A stretch of 64,000 nucleotides of DNA from Phytophthora quininea (lineage: Eukaryota > Oomycota > Peronosporomycetes > Peronosporales > Peronosporaceae), in contig JAAVTG010000248.1 of assembly GCA_011947345.1 (NCBI GenBank), positions 248,001 through 312,000 of the forward strand, written 5' to 3'. Position numbers and translations under genes: made by a program. This document shows, one piece after another, positions 1-64,000 of this stretch; position 1 is the first letter of the stretch; each line of letters begins with the position of its first letter. The notes under the pieces are model-generated. The model was given only the letters and a program-made list of their open reading frames with translations, was not told the DNA's origin and did not search any database.

Positions 1-3000
1 TCAGTCCGGCGCTTTGCGCTGACAGTGATTAAATTCTTTTCGTTGAGCGGGACGATGGGCGCTTCGGTAGGGCAAGTTGTGCCTTGTTTCATAACGACGA
101 CAATCGTTTGGGATGCTGCATTGAGCGAATTCCCAAATACGTACGTGCCTGCATCGGCGAAGGAAAAGGCGAATGCAGTGACGCTGCTGGAGTTGGCGTT
201 GATCTTGGTAGCAAGCGCTCGGAATGCTCCGTAGTCAAAGCTCGGATTCGTGTTGAGCATGGAATCCTTGAGGTAGATTGGGTAGGAGCGCGGCACGGAC
301 AAGTCAAAGATCAAGCCACTGCCGACGTTCAAGCACACCATCGGATTAGCAATCGGAGCCGATGACGTTGTAGTTAGTCGCCGCCGCCTTCGAGAAGCTA
401 GATCCGATATTGCCGGCGGTACACCATACGATCCCGAGAAACCTGTCGAGGCCATTGCAAGCGCTTGTAGCTGGCAGTCACTTCCAGCGGGACACGAAAC
501 CGTTGACACGAGACCGCTAGCACTCACTCCATCCGCCAAGGGCGAAATCTCACCTGTGAGGGGTTGTAAAGCTGAAGTTCTCCGGTAGTGCTGTTCACCT
601 GGATCTGCACTGCGTCGTCACGGCACTTCTTATCGCAGATCGTGTCAAGGTCGGGCTGGTTGTCGCACTGACAGACACCCAGACTTGCTACGTAGGTCCC
701 AGTGCCGTTATTGCAACTAGCATCACAAGCTGTGCTGCTGGGGGAAACACAGGACCCATCGTCCGAGCGCACTTGGTTGCTACCACAGCGATTGTATACA
801 ATCGGCTGGCAATCGACTTGCCCGTCTTCGTCACTCCGCAGGATCATGTTTTGGTCATAAAACTCGTAGCCAGGCTCACAAATGCAATAGCCATCCGTCA
901 TTTGAAAGGCACGATGGCTGCCGACACACGTGCACTTCGTGGCCCCCATCGAAGAGTACGAACTTGTTGAGCACGGTAAACAACTAGCTTGTCCAACCAA
1001 GTTTTGATACGAGTTCACCGGGCAGAGTTGACACGCGCTAGCGTTAGTGGCCATCAAGGACGGCTGATACGTTCCATTTGGACAGGCCATCTCTAATGAG
1101 CTCCCACCTGGACAATAGTAGCCTGGCGGACACGGGTAGCCACGGTCAACTTCTCGACTTGCTGGGCGACTTGAGTTCGTGGCTCCCAAACATACATAAC
1201 CTTCCAAGCATTCGTCACAACGTGACCGATTAGCGTCGATACCAAAAGTGCCGGGTGGGCAAGCTTCACAGGAAGAATAGAGATTGGTGTAGGCACCATC
1301 TAGAGGTGTTAGGCGACCTAGATACCCCAGCGGACAAGGTGTCTGAGCTTGAGTTCCACTAGGACAATAGTGTCCGATCGTGCAAATCAACGGTACGCCG
1401 GTCGCTGGGGGCAAAAGAAACCTTCGGGGCATATCACGGGAGTCGTCGTGTTATAGGGACAGTATGAGCCGCCAGGACATATCAACGGCGACCCCGACCC
1501 TATTGGGCAATACGTTGTAGCGTCACAGACCGTAGGCCCGGAACCCCAGCCGTACAGAAAGAGCCGCCAATGCAGAGATCACAGTCTTCGGGTCTTTTTG
1601 CGCCTTGGGTAGCTCGAAATTTGCCTTCTTGACAGGGCTGCGCCACGCTGGAGCCATTCAGACAATAGTTTCCGGCCGGACAGTCGTAGTTAGTCAGGTT
1701 CACAATGCCCGTGCGATTGCAAAGCTTCCCAGCCACGCAAGGCAAACAGTCTTCCAACATCGACTTTCCCGTGTACGGATTGTACTTGCCTGCAGGACAA
1801 GGTACGTCGCTAACGCCTTGCGGGCAGTATGACCCCGCGGGACACGTAACGGTATTGGCTCCGTCCCTGCAACTCATACCCGCAGGACACGCAGTACAAT
1901 CATCCACAGAAGCTCCAAATGTCTCGAGTCGTGACAAATTCCTGGGGCAAGGAATCGGACTTGCCACCCCTTCTGGACAATAGTAGCCGACTGGGCACGG
2001 CCCTCCAAGTTCCGTTCTCCACAGTGTTGAGGCACACAGACTTGAGTTAGTGGCGTAAGTATTCATCGCTATCGGGTTTGGATCGATGTTGCTCAGCGTA
2101 CAGTAATACCCAGCCGCGCACGGAGCCGTCTCAGTTCCTGATAGACAGTACTTCCCAGCACTGCATGGGGCACACTGAGTCGCGTTCGCTAGTCCGGTCT
2201 GGTATCCATATGTGCCACTGGGACACAGTACAGGGTCCACAACTCCTTCAGGACAGTAATACCGAAGGGGCACGGGATTGGGGTCGTGGCGTTGGTATCG
2301 CAGTATCCTCCAGCAGGACAAATGACGCAGCTGCTCTGCTTTTCTACGCTGTTGTACGTTCCTTTTGCACAGCGAATTTGACTGCTCGATCCGACGGGAC
2401 AGTAGTAACCTGGGTCGCAAGTCTTGCCGGTGACATTATCCGCCGGGTCAGGCAACCACGCACCACCAAGACAAACATGGCCGCTCTCACACAACCCACC
2501 AGTGATTCCGTCCTCAGGCTGGGCCGTTTGCGCCCCACCAGCGCAGTAATATCCAGGTGCACATGCTCCAGAAGTTTGGTTTGTTGGGGCCAATCCTGAA
2601 CAAAATCTCCCTTGGGGACACGCCGCACACTCCGCGGAGCTAGCGAGTCCAGGCTGGTCTCCAAATGTCCCCGCCAAGCACGGGTACTTCGACGATGACG
2701 GCGTTTGCAGCGGACAGTAATAACCCTGTGGACACTGCACTGGTTCAATACATCCAGCCTCACAGTAAAACCTCTCTGGACAGACTTTGCACTGCGCGAG
2801 ACCGGTTTCATCGGCAAAAGTACCGGCAGCACATGACTGTGGCTGTGAGGTTTGCTCCGGGCACTCGAATCCTTTGGACATCGCTGAGTGGCGACACTTT
2901 CTCCGCCCGTACAATAGAATCCTTGCGGACACTTTTCGTCGGGTGTCACGATGCCAGAGGCGTTGCAGATAAATCCCGCGGAGCACGGTAAGCAGTAGCT

Positions 3001-6000
3001 GGCGTCGACGTTTTGTGTTGTTCCGAGAACGTACCGGGTGGGCACGGAATGGGATTGCTGGTACCAAGAGGGCAATAATGTCCGCGCGTACAGATATCGC
3101 CAATCATTCCAAGCGAATTGTTTTGGCCCGTGGGTGTCGGGGTGTACGATCCTTGAACGCAGTAGAATCCTTCTTTGCAGGGCAGCGCTGCGTTCAAATT
3201 GGTTGCGGAACAATATGCTCCAGCATTGCAGACGATCGGTATTGCTGAACCTTGGGGGCAATTGGTACCTGGCAAACATGGTCCGCCGGTTGTAGTTATC
3301 TCTGCTGGTGTACCGGTAGGTGATCCACCAGAGCAGTAAAACCCGCTGCTGCAATTGCCGGTAGGCTCCACCGCAGCGTAGGAGTCGATGAAAGTGCCGC
3401 CAGGGGAAGGAATGCATTGCGACAAACCTTGCAACCCAGTGCTATTGCCAAACGACCCTGGAGGACACGGGAATTGTCGGGCTCGTAGTGTACCTTGGGG
3501 GCAGTAATAGCCCAGAGGGCACAAATTGCTCAGGTAGTCGTTGCATCCCAGGGGACAAAAGTATCCCGGTGGGCATAACAGGCACACGGGTGAGCCCGTA
3601 GCATTGGTGTACGATCCTTCAGGGCACAAGATTGGGCTTGCCGATCCTTTTGGGCAGTAAGACCCGGTGGAGCATGCTTGACCGCCGAAATAAATGTCCA
3701 ACTCGGAGCCGTTCGAACTGCTGGCCACTATCTTCACAACCCCTGACAATGGACTTGATCCGGTATTGTTGCGCTTGCAAAAGTATCCCGCGCCACACAA
3801 CCCGGAAGGTGTCACTAGTCCTGAGATCGCACAGTACGCTCCTTCATCACAGAACGTGCAGTCTTCAGATTTTACGAGTCCAGTCTTGTTAGAGTACGAT
3901 CCAACAGGACACGGAAGCGGCAGGTATGTTCCCTCGGGACAATATGACCCTGGAGGACAGACGTGGGTGTCGTTGTCAGCAGTCTTGCCGAAAGTACTCT
4001 CCGACCGTGGTGGGCAGAATGATCCCGGCGAACATTGTCCAGTGGGGCTTACCATTCCCAGACTACCGCAAAAGAACCCCGCCGTGCAATTCAAACACCC
4101 CGTCACGTTTGTAAGCTGGATAGCACCACTGAAAGTCCCCACTGGACAAGGATCAGGCACTTCTGCTGTTCCGAGAGGGCAATAATGACCCGCAGGACAC
4201 GACGCGTACGTGTTTGTCGTCACCCCATCACAAAAGTATCCCATAGGACACGGATTGCAAACGCTTTGCCCTGTACTTGCTGCGTATGTTCCTGCAGCAC
4301 ATTTGACTGGAGCGGGGCTTGCTTCCGGGCAATAAAACCCTGCGGGACAAATCGCCCCAATAAATCCATCAGTTGGCGTCGGCGTCGACGAGTTCGATAC
4401 GCAGTAGTATCCAGCTCTGCATGGGCCAGTAGGCGACGTCAAAGCTGTAGCACTGCAATACTCTCCACCAGGGCAAAGTGAGCACGACTCAAGACTTGTT
4501 CCCCTGTGGTCGCTCGGTAGGATCCTTGTGGGCATTGAACAGGCTTTCCACTGCCTTCAGGGCAATAATTTGCTGCCGGACAAACGTATCCGTACGTTTG
4601 GTTGACTGGGTTGGCAATGGGAGAGCCTCCAGTACACACAAAACCGGCTAGACATGGACCACTAGATGCTGAGAGTCCGTACGAGTCGCAGTATTGGCCT
4701 TCAGGGCAAGCCTTGCACTGGTCAAGTGTTACCATCAGTTCAACTGCGTTAAATGTCCCCGGTGGGCATTTAACTGGAAGGCTGGTGCCTTCTGGGCAAT
4801 AGTTCCCAGTCGGACATGTGGAGGGCGAAATAGTGCCTGGGATGCCGCAATAGAATCCAGCCGGGCAGACTAAGCACTGGTTCTGTTTCGGGTAGAGATT
4901 GTATTGACCAGGGGGCATGGCGATGGAGCTGTGGCCCCCACCAGAGAGAAATATCCAGCAGGAGTTTCCATTTGGACGGGGACGCTGGCACCTCCGGTGC
5001 AATAGTAGCCAGCGTTGCAGTTTCCAGTCGGCAAAAGCAAACCTGGCGTCTCGCAATACTCACCCGCAGGGCACGGGACGCACTGAGCCTCAGACTCTAG
5101 GCCCGTGAAGTTGTTGAACGTTCCAGGTGGGCACAACGTCGGTGACGCGGACCCTAAGGGGCAATAAAAACCTTGTGGACACTGGCCACCAGTGTTTTGA
5201 TTGTTAACTCCAAAGAGCGTGGACTCGTAGTTCATCGGCGCCGACGTATATGCGCCCAGAGTGCAATAGTAGCCAGGATCGCAGAGACCACGTGGAACCG
5301 TGAGCGCTGTCGAGTCACAATACGTTCCAGGCGGACAGAGTAGGCAGTCACTTACTTGTCGTAGCCCAGTTGCGTTCGAGTAGGTGCCAATGGGACACGG
5401 TTCCGGGCTCGATACTCCTGTTCGGCAATAGTATCCAGCAGGGCACACGATCGGGTAAGCAGTTCCAATCGGACAGTATGCTCCAGAGACGCACACTGCA
5501 CAGTCTTCTTCGCTTCCACCGTTGGTTCGGTTGAGATAATACCTAGCTGGACACGGGACTTGAGTTTGAGACGTCGATCGGAGTGGGCAATAGAAGCCTG
5601 GAGAGCAAATGCCAGTCGGCGTTAAGGCGCCTGCGAGACTGTAGTATCCCGCAGGTGTCGGGGTGCAGTCGCTCATACTGTCTTGACCGGTTAAATTGCT
5701 GTACGTGCCGGCGGGGCAAATGACTGGTGCTGGGGTTGCTGTGGGGCAAAAGTATCCTGGTGGACACGCATCTGTCTCCAGAGCTGGTTCGCTGTCGGAC
5801 CCTGGCGGGCAATACGTTCCATTGTAGCAAGTGCCATAAAGCGCCCCAGGCGATGACCAGCCGATTGCGTTTGAGCGCATATTCACCGCACTCGTCACGT
5901 TGCTGTTGCAGAAGTACCCGGCCTCGCACATCGAGCAAACGTTTGCCCCAATCGCAGAGAATTTGCCTTTACCGCAGGGAGCTGGGGTGATCGAGGCTTC

Positions 6001-9000
6001 GACACAAAAGTACCCAGCTGGGCAGGTGATGCATGACGGCCAAGTATCGCCAGGCCCGACGGTCTTGGTATTGTTGACGGACGTGTAGCTTCCAGGCTTG
6101 CACGGAATTGGCGCAATTGAGCCAGCAGGGCAGTAGTAGCCTGGAGGACAATCATCACACTGGCTTGGTTCGAACAGCCAAGTTTTTGCAGTGTACGTCC
6201 CTGCAGGACACGGGTACTGCGTACTCGAGGCCGTTCCGAGCGGACAATAGTAGCCAGCGGAACAGTTGCCATCAATGAACGATTTGCCACCTTGGCAATA
6301 TTTGCCTTCCGGACAAGTCTCACACTCCTCCGCTGCTGAAAGCGAAGTGCTGGAACTCCAAGTACCCGGCAGACAAGGAGATTGGTTGGAGTACGCTGTG
6401 CCGTTCGGGCAGAAGAACCCCGCACCACAGTCCAGTATTGTCTGGGTCGTTCCTCCCGTGCCTTGAAGACACGCGTGACGCAACGGGCAGATCGTGCAGT
6501 CTTGGTATCGAATGAGCTCCACACTCTCAGTGTACGTTCCGGCAGGACAAGGATGATCCGTTGCTAGGACGGTGGCACCAGGACAGTAATGTCCCTTAGC
6601 ACATTGATCGACATAGGCATATTGACCGACATGAGGACATGACCATCCTGGAGGGCAATCAAGGCATTCATGACGTCCTGCTGCGCCTGTCATCGGGTTA
6701 TACGTGCCTGCTGGACAATTGGTCGGGGAGCTACTGCCTTCGGGACAATAACTTCCAAGCGGGCAGATGGCACACTGCGTAGCATCCGTCAACCCGGTCT
6801 GCTGGTTAAAAGTCCCCGCAGGACACGGGTACTGATCCACGGCGCGCGTTCCATTCAGGCAATAGTAGCCTTTGGCGCATATCAAAGGATCCGAACATCC
6901 TGTTGGGCAGTACGACCCAGTCGGGCAAGGCTGACAGACGCTCGAGCTTTTCTGGCCAGCTTGAGGGTTGTACGTCCCCGCTGGACAAGGACTTTGAGAA
7001 GCGCGTTCCGTGCCTTCCGGGCAAAAGAATCCTGCTGGACAAGTTTGTCGTGTCAATGGCGTCGACCCCATCTCGCAATAGTACCCTTCAGGACACGGTT
7101 CGCATGCTTGGTCGATACTCTGGGCAGCAAATAAGCAAAGAACATGAGCAGGAGCCAAAACCGCGCTACGCTATGATATCAATCGCACCTCCCCTGCGGT
7201 GGTGTTGCCAAAGGTACCTGCAGGACACAGGAAAAACGTCGTTGGCGGGTTACAATAGCCGCCCATGGGGCAGGCATCTTCCAGTGGCGTTGGGTTTGTC
7301 GAAGCAAGGCTGCATTTGTATCCTGGACGACACGAACGGCAGTTTGCCACAGCCCCTTCACTGTAATATCCAACTGGACATGGTTGAGGTAGCTGATCCG
7401 ATCGAGGACACTCGTAGCCCGGGTCGCAAGCAAGACAGCTCGTGGATGCACGCATACTGTAGTAGCCGACCGAACAATTCTTGGGCATCTCGCTCGGCTG
7501 ATCGCAATAGTAGCCTCGAGGACACTCAGCACACGCCCCAGCACCCGTGGTCGAATAGTATCCTGTCGGACATAGCTCGAAGCTGGAGCTGTTAGTAAAG
7601 GAGCATTGGTAACCAGCAGGGCAGGGTGTACACGAACTCGCAGCTCCAGTCGAATAAGTGCCCTTAGTACACGGCACCAGTAGCTTGGTCGTGGAGTCCG
7701 GGCACGCGTAGCCAGCAGGACACGGCGTACACAGCGTTGAACCAACAAGACTGAAATACCCATCAGGACACACCACGGGAGGTGAGCTCGCTGGGTTTGG
7801 ACAAGCATATCCCGCCGGGCATATCGTACATTCGACAGCCCCGCCCATTGAAAACCAACCGGGTGCACACACAGCATTTTGGCTTCCATCACCAAGTGGG
7901 CACATGTTCCCGATTGGACACGAAACACAGTGAGCTTGGCCACCCAGTGAGTACGTGCCTGGCAAACATGCTTCCTTTATAGCTTGGGTCTTCGAGGGAC
8001 ATTGCATTCCGGCAGGACATGTCGTGCAGGAAATTGCTCCATTGGCTTCGGCGAAGGTCCCGTCAGGGCATGGAAGCTGTGCGATCTGTCCTGTTTGCGG
8101 GCAGTAAAACCCAGCAGCGCAGATTGCACATTGTGTTTGACCTTGCACACTAAAATTCCCTGGCGCACATGCAACTGGTGCTGTAGTAGTATTCATGCAC
8201 GCAGACCCAGCGGGGCAAAGCAAACACGCTGAAGCGGGCCCAAGACTGTAGGTCCCGTTTGCACATGGTACTGGTGGGACGGACGCCGACGAGCAATCCA
8301 TCCCAGCCGAGCATGGCGTACATGCAGTGCTTGACGTTCCTGAGTAATACCAGGCTGGACACGGAATCGGATCTAAAGATGGCTGCGGACAGTAACTTCC
8401 AGCAGGACATTCCTTGCAATCCGTTGCTCCTGCGGGCGAATAAACCCCCGTGCCAACGCATTGCACAGGTGCGTCAGTCGTTGAAACGCACTTAAAACCT
8501 TGGGGACACGTCGTACAATGGCCATCCCCTCCAGGCTGTATGTGCCTATTGGACACGGTGTGGTGGCACTAAGCAACGGAGAGCAGTCGTATCCTTTAGG
8601 GCAAGGCATGCACGCCGAGTGATCTGCACTGTTTGTCTGGCCCAGTCCACACGCCTGCAGCGCCCCATCAACTGTACACGAATATCCGTAAGGACACGGC
8701 GTGCATGCTGCAGCGCCACGATAACTGTAAGTGCCTTGGGTGCACTTGATCGGTGGTTGCGATGGAGACGGGCAATAACTTCCAGCATCGCACAGTTCGC
8801 ATGGGGTCGTCGAGTTGGTTGAATAGTACCCAGTGGGGCAAACAACTGGAGCTGCGTTGGCAAAGCAATTTACACCAATTCCACACGGAGTGCATACTGT
8901 CGCATTTCCCAGTGCATAAGTGCCCGTAGCGCACTTCATCGGAGCTTGGTATTGCCCTGGGCAATACGAACCGGCCGGGCATGGGCTGCAGATGTGATCA

Positions 9001-11492
9001 CCCTGGTGAAAGAAAACATGAGCATACACAAGAGACGCAGCAAAACACAATGACAGTGATGTACCTCCAAACTGTAGCTCCCAAGCTGACAAAGAGCTGG
9101 AGTCTGCGTTGAATCGATGCAGCTATAACCAGCTGGACAGACATGACACGTAGCCCCGCCTGCAACGCTGTTGTATAAACCCTGTGCACAGGCAACAGGT
9201 TGAGCCGACGAATTGCTGCTACATTGGTACCCACGAGGACAAACAGTGCATGAAGTTGAGGCTTGTGCACTGTAGTATCCAGTGCCACACAATTGCGGCG
9301 CACGGTCAGCGGTAGAGCATGAATATCCGCTGGGGCACGCAACGCACGAAGTGCTATTTCCAAGAGAATACGTGCCTGGTGGGCATACAACCGGGCCGAT
9401 TGTTGGATCAGAGCAAGAAAACCCGGCAAGGCAGGTAGCGCACGGTGTTGCTCCAGAATTCATCGAGAAAGTGCCGGCCGTACAGGGAACAGGGTTGATT
9501 GATCCTTTGGGGCAGTAATACCCTTGCGGGCATAGTGAACACGCTGACTGGGACGCTTGATTGTTGTACGTTCCAGCTGGGCAATCGTGACATTGCTGTT
9601 CACTTACACCAGAAAATGAACCAGCGGGACAAGCCTGGTACACGGCATTCGCAGCGCTGCAAAATGAACCAGCAGGACACACAAGGCAGGCGTTTAGTCC
9701 TGAAATATGGGCGTATGTTCCAGTTGAACACGCTACGCAAGCTGTAGCGTTCTGTGCAAATTCAGTGCTGGACGAAGTACCCTGCGGACACGGCACCGGT
9801 GCCAAGCAAGATCCTGGACAGTAATATCCAAGCGGGCAACCAACGCATTGCGAGTTGCCTGTCGTTGCATTCACTAGAGGGAACCATCCAGCGCGACATG
9901 GTTCCACGCAGGCCTCCATCACGAGAGGTTCGTAGTACACTAGTACTTTATTCTGAGGGAACACTTCGTTGACTTTCCCGTTGTAATTAATATCCGATGA
10001 AATAATCTGATGCAGAATGCCGCTGGTTCCCCTTACTGATGATGTAACTACAGAGGCGAGGACGTTGACCAGTTTTGGGGTGTTCCACGAACTTGAGGTG
10101 AACACCACTTCAGCTGGATCAGTCAAAATGAAGGAAGCTTCGGGGCTCATGTGGATAGTTACATCGCTGATTGGCTGTGATAGAAGCACTATCTCGTAGC
10201 TGTCATTTCGGAGACTCTCAATTACCGCAAGAAATCGGTCCGAGATGTGAACGCCAGGAAATCATTTTCGCTAATGTGAACCTCCACCTCATCAATCGGC
10301 GAGAAGGTCCCGCTGTCGTCACCACTTAAAACCTGATGTGGGATGGTTACAATATTTTCCACGCTGGCATTACCACTCACGATGCTATCTTCCGACGCAG
10401 TTACAGTGACTTGTACAGCAGTGCTCCAATTCGCTGCAGTGAATATGGCCAACTGAGGAACCAGCGAAAGTTCTGCTCTGCTCTGAGAATCGCCAACGGA
10501 GAGGGTAATCGGCAATTCGCCGTAAGGTGGTGCATTCAGCACAATCGAGTACTGACCCCCAACAGCATCGCCTTCTTTCACGCTAAGGCTCGACTTGCTG
10601 ATCTGAGCTCGCGCTTTGGACAGAAAATTACTCGAAGAATCCACATATTCCTGGTCGATAATCTGGCTGAAAGAATCAATCGTCTGCAACAGCACCTGAG
10701 GACCCATCGACCCTTCCAGCAACGGGTGTACAATGCCATCCAGCCCCACCACAATCTCCTGCATCCCAACACTATCACTCGCCGACAAGCCAGCACGATG
10801 GATCTGGATCCGATTGTTCTTCGTCGACAGCTCAAAGTCGCCATCCAGCCCCACAACACTCAACACTGTCACACCTAACAACGAGTTGTACATGTACGGC
10901 AAATCCACAACTATAGCGCCATCTTTAGGCACAGAATCCCCGGCGTCATGTGAATTTCGAGCGTCGTGTTGCGTCCGCTCAACAAATTCCCAAACGTGAG
11001 CTGTGGCTTCCAAATTCCCCGGGGCGATCTCTATCGTCGAGAGCGACAGCGACCGCGCCGTTGTGTCGCTACCACTCGTCAGGTTCATCGTCCCCACTTC
11101 GAATCGCCCCGCGCGCGTTGGGTTCGACACTCCGGACAGCTTGAAAAGCAGACGTGTGCCAGCACTAACCACCGATCCATCGCCGCCACGCTGCACCGTC
11201 AGCGTGTGATCACTTAGACCGACACTCCAGCTTCCGTTTGCAGATGTCTGCAGCGCAGCAGTATCCACCGTCGCGTTCGCTGCCACCGCGAAGTGCTCGC
11301 CTAGCTGAATCGTCACCACTGCGTCGACGGGCAGCAGTGGGTTGTCCCCGTCGTCAGAGCGAGCAGCAGTCCTGTGCCTGCCGCCACCGTCGTGTTGCTC
11401 CACGTGACTGAGACTGCATCGTCAGCTGCCAACACAGCAGCAATCGTAGTCACAAGCACAAGCAGAGCCAGCTCACCAAACCAAGTCCGCAT
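1..11492 (-). CDS. Giant secreted GCC2/GCC3 cysteine-rich repeat protein (3' end beyond window)
   Basis: The reading starts at the ATG at 11492; a signal peptide follows (hydrophobic core LALLVLVTTIAAVLA). About 500 residues of non-cysteine, beta-rich Ser/Thr sequence come next (about 11400-9900). From about 9900 to 560 there is a long tandem array of GCC2/GCC3-like modules of about 45-50 residues with the core CPxGYYCPxG; about 60 modules are expected from the period (not counted one by one). Near the left edge (about 310-1) the protein changes to a non-repeat region containing DAGTYVFGNSLNAASQTI, then leaves the window. The role is unknown; a secreted or cell-surface structural or adhesive protein is inferred. 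The frame changes repeatedly by one base, for example near 11347 (run of C), 10214, 7165 and 545, with no splice sites there, so consensus errors are likely. Very confident in family, less in exact frame joins. Confidence 0.9.
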
Positions 11493-11645
11493 CTTGCCCC
11501 ATGAAGGGCCGTGAAGGGTCAGCCAAACAACCGAAAGATGCTATGAGTTTTTTTATCAAAACAATCGCTGATCGATTATTGGATAACTGTAAAAACAGGT
11601 GACCACGACTAACTAGCAACTGCTGTTGGGCGGTCTTCGCACTTT

Positions 11646-11654
11646 GCTCATTCG
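11646..11654 (+). promoter_or_regulatory. Candidate oomycete initiator (Inr) element upstream of the Fanzor gene
   Basis: The sequence gctcattcg matches the core of the oomycete initiator consensus (GCTCATTYY). It lies 45 bases upstream of the first long-ORF ATG at 11699, a plausible distance for a start site. It is a short motif, so chance occurrence is possible. Confidence 0.35.
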
Positions 11655-11698
11655 TCTGCTCAAGCCTTCAACTTTGAGTCCGACGAAGGAGCTGAGCC

Positions 11699-13409
11699 AT
11701 GCAGCGCGCCCAGACAGACCTTGTCCACCCAAGCGAGTGGTTTCGACAAGCTGTTGCAGACGCCCTGTGGATACCCGACAGAACTGAGGTCGTTCACAAA
11801 CCTCGCAGACGACGTATCCAAAAACTCCCCAGATCTCGACCAAGGAGACGGAAGAAGCGCAAACGCGAGAAGAGAGGCGTGTTCCCGAAGCGCGCAGCAA
11901 GGTTCGTCCGCGACCATGTTTCGCACCACATGAGAGCGGTCGAACCGCTGCTCGCCTCTTGGGTCGACGTGACCAACTTCGCCGACGAGGAACGCACTTC
12001 GCGTTGGAGAGAGATGCGTCGAAGCACGCCACAGTCTGCACAAGATGCTGTTATTGAGAACGACAACGAGGAGTCGGACGACGAAGAAGAGGAGACCGTC
12101 AACAGTGTGGTAAAGCTTCGACTGTTCCCGACTTCGGACCAGCGCGCTAAGTTGGACCAGATGTTCGCTGCCAACCGCGCGATATACAACAAGCTGGTGG
12201 CCCGCTCCCGCGAAGACCGACTCGGAATCGCGTCCGATGAAACGATGACGCGGACCGAACTCATGAAGAAGTACCGGCCGATCGCGATCCTGAAGAGCAT
12301 GTCCAAGTACTTCCGGAACAACAAGCGCGCGAGAGTCCGACACAAAAAGGTTCACGACGATATTCGAGACTCCGCGTTCCGTGATTTCAAAACGGCGGTG
12401 AAATCGCCGCTGGCGCTGTTCTTCGCCAAGAAGAGGCGGGACGAGAAAACCACGTACCCGGACATGAAGTTCAAGAGCAAGTTCTCGCCGTCCAACACAA
12501 TTGAGATCAGGAAACGCTCGGTGAATACTGTTGAGAAGCACGGCCAAGACTTTGTCCGGTTCCACACCAAGTTCTTCGGGATGAAGGCGGACGACGGCAT
12601 TGCTCTGCACGAACGACTCCATGCGCTGGAGAGATCTGTCCGTCTGCAACGTCGGACAGAGAGAGAGTACTACCTCATCGTGCCTCGCCTTCGAGAGTTC
12701 GACCCGTCCAAGAGCGAGAGAGTGTGCGCGATTGACCCTGGCGTGCGCAAGTTCACGACCGTGTACGACCCCGACGGGCGAACGTTCAGCGTGAAGTACG
12801 CGCGCTCCGTGTTGAAAAAGAAGTTCGAGGCCGTGGACGAGATGAAGTCCATGCTCGCCCAGATGACCAACGCGTGCAAGGCGAGACGCTCAACACCACA
12901 CGACCGAACGAAGACGAGCAGGTCAAGCGAGCATCGGTTTCGCTACCGGCTGCGTAGACGGATACGCTTCACGTCTCGAAAGGCGACGCGAGCCGTGAAC
13001 GACATGCACCAAAAGCTCTCGAGCTGGCTGGCGATGAACTACAAGCACAGTCCTTCCACACGTCGGAGATGGTGCGACGGTATTTCTTGAAGGCAACAGC
13101 AGACGCTACCCCGGAAACCTCCGCCACCGTCCAGAAGAGGAAGATTCGAAGCCCTACGGCGAGGGCTATGCTGGCGCAGGCTCACTATCGCTTCAAGATG
13201 CTCCTGAAGTACAAGTTGGAGCGCACGGGCGGACGGCTGGTCGAGTGCGAGGAGGAGTACACGTCGAAGACCTGCTCAGGCTGCGGAACGATAAAAAGCA
13301 ACCTCGGCGGCAGCGAGGACTTTCGGTGCGGCAGCTGTCTGGCAGTATACGACCGAGACGTGAACGCAGCGCGCAACATCTTCCACAAGAACATGGGGTT
13401 CTCTTGTAG
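11699..13409 (+). CDS. Fanzor (eukaryotic TnpB-like) RNA-guided nuclease, one frame break
   Basis: The basic N-terminal extension (about 11699-12090) is rich in Arg/Lys and ends in an acidic run. It is followed by a TnpB-like core beginning at VVKLRLFPTSDQRAKLDQMF. RuvC-I is seen in CAIDPGVRKFTTVYDPDG with its Asp (about 12727). RuvC-II lies around SFHTSEMVRR, where the usual TnpB Glu is not obvious. A CEEEYTSKTCSGCG block follows with an alternative acidic cluster, and a four-Cys zinc finger (CSGC...CGSC) leads into DRDVNAARN (RuvC-III Asp). This matches Fanzor proteins with a rearranged catalytic Glu. The frame breaks once near 13045-13060, between LSSWLAMNYK and SFHTSEMV. The original frame stays open into the next gene; a second one-base shift would give a TAG at 13407-13409, so the exact C-terminus is uncertain. 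It is probably a mobile-element passenger; terminal repeats were not identified. Confidence 0.85.
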
Positions 13410-13469
13410 AGCACCCTCATGCATTACCAGCGAAGCCTTCGTCGCGGAGTCCTGTCCAGCAGCGGTTTT

Positions 13470-13535
13470 ACTTCTGGTGGGCGCTACAGGCCCACGAGTG
13501 CCCAACCTGTCAACTTGTAGTAAAGTTGGCAATAC
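13470..13535 (+). ncRNA. Candidate Fanzor guide-RNA (fRNA/omega-RNA) scaffold
   Basis: Just after the probable Fanzor stop are two hairpins in a row. Stem GTGGGC at 13477-13482 pairs perfectly with 13490-13495 around a 7-base loop. CAACTT at 13511-13516 pairs with AAGTTG at 13523-13528 and extends to about 9 pairs with one G-T wobble. In TnpB and Fanzor loci the guide RNA is transcribed from the 3' end of the gene and is structured. The assignment is inference from position and folding only. Confidence 0.3.
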
Positions 13536-13615
13536 GAGGAAACTCCTCAGGCGAAGAACGGCGCTATCATTTCAATCCGTTTTGTGCATACAAACTCCCA
13601 GTCAAACAGTTGGTC

Positions 13616-14802
13616 ATGGCGGCAGGCAAGCGTCGACTCAGCGAGGACGGCTCGACGGCGCTCACACCCGCGGGGCAGACGCAGTTGGCCAAGCGCTCGC
13701 GCGTGACGGAGATCGTGGCCGTAGACCCGGCGGTGGTGGCGCCCAAGCGCCTCGGGGACCGCTCGTCGGGGCTGCAGGCGCCCACGATGCTGCTCTCGGG
13801 CCACAGCGCCGCCGTGTACTCGCTAAAGTTTAGTCCAAGTGGGCAACACCTGGCGTCGTCGTCGTTCGACCGGACAATTCGTGAGTTTTACTTGAGAATG
13901 ATGCATTGTCTTGTGGCTAACTGAGGCTTGCAGTGCTCTGGGATGTTTACGGCGAGTGCCGCAACTACAACGTGCTGAGTGGCCACAAGAACGCCGTGCT
14001 GGAAGTGCAGTGGACCTACGATAGTGCTCAATTGGTCTCTGCGTCGGCCGACAAGACGGTGGGGCTCTGGGACGCTGAGACGGGTCGCCGAGTCAAGAAA
14101 TTCGCAGGCCACACATCCGTGGTCAATAGCTGCTGTCCCGTGACGAGCGGCCCCACGCTCCTCGTCAGCGGCAGCGACGATTGTGCAACCAAGCTCTGGG
14201 ATGTGCGCTACAAGCGGTCGGCCAAGACGTTCGAAAACAGCTACCAGGTCACGGCCGTGTGCTTCTCGGCTGACAACTCGCACGTGATTGCTGGCGGGCT
14301 GGATGGAGACATCAAGGTGCGTGTTGAGGCTGGGGTTCAATCCTTTAGTGGTTTCGGACGCGGTCTCTGATGGACACTGTTGTGGTAGATGTGGGACCTG
14401 CGCAAGGACCAAGTGAGCGCGGTGCTGCGGGGCCACGCCGACATTGTGACGGGCGTTAGTTTGAGCCCCGACGGCAGCTACTTGCTGTCGAACGCCATGG
14501 ACTCGACGGTGCGCAAGTGGGACGTCCGGCCGTTCGTCAAGGGTGAGCGCCAGAAGATGACCTTTATGGGCGCCAAGCACAGCTTCGACCGCACGCTGAT
14601 CCGCTGCGGGTGGTCGTCCGACATGCGCTTCGTGACAAGCGGGTCGGCAGACCGTTACGTGTACGTTTGGGACGCCGAGACGGGCAACTTGCGGTACCAC
14701 CTGCCAGGACACAAGGGCAGTGTGAACGAGGCTACGTTTCACCCCACCGAGCCGATTGTGGGCTCGTGCAGTAGCGACAAGGAAATCTACTTGGGGAGCT
14801 GA
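13616..14802 (+). CDS. SNRNP40: U5 snRNP 40 kDa WD40-repeat protein, three exons
   Basis: A WD40 propeller protein of the spliceosomal U5 snRNP. Exons are 13616-13880, 13934-14316 and 14389-14802; introns of 53 and 72 bases have GT-AG ends and keep the frame (TI-LLWDV and GDIK-MWDL). The N-terminus is a short basic tail, then repeats begin at LLSGHSAAVYSLKFSPSG. Repeats follow with SASADKTVGLWD, SGSDDCATKLWD, GGLDGDIKMWDL, MDSTVRKWD and SGSADRYVYVWD, and the protein ends CSSDKEIYLGS. Order and ending match SNRNP40. No frame break is seen, unlike most neighbours. Its ATG lies only about 200 bases after the Fanzor coding end, so its promoter may overlap the element's 3' flank. Confidence 0.93.
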
Positions 14803-15329
14803 CCGAGATTTAACGAGGCGAATAAAGCGTGAAAGGGTTCTCAAGTCCACCCCACCGAGACACAGCAGCACTGTTGCTTATTTACGGTGGAATGGCCATC
14901 GAGTAAAGGTGGCGAAAAGTTTCAGCAATTTTGTATGTTGCGACGCACAAGCTCGGCTGGAAGGCACGCCGTGATGCTGGATGCTAGCTGTAGCTGTACA
15001 CTACGCGATTTCCAACAATCGACGTCGCGCTGAGCAACACAGGCCAGGATAAGACTACCGGGATGCGAGTCAGAGAGCCGAGTGCGTGTTGCGTGGTTTG
15101 ACACGACAACACGCGAGGTGAGCCCGTGGTCGTGCAGCAACACAAACGCTGTGACGCCGTCTCCAGCTGGAAACCAGGCGTGCTTTTCGTGAGAACTGCA
15201 GCCACAGGATCCGCCATCATATGGACTCGGACGAGGCGGTGCAGAGCCCATGCGGTCGGCGAGATACGCCGATCGAAGCATCCGCCACCACACTCGACGA
15301 AATTCTGCTTGCAACTCAAGTCCCCGATC
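14803..15329. other. Intergenic region between SNRNP40 and PH gene
   Basis: Holds the SNRNP40 3' flank (including a possible polyA-like aataaa at about 14820) and the 5' region of the PH gene. Open frames on both strands are short and show no recognisable domain. Confidence 0.5.
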
Positions 15330-15683
15330 ATGCAGGTGATTGCCGGCTACCTCGAGCGGCGCGGACGTCACATGAAGAGCTGGCGACGGCGCTACTACTG
15401 CTTTGAGGACGGGATGCTTCTGGTTAAGAAAAGCGATGCCCCCAGCGCCGAGGTCATCCGCGAGGACCGCGTGTTCGACGTGCTCTATTGGAGCGGACGA
15501 CCACACGGACTCTGTCTCCGGCTGCGGTCCGAACGATTCCTGTACGTGCGCGCGCGGTCCGAGGAAGAGGCCACACGGTGGCACGACGCAGTCGAGAGAT
15601 ATCTCAACGAGCAGCGCTGCGTCGAAGACTTGCGACGAATCCTGTGCCGAAGCCGCCTGCCATCCATCCGCGAGTGCGAGTGA
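15330..15683 (+). CDS. Small PH-domain protein
   Basis: A 117-residue single-exon protein that is almost entirely a pleckstrin homology domain. The start MQVIAGYLERRGRHMKSWRR and RRYYCFEDGMLLV form the first strands, and ARSEEEATRWHDAVERYL is the C-terminal helix with its conserved Trp. The ATG at 15330 is chosen because the domain starts immediately after it; the open frame reaches back to 15126 without homology. PH domains bind phosphoinositides or proteins, so a membrane-recruited role is inferred. The frame ends at a TGA at 15681-15683 after SIRECE. Confidence 0.8.
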   Translation: MQVIAGYLERRGRHMKSWRRRYYCFEDGMLLVKKSDAPSAEVIREDRVFDVLYWSGRPHGLCLRLRSERFLYVRARSEEEATRWHDAVERYLNEQRCVEDLRRILCRSRLPSIRECE

Positions 15684-16054
15684 CCCAAGGACCGAGCTGA
15701 CTAATATTTATTCGAGTGGAGTAACATCGCTTTCTTTCTGCCTCGGTGGACGACATCGTCTCTTTCTCCTGGTGGTGGATCCCAACGACGACGCTAAGCC
15801 GGCAGTCGGTCCCGCGGTTAATAAGCCTGCCATCGTACACCTCGAAGGCGTCGCTCTTCCCCAACTGGGGTATGATGAGGACGTGGAAGTGGGCAAGCAA
15901 TACAACTGTTATACATACTGAAATACTAAGAGCAAATGGTTACGATAAACTGTGTTTCCTTGAGCAGATAAGTATGCAATTTTCGACTTCAATTGTTGCT
16001 GACTCTTGCATGACGCCTATGCCCGCCAGTCAATAAAAGTCGAGCAAAGATGCA
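15684..16054. other. Intergenic region between two convergent genes
   Basis: 3' flanks of the PH gene and of NUP98-NUP96. An open stretch on + at about 15775-15921 reads NKPAIVHLEGV, slightly like part of the NUP98 autopeptidase domain, but it is too short to call. Confidence 0.45.
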
Positions 16055-19000
16055 TCAGCTGACTGGTCCGGAAGGATTCCACAAAGCAAGACTCGCGACC
16101 AGTGACCAGATGTGAAAGACCCCGAGGAACTCCGGGTCAAGCTCCAATGGAGTTGAAATCGACGCCTCGTCGCTCGCCAGCTCGCGCTCTTGCGTGTAGG
16201 ACATCAGGGACTTGAGCTCTACTGCTAGCGTCGCGAGAGAGACAATCATCGACGACACACACGTCTGGGCCAGGAGAACCTCCTTCTCACGCGGCTTGTC
16301 CAGAGCTTTTGCAGATGCATCTCGTGCGCTAGAAAGCTGCTGCGAAAGCAATTGAACGCGTTGCAGGAACTGGTCCTCATGGCCACCTTCAAGACCTTTT
16401 CGTTGCTCCAAGCGCAGATACTCGAGCAGCAAACCGCCACCGATAAAGTCCACTTTGTCAGAGCTTTTCCACAGAGGGATGTACGATACCATGGGCTCAA
16501 GCTCTTCCAGCAATTGCTGCAAAACGTCCTTCTTACTACCGAACAAACAAGGGAATGCCACCCGCGAGATTAAGCAAGCGTGGGCCTCCTCGTAGTGCCG
16601 CGCAGCAATCCACTGCGCAATCTCTTCATGATAATCCTGCTTCGACACTGCCAGCACCGCTAATGCCTCGCTGACCCACTCGGTGGGAATAACCAGGCGC
16701 ATGCAGAGCTCTTCTCGCTTGGAAGCGTCGGCCGCTAGGATGTCGGCGTTGCGGTAAAGAAGCTCTCGGGCAGTATTCTCGCGCTCACAAGCTTCTGAAA
16801 TGTTGAGCGCCACGTAGAGGGCGTCTTCCCAAAGCCCAGATCCTTCCAGTTGGCGAATGAAGTTTTGGTGAATGTGAGATTCCCATTGACGATCGAGTCT
16901 GAAGCCAAAGGAGCGCAGAACACTGTGGAGGTGCCACGATAGCTCGTAGTCCAGGTGGTTGACGTCTTGACTCATAAAACCGCTAGGGGACAGCACTTTG
17001 CATAAGGACGCCGCGTCTTCAATATAAAGCTTCATCAATTCCATCAGCACGTCATACTTGTCCGTGTCGGCAGCAACAAACTGAGAGACCGCAGCGGTAG
17101 CTAGCTTCTTGTCGACAGCATCCTCGTACAGCGCCATAGCGGTCTTCAAAGACGTTGAAGAGCCGTGCTTGTACCACAGAAACAAAGCAAGACACGCGAT
17201 CCAAGACATACTCGCACCTTTCTGCGCACTCAAAACCTCGACGCTTCCTGCCAGAACACTGTACACCAGCACGAGCGTCTTTTCCATGTACTCAAGAGTG
17301 CCATTTTCGCTCCACTGAGCCATTTGAGTTTCAAGCAAGTTCCGGAAATCAGTCCCCTCGTACGACGCGGCCTGTGCGATCAGAGTCGCCAAGCGAAAGT
17401 CACCGCATTCCATCGCCATGTCCGAAGCTTCCGGGATTCTGTGCTGGCACAGGAGTTGGAGGACGCCGTCGGGACTAGGGGCGTCTCCAAATGTGTCGAC
17501 GTCAGCCGCGTTCTTCAACGCGACCTCAAACCATTGAGAAACAGCTTCGCGTCGCAGGTCCACAGTAAGAAAGTTGTCCAAGGTCTCGGCTTCGCTTGGG
17601 TCATCGCGCGACGCTAAAGGATAAAATATGGAATCGACTGCAGCACTATGTTCTTGACCCCACAATGCTTGAATCAGTCTCCATACTAGCAGCGTTTGCT
17701 GTTGGAACGACGAGCGCGGAGAGTCTTTTGCCCGGACTTCTGCGTGCGCAACGTATTTGTGCAAGCAGTGCATCAGCGGTTGGTGGGTTGGGAACGTAAA
17801 CTGAGGCGGGGCCTCAACTCCAGAGTCATCTTGGTCAATGTATTCGTCACGAAAGTTGCGTCCTGGTGCAGTGCACGTGTAGTGCAGTTTCAGACCCTCG
17901 TGGAGGTCTGACTTGCGTGTTTCAAATCGCTGCAGCGGAACTTCAATGCAAACGCGACGGCCCCTGTTCTCGACTTTTGAATATGTTTCAGTGCGCGAAA
18001 CGAGTTTTCCTAGATTGATCAGCTCTCCGTTGGGACCCCACGAGCAACGAAACGAACGTGCCATGAAGATGCCCATGTCAACGTTGTTGCGAACAACCCC
18101 GGCATGCAACTGGTTGGATGCTTGAAACATCAACCGATAAGTCGGCGACTTCTCTGACGAGGGAAGGCGACTTACCATACTTTCGACACCAAGAGGCCTC
18201 AAGGTGTACGGAATCACAGGAAATACCGCGCTGGTGGGTCGCTGTTCCTTCTTCTCCACAACCTCGACTTCAGAGTCCAAGTCCAATAGTGGCTCTGGAT
18301 CAGGTCTTACGCTGTCCTCGTCGGCAGATCTACCTGACCAGCTTGCATCAGCAGCAAGAGCAATGTGAGGATCTCCGAACGACGCCACAACATGATTACT
18401 GCCAGTACTTCCATCACCAGCGTACACGGCAGACTGACGAAAGAGACCACTGCGATGAGCAGAAAGCGCCAATTTACCTCGACTGGCTACGTAACCACGA
18501 GTCATTCCTGTCTTATTCGCCAGCTGGCTCACGTGAAGTGCTTTATCTGCAATGCTCTGACTGCCATCCATCTCATCGTCATCATCGTCATCATCGTCAT
18601 CATCGTCGAAGCCATAACGACTAAAGTGCTCCACACGGAAACGCCAGATGCCTTTGTCAGGAGAATAGTCGAGAAAAGTAGCCCCAATGTCTTGTGTGCG
18701 CTGCCTCACGCGGTCCTTATACTTTTCCGGGGAGGTTGACTTGCGAGGTGGAAAGATGCCCAGAAGTTCGACGATGGCTGGCTTGTTGAGACCCTTTCCG
18801 AGCTCGTGTTTCTTTTCATCATCCTTGTACACAATGACTTCTTTCTTCTCGAACAGCACTAGCTCGTCAAGGTTAAGATTGCGAACATCTGTTTTACCAA
18901 TCCATTCGACAGCACCCAGCCCACGGCAGCCGACAGTGAACGTGTCCACCTGTGATAGCTCGCTGTCAGTCATGGTCTGCAGACGTTCGTACGTAGGAAT

Positions 19001-22000
19001 AGTGTAGTAGTCTTCACTCTTCAGCACAGGGCACGAGGAAGCAGCAGACGACGCACGACCATTTCCGCTTGCTTGGGTGTCTTTAAACATGTCACCGTCA
19101 TCCCGACTCGCCGAGGCCAAATATTCGTCGTACGTCATGAATCGCTTGGGTGGCACAGCATCATCTGTCGTTTGTACCTCATTCTTTTTGCCGACGAATG
19201 GTCCTGCTCCTCACGCTTCCTATCCTCGCCACGATCTTCGATCACCACAACGTCAATCGCGTCTCCTTCCTTCAATTGCAAGTCTTCAATTGCGCTAGCG
19301 TCGTGCACGATCCTGCCCTTTAGAACCAACTCAATGTCAGAAATCGATGAAGCTGCCGAAGTGCTACTCTCACGCAGCAAGTGCTTGACATCAGCCCTTG
19401 CTTCTTTCACGGTTTGGTTCGGATGCAAACGCAGCGAGAAAGCCTTTTTGTTCGTCAGATTGCAGAAGGTAACGCTGTACTTGCCGTCATCATCAGACCT
19501 GAGCAACCGACTGCGTCCACTTCCAATCTCGTGTATATCAATCTGGTCGTTATCACTGAGCGGAATCACGGACGCGTGGGAACTCACGCCTAGCGTCCTG
19601 GTCGAAGGCTGCTCCCCTTTATCAATCACAAGTTTCTTCGTCGCCGAGTTACGGAAGAGTGAGGAGGTGAACTTAAACTCATCTTCCTTAGCACCGCTGT
19701 CACTTTTCAGCTCCGCACCTCGTCGGGCTCCAGTAGAAGATGAAGACAAGGTAGGAGACGTAAACGACGAGAATCGACTCTTTGACCCCTTGAACGATCC
19801 GCGAATGAATGATACCGGGATAGCGTGGCGATTGCTGACAATTTGGCGTCGGGACACGAGCGGTGGGTCCATCGGACCTCTAGGAAGCCCCACGTCGTCC
19901 GCAAATGTAGTTAAGCGAGACGAGGCATTTGATCCTGTCTTAATAGACTGGAGATCGAGGGCTGCCTTAACGTTTTGCTCAACGAGTCCGGCACCAAACG
20001 ACCCAGCTCCATACGGATTCACATCAGGAGCTGCCACCAAATTCTGTGGCAGCGCAGCAGCTGCTTGTGCTTGCTGCTGTGGCTGCCCGAACAAGCTACC
20101 AGTTGTGCCAAATCCTCCAGTAGAAGGAGCAGGAGTAGTAGTACCAAATCCGCCAAACCCGCCAGCCGTGCTTCCAAAGCCTCCACCACTACCAAAACCA
20201 AAGCCTGTCGTACCAGTGCTAGTGGCAGTATTGGTTCCTCCGAAAAGCGAAGAACCGCTGGTTGCGGCACCCCAAAGAGACTCCCAGTAGTACCTGGCGT
20301 AGTCAATCCAAACAGACTGCCGGTTGCAGGCTTGGCTCCTCCAAATAGGCTCGTCGCTCCGCCAGGTGTCGTTGTTGCCGCGCCACCAAAGCCGAAACCT
20401 CCCGTCGAACCAGCTGCGCCTCCTATAGATCCAAATAGAGACGTTGTTCCCGCTACAGGTTGCGCAGGAGTTGCGCCAAAAGCGCTGGAGCCACTAGTCC
20501 CGAATGCGCTACCCGTAGTGCTACCAAACGCACTGGTTCCACCGGTGGAACCAAATCCAAAGCCACCAGTAGCTGCTGGCTTAGGAGCAGTCGCGCCGAA
20601 CGAAAACCCAGTCGATGCTGGTGCCGCTGCTGCTCCACCCCCACCGAAAAGAGACGTCGTAGCACCTGGTTGTGGTTGTGCAGTTCCAAAACCAAAGCCT
20701 CCCGTAGCAGGCGCAGGAGATTGTGTTGCCGAAGCTCCAAATCCACCGAAACCAGTTGATCCAGTCGGCTTACCAAATGCCGAGGAACCGAACCCAGAAG
20801 AAGCTGCGGGGGTGGTCGAACCAAAACCACCAAAACCGCCAGTCTGTGGTTGAGCTGCAGGTGCCGGCGCGCCAAAACTGCTGCCGAACCCACCAGACGA
20901 CGCACCAAAAGCGCTACCCGTGGCAGGAGCTCCGAACGCCGACGTGGCGCCAGGTGCTGCACCAAACGCGCTGCTCGTAGCAGGAGCGCCAAAGCCGCCC
21001 GTTGCAGGTCGAGCAGCATTATTTCCAAACAAACTTCCTCCCGCAGCGGGGGCTGCAGGCTGCGCTCCAAATCCACCGAACCCGCTCGCTGCGCTTGGTG
21101 TAGTCGTTGAGCCAAAACCTGATGACCCAAAGCCTCCGCCAGTAGACGTCGCTCCAAATGCTGACGGCGTGCTACCGAATCCTCCTGCGGCTCCAAAGGC
21201 CGAGCTCGAGGTCGGTTGCTGCGTACCAAATCCTCCAAACGCGCCTGCTCCACCTGTCGTTGCACCTGGGGCCGGGGCATTCTGCGTGGCCGCCGCCTGT
21301 GCAGCTGCAGGGTCGGTGCGCTTCAAATAATCTTCGTAACGAAGCTCCTCGGCAGACTTGTGAGCGTACGCTGGCATGCGTGAGATGGAGACATAATTGG
21401 CAGTGCCTCCATTTCCCGACGGCTCCATCTCCCTCGTCGGCTGGTAGGGCGGTTGCCCCGTACCGACTTGCGCCTGTCCCGGTGCAGTGCCTGCTGCAGG
21501 CTGCGCGCCAAATCCTCCGAAGCCCGACGTTCCGGTCGTAGCTGCTCCGAATCCACCAGGCGTAGCAGCAGCCGTCGCTCCAAACGGACTCTTGGCTGTT
21601 GAGGAGGCCCCAAAGCCCCCAGTAGTAGCGCCGCCGAACATACCGCCACTAGCTGGGGTGGGCGTTCCGAAGCCTCCTGTGGTGGCTCCACCAAAGGCGC
21701 TGGTTCCTGCATTGTTTCCGAAGGTACTGGTGGCCCCAAAGGGGCTGGGGCTGGCTGCCTTGGCCCCAAAGGGAGTACTGGCTCCGAAGGCCGATGTGCC
21801 GCCGGATCCAAAGCCGCCGGTGGCGGCGCCGCCTCCGAAGGCCGACGTCGAGCCAAAACCCGACGTGGTGGACGGGTTGGCGGCTGCTCCAAAGCCTGCC
21901 GCCGGCTGGGAGGATGCTCCGAAGCCGCCAAAGCCTGAGGACGGCTGGGACACAGCGCCAAAGCCCGTGGTTGGCTGGGAGGAGGCTCCGAAGCCCCCGA

Positions 22001-22186
22001 ACGCAGGCTTGGCTGGGGTCGAGCCGAACGTGGATGTGGAGGCGCCAAAGCCGCCGCTTGCTGCGCCCCGCCGAAGGGAGACGCGGCCGCTGAGCTGCCG
22101 AAGCCGCCTGTCGTACCGCCGCCGCCGCCGAAGCCCCCGAAGCCGCCGCTCGCGGGCGCGCTGCTGCTGCCGAAGCCGAACGACAT
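16055..22186 (-). CDS. NUP98: NUP98-NUP96 nucleoporin precursor with internal ubiquitin-like domain
   Basis: One gene across three frames. The ATG at 22186 begins MSFGFGSSS, followed by about 600 residues of FG/GFG/SAFG repeats (to about 20100). This is the cohesive nuclear-pore barrier sequence. Next is a linker containing NPYGAGSFG and a ubiquitin-like fold (about 19482-19234). The autoproteolytic domain follows (YYTIPTYERLQTM, GKGLNKPAIVELLG) with the cleavage site HFS in VEHFSRYGF. After it comes an eleven-Asp run and the NUP96 scaffold with its long alpha-helical C-terminus. Frame breaks near 22060, 20245 and 19175 (run of T on +) fall where the same protein continues. After self-cleavage, NUP98 goes to the pore channel and NUP96 to the Y complex (family knowledge). 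Confidence 0.92.
18575..18607 (-). repeat. GAT/GAC triplet run encoding eleven Asp in NUP96
   Basis: An in-frame microsatellite of Asp codons lies right after the HFSRYGF autocleavage motif. It extends the acidic stretch found at the start of NUP96 in other eukaryotes and is likely length-variable. Confidence 0.9.
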
Positions 22187-22316
22187 GGAGCTTTCCCGCG
22201 CTGCTGCTTTCTGTATGGCGTTTGGGTGGCCGCTTGGCTCCCACGAATTTGGTGGGGTACAAAATAGTACCCTTTATTTTTCACATCGCCCTGTATTTAC
22301 AACTTTTTTGCTTACC

Positions 22317-23918
22317 CTACCGAAAGTCGAGGAGCACGAGATGCATCTTCTTGAGATCTCGTCGGATGACAACCTTGCCCGGAACGTGTCGCGAAAACTT
22401 TTCGCCGTCGAAATTGCTTGGCACCTTCAGAACGACGCACTTGGCGCTGCCTTGCAAGCGCGTGCAGATCTCGTGCAGTGGCAGACCTCCAAGAAACAGA
22501 TCGACCTTGGCGCGATCCTTGTACTCCGGTCCGCCCCATGGCGGATCCAAAAGACCACGTCCTGCTCGAGCTCCAACATGACGTCCAGGTAGTTGGCGTG
22601 AAGGCACTTTGCATTCGACTTCTTGAGTACCTGGAGGTTGTGCCGCAGCATTCGCACGCGCGTCGAGTCGTTCTCGATGGCATTTACGTGCGTGAAAAAT
22701 CGCAAAACGAGAGCACGTTGCCTCCCACACAAGCAGTTCCATCCGTAACGACGAGCGGGTACTTATTGCGAATCTCAGAACCAGTGGACGCGAGCTCTTC
22801 CTCGGCGTGGAGCTCCTTCTCCGACCTGACGTCCTCTTTCGGCGGTGCAAACAGCGCCAGCACTGCTTCGGATATCTTTGTGGCCATCTCAAAGTCTGTC
22901 ACGCTGAACTCGGCAACTTCGTCCACTTGCAGTTGATTTCGGACCTCAAACTCCAAGTTCCGAAAGAAAAATCGCGTTTGTCTCCGCATTTCTTGTATCG
23001 CGGAGATCGTGGGGACCCGTGCGATTCATTTCCTGACCTGGGCGACTCCAACCTGGACGACGACCGACGCTTCTGGCGGCTTCCACTATGATGTGTGTGT
23101 CCGCCGTTCTCCTCCCCGTCGTAGTGGTGCGGTCTCGTGCCGTTATAATGCGACCCATTAGAATTACTCTTGGACTTCCGTGCATTGTACTCCGGCGAGT
23201 GAGCCCGTCCGCCGGGACTTTGGCGCTGCGTAGCTGCAGTTGCTTCATCCACGTGCAGTTTATCCGCCAGTCTCTGCAAACTGCTGCGCCGTGCGAACAT
23301 CACCTCACCTAGTAGCGACGGATGCGGAGCTCCGTTGCTGTCGAGCTTCTCTGCGTCCTGCGCCACCATCTTCTGTCGCCTCTTGCTCTGTTGTCGTCTG
23401 CGTCGTCTCAGCTCTCCTTCCCCTTCGTCCTGACTCAGCGCTCGCTCCTCCACCAAGGCAGGGGGCAACGGAGCACCATCCGACCGACTGCAACCAAGTG
23501 CGGGAGGTGGGCCTGGTGGTAAGGTTGCTATCGGTGTCAGTGGTGGCTGTGTCGTCCGGCGGTCGATCCGAGTACGGCGACCATGGGACACGACAGTCTT
23601 CCACTCGCCCTCCTCGCGGATTAAGTGATCATTGGGCTTGGGACCTTTGGCCAGCGCCTCCTCACGTTTCGCCTTCTCCTCCTGCAGACGCTGCAACTGC
23701 CGTGCACGCTGCAGCTGCTTCTCCCGGCGCAGGCGCTTGGCTTCGAGCTCGGCCTGGTGCTTTGACGCGAAGCCGCTGGCCGGACGCCACAGGCGCTCGC
23801 CGTCGAGGCTGCTGCTGCGCTGTCGTGCAGGCGACGAGATCACCGTCGAGATGGACTGCGGCAACCCACGAGTCTGCAGCTCGCCGCGCAATTCCATCAG
23901 CCGCCGGCGCTCGCTCAC
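22317..23918 (-). CDS. TGS1: TGS1-type RNA cap guanine-N2 methyltransferase
   Basis: The N-terminal 300 residues are low complexity and basic with a coiled coil (about 23780-23680), starting MSERRRLMELRGEL. The C-terminal half is a class I methyltransferase: VVTDGTACVGGN (SAM-binding loop), HVNAIENDSTR (acidic loop end), NAKCLHANYLDVML and DPPWGGPEYKDR (catalytic motif IV of the TGS1 family). The family makes the 2,2,7-trimethylguanosine cap of snRNAs and snoRNAs. Breaks occur at three runs of T/A, near 22971, 22700 and 22550; the protein continues across each. The trimethylguanosine-cap role fits next to U5 snRNP and NUP98 genes only by chance of position. Confidence is high for the catalytic domain and moderate for the N-terminal frame. 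Confidence 0.87.
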
Positions 23919-24862
23919 TAACGAGTTACGAGAAGTTTCAAAATGGCAAAAGGGTTAACTAAAAGGTTAAATCGACTTATGATTTTCCTGCTCAAGTCCA
24001 AGAATTACCAGCCGAAGAAACTGTAGACATCTTGCACTGCTTGTGCGGTGATAATCCCAACTCCATGCGCCGTGACGGCAGATCACTCTGCCTGGTGACG
24101 AAAGTTCGATCGACATTACAACAACAGGTTTTCCTAGCACTATATGCCCACAAGCCTTACCGCCGATCGACAGAGTTGGCACAGTAGATCACGATAGCCG
24201 ACTGCAAGTCTCCGCCAGCAAAGTAACGTCGTTGGACGTGTATCACAGTTCAAGCTGGCGGCCAGGCCATCGACGGTCTCGACGAATAAAAGCCCGGCTG
24301 TGGTTCTCAGCAACAGCATGGCACACTCTATCGTCGGTATCTCCGGCTGGCATCCATAGTGAATGCTTCTGTTTGCCGTGCATTGCGGCATCGGGTCTTC
24401 GTCGACACAGCGGTGCCCCAGCTCAGGTTTGCTTGGCGGATCGTATCGGAGATCGTGGCTGGGAACGCTAGTGCAGCGATTTTCTTGGCATCGCCTCGAT
24501 AGTGCACAACGGTATTGTGTCCGAAAGCGCTGGAACCGACTTCTCGCGAGGAATCTACACTGCCCGGACCTTGTCCGCCCCAACAGCTCCAAAGAGACCA
24601 GCAAAGAAGACCAAGAAGACCAAGAAGACGTCCGTCCTGCAATAGAACGCCTCGCCAAGTTCAAGTTGGCGTCGCGTCTTTGTCCTCGCTCGACGTCTGG
24701 CGCTCAGCCTCACTTCCGCTTTTGGTGCATGGGGCCGAGTCGCTGTCGGTGCGGACTCAGACTAGACCGAGGGGCTCGGAATAACACGTAGCAGGGAACA
24801 CACAGGTCGGCACACTCACACAGCAAGAGGAACAGGCCCCATCGTCACTCCACCGGGCCAAG
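23919..24862. other. Intergenic region upstream of sugar transporter
   Basis: 944 bases between two divergent genes. Open frames (for example + 24363-24791) show no family. A small direct repeat of about 9 bases (caagaagac, three times) lies at about 24602-24630. Promoters for both genes must lie here, but I cannot pinpoint them. Confidence 0.45.
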
Positions 24863-26423
24863 ATGGTGGGCGTGGCCATGAACTTCTACGACGACCAGGG
24901 GCGCCAGGACCTGACGCCCACCGAGGGCAACCGCACGTACGCCATCATCGTGTGCATCTTCGCGTCCCTGGGCGGCATCTTCTTCGGCTACGACCAGGGC
25001 GTGACGGGCGGCGTGCTGGTCATGAGCAGCTTCCTCAATGACTTTTGCGTGGGCTGGCACGCGCAGACCATGACCGACTGCACGCGGGCCACGGCTGAGT
25101 TGCCGCAGCGCTGGGTGGACTACACGCTCTGGTACAACATGACGTACAACATTGGCTGCATGGTGGGCGCCATCGTGGGCGGCTGGATCGCCGACAAGTT
25201 CGGGCGCCGCCTCACCATCTTCCAGGCAGGCTCGCTCTTCTGTCTCGGCACGTCGTGGCTCGCCTTCTGCCCCAGACAGGCGCACGGCTCGCTGCTGGTG
25301 GCGAGGTTCATCCAGGGCATGGGCGTGGGCAACTCGTCCTTCTCGCTGCCGCTGTTCGGCGCCGAGATGGCCCCCAAGGAGCTGCGCGGCTTCTTATCGG
25401 GCTTTATGCAGATGACGGTCGTCACGGGCCTGCTCTCGGCCAACATTGTCAACCAGATCGTCGAGAACCACGAGCGAGGCTGGCGCATCACCAACGGAGT
25501 GGCTATGGCGGCCCCCATAGTGGTTATGCTCGGCATCTTCTTCGTGCCAGAAAGCCCGCGTTGGACGTATCTCCACAAGGGCAAGGACGCAGCTTCCGCG
25601 GTGCTCAAGCAGCTGAGACAGACTAGGAAGATTGGGAGGGAGCTCCGAGCTATCGGCGCCCAAATCGCCAGGGAAGGGCAGCAACCAGCAGGGTACAAGG
25701 ACCTCATGGAGCCGTCGGTGCTCAAGCGGGTAATTATCGCCATGCTGCTGCAGGTGCTCCAACAAGCAACAGGAATCAACCCTGTCTTCACCTACGGGGT
25801 CTCATCTTCAAGGATGTCGTGGGGGACGGTATTTTTCGGTGCTCATCCTGTCGATCGTGAACTTCTTGAGCACCATCCCGGCCATGAGGTGGGTAGACAC
25901 TTACGGCCGCCGCCAGTTGCTGTTGGTCGGTGCTGTGGGCATGGTGGTGGGGCACTTGCTATCCGCTATCCTGTTCACAATAGGCTGCGATGGAAACACA
26001 GAGAGCTCGGGCTGTACCAAGTCGGCAGGCTACGCCATCATCGTGGGCACTTCATTCTTCGTGTTCAACTTTGCCATTTCGTGGGGGCCCGTATGCTGGA
26101 TCTACCCGGCCGAGATATTCCCTCTCAATGTGCGGTCAATGGCCGTCTCGCTCTCCACCATGGCCAACTGGCTCATGGGCGTGGTCATGACGTGGGTGGT
26201 CAAGCTCTTCCCGTCGCTCAACATCAACGGCGTCTTTTTCCTCTTTTGTGGCACGTGCATCGTGAGCGGTGTGTTCGTGTACTACATGTGTCCGGAGACG
26301 AGCGGTATTTTGTTGGAGGACATCGAGACCCTGTTCGACGGCAGTGCGCGCCACAAGAACTCGCCCAAGGGCGTGCAGGAAACGCCGTTTCAGTCCATGC
26401 AGAGCTACCGCACGCCAGTATGA
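24863..26423 (+). CDS. MFS sugar (hexose) transporter
   Basis: A major facilitator of the sugar porter family, about 520 residues with 12 expected membrane segments. Family marks are GYDQGVTGGVL (TM1), DKFGRR in the first intracellular loop, PESPRW after TM6, QQATGINPVFTYG in TM7, CWIYPAEIFPLNVRS and PETSG at the C-terminus. It should import hexose by proton symport at the plasma membrane (family knowledge; the exact substrate is not decidable). The frame changes twice, near 25799 (GGGG) and 25836 (TTTTT), between TYGG and VLILSIVNF. The reconnected reading matches the family with no residue missing, so consensus errors are likely. The ATG at 24863 begins MVGVAMNFYDDQG. Confidence 0.92.
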
Positions 26424-26516
26424 GTACGCGGGAGCTCCTTGTAAAGTTTTATCGTGTAAATTAAGTTGGACGACCTCTTTGGTGGCGTCTTCAAAAACTC
26501 TACAGTACAATGGGGT

Positions 26517-27534
26517 TTAGCTCAAGATGAAGGCAAGAGCCATCGGCCGCGGCTCCGCTGGGATATCTTGGTCGCCTGTGCCGCCATGGATAGATAGGCT
26601 TGACATCGCTTTCGGCGGAGAGCTGTCGCTGCAGCATCTAACTCTAGTTTCGTCGTTCCCGTCGCTTTTCACTCGTTTGTGTGGATACTCGTCCGACTGA
26701 ACCATCGGGCTCAGCAGCGCTTCGACGCAGTGGAGGTTGGCGACCGTGGCCAACAGCCCACTGACGGGGTCCACTTCGACGCTTGCAAACGCCAAGTCCG
26801 TCGCATCCCTCGGGTTGGAGGTGTGGAACCGGTATGTGCAGGTGTACGCGATCTCCCTCGCCAGCAGCCGCGCGACGAGATACTTATTGTGCTGCACCGC
26901 GGGGAACAAGATCTCGAGATCCGCCGGCCGGTACTGCGCGTACAGTCGGCCGTGCGCTTCAATGACGCGGCTGTCGCTGCAGCCGGCGATCTCGACCGAG
27001 TCGAGCTTGAACAGCAGCGGCGTCGCCGTCTGCCGATGCCTGGCGATGAACCGCTCGGACTGCGACGGACTCAGCCGCAGCCGCTCCGCCGTTTGCGCGT
27101 ACTCGGGCGGCCGTGTTTCTTCCGAGTCGGTCATGCCAGCATCGTTGAAGGTTGCCTCCGCACCCGAGTCAATCGCCGCCCAGCACTCGTGCAGGCGGAC
27201 CAGTCCTTCGTACACCACTTGCGTCGCCGCTCGAATCTCGTCCATGTCGACGCGCGGGTACTGGTACGGCAGCAGTTGGCGCAGCTCCAGCAGCTTCTGC
27301 AGGTCGTGCACCTCGCTTTGCAGCCGCTTGACGTCCTTCTCGAGCTGCTCCTCGTACTCGCGGTACTTTTGCCGGTAGAACTTGCCGCGCTCGCTGTTGT
27401 TCATGCGCGGCAATCTGCTCCGGGAGATGACCCGCGTGCGGCGGCCGCCTCGGGCTCGGCCGCGGAGCTGGATGCCGCTGCTCTGCGGCGGCGTCGTGGG
27501 GCGGCTGCAAGTCCGCCGGTGAAGTGGGCGCCAT
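26517..27534 (-). CDS. Oomycete-type bZIP transcription factor
   Basis: The basic region-like sequence MNNSERGKFYRQKYREYEE leads into a leucine-zipper-like coiled coil (QLEKDVKRLQSEVHDLQKLL). A C-terminal globular region of about 200 residues (YAQTAERLRLSPSQSERFI, HGRLYAQYRPADLEILFP) recurs in oomycete bZIP proteins. It is likely a nuclear transcription regulator. The upstream frame (MAPTSPADLQPPHDAA, ATG at 27534) probably supplies the N-terminus, joined by a one-base break near 27440. In the current frame no ATG is available until 27404. The basic region departs from the animal NxxAAxxxRxK pattern. Confidence 0.72.
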
Positions 27535-27927
27535 GGCCGGGAAGAAGAGAAGTGAGCCAGCCACTCACAACCGCCGAGTCAATGCGACGGAGCGCGCCTT
27601 TCGAGGGCGCTTGGCCAGTTCCGCGACTGAAATAGATAGTTGGAACGCGAGGCCCATTCTTTTCGCTTCGATAACTACTCGCCAGGGGCGGTCGCCACTA
27701 ACGAGCAGCTTGGCTGGCTGGAGCAGCACAGGCCAAACCTACAGCGCTGCTCCACGCTGTCCGCTACAGCTACAGACAGCACAGCAGAGACCGTCGCCGG
27801 GGTCGACTTCATGTCCGTCATTGCGCCGCAAGTGAGACGAACACCGCGACCTATCGGCGCCTTCATTTCTGCGCGACGGCAAAGGCTGAAGAAGCCAGAA
27901 GAAATTTGCACGGCCGTTTCGCGCTGA
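27533..27927 (+). CDS. Hypothetical protein, weakly supported
   Basis: An ATG at 27533 begins MAGKKRSEPATHNRRVN, and a second frame from about 27640 continues with RFDNYSPGAVATNEQLGW to a stop at 27925-27927 (ending KKPEEICTAVSR). The two frames join only with a one-base change near 27640. The C-terminal half has protein-like composition, but I do not recognise a family. Its ATG shares a CCATGG palindrome with the bZIP start, so at least one of the two starts is wrong. Confidence 0.3.
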
Positions 27928-28097
27928 CGTGGCGCACCTCCTCCATTCCTTTTGTGACTCCTCCGCGACAAGCTGCAAGCGTGCCTCGCGAGCCAGTCGT
28001 CTCGCAGCCTTGTCCTGCAAGGGAGAATAACGGACGCGCTGCTTTCGTGCCGAGCGGCACAAGCTAAGACAGCCACGACAGTTTCCCCGACAGCAAG

Positions 28098-28810
28098 ATG
28101 AGGAGGACGGTAAACCCGCTGTCCAGGACGCTTGCTCCGAGACGTTCTGCGCTATTTTCAAGCGCGAGCCAACTCGCCAGCAGCAGCAGCAGCAGCACCG
28201 AAAATCGCGGACGGTGCGTCCGGAAATCGTCATCGCTCCAGAGCAGTTCGTCAAGCGGCGTGCGTCGTCGCAGCGAAGGCAGATCGCGATGAACGTGTGC
28301 GCCGAGGCGTTTAGCAATTGCACGGGCAGCGTGAAGGTCTGCGCAAAGCTGAGCACTTCAACGTCGCGGTAAACTACGACGACCAGAGTAAGCTACGATT
28401 ATACATTACGGGCACTAACGCCGAAAGCTCTTGCCCACATCGCGGCTGGGCGTGTTGTCACGGCGCAGCAAACGAAACGAGCACTGCAGTGCTTGGAGGA
28501 GGCACTGGTGTCGTGCGTAATGGAGGGGTCCTGGACCAACGCAGCAGCCACCTCAAGGGAAAGGTCTCACTTGCAGGCAAAAGTCACTGCGGGCGTGTCT
28601 GCTCGAGATCTCACTGCCGCACTGACCGGATACTTTCGCAAGCGCGGCGGCAGCGCATGGAGCCCGATCGATGCCACAACGGGCTCGACTGCGTTCACGT
28701 TGTTGCGAGTCCGCCCTCGCTCGAGCTTGCTGCAGTCGTCGTGTTGCCAATCCTTAGCCGGCCTTTTTCTGGGCCGAGCCCCACCGTGTAGCGGAGCTCT
28801 GGACCCATAA
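28098..28810 (+). CDS. Hypothetical protein, possible mitochondrial presequence
   Basis: The ATG at 28098 begins MRRTVNPLSRTLAPRRSALF, an Arg/Ser-rich, acid-free start typical of mitochondrial targeting. A frame change near 28217 leads to VRPEIVIAPEQFVKRRASSQ. A possible 59-base intron lies at 28370-28428 (GTAAAC donor, ctaac 14 bases before the AG acceptor). Then LAHIAAGRVVTAQQTKRALQ and ARDLTAALTGYFRKRGG run to a stop at 28808-28810. The intron phase does not fit cleanly without another frame change. No family is recognised. Confidence 0.4.
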
Positions 28811-29071
28811 TGTGTTTTCCCTGTTAGAATGCCGAGCGTGTATTTATTTTACGCATCGCATCGTACCGCGTTGGAGACCATACAAATAGCTATATGCGAA
28901 ACATGTCCTGCCGAGTAGTCAGCTGAATTTCAATAAACGCAGACCCACTGCGCAACCCCGTCATTCGCGGTATACGACGCTGCGCTGGAAGAGAGCTCCG
29001 GAGCCCCCGTCCTCTCCCCTCCCGAGTCCGCTGCGAGCCCAACACCGAGACTCACCCCTCCGCCCGCAGCC

Positions 29072-31502
29072 ATGGCGCAGCGCGGGGACAAGGCCGCCAA
29101 GGGCGAGAAGAGCGGCTTCTTCCGCAAGATGTACTCGTCCATCGGCTCGTCGCGCCAGCTCGGCAGCCGCCACGAGAAGGCGCAGCGCAGCGACAGCACC
29201 AGCTCGGGCCACAGCAGCGGCTACAACCAGGGCAGCCCCAGTGACGGCGCCACCACCGGCAGCGGCCACGGCAACGGCGGCGGCCTGCAAAACTTCGTCA
29301 AGCACCACAGCTTTAACGGACATATGCCTTTCGGCAGGGACGACCCGCGCAGCGCGGGGGCCGTCGACCACCAGAGCCTGCTGAGCAAGCGCCCCAGCCT
29401 CATCGTGCCGTTCTCCAACCAGCAGCAACTGGCCAACGGAGCGGCCCCGAACACTGCCGACGGCGCGCAGAGCTACCTGGACGACTTCCAGGCGCCGATT
29501 TCCAAGTCCGGAGTGCTAATTAAACAGGCCAACCACTTCAAGACGTGGAAGAAGAGGCTCATGGTGCTGAAAGGGCACTCGCTGTTCTACTACGTGTCCG
29601 GGACGGTAAGACGCTGGTGGTAGATAGATGCAGGGGAGGCATGTGACGAGACTGACGATTGGTTGCGATTACTACGACAGTCCGGGGAAGACTCGTATCC
29701 GAGAGGTGTCATCCCGCTGCAAGGTGTGAGGATCACCCCATCGACTCAGCACGCTTTAAGCGGCAGAACTGCTTCGAAATCTGTCACCCGGTGCGTTGGA
29801 GTTGCTTTTGAGCGCACTATACTGCATACTTTGCTGGATAGGCGAAGCAAAGTTAATTGTTGCGACGAGTTGTGCGATTGTTTCCCGATAAGCTAACGTA
29901 ATGTCGTTGCTTGTTGTACCTACAGGGATACCGTCCCATCTACTTGATGGCAAAGAGCGAGGCGGACCTGAGCGTGTGGATGAGCAGTTTGACGTCTGCT
30001 GCTATGCCGACGACCGCTGACCGTAAAATGCTGCTCGTGACAGAGCCGTTGGAGACGCTGTTCAATACGCCCGCGCTGGAAGATGCCGTACCGTACAAGC
30101 GGACGTATTATTTCCGCCAGAAAGTGGCATTTTGCATGCCGAGGAAAGAGGACTCGGGGTATAATGCCGTGGAGCTGTTTGATCTGAACGAAAAGCGGCT
30201 GACGACGCTCTGCGACCTGAACAACTACTGCGATTCGTTCCCGATGATCCTGGATGACCCGCAACTGTTCGTGGAATTGCTTCACGTGGTGGGCTGCTAC
30301 ATCTTCCGACCGTTCCCTCTCATCCAGTCGACCTCACCTAGCAATATTTTCGTGGAGGAGCCAAACCCTGAGGAGGCCGGCATGATGGAGAACCCAATGG
30401 ACAAATACTCGGAGTACACGACAGAGGAGCAGCTCTGGGGTCTGCTCTCGGCTTGCTACGACCTGCTGCTGAAGGCCATCGAACACATTGACAAGCTGGA
30501 GAAACATGTGCGCAAGGAGTTTTTCCCGTTGAGATTTATTTCCCAACTGGTTAACTTGTTCAAGACGCCGTCGTTCAAGGAACGGCAAGTGCTAAAGGGG
30601 TGCTTCATCGACTGTACTATAAACTCACGCAGCGGCGGTCAGCCATTCGAAAGGAAATCGCCAACACGTTCTACGAGTATATTTATGAGACCTCGAATCA
30701 CTACGGCGTCGCAGAGCTGTTGGAAATCCTGGGGAGTATCGTCAATGGTTTTGCTTGCCCGATCAAGCAAGAGCACGTGGTGCTGCTGGAAAAGGCGCTG
30801 ATCCCTCTCCACTCGACGCCTGCATTCATTTCGTACCACCAGCAACTAGCGTACTGCATGATTCAGTACGTTTCCAAGGACCACACTCTCTTCACGCCGA
30901 TTGTTCGCGGGCTTTTGAAGTACTGGCCAGTCGGGAATTCGTTCAAGGAAGTCATCTTCATCGTGGAGTTCGAAGAGATGCTGGAGCACGTGCTAGCAGA
31001 AACAGATTTCGACGTGATCGCCCCAAAGCTTGCACGGCGATTGGGACAGTGCATGGTCAGCGACCAGTTCCAAGTTGCAGAGCGCGCAATATCATGTTGG
31101 AGCTCCCCAGCCTGTCTGCGTATCATGAACGAGTACGAGAAGCTGGGCCAATGTATGTTCGACGTCATCAAGCCCTTCTTGCACAAGGCAGTGGCTGACC
31201 ACTGGAATACGCTCATTCAGCAGAAGGCACAAGAAACATATACAATGTACTACAACATGGGGTACGACAGCGACGAAATTGTAACAACCCCGTCGGCTGT
31301 CGGCGCCGATGGGAAAACACTGGACGGCAGCGCCAAGACGGAGGAGTCGGAAGCAGAGGAAGAGGCCAACAATAGTAGCGAGGCAGCTCCTTCGATGGCT
31401 GTCCGGCTATCGGCGTCAAATGCCGTAGAATCGTTAGATGTGGTGCTGTCGGACGAAGAGGACGAGGAGGAGGAAACAAGATCCAAGTCTGATGCGGCTT
31501 AG
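29072..31502 (+). CDS. PH-domain / PP2A B56 (B') regulatory subunit fusion
   Basis: Exons are 29072-29605, 29681-29790 and 29926-31502, all with GT-AG introns. The N-terminal 150 residues are Ser/Gly-rich and disordered. A split PH domain follows: KSGVLIKQANHFKTWKKRLM, then FKRQNCFEICHPGYRPIYLM, then SEADLSVWMSSL. A complete B56 repeat domain then runs from LLVTEPLETLFNTP through RTYYFRQKVAFCM, LAYCMIQYVSKDHTLFTPIV and SDQFQVAERAISCW to an acidic tail. B56 subunits direct PP2A to substrates; the PH domain probably adds membrane or lipid targeting (inference). Frame breaks lie near 29736 (CCCC) and 30600 (GGGG), with conserved protein on both sides. Confidence 0.9.
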
Positions 31503-31504
31503 AC

Positions 31505-31806
31505 CTGCATGTGATAGAGAAAGCCAGGTCAAAGTAGGCGAGGCACGGCATTGCAAGACGAGCTACTTCAGCGCCATCGGTCGGTAGCAGCTACGGCATA
31601 CACAATCATCGAAACGGGGATAGCACCGAAAGCGACGGATGAAGGCGCGAGGAGGCAGTAAGCAGCGATAATTTCAAAGTGGCGTCACCGCGGAACGTGA
31701 AGGCAAACGTGAAGCTGGGAGGATGTTCTACCATAATAACTGATCACTTCTTCATGGTCCATCCAAGTGCTAACCGATTCTTGTCATAACCACCTTAATT
31801 CAAATC
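31505..31806. other. Intergenic region
   Basis: 3' flank of the B56 gene and the upstream region of the kinase-phosphatase gene. I see no gene or repeat here. Confidence 0.5.
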
Positions 31807-34800
31807 ATGCGCATAAGGCTTCTGCCGCCCCTCGTGCTTCTCCAGTCGTCGACGGCACTGGCGCTGGACGTGGCAGTGGCTGACGGCACCCCCGCAAGCT
31901 CTTGACAGACCACGCGTGGTCTCGTCGCGTGACAGACGACGCCTTGGCCTGCGTGGCAGTGAGCGACCCGTTGCACGCTGGTCTTACAGTAGAGGGCTAC
32001 GAGCTGGTGGAGCGTTCCGGGCTTCTGGGCGTGTGTAAGCACCAGCAGACGCAACAGACCCAATGGCCCATGCAGACCAGGGACAGGATGGAGCTGGTGC
32101 CCTGGAGCACGAGCGAGAGCGCCGCCGCGGAATTGGCCATGGCGCCGGTGTGTCCTCTGCCCGGCGCAGCGTCACAGCGGCGACCGCCTTTGCCTTCGCC
32201 ACAGAACGAAGAGGAGGAGACGACAGATGACCACGAGGAGGAACCTAAAGGACCCGTCCTGGAGTACCAGTACGTGACAGAGGAAGCCGACCGGATCTAC
32301 GTGAACGCTCACTACCGTCTCAAGAAGAGATTTGATGCTGGGTCTCACGGCGAGGTGTGGCGAGCTACTAGACGCCATGGCAATGGGAACGAACGCTTTG
32401 TGCTAAAGAGGCTGTTCCTGGAGCTAGGAGGGAGTATGGTGCAGATGGGTTTACGCGAAGCTCATTTTGGCGCGTTGCTGCATGGAGAGCGCCATGTTAC
32501 GCGGTTCGTCGAGTACTTCTTCCGTCCGGCGAAACTCGAGGGTGAGGAGGGAAATTCTCTGCATCCAAGGACAACACCCGAGCTGTGGCTGGTTTTCTAC
32601 GATGAGGGCCAGTCGCTACGGCACTATCTTTACGAGAAACACGAAGTCATGTACGGACAAGATCACGTCGGAGCAGGTGCGGGAGTTGTGCTGCAACGGT
32701 CACACTTCTGGGAGAAATTACGTGACAATTCTCTTGTGCTTCGAGAAATTATGCGGCAACTGCTTCAAGCAGTAGCAGCTCTACATGCGCAGGGAATTAC
32801 CCACCGTGATATCAAGCCGTCGAATATCTTGCTGGCGATCCCGCCACTAACGCCGACCTCGTCAGTGCCACCAATGCCGCTGCTCAAGCTTGCAGACTTC
32901 GGTTCTGCAGTGGACGACTATACGCTGCACAATTTGTACGCAGCTGATGGAGGAGCTGACGGCTCCTTACCATCCTCGGGGCCATCTCAAACAGAAGAAA
33001 CTCGCGAGTATCAACCGCCGGAGGTGCTGTTCAGCGATAACGGGCAGCCCTACGACTACATGGCACCCGAGGCGTATGACATCTGGTCTGTGGGCGTTGT
33101 GTTCTTGGAGATGCTGTTGGGATCGCCGCAGGTCTTCCTGATCTCTCCTCGTGAAAGAGCAAAGCTTGATGCGGTGCTTGACGAACAACAACGCCGTTAT
33201 CGTCACCGTCTTAGAGATCGTGACAATGAAGAGAACACTGAACCGGAGTGGCGAACTAAGGCCTACCTATTGCACGTGCTCACGCAAGAATTTTGCATCT
33301 TCCAGCCCCCGCCGCAGCAACTTCGCACATTGTGGGACAAATACGCGCTCGTGAGTGAAAGCTGCAACTTTGGCCGGTTCAATCAAACAGTTGTGGCGCG
33401 CGACCCGCTCGGACGCGGGCTCGAGGATTCTTGGGGTCTGGACCTGATGTGGCGTCTTCTTCAATGGCATCCCAAGCAAAGGATCACAGCAAAGCAAGCG
33501 CTGCAACACGCGTATTTCCATGGGCCGTACATCTGCCAAGAATCTGGTCGTCGATTCGCCACCCACCAGGAATTGTTGCTTCACGAACGCTATCTGGAAG
33601 CTCAACGTGAGCGTGACAGTATTTTTGCTTCGGTTGTTCGGGCTAGGTACGAGCTTCCCGAGCACTTCACGTGCCCGCAGTGTGGTCGAGTGTTTTCAAC
33701 AGCGCACAGCTGCGAGCAGCACGTTCATGCTCGTCGACACGACTCGCATTCCAGCTTTTGCTCTTTTGAAGTGCTAAATATCTCGGCTGCCATTCGAATG
33801 GAGTCTCAGTCGTCGTATCATCAGCTATCGGACACGGAGCAGCATCCGTAGGCGTCGCACTTTTTCAGGGACGAAAGAAGTACATGGAGGACTTCATTTT
33901 GGTGCTCACAGAAGAGCAATTGTACCAAGAGTCCCAGGCTTGGTCGGAGAATTCAGGGAATCTACATGCGCTGGGGTTCGACCTTTATGCCGTGGTGGAT
34001 GGCCACCTGGGCATTGCCGCGGCAGCTTTTGTTGTGAATCACCTACCACGATTGCTGCATCGACACTTCAGCAATATCCAGGACATTAACGCCTCGGTCC
34101 CTGAAGAATCGGACGGCATTTCCGCCGAACGTGAGCTTGGCGAAAAGTTTGCATTACGTCAGACATTCTTGGAGCTGCATGAAGGCTTCCTCCGCTCTCT
34201 TGATGAGGCGGTACATGGTGGCGACCCCAAAGCAAACAACGCCACCTCAGCGACGGGCGAATACTTTTCAGGCTGCACGTTATCGATTTTGCTGCATTAT
34301 CGACGAGAACGTCGAGTTGTCAGTGCAAACGTCGGCGACTCGCGTGCACTGGCGTGGTTGCCGGAAGTCTCAACAGAAAATGGCGACCGGTCAAATGTCC
34401 TGCCGCTGAGCAAAGACCACTGGCCAAACGACCCGGGCGAGCGATCTCGGATCGAGTCAAGCGGCGGATTTGTGAGCTTTGCTGGGCTGTGGAGAGTGGT
34501 GGGCCAACTTGCAGTCTCCCGCAGCTTGGGTGATCGCCATCTGCGGAAATTTGTGACTGCAGAGCCCTCTGTCTTCCACGCAAGTCTGGATAATAGCTCC
34601 TCTGGTGGGCTCCTCGTCATAGCCAGTGACGGCTTGTGGGAAACGATGAGCAATGCCGATGTGGTGCGCTTCATCTCAGAAAAGCGTTCCCGACTTGAAA
34701 ATCGCAATTCACTCAACGATCTTGCAGCGGACTTGCTGACGGAGGGCTACGTTCGTGGAAGTCTCGACAACATGGCTGTCGTGCTGGTGACACTGCAGCC

Positions 34801-34810
34801 AGCGGAATAG
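31807..34810 (+). CDS. Protein kinase / C2H2 zinc finger / PP2C phosphatase fusion
   Basis: The ATG at 31807 starts a signal-like peptide (MRIRLLPPLVLLQSSTALA). A run of five C near 31890 breaks the frame, then the reading continues to 33820. The kinase domain (about 32310-33510) has the Gly loop GSHGEVW, VLKRL, catalytic HRDIKPSN, LADFGSA and MAPEAYDIWSVGVVFLEML. One C2H2 finger (CPQC...H...H) sits at about 33670-33740. Near 33830 one base shifts the frame and PP2C begins: GRKKYMEDF, VVDGHLG, GCTLSILL, NVGDSRA, SDGLWETMS and DNMAVVLV. Metal-binding Asp positions are all present, so both enzymes look competent. If the break is real, these are two adjacent genes; the missing ATG before GRKKY argues for one gene. 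Substrates are unknown. Confidence 0.85.
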
Positions 34811-34880
34811 CCAACTACAAACGGGTATTTATTGGAGATATGTTCACTGTTGCCTACCGCAACGCGCGCTGCGTTGCGTC

Positions 34881-35808
34881 TTATTGAGCATCGCCGAAGC
34901 GCTGAGCCTGCTGGCCATACTGGAACAGCACCTTGAGGACTCGGTCGATGGATGGCACAAGGACGTCGGCGTCCTCAGCCAGGTCCTCCAGCGACGATGC
35001 GCCACCCAGCACACCGATGGACAGCCCGCAGCCGGCGTTCTTGCCCAGGATCATGTCCGTGGACGTATCGCCCACCATGATGGTGTTGTGCGGCGGCACG
35101 TTAAGCTGCTTGCAGATGGTCCAGATCTGCTCGCCTGCAGGCTTGGCGGGCAATCCGTCGTCGCCGCACGACATGGCGTCGACCATGTCGGACACACCCA
35201 AGTGCTCGAGCGTGTCGATGGTCGGCTGCCGATCGTCCGTGGTGCACACGGCGATCTTCATGTCCATCTTCTTGATGGTGCGGAAGAGCGCCGGGATGTT
35301 GCCGAGCGGTCTGCTCGTGAGCACGGGGTCGGGCATGCTCCAGCACTGCTTGATGACCTCGTCGGCCTTGGACTGGCGCATGCCCTCGGCCACCAGCACC
35401 TTGACGGCGAGCTTGTAGAGTTCGCCCATAGGCGTGCAGCAGAGCGCGCCCTTGGACTTGATGGAGCGGCGGATCCAGTCGTAGCCCATGGCGGCGAACA
35501 GCTTCTCGCGCACGGGGAGCCCCGTCGTCATCTCGACCTTCCAGGCCTGCGACTCGACCCAGCCGCCCCACATGAGCGTGAAGTCGATGAGCGTGCCGTC
35601 CTTGTCGAACACCACCAGGCCGGGACTGCAACGCGGACCGCGCGTGGCCTCGGCCTGCGCGATGGCGGCGGCGCTTTCGGCGGCGGTGCTTTGCGGCGCT
35701 GCCCGAGGATCAACGGCGAGCCGGTCGAGGAGGCAGGCGTCAGACTGTGCAGCGTACGGGGCTTGGCTAGCCGAGAAGCGGAGCGGGCGTGGCGGGCGAC
35801 GGCGTGCA
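34881..35808 (-). CDS. HAD-superfamily hydrolase (phosphoglycolate-phosphatase-like)
   Basis: Haloacid dehalogenase fold with all four motifs: VVFDKDGTL (nucleophile DxD), AVCTTD (motif II Thr), a motif III Lys in GLPAKPAGEQ, and MVGDTSTDMILGKNAG (motif IV Asp pair). A helical cap region lies between. The length of about 280 residues fits phosphoglycolate-phosphatase-like HADs, but the substrate cannot be read. The ATG at 35808 begins MHAVARHARSASRLAKPRT, an Arg-rich start suggesting mitochondrial import. It is in a different frame from the enzyme and joins through a break between about 35700 and 35650. The stop lies at 34881-34883 after RFGDAQ. Confidence 0.88.
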
Positions 35809-36441
35809 TGGTTGTCGTGGAGGATTGCTGCTTGGGGCTCGACAAACGAGGAATGAGCGGAGCTTGAGGCCGACTTCTTACAGCTGGGATGATCGTTTTG
35901 GTGCACGGACCGCCGGCCAAGGATCCGTTGTCTTGGCTATAATAAAGGGGGGCCGTGCTATGCGCGGCTGAGATTCGGACACGGTGTTCGACAAGCCAGG
36001 TTTCGGTAGCTGAGACGCAGGGCACATGTTGCCGCTGCTGCAGTGAGGGCCACCTGCTTGCTTCCATTCCGACTGCATCGAGCTGACATCATGTGCGCTC
36101 CATCGACAGCAAGGGTGTGGGCGGCTGTAGGATCGAAGCACTGCTGGCGCGACCACCTTGAGCTGCCTCAAATCGTGTGATTTGCATGTTTCTCGTCGGC
36201 GCAGACTAAATTTTTGGCTGAGCGCCCTTGGTGGCAATCTATATGGACAAAACACTTGGCACAATTGGTGGGTCCTGGCACCAACTTGATGGTGTTGCTT
36301 GATGCTTGACTTGCTGACTGCGACACCAACGCTGTGGCTCGATCCAACATCATGCCATGCCGAGAAGGTTTACCGTGCATGCCCGCAAAGGTCCGATTCC
36401 AACGGTACCATGCAATCAGTACACTGGAGACCTGATCGCGA
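35809..36441. other. Intergenic region between divergent genes
   Basis: Upstream regions of the HAD and pantothenate kinase genes. Open frames on either strand have no recognisable domain. Confidence 0.5.
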
Positions 36442-37985
36442 ATGCAGCGCAGCGAGGTCTTCTGGACGCGGGTGTTCCTGTTCGGCGCGTCCTGCGTGGC
36501 GGGGCTCATCATCGCGCGCCGCCGCAAGCTGCGCCGCTTCCATCTGCACATCCTGAACGCCAAGTCGGCGGACTGCGGGCGGCTCTTCGGGCTCGACATC
36601 GGCGGCACGCTGGCCAAGATGGTGTACTTCCAGGCGGCGGACGGCGCCGTGGCGCGCAGCGGCGACAAATGGAGCGGCAACTCAAGCGCGCAGACCCGCT
36701 GACGGCCAGCGAACGCCGTCGCGTGGAAGGAAGTCTGCCGCTTATCGACGACTTCATCATGAGTTTGCACGAGACCGACGAGGCCCAGCGGGAGCAGCGA
36801 CTGCAGCTGGAAGTGCCCGAGCTGGGAGGCACCATCCACTTTATCAAGTAGGGCGGCTGTAAGATGCAGCAGTAGCAAAGGAGGAGGCGTACTGACGAGG
36901 ATGTTGTTACCGGCAGCTTCCAGACCGCTAAGATGGACGAGATCACGGCCTTTGTGCGGCATCGGTTCTTCCACCGATACATCAAGAAGATCGCGTGCAC
37001 GGGGAGGCGCATTCAAGGTGCAGTGCAGGCTGCAGAGAAGGGAGAGGTTTTGGTTGTCCGAGTAGGAGTTCTGACCGTTTGTGCTGCAGTTTTCGCCGCT
37101 GTTCGAGTCGCGGCTGGGCATTGAATTGGAGAAGGCGGACGAGATGGACGCGCTCATCCAAGGGCTCAACTTTGTGCTGCGCCACGCGCACAACGAGTGC
37201 TATACCTACGTGGACGTGGTTCCAGACACACGGACTCGGTAGCGCAACGGAGGCGGTGCTGCCAAAGCGGACAAGCACGAACTGTATCCGTTCCTGCTTG
37301 TGAACATTGGATCGGGTGTGAGCATCCTCAAAGTGTCGAGCGAGGCGCAGTACGAGCGTGTGTCCGGCACGAGTCTGGGTGGCGGCACCTTCCTGGGGCT
37401 GTGTCGAGCGCTCTCCAAGCTGCGATCGTTTGACGAGGCCATGGACGCCAGCGTCGAAGGCGACTCCAACGCCGTCGACATGACAGTCGGCGACATCTAC
37501 GGCAACGGTGGATACGAGCAGTTCCAGCTGAAGCCCAACACGGTGGCCAGTAGTTTTGGCAAGGCGGGTGCTCGCCGCCTGCCGCAGCCTCCTCGTGACG
37601 CCGACTTGGCCCGCTCGCTGCTCTTCATGATCACGCAGAACCTGGGCCAGCTAGCCTTCCTGAACGCTCGCCGCGTGCAGACCAAGCGCATTTACTTCTC
37701 GGGCAACTTTCTGCGGCGCAACGAGCTGGCGTGTCGGCAGTTGGCCTACGCCATTGACTTTTGGTCCAAGGGCGACATGCAGGCGCAGTTTTTCGCCATG
37801 AAGGCTTTTTCGGCGCGCTCGGCACGTTCTTGCAGCGCTTCAATGCAGTTCCCGACTCGCCGGCAGCCAGCGAGGCAGAGGACGAACAGGAACACAACGA
37901 CGCAAGCAGTAGCGGCGATGAGCAGACCACCTACGAGCCGAGCAGTGGCGCGAAGCAGCAGCAGAGGATAAGCGCTGAGCAATAG
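36442..37985 (+). CDS. PANK: Pantothenate kinase (eukaryotic type II)
   Basis: First and rate-setting step of CoA synthesis: phosphorylation of pantothenate. Exons are about 36442-36847, 36917-37017 and 37090-37985, with GT-AG introns. An N-terminal membrane-like segment (VFLFGASCVAGLIIA) precedes FGLDIGGTLAKMVYF (ATP phosphate loop). Then ITAFVRHRFFHRYIKKIACT, LGIELEKADEMDALIQGLNF, LLVNIGSGVSILKV, SGTSLGGGTFLGL and RIYFSGNFLRRN follow. The C-terminus contains HEGFFGALGTFLQRFN and an acidic tail. Frame breaks lie near 36665, 37005 (CTGGGAFK is split by an extra base), 37235 and 37805 (TTTTT). The last 33 bases lie in the left inverted arm. Confidence 0.9.
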
Positions 37986-40489
37986 AGCGCTCGCGATCGT
38001 GAGAGGCGAGTAGAATACACTGTAGCTCAACACAACTCTTGCGGCGCACAGGAACACGGGCCCCAGCCTAGACAGCCACAGCCGTTCGTGAAGAAGGCAC
38101 GACGGGCGAGCGGCGTACAAGGCCAACCAACAACCACGGGAATCGTCAGCACCTGACCAGCACTGCAGCTGGCTGCGCACTCCATGCAAGCAGTGGCAGC
38201 GAATTTGGAGCACCCCTTGTCGGCAAGCAACACCTGTTACCGATAGCAAGCAACACCAACAGATCGCGGCGAATTGGCGGCGGTGCTCGCATTAAATAGG
38301 ACACTTTTACACTTGCTCTACTGTACTCTGCTGGCGGGCTGGGCGGCGCATTAAACTGCTCTGGCTGGGACTTGTGGTCACGTACGGACGGGGCCTCATG
38401 CCAGGAAGTGCTGCAGAATGTGGAGCTCGTCGGCGCTCAGCAGCGCGGCGGGCGCGGCCGAGAACGGGACGGGCTCCGCGTCGTGCTGCTGCTTGCTGCT
38501 GCTGTCGCTGTCGACCTCGGCATCCATGCAGTCGCTCAGGTCGAGCGAGCCGGCGAGGCTGCTGACCACGTGGCTCTCCCACTTGGACAGGTCGGCGTCG
38601 GCCTTCTTGGCCTTCTTCTTGGGCGAGATGCCGCCCTGCCCGGGCTTGTTGCTGGAGCTGCTGCCGGCGGCGACCTCGTCCAGCGACGTGGGCGAGGCTG
38701 GCTCGCTGGCGCGGCAACAGTCGCTGGCGTCGTCGCTGCTGCGCTTGCGCTTGAGCGGAGACACGCTGGGGCGCTGGATGGACAGCTCCTGCCGCTTGGC
38801 GGGGCTGGCGGGTGCGGTGGTGGAGGTGGCGGTGGCGGCCATTTCTCGCTTCTCCGGAGAGCTTTCCTGGACTGCTCGCGTGCGAATTGGAATGTGGGCG
38901 AGCCGCTCCGCTCACTCACTCACGTTGCAGGTTGCCGTTGCCCTTTGATAGGTGTGGCTCTTCTGGTCCCACGCGCACGTTCCGTCCGTCCGTCGGCGCT
39001 CTTTTCCAAAAGGGAAGGCGATCCTCAACCCGAAACACACGCCATGACGGCGGAGCCCAAGCGCTTGCTTGTTGTCGCAAGGCGCAGCGCAGTGCTGCTG
39101 GGAATCAGCCCGCGGCGGGGTCTGTCTTGCCAAGACGCTCCAGAAGGAGCGGCCGACTCTGAGGCGCCGGCCGGAAACGTGGCGCGGGGCAGACGGGCCG
39201 GCGCGTTTCGGCAGATTCTATTTCCGCCCATCCGTGCGGCAGACGGGGCCGCACAAACGGCGATCCAACCTGCGAAACGGCTGCGTGTGTCACCGCTTGC
39301 CACGTACGACTTCGGTATCCGCTGGCACCAGTCGACTGGCTGGGTGCGGAAGGATTCACCACCTTTTCGGCCATGGTGGCCCACAAAGGCTGGCAGCAAG
39401 CTGGCCGAGGGAGGCTTCTCGCCGACGGGACTGTATGCAGCAGTCCCCAGCAGGGCAGGGCGAAGAATCTCGCCCATCGAAGATCGAGCCTGCCGGGCAA
39501 AACGCGCAGATCCGTTCGCGCCCAGCTGCGGCGCTGTGTCGTTGCCTGCCACCGCTAGCTATCCAGGCTGGATTCCAGACAGCGAGCGAGCCGCAACAGT
39601 CCCTCAAAAAGAGGGGGCCGTGACGAATCGTTACCGAGTGGAAGGGCCGGGGTGGTCGTCTCACTCGAAACTGTGCCGACGCCGCCCATCCCCCAGCAGG
39701 TCACATTTTCGGAACGACGGTACTCTTCGCCCCATCGATGATGGCTCCAGACCCGCGACGCCAGAAAACAGAGCCGCTGGGCTCGCTCGCGGCTGCTGAT
39801 GGTGCATGCCAGCGCAGGCCTATAGCGGTGTACTCTCACGCACACACGTGCAGAGGCCGGTTAGAAGGTCGATGGGCGAGGACAGCCTGTAGCCGCTGCT
39901 GGAACAAGGTGTCCGCTTCTCGAAAGCAGCCCGATCTTACCCCGCACGTCCTTCAACGGAAACTTCAGCATCGCGCCCGCCTCCACACAGCAGATTTGCC
40001 ACAGACACCGCTCGGCTTCGCTCCAAACCTGCTGCCTGCCTGCCTGCCCTTTGCTGTTCTGGTCTGTCGGCGCGCCGATCCGATCCAGTGCATGCAAGCA
40101 CAGCACGCTCTCCCTTCCGGGGCGTGTGGTGAACACACCGTGTTCGCAGTCCAAGGCGCACCGGCCGCAACGACAGTTCTCTCGGCAGGTTTTTCGCAGG
40201 AAGCGCCAAGTAGATTCTTGTCCGGCACTGTAGTGCTGTGCATAGTCCTTGAGCGCCACCTTTTTCCCCGTCGCTCGATCCCAGTCACGCATTTGCGCTG
40301 GATGATGGTGCGGCGAAGGAAGGCCTGTCTTGACGAAGAAGCAGTTGCAGAGGAGATGCAGATGCAGGCCGCTGCGACACAACGCGTCAGCAACCTCCGC
40401 CGCGGTCACCACGACGACGGCGATCGATCGATCGATCCATCGGTCGATCGGTCGGCGTTTTGCGCTTCGGCGCCCAGCTGCTGCTGCCA
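37953..40489. repeat. Left arm of a 2.54 kb near-perfect inverted repeat
   Basis: Matches the reverse complement of 45598-48133 along its whole length. I compared the shared ORFs, the ends and several joints: two single-base substitutions and three homopolymer length differences are visible. The arm includes the PANK stop region, the whole ORF at 38396-38842 and about 1.6 kb of sequence without a supported gene. Its outer end lies in a run of CAG and its inner end in a run of CTG triplets. Confidence 0.95.
38396..38842 (-). CDS. Hypothetical Ser-rich nuclear-like protein, left copy
   Basis: A 148-residue single-exon ORF. It has two basic clusters (PLKRKRSS and PKKKAKK) typical of nuclear localisation signals, a Ser/Ala-rich N-terminus (MAATATSTTAPASPAKRQEL), a weak amphipathic segment (LSKWESHVVSSLAGSLDL) and a C-terminus ending LSADELHILQHFLA. 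I recognise no family. It is duplicated without change at 47244-47690. Its G/C-rich codon use resembles the host genes, and the identical sequence of both copies implies recent duplication. A real gene is likely but not proven. Confidence 0.6.
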   Translation of the reverse strand: MAATATSTTAPASPAKRQELSIQRPSVSPLKRKRSSDDASDCCRASEPASPTSLDEVAAGSSSSNKPGQGGISPKKKAKKADADLSKWESHVVSSLAGSLDLSDCMDAEVDSDSSSKQQHDAEPVPFSAAPAALLSADELHILQHFLA

Positions 40490-40591
40490 AGCGGAGGACG
40501 GATGGCCTGTCCATCTCGTCGCGACAACAAACACCCTTGCTGATTATCTCCGTGTAAAGCGTGTGCAAAAACGCCAACCAAAGCGCAGCTC

Positions 40592-40679
40592 TAACAATCA
40601 GTTCGCGAGTCAAGTAAAGGTGATTTTTTTTTTGGGGGTCTACCAAAAAAACTTTACTTGACTCGCGAACCCCTTGTTA
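40592..40679. repeat. Fold-back palindrome (transposon-end-like)
   Basis: Two 19-base arms (gttcgcgagtcaagtaaag and its exact complement) lie at 40601-40619 and 40652-40670. The loop begins with a T-run and ends with an A-run that can also pair. Outside, taacaa at 40592-40597 pairs with ttgtta at 40674-40679 after a 3-base mismatch. This looks like two inverted transposon ends or a tiny MITE. It lies at the edge of the transposon-rich spacer. Confidence 0.7.
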
Positions 40680-40699
40680 ATAATGACATGATACAAAGT

Positions 40700-42676
40700 T
40701 GAGATGATATTCCCTCAAAATGCTATTGTAGCGGGCGGGAGAAACAACCAGATACCTTGGACATCGAATTGGCAAGGCAATCTCTCTGAGATCAATTGAG
40801 CAGATCGAAAACGAAAATTGAAGCGTCATTAGCGACAGAAGAGCAGGTTGCGACTAGTATAGCAGATCGAGTGGAGCTGCTAAGCGTAGTATTCCTGCCA
40901 TCACTGCTCTTCACGGCAAGTGTGTTCACACCAACACCTAGGATCGAGAAAGAGCTCATACAGATGCAGAAAAACTTCCTGGGGAAGGGATTAATCCAGA
41001 CAGACTCGTATCGGCACAAGATATCGCCAAGTCTCGTCCTTTTTCCAAGTCAAATGCTGGCGGGCTTGGATTGAGTCGCACTCAAGAGCCAACGAATAAA
41101 GCATGCGCTGCTATGGCTATTGGAAATTGCCTAGCAACAGAAGAGCACAATAAAAGTCAACACCAACGGCAACTGCGTTCAATCTGGCAAACCAATCACA
41201 AGAGCTCACTGTTTGGAAGGCGTTTGAAGATTGTAGTGAAGTGCGAATCGCCATCATATTATGCGAAGTACTTCCCAGAACACATCGCGCAAGGTTGGAG
41301 CTGGGCTGATAATCCGTGCACACCAGATGTAGCGACAGCCATGCTGAACTGCACAATATTTAACAAGATAGAAGGCACAGACAGCAAAGCCCTACAGCTA
41401 AGGCAAAATACCCAGCGATCATACACGATAGGTACCAAAACTCGCAAACTGCAATAGCCACGACTTGAAAAAGCTGGCTGGGTGAGCACTAGCCATTTTA
41501 GTAGCCACACCGCGAGAACAAGTGGGCAGGCGACTCGCACAACCGCGGCAGACAAAACTTTGGTACGCGGAAATTTTTCAGCAAATTTACACCAGGAAGC
41601 AAGTCAGCAAAGGAGATCTGCAAGGAATACCCACGCCAGGTCGCGGAAAACCAACCCAGCCGAGTAAGCTTGTGCAGACAGCGAACCAAGTTTACTGAAC
41701 AATTTACCCAGGTGATCACAATTTCCCGGACGAGAAAGCGTAGTACAAGTACGAAGTAGTCGAAGGCATTGCCTTCGAATATCATCCGCTACTTCACGCA
41801 GTACCACGACAAATCGACGAAGCTGTAAGAAACAAGCATGCGATGATGGCTTCGAAAAAGCAACCATTTAAAACTTGAGCCGAACAAGAAACGCGGAGCT
41901 CACAACTCTAGTGGATAAGAGCGCTGCAGCCTCGACTACTGACCGATGGGGGCAATGCTTACAAAGCTAAAGCCCCAAACGTTTATGGGGACGATGCAAC
42001 ATGCTCAGCAAATTTTAAGTGTGGGTATTGTATAGGATTGCGCTACATCAGCTAAACCTTCACTATAAGCACTACCCCGGTATATGTCCGTTTGAGGATG
42101 TCGACGGTGGAGCAGTGGAAACGACGAGACACATTTTTGGGGAGTGTGTACGAGCTCAACAAGTCTGGACGAGAGTGATACAACACCGGACCGGATGCAC
42201 CATCAAGGAAAACGAGCTACAGTACTCCCAAAAGCATGTGGCAGCAAGGGTAGCGCCGCCAGCGCCTCCCCAGATGCGCCAACGCCTAACAACGCTCATC
42301 GGCAGATAGGATACGGAGATAGAGAGCCACTACACTCGAATTTGGTCGGTCATTTGCAGTGTAATACCAGCTCAGTTGTGGATGTATCGCATCAAAGCAG
42401 TCCACAACAGTGAAAAAGATCAGGAACAAACCTACACGGAGCGTGTTCAGGCAGCAGCTTTGCGACAGCTTAGAGCGATATCGAGACGAGACAAAGTCAG
42501 GCATGAAACATGTCTCCAAGGATTATATTTGCAAGTCTGATTTGGCATCAGGAGTACCTTCAGTTTTGTATGAGATCTTTAACCAAACAGAGTTCGTTTT
42601 ACCTTCTAAATGGCAAGCCGGAAGATTGCGTCCGCTAAGTTATCCTAAGCTCGAAGAGGCGTTTGGCTGTGAGTAA
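40700..42676 (+). mobile_element. Degenerate non-LTR (LINE) retrotransposon fragment
   Basis: Broken frames on + carry pieces like the C-terminal part of a LINE reverse transcriptase. LLSVVFLPSLLFTASVFTPT and RHKISPSLVLFPSQM at 40870-41070 resemble the segment after the catalytic domain. ICPFEDVDGGAVETTRHIFG, ECVRAQQVW at about 42070-42170 is a zinc-knuckle (zf-RVT) with Cys and His in the expected order. Stops and frame shifts are frequent, the 5' part is absent and the base composition is more AT-rich than in neighbouring genes. It is a dead copy. Confidence 0.65.
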
Positions 42677-42697
42677 CCTTACTCCATATCTACGTGC

Positions 42698-42975
42698 TGT
42701 CAGGCCCGTCGCGGGTAGGCAGTGCGCTATATTACGGGGGGCTTTGTTTCCTAAGAGTGACTTGCATAGTGATCAGGCCTGAGAATCCGATATTGTGTGG
42801 GTTACTGTCCTCTCGGGGACTTGTGCGCGTGCTAGCCTTGCGTCTGGGCTAGGAATCAAACAAAGAGACTCTTTAAGGCCCGAGTCCTGGCCCTTTCAAA
42901 GAACAGAGGATAAAGAGGGTTTGTGTAGTGTTTAACTTTAGTATTGGTTAAGTAGTCTTCGTGCCCAAAACTACA
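42698..42975 (+). repeat. Candidate LTR (TG...CA)
   Basis: A 278-base segment begins TGTCAGGCCCGTCG and ends AACTACA, followed by agattcaactcg, which could begin a tRNA primer site. No second copy of this LTR or target duplication was found, so it may be a solo or truncated 5' LTR, or chance. Confidence 0.3.
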
Positions 42976-44297
42976 AGATTCAACTCGACCGGTCAAGACA
43001 CTCCCCTGACACGAGCTCGGCACGCTGCCTGCTGGAAGAAGTTATCCCCCAGGGATCACCACGCTGCTACTTCGTCTGGCCACACACGCCTCAAACAACT
43101 TTTCCTGAAATGACAGCGCCACAGTGGACTCCCCAGACCCAGCTCAGAATATCGTGGGCTGGGGTCACATCTCCAAAACTGTTTACGAGGAATCGCAGAC
43201 GGAAGCTAGCTAAGCAATTTTTATTTCGAGTTTGTCTGAATGATACTCGCAATGCTTGTACAGATTGAAGCCTACCGAATTGCTTTGTCGTGTACAGTAG
43301 TAAAGTGCAACTCGAATTACAGGAGCAGGGCCCGCTTGGAATGCCATGTTTGCGTGGCGCTATTTCCGGCGCTTTAGAAGCGAAAAATGTGGTTTAGAAC
43401 TCCACGTGAAAATTCGTTGGCAGTACGGATAGACTCCACTTACAACACAATGTCAACCAGGAAGGTCAACGAGAGTTGGGGATCAAATCTGAAGACCCAG
43501 ATTCAGCCCTAGCACCGGGACTGACTGGTTTTGCGATCCGTCCATGCAAGCTACCCAAGTAAACAGACGCCACTAACAGAGCTCGCTAGTGCGCCAAACC
43601 TCGCTCGTTCAACAGCAGAAGGATCCAAACCCAATTAAGGCCGACTGCGAGTCCACCAAGGTCTCAGCCTACGGTGACCTTTAGAGAAGCGGGGAGAGAC
43701 TCGACTCGAATACAAGCGCTGGCAATTCAGCCGTCACGCTATACACATGCCACAGGCTGTTGGCTTGACCGAGGGCGAGCACTGTACCGACCAACATAAC
43801 CCGCCCAACGGGCGGATCCAGACGCAACGTACCGAAAACGATTCCGCTGCCGGACTTGACCCTTGTGTGCTTGAGGGGAAATTTTGTTCTGGATATGAAG
43901 TGTTCTTTCGGGCTTATGTAAATCCTTTCTTTCTTACTTTCCATACTACGTTGCAGGGAAATATGATCCATTTCCTGACTGCGACCTCGATGGACCCACC
44001 ACCGAGGTCCCCGAAGAGTCACTGAGCTCCCAGACTGGTCACTAAGGTTTCGAAAAGGTCGGGTCATTGCTACCGGACCTTCTCAATGGTCACCGAGACT
44101 CCCAACAGGCCAAATCTTGGGAAGGGTCTTTGTCTGTTGCCAATGATGACGTCGACAACTCATCGAAGGTTCTGGGGAATGACCAATCAACAGTGCCTTC
44201 AATTGATCATAGTGGGTCGATCCACAAAAGTGATCCCCGTCCATGACAACTCAGACCTTGCCAGACTCAAAAATCCAACCAATCAGAGTTGACTCCG
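42976..44297. other. Unassigned spacer sequence, probably transposon-derived
   Basis: AT-richer than the flanking genes. A minus-strand frame at 43681-44067 (ending ELPALVFESSLSPLL) is open but unrecognised. Nothing else can be supported. Confidence 0.4.
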
Positions 44298-45184
44298 TTA
44301 GAGATGACGCAGCGCGATGGCTGACGACTCGTCCTTGCTTCCTGGGCAAATCGCTATACCACAAGAAAGATACTTCGATGACGTTGGGATCGGGGAGTAT
44401 GTAGGTAAAAACAGCAACAACGCCCCAGTTACGTGGACAATCGCTTGCAGCTCTTCATACATGCGTATCTTATCATTATCCATGACAACTATCGACCTTG
44501 GTAGTGGCCATGGGTTGAGAAACGGTGCAATCTTCGTCTTGAAAATGCCGTGGAATGTAGCCCTCGTAAATTCCTCTTCAGTACTCCCCACTCAAAAATC
44601 CCTTGACGTTCACAGCCACGAGAAGAGAGGCCCACTCGCCGCAACTAAACGGAAGAACCGCGTAGGCTGGTGTGTGTCTAACCGACCAGCCATGTTTGCG
44701 TAACACTGCCTAGTGATGTTCTACAAAAGAAAATAAGTAAGAATCATTAAGAAAATTCTTACGGGTCATTTTTCTATGTCTCATCAACGAAGACATGTTG
44801 ATCTGGACCACTATAGAATGTCAGCAACCGGTTGACGTACCCCTGACGCTCACGCGGGACGCAGTCTCTTGCCCTCCTAGTAAGGACGTTTTGAGTAAGA
44901 CCTTGGTCAAACCGTTGCGCTCGACTAACAGTGGAGTCGGTCACACAAATGGTAGCTCCAAACGTTGCCTGTAGCTCCTTGTGCAATTCTTTGAAGTAGA
45001 AACAGGGGTGGTGATCAGTATACTCACGCACAAATGTGCACACCGATGTTGGCCACCATGAGATCTTAGTTCTTGACACGGCTTTCAAAACATTGCCTGT
45101 CTTCTTAATATCTAGATGCCAACGGCTCAAACTACGTTCGGAAACACCTAAAACAGTAGCTACAGTAGCGATATCAATGCACAA
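44298..45184 (-). pseudogene. Degenerate Tc1/IS630-type DNA transposase
   Basis: Read on minus. The 5' frame starts near 45184 with a helix-turn-helix (VATVLGVSERSLSRWHLDI). It continues through ALQ-type sequence RFDQGLTQNVLTRRARD and VPRERQGYVNRLL to YSGPDQHVFVDET, whose Asp is the first catalytic acid. A second frame (44591-44298) has SIVVMDNDKIRMYEEL (second catalytic Asp) and LLLFLPTYSPI. The expected third acidic block after PYSPxLNPIE is replaced by divergent sequence, and frames are broken between 44592 and 44770. The element is inactive. A related upstream frame reaches 45450. Confidence 0.72.
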
Positions 45185-45597
45185 AAGAATAATCCCTAAT
45201 GCCAGTCACATACTCATGTGAAGTGACTGGCATTTTCTTCTCTTGTCCGATTCGGCATTGACAGACTGGCAGCAAAATTCTTGAGTGGCTGGCAACCGCC
45301 TGCCATGTCGGACTTTAGAGCAGCTTTTGCTCCGAAAGTGCTCGGACTTTCAAAACGAAGTCCTGTCATTTTCCTATTGGCTTCAGTGCACCTTAAAATT
45401 GCAGATAGTAAAATCGCCACAACGCTTTCAATGCACAACACTAGTAGCAATTAAGCGTAGATGGTGGAAACAGAACTGCGGCGACTGCAGTCGATCGGGA
45501 GGCGAGAATAGCTAGTGACTACAGCACCTTGCCCGAAAACCGCGCTACTATCAATCCCGCAGTGGAGCATCCGTCCTCCTCACCCTCTGCACTCGCG

Positions 45598-48133
45598 TGG
45601 CAGCGGCAGCTGGGCGCCGAAGCGCAAAACGCCGACCGATCGACCGATGGATCGATCGATCGATCGCCGTCGTCGTGGTGACCGCGGCGGAGGTTGCTGA
45701 CGCGTTGTGTCGCAGCGGCCTGCATCTGCATCTCCTCTGCAACTGCTTCTTCGTCAAGACAGGCCTTCCTTCGCCGCACCATCATCCAGCGCAAATGCGT
45801 GACTGGGATCGAGCGACGGGGAAAAAGGTGGCGCTCAAGGACTATGCACAGCACTACAGTGCCGGACAAGAATCTACTTGGCGCTTCCTGCGAAAAACCT
45901 GCCGAGAGAACTGTCGTTGCGGCCGGTGCGCCTTGGACTGCGAACACGGTGTGTTCACCACACGCCCCGGAAGGGAGAGCGTGCTGTGCTTGCATGCACT
46001 GGATCGGATCGGCGCGCCGACAGACCAGAACAGCAAAGGGCAGGCAGGCAGGCAGCAGGTTTGGAGCGAAGCCGAGCGGTGTCTGTGGCAAATCTGCTGT
46101 GTGGAGGCGGGCGCGATGCTGAAGTTTCCGTTGAAGGACGTGCGGGGTAAGATCGGGCTGCTTTCGAGAAGCGGACACCTTGTTCCAGCAGCGGCTACAG
46201 GCTGTCCTCGCCCATCGACCTTCTAACCGGCCTCTGCACGTGTGTGCGTGAGAGTACACCGCTATAGGCCTGCGCTGGCATGCACCATCAGCAGCCGCGA
46301 GCGAGCCCAGCGGCTCTGTTTTCTGGCGTCGCGGGTCTGGAGCCATCATCGATGGGGCGAAGAGTACCGTCGTTCCGAAAATGTGACCTGCTGGGGGATG
46401 GGCGGCGTCGGCACAGTTTCGAGTGAGACGACCACCCCGGCCCTTCCACTCGGTAACGATTCGTCACGGCCCCCTCTTTTTTGAGGGACTGTTGCGGCTC
46501 GCTCGCTGTCTGGAATCCAGCCTGGATAGCTAGCGGTGGCAGGCGACGACACAGCGCCGCAGCTGGGCGCGAACGGATCTGCGCGTTTTGCCCGGCAGGC
46601 TCGATCTTCGATGGGCGAGATTCTTCGCCCTGCCCTGCTGGGGACTGCTGCATACAGTCCCGTCGGCGAGAAGCCTCCCTCGGCCAGCTTGCTGCCAGCC
46701 TTTGTGGGCCACCATGGCCGAAAGGTGGTGAATCCTTCCGCACCCAGCCAGTCGACTGGTGCCAGCGGATACCGAAGTCGTACGTGGCAAGCGGTGACAC
46801 ACGCAGCCGTTTCGCAGGTTGGATCGCCGTTTGTGCGGCCCCGTCTGCCGCACGGATGGGCGGAAATAGAATCTGCCGAAACGCGCCGGCCCGTCTGCCC
46901 CGCGCCACGTTTCCGGCCGGCGCCTCAGAGTCGGCCGCTCCTTCTGGAGCGTCTTGGCAAGACAGACCCCGCCGCGGGCTGATTCCCAGCAGCACTGCGC
47001 TGCGCCTTGCGACAACAAGCAAGCGCTTGGGCTCCGCCGTCATGGCGTGTGTTTCGGGTTGAGGATCGCCTTCCCTTTTGGAAAGAGCGCCGACGGACGG
47101 ACGGAACGTGCGCGTGGGACCAGAAGAGCCACACCTATCAAAGGGCAACGGCAACCTGCAACGTGAGTGAGTGAGCGGAGCGGCTCGCCCACATTCCAAT
47201 TCGCACGCGAGCAGTCCAGGAAAGCTCTCCGGAGAAGCGAGAAATGGCCGCCACCGCCACCTCCACCACCGCACCCGCCAGCCCCGCCAAGCGGCAGGAG
47301 CTGTCCATCCAGCGCCCCAGCGTGTCTCCGCTCAAGCGCAAGCGCAGCAGCGACGACGCCAGCGACTGTTGCCGCGCCAGCGAGCCAGCCTCGCCCACGT
47401 CGCTGGACGAGGTCGCCGCCGGCAGCAGCTCCAGCAACAAGCCCGGGCAGGGCGGCATCTCGCCCAAGAAGAAGGCCAAGAAGGCCGACGCCGACCTGTC
47501 CAAGTGGGAGAGCCACGTGGTCAGCAGCCTCGCCGGCTCGCTCGACCTGAGCGACTGCATGGATGCCGAGGTCGACAGCGACAGCAGCAGCAAGCAGCAG
47601 CACGACGCGGAGCCCGTCCCGTTCTCGGCCGCGCCCGCCGCGCTGCTGAGCGCCGACGAGCTCCACATTCTGCAGCACTTCCTGGCATGAGGCCCCGTCC
47701 GTACGTGACCACAAGTCCCAGCCAGAGCAGTTTAATGCGCCGCCCAGCCCGCCAGCAGAGTACAGTAGAGCAAGTGTAAAAGTGTCCTATTTAATGCGAG
47801 CACCGCCGCCAATTCGCCGCGATCTGTTGGTGTTGCTTGCTATCGGTAACAGGTGTTGCTTGCCGACAAGGGGTGCTCCAAATTCGCTGCCACTGCTTGC
47901 ATGGAGTGCGCAGCCAGCTGCAGTGCTGGTCAGGTGCTGACGATTCCCGTGGTTGTTGGTTGGCCTTGTACGCCGCTCGCCCGTCGTGCCTTCTTCACGA
48001 ACGGCTGTGGCTGTCTAGGCTGGGGCCCGTGTTCCTGTGCGCCGCAAGAGTTGTGTTGAGCTACAGTGTATTCTACTCGCCTCTCACGATCGCGAGCGCT
48101 CTATTGCTCAGCGCTTATCCTCTGCTGCTGCTT
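45598..48133. repeat. Right arm of the 2.54 kb inverted repeat
   Basis: Reverse complement of 37953-40489. It carries the complete ORF at 47244-47690 and a short piece of the PANK 3' end (the last 33 coding bases), but no other PANK sequence, so this arm is the derived copy. At its inner end similarity weakens, then a further short match (ggaggacggatg) suggests that the ancestral homology continued a little before a small insertion or deletion. Confidence 0.95.
47244..47690 (+). CDS. Hypothetical Ser-rich nuclear-like protein, right copy
   Basis: Identical in protein sequence to the left copy at 38396-38842, 148 residues with the same two basic clusters. It lies at the same distance (443 bases) from the outer arm end as its twin. 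Unrecognised family. No differences between the copies were seen in the coding region. Confidence 0.6.
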   Translation: MAATATSTTAPASPAKRQELSIQRPSVSPLKRKRSSDDASDCCRASEPASPTSLDEVAAGSSSSNKPGQGGISPKKKAKKADADLSKWESHVVSSLAGSLDLSDCMDAEVDSDSSSKQQHDAEPVPFSAAPAALLSADELHILQHFLA

Positions 48134-48162
48134 GTCCTCGCCTGGTGGCAACGCTGGCCTCA

Positions 48163-48791
48163 TTAATAGAGGGATGTGAGTCCCTTTTCTACGTGATCCC
48201 TCCATTAATCTGTACCTTGTTTAAACCTTCTAGCCCAAAATATGTCAGCTCCAGCTCTTTCTCTTCCTGGAAGCGATTCCACTCGCTCGCTGTGTACTTG
48301 TAGGTGATCTGGGAACGTCTTATCCCGACATTTTTTAGTCCGAAAAGGCCTCCAATACAAAATGGTAGCATTGTGACTCACATTACTAGTACACGTAACA
48401 GAGCAAGCTCCGCTCTTCCCACCAACTACTGAGAGCTCGTACAGCAGCATTGTGCGACCTAGTGGCAAAAGCGTGGGCTACTCATCTGGTTCTGACGATT
48501 GAGAGCGAGCATCACCAGTGTATTGACGCAGTTGCCCGATGACAGAATGTCTACACCAGGAATAAAATAAGTGGCAACAAGACGGGATGATGATGCTACC
48601 GATTCAGAGCTCTTTTCCACGGCGTCAGCCCCAATAGCCGCGCACACTTAACCTGCAGGGGGGCTTATAGCACCAAAATTGACAGCCTTATACTATGTAG
48701 GTCCAGCGGCTACCATCACTAAATATTTGCTGATTCCTCGCTATCCCTCCATTAAGCCCCGCAGAGTCCCTCCATGAAGCTAATGGAGGGA
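48163..48791. mobile_element. Candidate small non-autonomous DNA element
   Basis: The motif TTAATGGAGGGAT (with one or two mismatches) occurs four times: forward at 48163-48175, reversed at 48196-48208, reversed at 48743-48755 and forward near 48780-48791. The paired copies make a hairpin at each end of a 630-base segment. Minus-strand frames inside (48189-48468) are unrecognised. No target duplication was confirmed. Confidence 0.4.
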
Positions 48792-49301
48792 AATCCCTCT
48801 GATGAGACCAATGTAGCCATGACCAATCCTGTCCCGGCGTTGCATTGAACGCAGAAGGGACTGATCCTACAGTGTGCAGGCGACGGGACGGCCATTATGA
48901 AACGAACACCGAAATTAGTTTCCACCAGACGATGGCCGCTGCGCCAGGTAACTTCGCTCGCATGGATGCCGTCGCCGCTGCAGCGCTCGTGAGTGAAGAC
49001 CGGATGCACACACTTGAGATCCGTAGAGAAGTCCATCTCGGAGAACGGGCCATCCTCGAGCTGTTGCCACGCCATGGCGTTTTCTGTGATGAGTTCCGCT
49101 TCTTCTCAGTTGCACATTGCTGCCGCTCCGCCAAAAGCTAGTCTTCAAACACGCTGCCTTCCTCGCGTTAATAGCTGTTTCCAGGATGACCACCGCTAAG
49201 CTGCAACACACCAACGCCATACCTGTAGAGATAAACAAACTGGTTCATTAGTCCGCGCCCAGTTACGACCGGCTGCGCTTGGACGGTGCCTCCTCTAGCT
49301 C
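48792..49301. other. Intergenic sequence with short unrecognised frames
   Basis: Minus-strand frames spanning 48752-49238, for example WQQLEDGPFSEMDFSTDLK, look slightly protein-like but cannot be joined into one product. Nothing is assigned. Confidence 0.35.
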
Positions 49302-51130
49302 TACGGCACGCATGGCCTTATCTCCATGCTGCTTCTTGCTGCATGCCCGCTTTTGTTGTCTTTGCTAGTAATGTGCTCTTCCTCTTCTCCCCCAGCGTTG
49401 TCCATAAAGAACAAGTTGCTGTCGGCAGTTGCTTCCTCTGTGGGGGCAGCCGAACTCGTGCCAATCTGAGCGCGACGCGCCTTACTGAGCATTCCCGCAG
49501 CAGCGACCTGTAGATAAGTCAAATAGCCCTGTGATACACAGCAATCAGTACGTTAAAGCGCGTGCGCATGCAAAAGATCCTCGCGCGCGCTTACCTTTTG
49601 GATAAGTGGGAACGTGTTAGCAGTAACATTCGTCGAGCTCAACAGCACATTTGCCATCTTGGCTTGACCCCCACAGAGACTCCACAGTTGCTGAGTGGCC
49701 TTTTCAAATGCGGACGAAGGCGTTGCAGTCTGCTCGAGATCTAACCAAGTGATGAAGCTGCTCGGAAGCGGCACGCCGGCCAAATGCGCCATGGCTGTAG
49801 TGATCGCAGGAAGGCCCGACTTGAGCTCAACCCGCATGAACTGAGCTGCGTGACGCAGACACACAATGCCATCGAACAGATTCCGGTCCTGCACCGCCAC
49901 CTTCTTTTCTTCTGCAACATTTTGGGCTCGGTCAAAGATCTCTACGCTAGCAAAGGTGCGCGAGTATACTTGCGCAAGACAATTCAAAAGTGCCCGTCGG
50001 TCTTGCGCATCAAATACCTCGTCTTCGTCTTCGTCCAGGTATGTTGCAGGCTTGGGCAGACCCTGTAAGAACGACAGCACTGCAACAAGCCAGTGTCCAT
50101 TATCATGAACTCCACACTGTCGCATTTGAGCAGCAAAAGCACTTGTCGGGTCGTGAGCTGCGCCTGGGCAACAGCATCCACCTTCCTCGGCGTGTTTGAC
50201 TTCTTCAAAGACGTCTTCTCTTCATCCGAAGAAGAGTCATCTGACGTCCCCTCCTTTTCATCGTCGCTGTCATCATCGAACTCGATCGGAAAGTATACAG
50301 CAAGCGTCAACATCGCGCCATAAATCTTGGCCACCTCCGCATCAAACTCCACCTTCTTTAGCTCCTTACTTTCCTCTGGACAGAAGAACGACGTCCATGG
50401 CGCTTTTAACCCGCTTGACTCGCCGTGCTGATGCTCGTCACGGGCAACCTTGCCAACTCCAGTGCATCCTGCACGATGACACGCTCCAGAAGCGCACGCA
50501 ACGCCTGCACCTGTTTACCAGCGGCACTACCTTCCGAGCACTCCCAGTTGCTGGTGCACATTTGCTCCACCTGCTTCTGCACACACTTGGCCAATTTGTG
50601 CAGTATCAGGCCGCGTTTGTGGGTCTGTTCCTCTGGCGTCTCGTAGCTGCGCGCTGCAATGAGCGTCAACGTCTCCACAAGCTGCGACGCGTCGTCCTCC
50701 TGTTCATCTGCGGTATGCTTTGCAATGTCAATACCCGCGTCCAGCGCCAGCACGCCCGCTAGCTGGCGCAGCCTGTCACTGGTTGGCAAAGCCGCCGCCT
50801 GCAACAACTCTAGCTCCGTGTGCTCCTCGTTTAGCAGCGCGCAGTGGGTCAGTGAGCTTCCTGACGAGCTCCGTTTGTCATGTTGCTGCTGCTGCACGTA
50901 CGCGCCGTGCAGCTCTCGCAGTAGAGCAGCCAGCCGCACCCCAGCGCGTTGAGGTCTCTGGTCAGGTGGCTCTTGAGCTTCCCACGCGGCAGTTTGGCCA
51001 CCGCCTCCTCCACTAGGCCGTGCAGGAAGTCGCCATCGCTCCAGAACTGCTGGCGTTCGGCAGTCTGCGTCCACTGCTGGAACACGGCGCGCGAGAACTG
51101 CGTCAGGAAGCGACTCGTCTTGCTCTCCAT
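49302..51130 (-). CDS. Conserved-looking hypothetical protein, alpha-helical
   Basis: The ATG at 51130 begins MESKTSRFLTQFSRAVFQQW. Helical, Leu-rich segments follow: LRQLAGVLALDAGIDIAKHT, LHKLAKCVQKQVEQMC, LLERVIVQDALELARLPVTS. A second part starts EFDAEVAKIYGAMLTLAVYF with an acidic Ser-rich insert, then DVARDQ-type helices such as VFDAQDRRALLNCLAQVYSR. A 56-base intron lies at 49539-49594 (GT-AG, phase 0), and the last exon ends EIRPCVP. Frame breaks near 50940, 50400 and 50110 are single-base. The overall look is of a helical-repeat protein, but I cannot name it. It is divergent with the small basic protein gene 120 bases away. Confidence 0.55.
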
Positions 51131-51250
51131 GGCCAATGCTGTTCAAAAATGGCTGGTGGGGCCCAAAAGGCTACTTGGTGTGGCACTGGTACACCAATTC
51201 CAGCGTTACTTTGCTCAAGTCGCACCACCAGTCAAGTCCAGCGAGCTACG

Positions 51251-51768
51251 ATGGCGCAGGGCAGCGGCTATCTCAAGAAGGGCAAGAAGGGTGTCAAGAA
51301 CGCCGGCGCCAAGCCGTCCAAGAAGGCAGTGAGCTACGGCCACAAGCGGTCAGCAGCCAAATTTACCAAGAAAGGGAGTGCGTTCCAGTCTCTCAAGCGA
51401 AGCCACCTGCTCAAAGCCTCTCACCTTGGTACTGTGTGTGTGTGACTGCAGACCCGACCACGGAGATCCGACGCGGCTGCAGCGGCATGAAGAACAATGG
51501 CAGCAAGGCCGTGACGGGCTTCATCAACCAGAACCTGGAGAACATCATGGCCAGTCGCGTGCTGCAGGCGGGCACGACGCTATCTCTCAGCGACGTCAAG
51601 GCGCACGGCAAAGAGCGGCTCAAGGAGATCAACCAGCACGCACGCACTAAGAAGAAGAGCCGCGTGGCGCAGAAGCTGCAGGCGCTGGAGAAGTCCATTA
51701 AGGAGCAGGAGGAAGGCGGCACCAGACGCAAACGCCCCACGGCGGCTGCGGTCGTCCCGCACTCCTAG
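51251..51768 (+). CDS. Small basic protein, nucleolar-type, two exons
   Basis: Exons 51251-51377 and 51452-51768 (intron 51378-51451, GT-AG, joint codon AAC). The product is about 147 residues and very basic: MAQGSGYLKKGKKGVKNAGA, then TEIRRGCSGMKNNGSKAVT, SDVKAHGKERLKEINQ and QKLQALEKSIKEQEEGG with a Lys/Arg-rich tail. High Lys and lack of acidic N-terminal residues suggest RNA or nucleolar association (inference). I do not recognise a named family. The stop is at 51766-51768, only 57 bases from the convergent nexin gene. Confidence 0.65.
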
Positions 51769-51824
51769 AGTTTCCATCCAGTCTATTCCCATTATGTTAG
51801 CCACGAATGCACTGCACTTTCCTT

Positions 51825-54800
51825 TTAGGTGACGCCTTTGAGTTTCTTCTGGGTCGGTGGCGCCGCGTCTTCGTCGGCTGGAGGCGCCGGAATGTTTTTC
51901 AATGCGACTGCAGCTGGAGATGCTGGCGCTGATGAGGTTCCTTTTGCCCTGGAAGGTCGTCGACTCGGGGAACAGGTGAAGGAGTAGTTCGTCCGTGACA
52001 CTGAAGAGCAGGTTCTTCACAAACACCTCGTGCTGCAGGAACTCGTGCAGTTTCAATGCTGCGTTTTCGCACGCTGTGTCACCGAAAAGCGATAATGCCT
52101 TCGAGGGGAAGCTAGCGAGGATCGCCTCGAGACAATCTTCGCGAAGCTTGTGCATGTCGGGGTCGGGAGGAGGCTCCGCGTTCGCATCAGCAGGGTCAGG
52201 GAAGATGTAGAGCCGAAGGTCACCGATCCAGCCCGACAGCTTCTTGGGGTCGGTGAACGAAAGAAACTGTCGCTCCAGCATGCGGAAGTGCGAGGCTCCC
52301 AAAAACGCCTTGATGAAGGACCGTGTCATCGAGAAGATTTGGCGGCGTAGCATACCGATGCCGTCAAACTCGAACAGTTCGCCCAGAACGGAGAACAAGC
52401 TCACCTCAATTTTCTGCAGCACTCGCATCTTCGTCTCCTTCGAGTTGGCGTCTGGTGCAATCCATCGCCCTTTTCGCCACCTGCCGTTCTCAACTAGCAC
52501 TCCATTCGTACTGCCATTGACTCCGACGGGATTACCAATTGCGTTGCCCCCACTCGCAGACAGCGAAGTCAAGCCATCTCCACCTTCCCACCCAGCTAAG
52601 GATGAGCTGCCTGAGGCAGGAGAGGTGCCATACGCGTTTGCAAGTAGAAGGAACTTCTGGACACTGGAGCTCTGGCACAGCGTATCGCATCCTAGTAATT
52701 GCTGCAGAAACTGCTCCAGCACGTACAATCTCTTCTCGTAGGTTAATGTGGCGGCTGCAACCGTCCTCAACGGGGGCTCTATTGCTGCCATTTCCATATA
52801 GTCGACGCCTCTCCAATGACAAGCCTGGCACCCTACGCCAAATTTCTTCTCCTGCTTCTTCAGCTTTTCTGTCAGCTCCTTCTCCAAAACTTCAAAGTCG
52901 TGAAACGTCTTGACAATGCTCCAGGCGTATGCATTGTCGTCTTTGACTTTGACTGTGAGTTCGAACTTGGCATTTCCAGATGCACGAGCGGGTGAGCTTA
53001 ACGCGTTTGCTAGCTGGCCAAGACCGCCTCCATTACTCGTTGGAGAAACAACACTTTGAGGGCTATTGCTGGCATTAGAGCTGCTAGCAGTGGCGCTGGA
53101 AGGACCAGAGGCAAACAATTCTAGGATCTCGCGCTCGCGCTCCTTGACCAAATACTTGCCAACGTGTGCCGCGATGCGCAGCTTGTACTTGCTAACAAGG
53201 CGGTCGTAGCAATTCCCACAAACACGCGCTTTCTTCGATGTTTCAAGGGGCGGCGGGAATACCATGAACGCGAAAAAGTCGTGGCATGATGCACACACAC
53301 GCTGGTGGCAACTCTGACACGCACCTACACCTGCTTTCGATGCAGGAAGTGCCTTTAAACACCGGAAGCAGAGATTGTCGTCGTCACCGTTGTCATACAG
53401 CACATCAACGTCTCCTTCCTGTGAAGCCTTCGAAGACAGCGCAGGATTATCGGTCGCTGTAGATTTGACGTTCTTGTTGGAAGTGTTACGGCGCAGAGAT
53501 GGAATGGATGCGCGTGCCTTCATAAATGCCGACGTCTTCGTAGAGGTTGGCTGTACTTCATCTGACCCAAGTATTTCCAGCACCGCGTGCGTGATTGGGC
53601 TAGTCGGTGCTTCTTTGTCAAAACTCTTCGACCTTCGTTTCAGGATCGACCTCTTCGTGGCTGCATTTTTCTCCTTCTTCTTGTCACGCTTCAAAGCGCT
53701 GAAACGCTGTTTCAGTTTGCGCGCCTTGCCTAAGCTAGTGGGTGCCGTTGCAGATGCAGGTGGAGACGACACCCTGGAGCTTGCTGGGGAAACTGGTGGG
53801 GATGCGAGAACCAGAACAGGTGAGAGCTGGCGTCTGCGGCGAATCCATCGACGTCGCCGCACCGAGTCGAACTTCTTTTCTTTGTCGTGGAAATTATCCT
53901 CAAACGTTTTGGCATATTCCCACGCAGAATTTGCCTCGCCATCAGATGAATCGCCAGTGTCATGACCTGCATTTTCTAACGCCCATTCGTCCTCCCAGAT
54001 CCATTCCGACGAAGGGAGCTCTTCCCACCGTTTATCGTTCGCCTTTACCCAGCCGTTAATGGGAACGTAACGTTCAGTTTCCCACACTCGTTCCAGCACA
54101 CGCACCGGAGCGCCCTGCGAAGTTCGCGACCAGGATGAAAGACTCGCATCTTGGTCTACGTCGCTTTGCCTTCCCAAAAGAGTAGGTACATCGAGACAAA
54201 TTGTTAGCTTATCCAACAGTGATAAGCTCCCCAGCACCGATTCCATGAGCGTACTGTCGTGCATAACGGCATAGCTCTCGTAGAATAAACTCGTAACATC
54301 TTCATGAGCATACAACTCCGCGCAGAAAGTCCCCACACGACCTTGTTCCAAAGCCACCAGCACCCATTGAACCCCGCGAGTCGATACAAAAGCCTCATTT
54401 GAGTTACAGTCTGGACATCGGGACGCCACAAATCTCCAAAGAGAATTCATGCTAACAGCACCAGGTCGGTCACGCGCAATATATGCCCAATAGTACTGGT
54501 CGTCATCCGAATCTGTGTCGGACTCACTCTCCTCGTCAGAGCCTACGCTGTCACGAGTTGGAGACATCGTGCCAGTTGTGTGTACAGGCACCGAAGACCG
54601 TCTCCTGACATTAGGGGACAACGGTGGGGTTTGTGGCAGAAAGCCATCCTTGCTATCCTCCTCCGACGACGGCGGTTTTGAGTCGTGGTTGCGAAATCCA
54701 AGCATAAGAGTGTCTTCAATGGCTGACAGTAGTTCGTACAGCTCGCGCGACCGTGCCGAGCTGCGCATCTCTGGGCAATCATCGTACATCTTTGTGTAAT

Positions 54801-56682
54801 TCGCCACAGCCTTCTCCAAGTGCTGTATGACACGTTCCCGTACAGCCACGATTGTCGCACTAGCAGTCCTTGGAGTCATCTCCTCCTCCTCGTCACTCGT
54901 GGGGCTCATCAGCGGGTTCAGAGAGCCAATGGTGTGTGCGTTGCTACGACTTCGGCTATCGTCCGACATTGGAGAAATAATGCCATCATCGAATGAAGAG
55001 GTCGGCGAGGTGACACTCGACTCGCCTCGTTTCCATGCCTTTGCAAGAGCTGCCCAGGTTTTCGGATCATTCGGGCTGCAGCACCTGTGCTGATGGGGGC
55101 GTTGGTAGCGGATCCATCTGATGGCTGCCTAGCGAGCGTAAGCGGTTTTTCACTTTGCTTAAACTCGAACCGATGTTGGCCTTGGCATTCTTCAAGTCGT
55201 CCATATGCGCACTTATGCGACTATTTTCACCAGTAACTTTGAGCGATCCTGGAAGCAAACCACGCGGATTCATCATCTTCGCTGCCTTGGCGACGCGGTC
55301 GTCCATCGTGAAGATCGACGGCATCGATTTCTTCTCACTAGGGCCACCGCCAACAGAGTTTGCAGCGAACACCGCGCTCCCAAATGCAAAAGGGTTGCTG
55401 CTGGGATCTGTCCAGTCGTCCCCTTCAAAAACCATTTCAGCGGCTCCCGCGGCAGCAGTCGATGCAGCACTTGCCACAGCATCAACCATTGCCTGAAAAG
55501 CTGCCTCAGCCTGCTCACCGCTGCGCTTGCTTGCCTTGTAGAGGAAACTCGACGTCACGCGAAGTTTATTCAGTGTCAAAGTCGGCATCATACCGCTTCC
55601 ATTTCCATTTGACATAGCCGTTTCCTTTTCATCCACAAACTCTTGAAGGCAGGACAGCACGATCTCATTCGCATACCGCGGCTGTGCATACTCTGACAGA
55701 GGCTTTAGAATCTTGAAAGCCGTGATTTCTCGTAGTAAATTGAGAGCAACCGACACAAACATGTTGGTGTCGCACTGTTGGCCAAGCTGGGGCTTCAGTT
55801 GAGTGAGAAGTTGCGTTGCCACGTGTCGAAGATAGGCAGCTTCAGCGTTCTCGACTGTAGTCTTTTAGGACTCCCACCGGACACGATTGTTGCGTGAGGA
55901 GACAACGGCGTGCCTGCAACCACTCCGGGATGAATGAACTGCGATCGCTGCACGAAGGCAGTGACGTACTCTTGCCGCTTGAGGCGATTCGAGTCGTTTT
56001 CGTCGCCTTCAAAGATACTCGGATGCTCCTCCGCCAGCTGCGCGTACGCCTCCCGAAACCAGCCAAGGTGCAGTCGTAGCAGCTCCAAACTCTTGGCCAC
56101 CATCGTAAGCGCCTGCGACGAGTCAATCTCCAGCACTCTTGACGCCACCGCTCCCAGCAAGTCCGCGAGCAAGAACCTCACGTCGTTGGGGAACTCCTCG
56201 TTGGGCGAGACGGCCTGGAACCAGTAGCTGATGTAGTCCTTCACAATGCACTGCACCAGCGTCGAGATCTCGTCGCAGATCTCCTGCGGCAGGCTCCAGG
56301 ACGTGCGCAAATGCGCCGCGACAGGGAGTCTCTTGAGCACTCTCAGCTGGAAACCCGCGTCCGTCATGCAGGCCGGAGCGATCTCCCCGCTGCCGGTTCT
56401 TGCGGCGCTGGCGACGCCCACCGGAGCTCGGGCCCTGTAGCGGCTGTAATATTTGAACTTGAGCAGCGCCTGGTCCAGCAGCTCCTGCTCCCGCTGCAAC
56501 TGGAAGGAGCGCAGCAGCCACCAGACGCTGCCGCTGCCACAGATCAGTGCCAGGACCTGCAGCAGCCCCGCGCAGAGCCACCAGGCGCCGCGCAGCAACA
56601 GCAGCGTCGCCCCGCAGTAGCGCACGCCCAGCAGCAGCAGCGCGACCAGCGGCAGCAGACGCCGCCGCATCAGCAGCTTCAT
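51825..56682 (-). CDS. Sorting-nexin-like protein with PXA, DysF, FYVE, PX and Nexin_C
   Basis: The ATG at 56682 begins MKLLMRRRLLPLVALLLLG; two hydrophobic segments (to about 56500) anchor it. A PXA domain follows (56400-55800, LPQEICDEISTLVQCIVKDY). A Ser-rich linker leads to a DysF-like region at about 54087-53827 (RYVPINGWVKANDKRW, EWIWEDEWALE, DSVRRRRWIRRRR). A zinc finger of FYVE type has CFRCLKALP, CQSCHQRVCASC and CGNC at about 53370-53200. A PX domain (about 53000-52680) and a Nexin_C domain (about 52400-51990, LLFSVTDELLLHLFPE) follow. SNX13/14-like proteins sit on ER or endosomes and bind phosphoinositides. Frame breaks lie near 55860, 55025 and 51900 (AAAAA); after the last, the true end reads QKKLKGVT, stop at 51825-51827. 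Confidence 0.88.
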
Positions 56683-56913
56683 CCAGACGAGGGAGTGGGG
56701 TCACCGGAGTCTGCAGTCGACAGAGAGAGCGGTAAAGGAGCCTGGCATGCACCGCAGGAAGACGCAGCTCTTTTAGCTTTGCTCGCAACAGCGAAGCCAC
56801 CTTGAAAATGCTGTTTGCCAATCATATGTTGTTAAATGGGTTCCGTCTTGTGATTGGCTAAAGAGCGCGGCAATTCTGTGGCCCTCACATCCGAGACCGA
56901 ACTGGAAGCGCGC

Positions 56914-57803
56914 ATGAGCATGTGGCGCGGATCGAGTGCGCTGGCGCGCAAGACGCTGGGCGCGTCGCGCTCGTCTGCTCTGTCAACGGCTGCGGCCGCC
57001 ACCTCCGCCCTGCCTCCGAGATCTCTGTCGCGGCCGCTGCATGGACGCCCGAGAAAAAGCGCACAGGGCTGCTGGCCGTCAAAGTGGGCATGATGCCCGT
57101 GTGGGACCACTTTGGCTACCGCCACAACTGCACCGTGCTGCAGGTGGAGCAGTGTCAGGTCACGCAGGTCAAGACGGCTGACCGCCACGGGTTCAACGCG
57201 CTGCAGCTCGGCGTGGGGCTGCGCAAGCCCCGCAACGTGTCCAAACCCGTGATGGGCCACCTAGCCAAGGCCGGCGTGCCGCCCAAGCGCCAGTTGCAGG
57301 AGTTCCGTGTGTCCGAGGACGCATTGCTTCCGCTTGGCACCACGCTTTCGGCGCTGCACTTCAGCCCTGGCCAGTTCGTGGACGTGTGCGGCACCAGCAA
57401 GGGCAAGGGCTTCCAGGGCGTCATGAAGCTGCACAATTTCGCCGGCCAGCCGGCTTCGCACGGTAACTCCAAGACCCAGCGCCACATGGGCTCCACCGGC
57501 CAGTGCCAGGACCCAGGCAAGGTGTTCAAGGGAAAGAAGATGCCTGGCCGCATGGGCGGCAACCGCGTCACGCGCGACAACCTCTGGATCGCCAAGATCG
57601 ACGTGGAGCGCAACCTCATCTACGTCAAGGGCAGTGTGCCCGGCAACAATGGCGGCATCGTGCGTGTAACGGACGCGCGCAAGAAGAAGCCCGCGGAGCC
57701 GCTCCCATACCCGACCTACGTGGCTGGTGAAGGCGCCGAACTCCTGTCGGAGATTGTGGCACCGCACGGCGACGTGGATCCGTACCACTACGACGACAAT
57801 TAG
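56914..57803 (+). CDS. MRPL3: Mitochondrial ribosomal protein uL3m
   Basis: The ATG at 56914 begins MSMWRGSSALARKTLGASR, an Arg/Ser-rich mitochondrial presequence. A one-base break near 57050 (AAAAA) leads to KKRTGLLAVKVGMMPVWDHF and the L3 family core. FVDVCGTSKGKGFQGVMK, ASHGNSKTQRHMGSTGQC and KKMPGRMGGNRVT are the classic bacterial-type L3 motifs. The end is PHGDVDPYHYDDN. It is a large-subunit protein of the mitoribosome near the peptidyl-transferase centre. Length (about 295) and the presequence favour mitochondrial over cytosolic L3. Confidence 0.92.
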
Positions 57804-57892
57804 AGAAGGACAGATTGGCAACGAGTGGCTCTCTGGTAGAGCGAATAGCACGAGCTTTCCTGTCTGCGTTGTTGACTCACTTCTAGGTAGCA

Positions 57893-59252
57893 TTACTGCG
57901 TCTCAACCTGCTCAACCTGCTCTACTTCTTCGGTTCGCTCCTCCTCCTCCTCAGTCTCCTCTACCTCTGAAATATCTGTAAGCTCTTCCAACAGCGCTGC
58001 TAGAGGCGGGAACGCAGAAAGCACATCCTCAGGCGTCTCGCTGACTACGTAGTCGTACGCAAGTTCGTCCGAGAGCAGGCCAACCTCCTCAGCATCGGCC
58101 CCGAGCAGGTCGCCCCTCTGGAAAAACCGATTGATCGTGCGCAGGTCGCGGCGGAGAAACTCTTCGGTCTCGGGGTGTGAGCGGTCCACAGCTTGACCAA
58201 AGTCGATGAGCCATATGCGCTTCTCTCGGTGTGCAAACAGAATATTGTACTCGCTCAGATCGCCGTGAACCAAGTGCGCACGCTGGTACAGCGCCCGCGT
58301 CGCCTGCAGCACATCCGCGTACGCTCGAGCCTGCTGCTTCGCCGACAGTTCTGCCTGCACGTCCTTGAGTGTTGGCTCGGGCCAGCCGTCCGCACCCACA
58401 AACTGCATGACCAGCACGTGCTCTTTGCAGACGACGGGCGTTGGCGCTCGGATGTGGCACTTGGCAGCGCGGCACAGGTTGCGGTACTCCTTGTCTGTCC
58501 ACGCCTTAATCTGACGTCGCAGGTCCTTCTTCTGGAAGTTGAGGTCGAACCGCCGATCCCCTGTCACGTACTCGTGTCGGTTGCCGAACTCGTTGAGCGT
58601 GGTGCGGAAGATCTTGACCGCCAACTGCACAGGCTGCATGGTAACCTCGTCCGTGCCCACTGCAAAGTACACATGGGCCTCCTTGCCACTCTGCACGCAG
58701 CCATGGACCTCGTCCAGCCCTCCTCGGTTGATCATCTTTGCAGGATGAGGGTCGTGCGCTCGTCCATCACTCCGTCGGTCGTGGCATGGGCTTCCGCCTC
58801 TACTCTTCCTGCGCCAAAGCCCTTCTTCTCGCTCTTCTGGCGGCGCCTCTGACTCTCTCGAAGCGACGTGAAGCCCTTGCCGCTGCCTGCGCCGTGTCCG
58901 GCGTCTTGCATGGACAGCGAGCCAGCGACTCGCGCTCGTGCCAACGTTGCGGCGCCAGCAGAGGCCGCAGGCTCGCGCGTCAGTACCGAGGGAACCACGG
59001 ATCCTTCCCCAGAGGCCTCTGCAGCGACGTCGAAGCTATCGGCGCCTAGCAGCTGCTTGTTGCGGTCCAGCTCGCGTCGCTCCTTGCTGCGCTGGATGTT
59101 GGTGAAGACGCTGCTTTGATACTCCGGGTTCATCTCTCGCTGCAGCGCGCGGCACTCCTCTTCGTAGAGGCTGAGCGCCAGCGCCTCGTCCATCAGGTCC
59201 TGCATGCTGGGCTGTGGCTGGGCCGTGGGCACTCCCCATGGGCAGCCTCCGA
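57893..59252 (-). CDS. RIOK1: RIO1-type atypical protein kinase
   Basis: Ribosome-maturation kinase/ATPase for the late 40S particle. The ATG at 59252 begins MASIGGCPWGVPTAQPQPSM. An N-terminal helical region contains MDEALALSLYEEECRALQRE. The frame breaks at AAA near 58737 between TTLILQ and KMINRGGLDEVHGC. The RIO kinase core has SGKEAHVYFAV (P-loop substitute), AVKIFRTTLNEFGNR (flexible loop with Lys), catalytic HGDLSEYNIL, and IDFGQAVD (metal-binding). The C-terminus is acidic (SEVEETEEEEERTEE), as in other RIOK1 proteins. All catalytic residues seem present. Confidence 0.93.
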
Positions 59253-61584
59253 TACTCGCCATGCTCACCGGGCGAATCCGATTGTGAGCTCGATTTCTGT
59301 GATGATTGATTGGGCCAGCGTGAGTGAAGGTCCAAGAAGAATCGTCGGCGAGGCTTCGGTGTGGCTCGCGGAGCTGGCGCTGTTGCTCGTCTTGAGCCGC
59401 CTCCAACGCACGCGTGGCGTGCGTCTTGTTTCTCATGGGTCTGGTGGGCAAAGAGGAGAAGGCTCACAGGCGCTGGAGCTGCATCGGACACGACGCTGAC
59501 CCACGAAAACGATGTGCAGATTGGACTTCCTGGGGACGCTTCCTCGTACAAGGCAGTTCTCGTCTGCATCAGTTTGCTTGATGTGCTTTGATGCGGCAAG
59601 CAGTGCGAATCACTTGACGGCGGCCAGTACGCTACAGCCTGGACTCGCTCGCTCGTGCCCGTCTCGGTGTGGTGCGGCGGTCGTCGCGACTGTAGCAAGC
59701 AGGGCGTATTGCGACGCGGGTGGCTTTGAGCAGGGTGGGCGTTCCAAAACGTAAACCAAGCTAGCGAAGAACAGTTCTCCACGGTTGCCGCGCCCCGATA
59801 ACAGTTAGCTGGCCAAACGAGGTGGCCCTCACTGCAACTCACGATGGCATTGATCCGCTTCCATTCGAGCAGTTTGAGTCGCCATTGACGATCCGCCAAA
59901 CGACCGGGGAGTCTCACCGAGTGAGCAGCAAGGTGCTTTGTTGCCTTGAACTTGCCAAGTGCTGTGGAGCAAAAGTGAAGAGGGTCAACAGATCCCCGTT
60001 GAGACTTGCATCAGCGTGATCAGAGAGCGCGTCGTCGTCGCGTTGCCGGGGCCTGCCTGCGCTTCTACGAAGCGATCGCGCCGTCGTCGGCATTGAAGCG
60101 GGCGCCTGCGATTTGCTCACCGGATGAGCTTGGTGGAGGCGTCTTCCCTTTGCCCAGGGCCAATGCTGCTGACGCCCTCCACGGCGGTCGCTTTGTCCTG
60201 CAACTAGGGCAAGTCTCCGCGCGCCACACGCTCTATGCGGCGTCCAGCTCTTCGGGGCCACGTGATGCGCTGCTAACAGCGAAACAACGGGGAGGCACCG
60301 CGATGGCAGCTTGCCCCCATGTGATCGCGATATGGAGCGAAAACCAAAAGCGTAGGTGGTGCCGCGGTATTGCACATCGGCAGCAAAATGTGTGGCCCGT
60401 GGAGGCTGGTGGTGGCTATCCACACTCGTCTACAAACTGAGAGCGGACTGTTAGTCGCCGCGCCGGACGCGAAAGATACAAGTGCGTTCGCCACCGTGAC
60501 GCGTCAAATGCTGCAGCAACCATGCGATGCGATTAAAACGCGATGGCCATCCTCGCCAGCCACACACGACTTCCTTGACCAAGTGGCGAGCTTTGGCAAG
60601 TCGCAGCACCAGGGGAGGCGGTCGTGAACTTTTCGTCGAGAAGGCTGGCAGATGGCGAGCGACAAACAGCTCGCGCGCTGGGCAGTAGCAACAAATGCAA
60701 CGTGGACACACACACCATTTGGTCACGTCCCTCAACTCGCGCGGCCAGAAACAGCGCGAGGTGCCAATGCAAATGGCAGTAAGCCAAGACCCGAGGGCCC
60801 GACCGAGTCATTTCGAGCCGAAGAAGCTTCTCGCCTTCAGCCGGCCGGCCAAGACCGCGTTCCTCCTCGATCGAGCGATGGCCGCCGTGTTTACTTACTC
60901 GCGCGCTCCATGCGGGCAAGACTTTCAGGGCACGTGCCTCGTCGTGATTGCACTCCGGGCGCGGATGGGGGTCGCGGCAGGGCATGCTGACACGGGCACA
61001 CACGTTTCTCTCTTGCCACGCGCAGGAAAGGGAGTCTCCAGCGAAATGTGAGTGAAACCAGCACCGATAGTATCCGACGTGTTTCAACAATGTTCAAACA
61101 GCGGTAAGTCCCTCAATCTCATGTCAGCGGCACCAATACGAATCTCGTCGTCAGCTGCGGGATGCGAAAGGAGTGAAAGGCGTGTGACTGAAAGGAGTGC
61201 TCTGCAAGCCCCTCCTTCTCTTTCTGCTGCTGCTATCAAACGTCCGCCTTCCGACCGCAGCAAAAAGTCGGGCAGCCGCCAAGGAGTCTTCTTGGTCGAG
61301 CTCGTCTCACTCGGGAAGCTCTGAAGACGACGACGCCGATGGCCCCGGCAGTGTAGAGACCTCGCCCCTCTTGCGGCCCAGCTGTACGTGCGCGCGTCGT
61401 GTGGTTGTGGCCCCCGTTTGCGTCTCAATATCCAGCCGCCGACGGCGAACTGGCTCGAGCAGAGGCACGGTCCAGGCCGCTCGCCCCCCATCAATCAATT
61501 CCCAATTTGCCTTCTCGTGTGCACGAGTCTGCAGATTACATCGCAAGGCAACTTGTACCCGCGCCCACCCCTCTTGCTGCAAGG
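59253..61584. other. Long intergenic region without supported genes
   Basis: 2.3 kb between the RIOK1 start and the GPI-protein start. Open frames occur on both strands (for example + 60006-60440, - 60533-61090), but none shows a domain, a signal peptide or a consistent codon pattern. A short direct repeat of gaaaggagtg occurs at about 61167 and 61190. Confidence 0.5.
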
Positions 61585-63109
61585 ATGAAGGTCTTCTCGA
61601 CCCTGGCGCTCTCGACGGCCGTGCTGTTCATCGGTGCGCGCGCGCAGTCCACCGAGTCGAGCGCCGGCACGGTCACGGCTGCGTCGGACTCAGTCTCGGG
61701 CTCCAGCACGTCCTCGACCACGTCCACGACCAAGACGACGACGTCCAGCGGCTCGTCGGCCAACGACTTCATGAGCTCGCTGTCCACCGGCAGCTCCTCG
61801 GGCGCCGCGGAGGCCGCCTCGGACTCGTACCACATGTCCCCGTGCACGTGGTGCAGGCCCGCGTGCAAAGCGACGAGCCGCTCTGGAACGACGAGCTGCA
61901 GCGCTTCGTGTCTCGCTACTATGACGACGCCACGGACGCCTTCGTGGGCCTCATGGACACGGTCAATACGGCCTCGGTCGAGGGCGCTCTCATGTACGTG
62001 CAGGCCGAGGGCATCAACTACGATACGCGCTCGACGGAAGAGCGCTGCACGCGCAAGAACGACATGACGTACGTCGTGTTCTACGAGTTTGCCATCGCCA
62101 ACACGAACGAGTCGCTGGCGCTGTACCAGGATGTAGCCAGCCAGGGCGAGTACGGCAATATGCTCGCCATGGACTCGGGCCGTTGCACGCCCAGCTCCAC
62201 GACGTCGTCGGGCGGCGAAGTGTTCCCCACGGCCTGTTACTACTTCAACGGCGACGAGGAGAGCCCGAGGTCGGCCCCTTTGTGGGCGGTACCACCAAGG
62301 AGACGGACCCGCGAGCCCCGTACCCGAACAACGTCTGGTTCTCGTTCCCTAACTCGTGTCCCCTGCAGGAGTGGAGCAGCAAGACGTCCGAGTGCCGTGC
62401 CAGCACCCGCCAGGGACTGTGCGACGTCGGCGTCATGCCGGACGGTATCAGCTGCACGTTCAACTACCGCGTGCTGGGCTACATCCTGATTGACGACCTG
62501 GTCGGCATCACATCCATGAAGAGCAACACGACGGGCGAGCTCTACTCGAACTTCACCGAGTTCTGCGAGGACGGCGGTGTCGAGTTTGAGGCCTCGGACT
62601 CTGGCGAGTGGATCGATGGCATTGCCTTCTGGGAGAACCCACAGGACGAGGAAGCCAACACGGAGCGTGCCAACAAGTTGGTGGAGGCCTACAACAACCT
62701 GACCAACGGCCTGCTTGAGAACTCTGGTCTGGACTCGGAAACCATCGCCCACATGCTGCCGCTGCCCACCCCTGACGAGCTCGCTGCCGAGAACCCTGCG
62801 TGCTACCTGAATGTGAAGAAGTGCAACAGCGACACTGGCTGCAAGCGCGAGTACTACGGCAGCCTGTGCCAGGTCTGCAACTCGACGTCGGACGGCTGCG
62901 AGACCCCACCCAGCGACTGGACCTTCCCCACCCTGGAGAAGGCCGTTGGCGAGAACGGTGGCACTGGTGACGCCTCGGCTGACAGCTCCTCGACCGGCGA
63001 CAGTACGTCTTCGGGCAAGTCGGACTCGAGCTCGTCCGCTGCCAGCGTGAGCGTGCCGGCGGTGTTCACCACGACGCTGCTGGCTCTGGCCACCGTGCTT
63101 TTCTTCTAG
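61585..63109 (+). CDS. Secreted GPI-anchored cysteine-containing protein
   Basis: The ATG at 61585 begins with a signal peptide (MKVFSTLALSTAVLFIGARA). A Ser/Thr-rich mucin-like segment precedes a folded ectodomain: LWNDELQRFVSRYYDDATDA, YVVFYEFAIANTNESLALY, TACYYFNGDEESP, PNNVWFSFPNSCPLQEWSS and a C-terminal cysteine-rich part (NVKKCNSDTGCKREYYGS). The tail has a Ser-rich omega-site region and a terminal hydrophobic VFTTTLLALATVLFF, a GPI-attachment signal. It is probably a cell-wall or plasma-membrane surface protein; the family is not named. Frame breaks lie near 61828 (CCCC) and 62260. I found no RXLR-type motif. Confidence 0.82.
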
Positions 63110-63269
63110 ATGCGCAACTCTGATGTGGACGCTCCTCTGCTGGCAATGGATGAGGCGGGAGCATGAGGAATGAAGCTTGGATTTGTTTGTTATTTTGAAT
63201 TCGATAGAGGTCTCCATGTTGTATTTGCAGGCTTCCGTGCTGCTGCAGTGAATGACTTCATCTACGCAT

Positions 63270-64000
63270 TTACGCATTTTCGTCCGTGACGATCTGAGCG
63301 GGTGTCCTTGTCATGACCCAAGCACTGACGCTGTTGCTGCGCTCGTGCGGGAACTCGTCCAAGATGGCCTCGAACCGAGCACTTGTAAGAACGAAGAGAC
63401 TCGTCACACACAGCGATACGCACGTAGCATTGCGCGGAGTGCCAAATAGCAGCGAACGCTCGCCAAAATAATCGAACGGCCCCTTGTAAATCTTCTCCTC
63501 GCGCTCTGTGGTTTTGTTGATGTCGGACACCGTTCTAGTGGGGGACATCAGCGCCACCAGGCTGCGCTGTCGTTGTTTTGGTGCCCTTTTCGACGCGTCG
63601 GCTTTGCTGGCCTTCTTCAAACGCACCGATGCTCGCACGCTAACAGCCACCCACTCGTTAACGGAGGGCGATAACGAATTGTCGTCGTCAGCAGGAGGTT
63701 CGTCAGCCTCGCCTTCGGCTCGTGCACCTTGAGGGGCCTCAACATTTCGCATGCGCACAGCTGAAATGAGAACAATGCCGCTTTCGACGATATACAGGCT
63801 TCGCTCCATGTCCCCGCGCTGGATGATGACATCGTTGCGCACGAAAAACTCGTGCTGTAGCGCTGCGATAATCGCACGCGCAAATTTCGGGTCGCAGCGT
63901 GTGAAGAGAGCCACATTTTTGAGCAGGTTGGCGTGCACGTGCTGCGCCAGGTCCTGCCGAACGGAAGGAGGCAGACCCGCAGCAATTCCCGCTCGCGACG
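63270..64000 (-). CDS. Cyclic-nucleotide-binding-domain protein, partial at right edge
   Basis: The frame is open to the window edge, so the 5' part is missing. It begins at the edge with LPPSVRQDLAQHVHANLLKN, typical of the C-linker of cyclic-nucleotide-gated or HCN/EAG-type channels. The nucleotide-binding fold follows: LFTRCDPKFARAIIAALQ, FFVRNDVIIQRGDMERSLYI, VESGIVLISA, a long disordered insert, then FDYFGERSLLFGTPRNATCV. FGERSLL is the phosphate-binding-cassette region (canonical FGExALL). The insert in the beta-roll is unusual in length. The stop is at 63270-63272. A potassium or non-selective channel is likely, but no pore is in view. Confidence 0.85.
   Translation of the reverse strand, partial: SRAGIAAGLPPSVRQDLAQHVHANLLKNVALFTRCDPKFARAIIAALQHEFFVRNDVIIQRGDMERSLYIVESGIVLISAVRMRNVEAPQGARAEGEADEPPADDDNSLSPSVNEWVAVSVRASVRLKKASKADASKRAPKQRQRSLVALMSPTRTVSDINKTTEREEKIYKGPFDYFGERSLLFGTPRNATCVSLCVTSLFVLTSARFEAILDEFPHERSNSVSAWVMTRTPAQIVTDENA

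Follow-up and report, generated by a model that had tools for sequence, protein, structure and literature searches.

A Degraded Fanzor2 Transposon Upstream of a WD40 Gene and the Conserved 3′ Block of Its Family

Nuclease Gene and Catalytic Residues

The analyzed window, a stretch of 64,000 nucleotides, encodes a TnpB-family nuclease at positions 11699–13405. The coding sequence is spread over two reading frames, lies inside a transposon with definable ends and is followed by a predicted RNA scaffold, a predicted guide segment and the first exon of a putative SNRNP40 gene (Table 1). The first open piece gave a Pfam match to HTH_OrfB_IS605 (4.2e-07) and a match to OrfB_IS605 under the cut-off, and its final 14 codons, 3′ of a deletion, are out of frame. 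The second piece matched Cas12f1-like_TNB (1.3e-20). Both pieces matched the guided_TnpB model under the cut-off, as did the C-terminal piece with the IS607_TnpB model (4.4e-12). PADLOC returned mostly Cas12f/Cas12u models for the protein, together with one labelled Csx1; such an outcome is expected for this superfamily.

Table 1. Positions of the transposon, its coding pieces, catalytic residues, lesions and predicted RNA parts in the window.
Feature	Position	Strand	Remarks
Candidate TAM CCG at left insertion junction	11509..11511	+	CCG in 5/6 readable left ends
Interior of family-A Fanzor2 transposon, 2040 bp	11512..13551	+	ends common to copies with unrelated flanks; two sister empty sites
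First open piece	11699..13090	+	463 codons; basic N-terminus, HTH_OrfB part, RuvC-I
RuvC-I Asp in DPG (AIDPGV), codon	12734..12736	+	
10-bp deletion in RuvC-II strand	13040..13053	+	splits frame near 13046; found against L010, absent from the other 8 aligned copies
Second open piece, different frame	13069..13405	+	RuvC-II/TNB, Cys4 zinc finger, RuvC-III; from translation
Relocated RuvC glutamate (Ealt), codon	13252..13254	+	E-x6-C, separated from first zinc-finger Cys by six residues
Cys4 zinc finger	13273..13338	+	RD located 3′ of finger
RuvC-III Asp in YDRD, codon	13357..13359	+	
1-bp deletion abolishing the stop	13393..13410	+	near 13400; found against L010
Predicted omegaRNA scaffold	13414..13553	+	3′ of stop; SL1 about 13427–13445, SL2 about 13456–13480, SL3 13508–13531, right end 13543–13553
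Predicted guide segment	13554..13573	+	host sequence just past right end, upstream of WD40 gene; from TnpB/Fanzor architecture
First exon of downstream WD40 gene (putative SNRNP40)	13616..13879	+	WD40 8.6e-09; exon border by eye

A DPG motif combined with a relocated glutamate is the fingerprint of Fanzor proteins, and the definition of the relocated residue (Ealt) was taken from the same source (Yoon et al. 2023, PMC10711439). The search pattern quoted there places 120–160 residues between DPG and the glutamate; in P0003, the sister protein from the frame-open copy L010, the spacing is 173, and the pattern fits once this interval is widened. A spacing of 173 falls within the 125–275 residues that PMC3627910 gives between the Asp and the [TS][TS] block. 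The initial annotation had described a TnpB-like protein with RuvC and a Cys4 finger, with the acidic residues of RuvC-I and RuvC-III present and the glutamate moved as in Fanzor proteins; the domain matches and the residues read here agree with it on all these points.

The nearest solved structure to P0003 was the mimivirus TnpB-like protein L79 (PDB 9b0l, E 3.2e-17); among the 14 solved-structure chains listed at E ≤ 0.01, no chain was named Fanzor. In the alignment of L79 with the sister protein, DPG, the relocated Glu, Cys4 and RD were all seen, but L79 is viral and distant, and the alignment is good only across the C-terminal half. Fanzor2 proteins are compact, at about 500 residues, and L010 is open over 543 codons, without the N-terminal start. 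Based on DPG, the relocated Glu, Cys4 and RD, assignment of the locus to the Fanzor family, as originally called, is supported, and compactness and the match to L79 lean towards Fanzor2. The window copy is a Fanzor member by descent, not a working gene.

Copies, Ends and Empty Sites

When the complete assembly (87.2 Mb, 993 contigs) was searched at the DNA level, 31 matches were obtained; ten of them, the window copy included, span about 1.84 kb or more at 87–100% identity. Two of these ten, on contigs C366 and C517, look like one locus on two contigs. The family-A ends are imperfectly inverted, with TTGGAGGGTTAGCC at the left in most readable copies and TTGGGAGTTACC as the reverse complement of the right end. 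Left ends could be read in six copies (window, L010, L011, L012, L013 and L015; that of L013 is diverged and was assigned by eye), and eight copies have a readable right end. The dinucleotide CG at 11510–11511 is seen again at 13552–13553, and CG is found at 8/8 readable right ends and 6/6 readable left ends of family A. The left flank is CCG in five of the six readable copies and ACG in the sixth.

The joined flanks of six copies were searched for in the assembly, and empty sites were obtained for two, L011 (96% identity) and L015 (89%), with none for the other four. Both empty sites carry CCG at the junction. In L011, CGTTTGG flanks the element on either side and is single in the empty site; in L015, two of six bases differ in the right-hand copy of the repeat, and L010 has no duplication at its ends. 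The L011 empty site fits a CG core without duplication as well as a 6–7 bp duplication, and that of L015 fits imperfectly.

It should be noted that both flanks of L010 (C543) and L014 (C13) are common to the two copies (99% and 96%). In the tree of copies, the window copy and L010 form a group with support 100, and L014 is placed elsewhere despite its L010-like flanks. Gene conversion between copies, or a second insertion into one site, would account for this arrangement. The left ends of family B are ragged, and no clean boundary was obtained for them.

Mode of Insertion

These ends bear on what moved the element. The first possibility, to which we give somewhat under an even chance, is IS607-type insertion at a CG core without target duplication, by a serine recombinase that has since been lost or is absent from the assembly. 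According to PMC3627910, Fanzor2 elements are of IS607 type without TIR or TSD; the CG at every readable family-A end and the compatible L011 empty site are in line with this. What speaks against such insertion is that a six-frame search of the assembly, made without introns, gave no match to PF00239 (resolvase family; control matches in 10 of 14 genomes) and none to the IS607 transposase model NF033518 (control matches in 9 of 14 genomes), and that CG is not kept 3′ of AAGG in other families. The IS607 TnpB of ISXfa1 offers a comparison here: according to PMC10711439, it keeps a right-flank nucleotide in the scaffold and forms a pseudoknot between a stem-loop and the scaffold end, both of which we propose for the window family, but ISXfa1 has a TnpA, which was undetected in this genome.

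The second possibility, a tentative but serious one, is a cut-and-paste DNA transposon with a captured Fanzor2, comparable to the Fanzor2* group of Yoon et al. (2023); its inverted ends would be short and imperfect and its target duplication some 6–7 bp long. Fanzor2* proteins in non-IS607 transposons likewise occur without IS607 TnpA and with inverted ends; TIR and TSD are reported for them, whereas the window family has imperfect ends and an uncertain duplication (PMC10711439). The inverted ends and the CGTTTGG repeat of L011, single in its empty site, are as such a transposon would leave them, whereas the mismatched repeat of L015 and the lack of a duplication in L010 are not. Nor was a partner element with the same left end found: allowing up to three mismatches, the left-end motif occurs six times in the assembly, only in Fanzor copies.

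Conserved 3′ Block and Predicted Scaffold

The block just 3′ of the stop (13414–13458) is 87–91% identical in seven family-B loci. Over the stretch from 12935 on, with the scaffold block included, identity in family-B loci is 72–75%; the zinc-finger part of the protein just upstream of the block reaches 61–75% in its best pieces, and the remaining parts of the protein are mostly at 41–55%. Consensus folds computed separately for eight ends of family A and eight of family B gave a similar stem plan, comprising hairpin 1, hairpin 2 of differing sequence and hairpin 3 before the right end. The eight family-B ends represent fewer than eight insertions, because L021 and L023 have common flanks, as do L024 and L036.

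Right ends close in AAGG in 15 of the 16 family-A and family-B cases, the window copy having CAGG; they were located with patterns containing AAGG or AGG, and the place matches the point where copies diverge. In other families, AAGG was found at the right end of L035, L038, L082, L084, L085, L087 and L092 and AAGC at that of L088 and L090, and no right end of the AAGG/AAGC type was seen in L037, L083, L086 and L089. The AAGG could pair with the CCUU of the first hairpin loop as a pseudoknot, like the one that PMC10711439 describes for IS607 TnpB and predicts for Fanzor2. The proposed pseudoknot pairs show hardly any variation.

Among 19 distinct SL1 hairpin rows from five families, 86% of the cells pair, compared with at most 64% when the alignment is slid, and at one pair of the six (GC, CG, UA) both partners change. 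Of 500 shuffles, 8 reached the covariation score, 7 the share of paired cells and 496 the count of pairs with a change on both sides. Covariation therefore lends weak support to the SL1 hairpin. The window sequence at 13396–13573 folds with z −2.76, and 2 of 200 shuffles were as good, which bears out the structured 3′ segment of the initial annotation. Single-sequence folds of nine representatives gave z from +0.28 to −2.54 (−1.70 for the window piece), so that such folds are modest, of moderate stability. Within 11400–13700, Rfam gave no match up to E 1. The conserved 3′ block could also act in transposition as DNA.

A 19-nt scaffold core has 41 matches in the assembly at no more than one mismatch, 36 of them exact, compared with three for the reversed control. 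Read by eye, 31 of the 41 lie about 120 nt or less downstream of a same-strand match to the protein C-terminus, and ten do not. Five of these ten were read: L084 and L085 have a worn gene tail, L036 is a family-B end, L092 looks scaffold-like and L091 looks like chance. In L084 (C534:46180-46700) and L085 (C508:193080-193560), the nuclease gene is reduced to the worn tail, while the scaffold and the AAGG right end are kept. We considered these two loci as ORF-less mini-elements of 412 and 409 bp and rejected this, because by eye their upstream flanks are alike as well, which places the left end further out.

The strict initiator motif is TCAYTYY. It is absent from 11506–11720, and that stretch varies among copies, so the candidate initiator proposed earlier is weak.

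Frame Lesions and Decay of the Family

The initial annotation had placed the feature at 11646–13535 and had described it as a compact RNA-guided nuclease locus. No single reading frame spans this interval, 19 stops being found in the frame from 11646, and the element both starts earlier and ends later. Without its stop, the second frame continues beyond the element to 13833. The predicted RNA of the window copy is altered as well, in SL1 (a change common to L010), in SL2 and in the right-end AAGG. With the protein split and the RNA changed in this way, a working locus finds no support here, and the window copy is a pseudogene of Fanzor2.

In all nine copies examined, the coding sequence is damaged somewhere between the first Met and the stop. 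L010, 96% identical to the window copy, is open over its 543 codons from an internal position, but residues 1–45 lie in a different frame that contains a stop. Each of the other seven has frame-changing indels relative to L010, stops, or both. Among the nine copies, dN/dS ranges from 0.19 to 0.62 and is below 1 in all 36 pairs, the pair of window copy and L010 resting on just 7.5 synonymous and 12.5 non-synonymous changes. These values suggest selection on the protein before decay.

In the zinc-finger region, L011, L014, L015, L016 and L018 have a common 1-nt difference at an A5 run, after which the frame is open to the usual stop. A 1-nt difference was scored at this place in six of the nine copies, the sixth being L012, in which a larger deletion of its own lies there. 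Programmed frameshifting at the A5 run was considered and set aside. The window copy, L010 and L013 are without the difference, and the family-B copies L019, L025 and L027 break elsewhere; we therefore read it as decay with amplification of a broken copy, ribosomal frameshifting being less likely.

Assembly errors in an otherwise intact, active Fanzor2 are a very unlikely explanation of the frame breaks. The copies are readable over long stretches, with L010 as the best case, as errors would allow; against this stand two separate lesions in the window copy, one of them of 10 bp, together with the altered stem-loops SL1 and SL2 and the CAGG right end, and the other eight aligned copies also have frame breaks, stops or an out-of-frame start. 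Decay of the family is a better fit to lesions distributed in this manner than sequencing error is. That the locus is a bacterial or viral TnpB contaminant, or a viral insertion, and not a resident transposon, is hardly credible: its nearest solved relative, L79, is viral, but many diverged copies lie on many contigs of one 87-Mb assembly, the window copy stands beside a WD40 gene, and no relative was found in viral (IMG/VR) and prokaryote contigs with patterns derived from one sequence, which reach close relatives only.

Proposed Mechanism

Taking these results together, we consider it very probable that the Fanzor2 DNA transposon found in the window, inserted upstream of the WD40 gene, is a dead copy whose ancestors would have had an RNA-guided nuclease serving retention or homing. 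For the intact ancestors, we infer a cycle of transcription, RNA processing, guide use, TAM recognition, cleavage and homing. It would start with one transcript giving both the nuclease and the 3′ scaffold RNA, the latter running across the right end. Since the scaffold RNA would cross this end, the host sequence beside the insertion would serve as the guide; the 24-nt stretch starting at 13554 is unique in the genome when up to three mismatches are allowed. With its RNA, the nuclease would then cleave the unoccupied allele of the insertion site beside CCG, and the element would be restored or copied when the break is repaired from the occupied allele.

The CCG of the left flank is suggestive of the TAM of the window family. 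NlovFz2, a Fanzor2 for which DNA cleavage is shown, has the TAM 5′-CCG (Saito et al. 2023, PMC10432273), equal to the left flank in most of the readable copies; the likeness concerns the TAM reported there, and the same paper gives TAMs other than CCG for other Fanzors. The comparison is not an independent test, because CG is also the recurring dinucleotide of the junctions, and CCG may be an insertion preference rather than a TAM.

A further reading of the same loci is that of a Fanzor2 lineage without recombinase, whose scaffolds are served in trans: about 40 scaffold loci are present in one genome, some with a nuclease remnant; broken copies would have multiplied, and the CCG sites of insertion would at the same time be the TAM of the nuclease itself. 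RNA-guided homing at such sites, and not a transposase, could then be the main driver. We regard this as unlikely.

Relation to Described Fanzor2 Families and Further Observations

Fanzor2 itself is already known. In Table 1 of Bao and Jurka (2013, PMC3627910), P. sojae, P. capsici and P. ramorum are each credited with one Fanzor2 family, and Fanzor1 families are given alongside the Phytophthora Fanzor2. These Fanzor2 represent the same protein class, likened here by description only, and their hosts possibly belong to the same genus as the present one or to a near genus. The earlier suggestion that the locus may be undescribed thus probably holds for the window copy, and not for the kind of element, tabulated for three Phytophthora species in 2013. 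In the Fanzor/TnpB, Phytophthora and oomycete literature covered, which comprised few subscription papers and no supplements, no title or abstract describes the scaffold or the ends of the window family, the details of which may not be in print.

The window copy, as a relic, is of little importance in itself. The value lies in its family: a single genome offers related Fanzor2 families with right ends that can be read, empty sites and a scaffold block less changeable than the coding sequence next to it. On this basis one can test directly by what means Fanzor elements persist although no transposase is visible, and whether insertion motif and TAM are identical.

A second set of zinc-finger matches, at 37–41% identity, was seen at C508:168747, C687:396444, C171, C942, C162, C89, C934 and C206:104490, and is possibly Fanzor1. 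In family B, the 5′ part of L033, and by eye that of L032, contains a piece similar to the beginning of a protein kinase (for the L033 peptide, Pkinase E 0.00026, under the cut-off), and this piece is perhaps captured host sequence. When the flanks were read by eye, the window copy, L011 and L012 were each seen to lie near a potential host-gene start codon and thus in a likely promoter.
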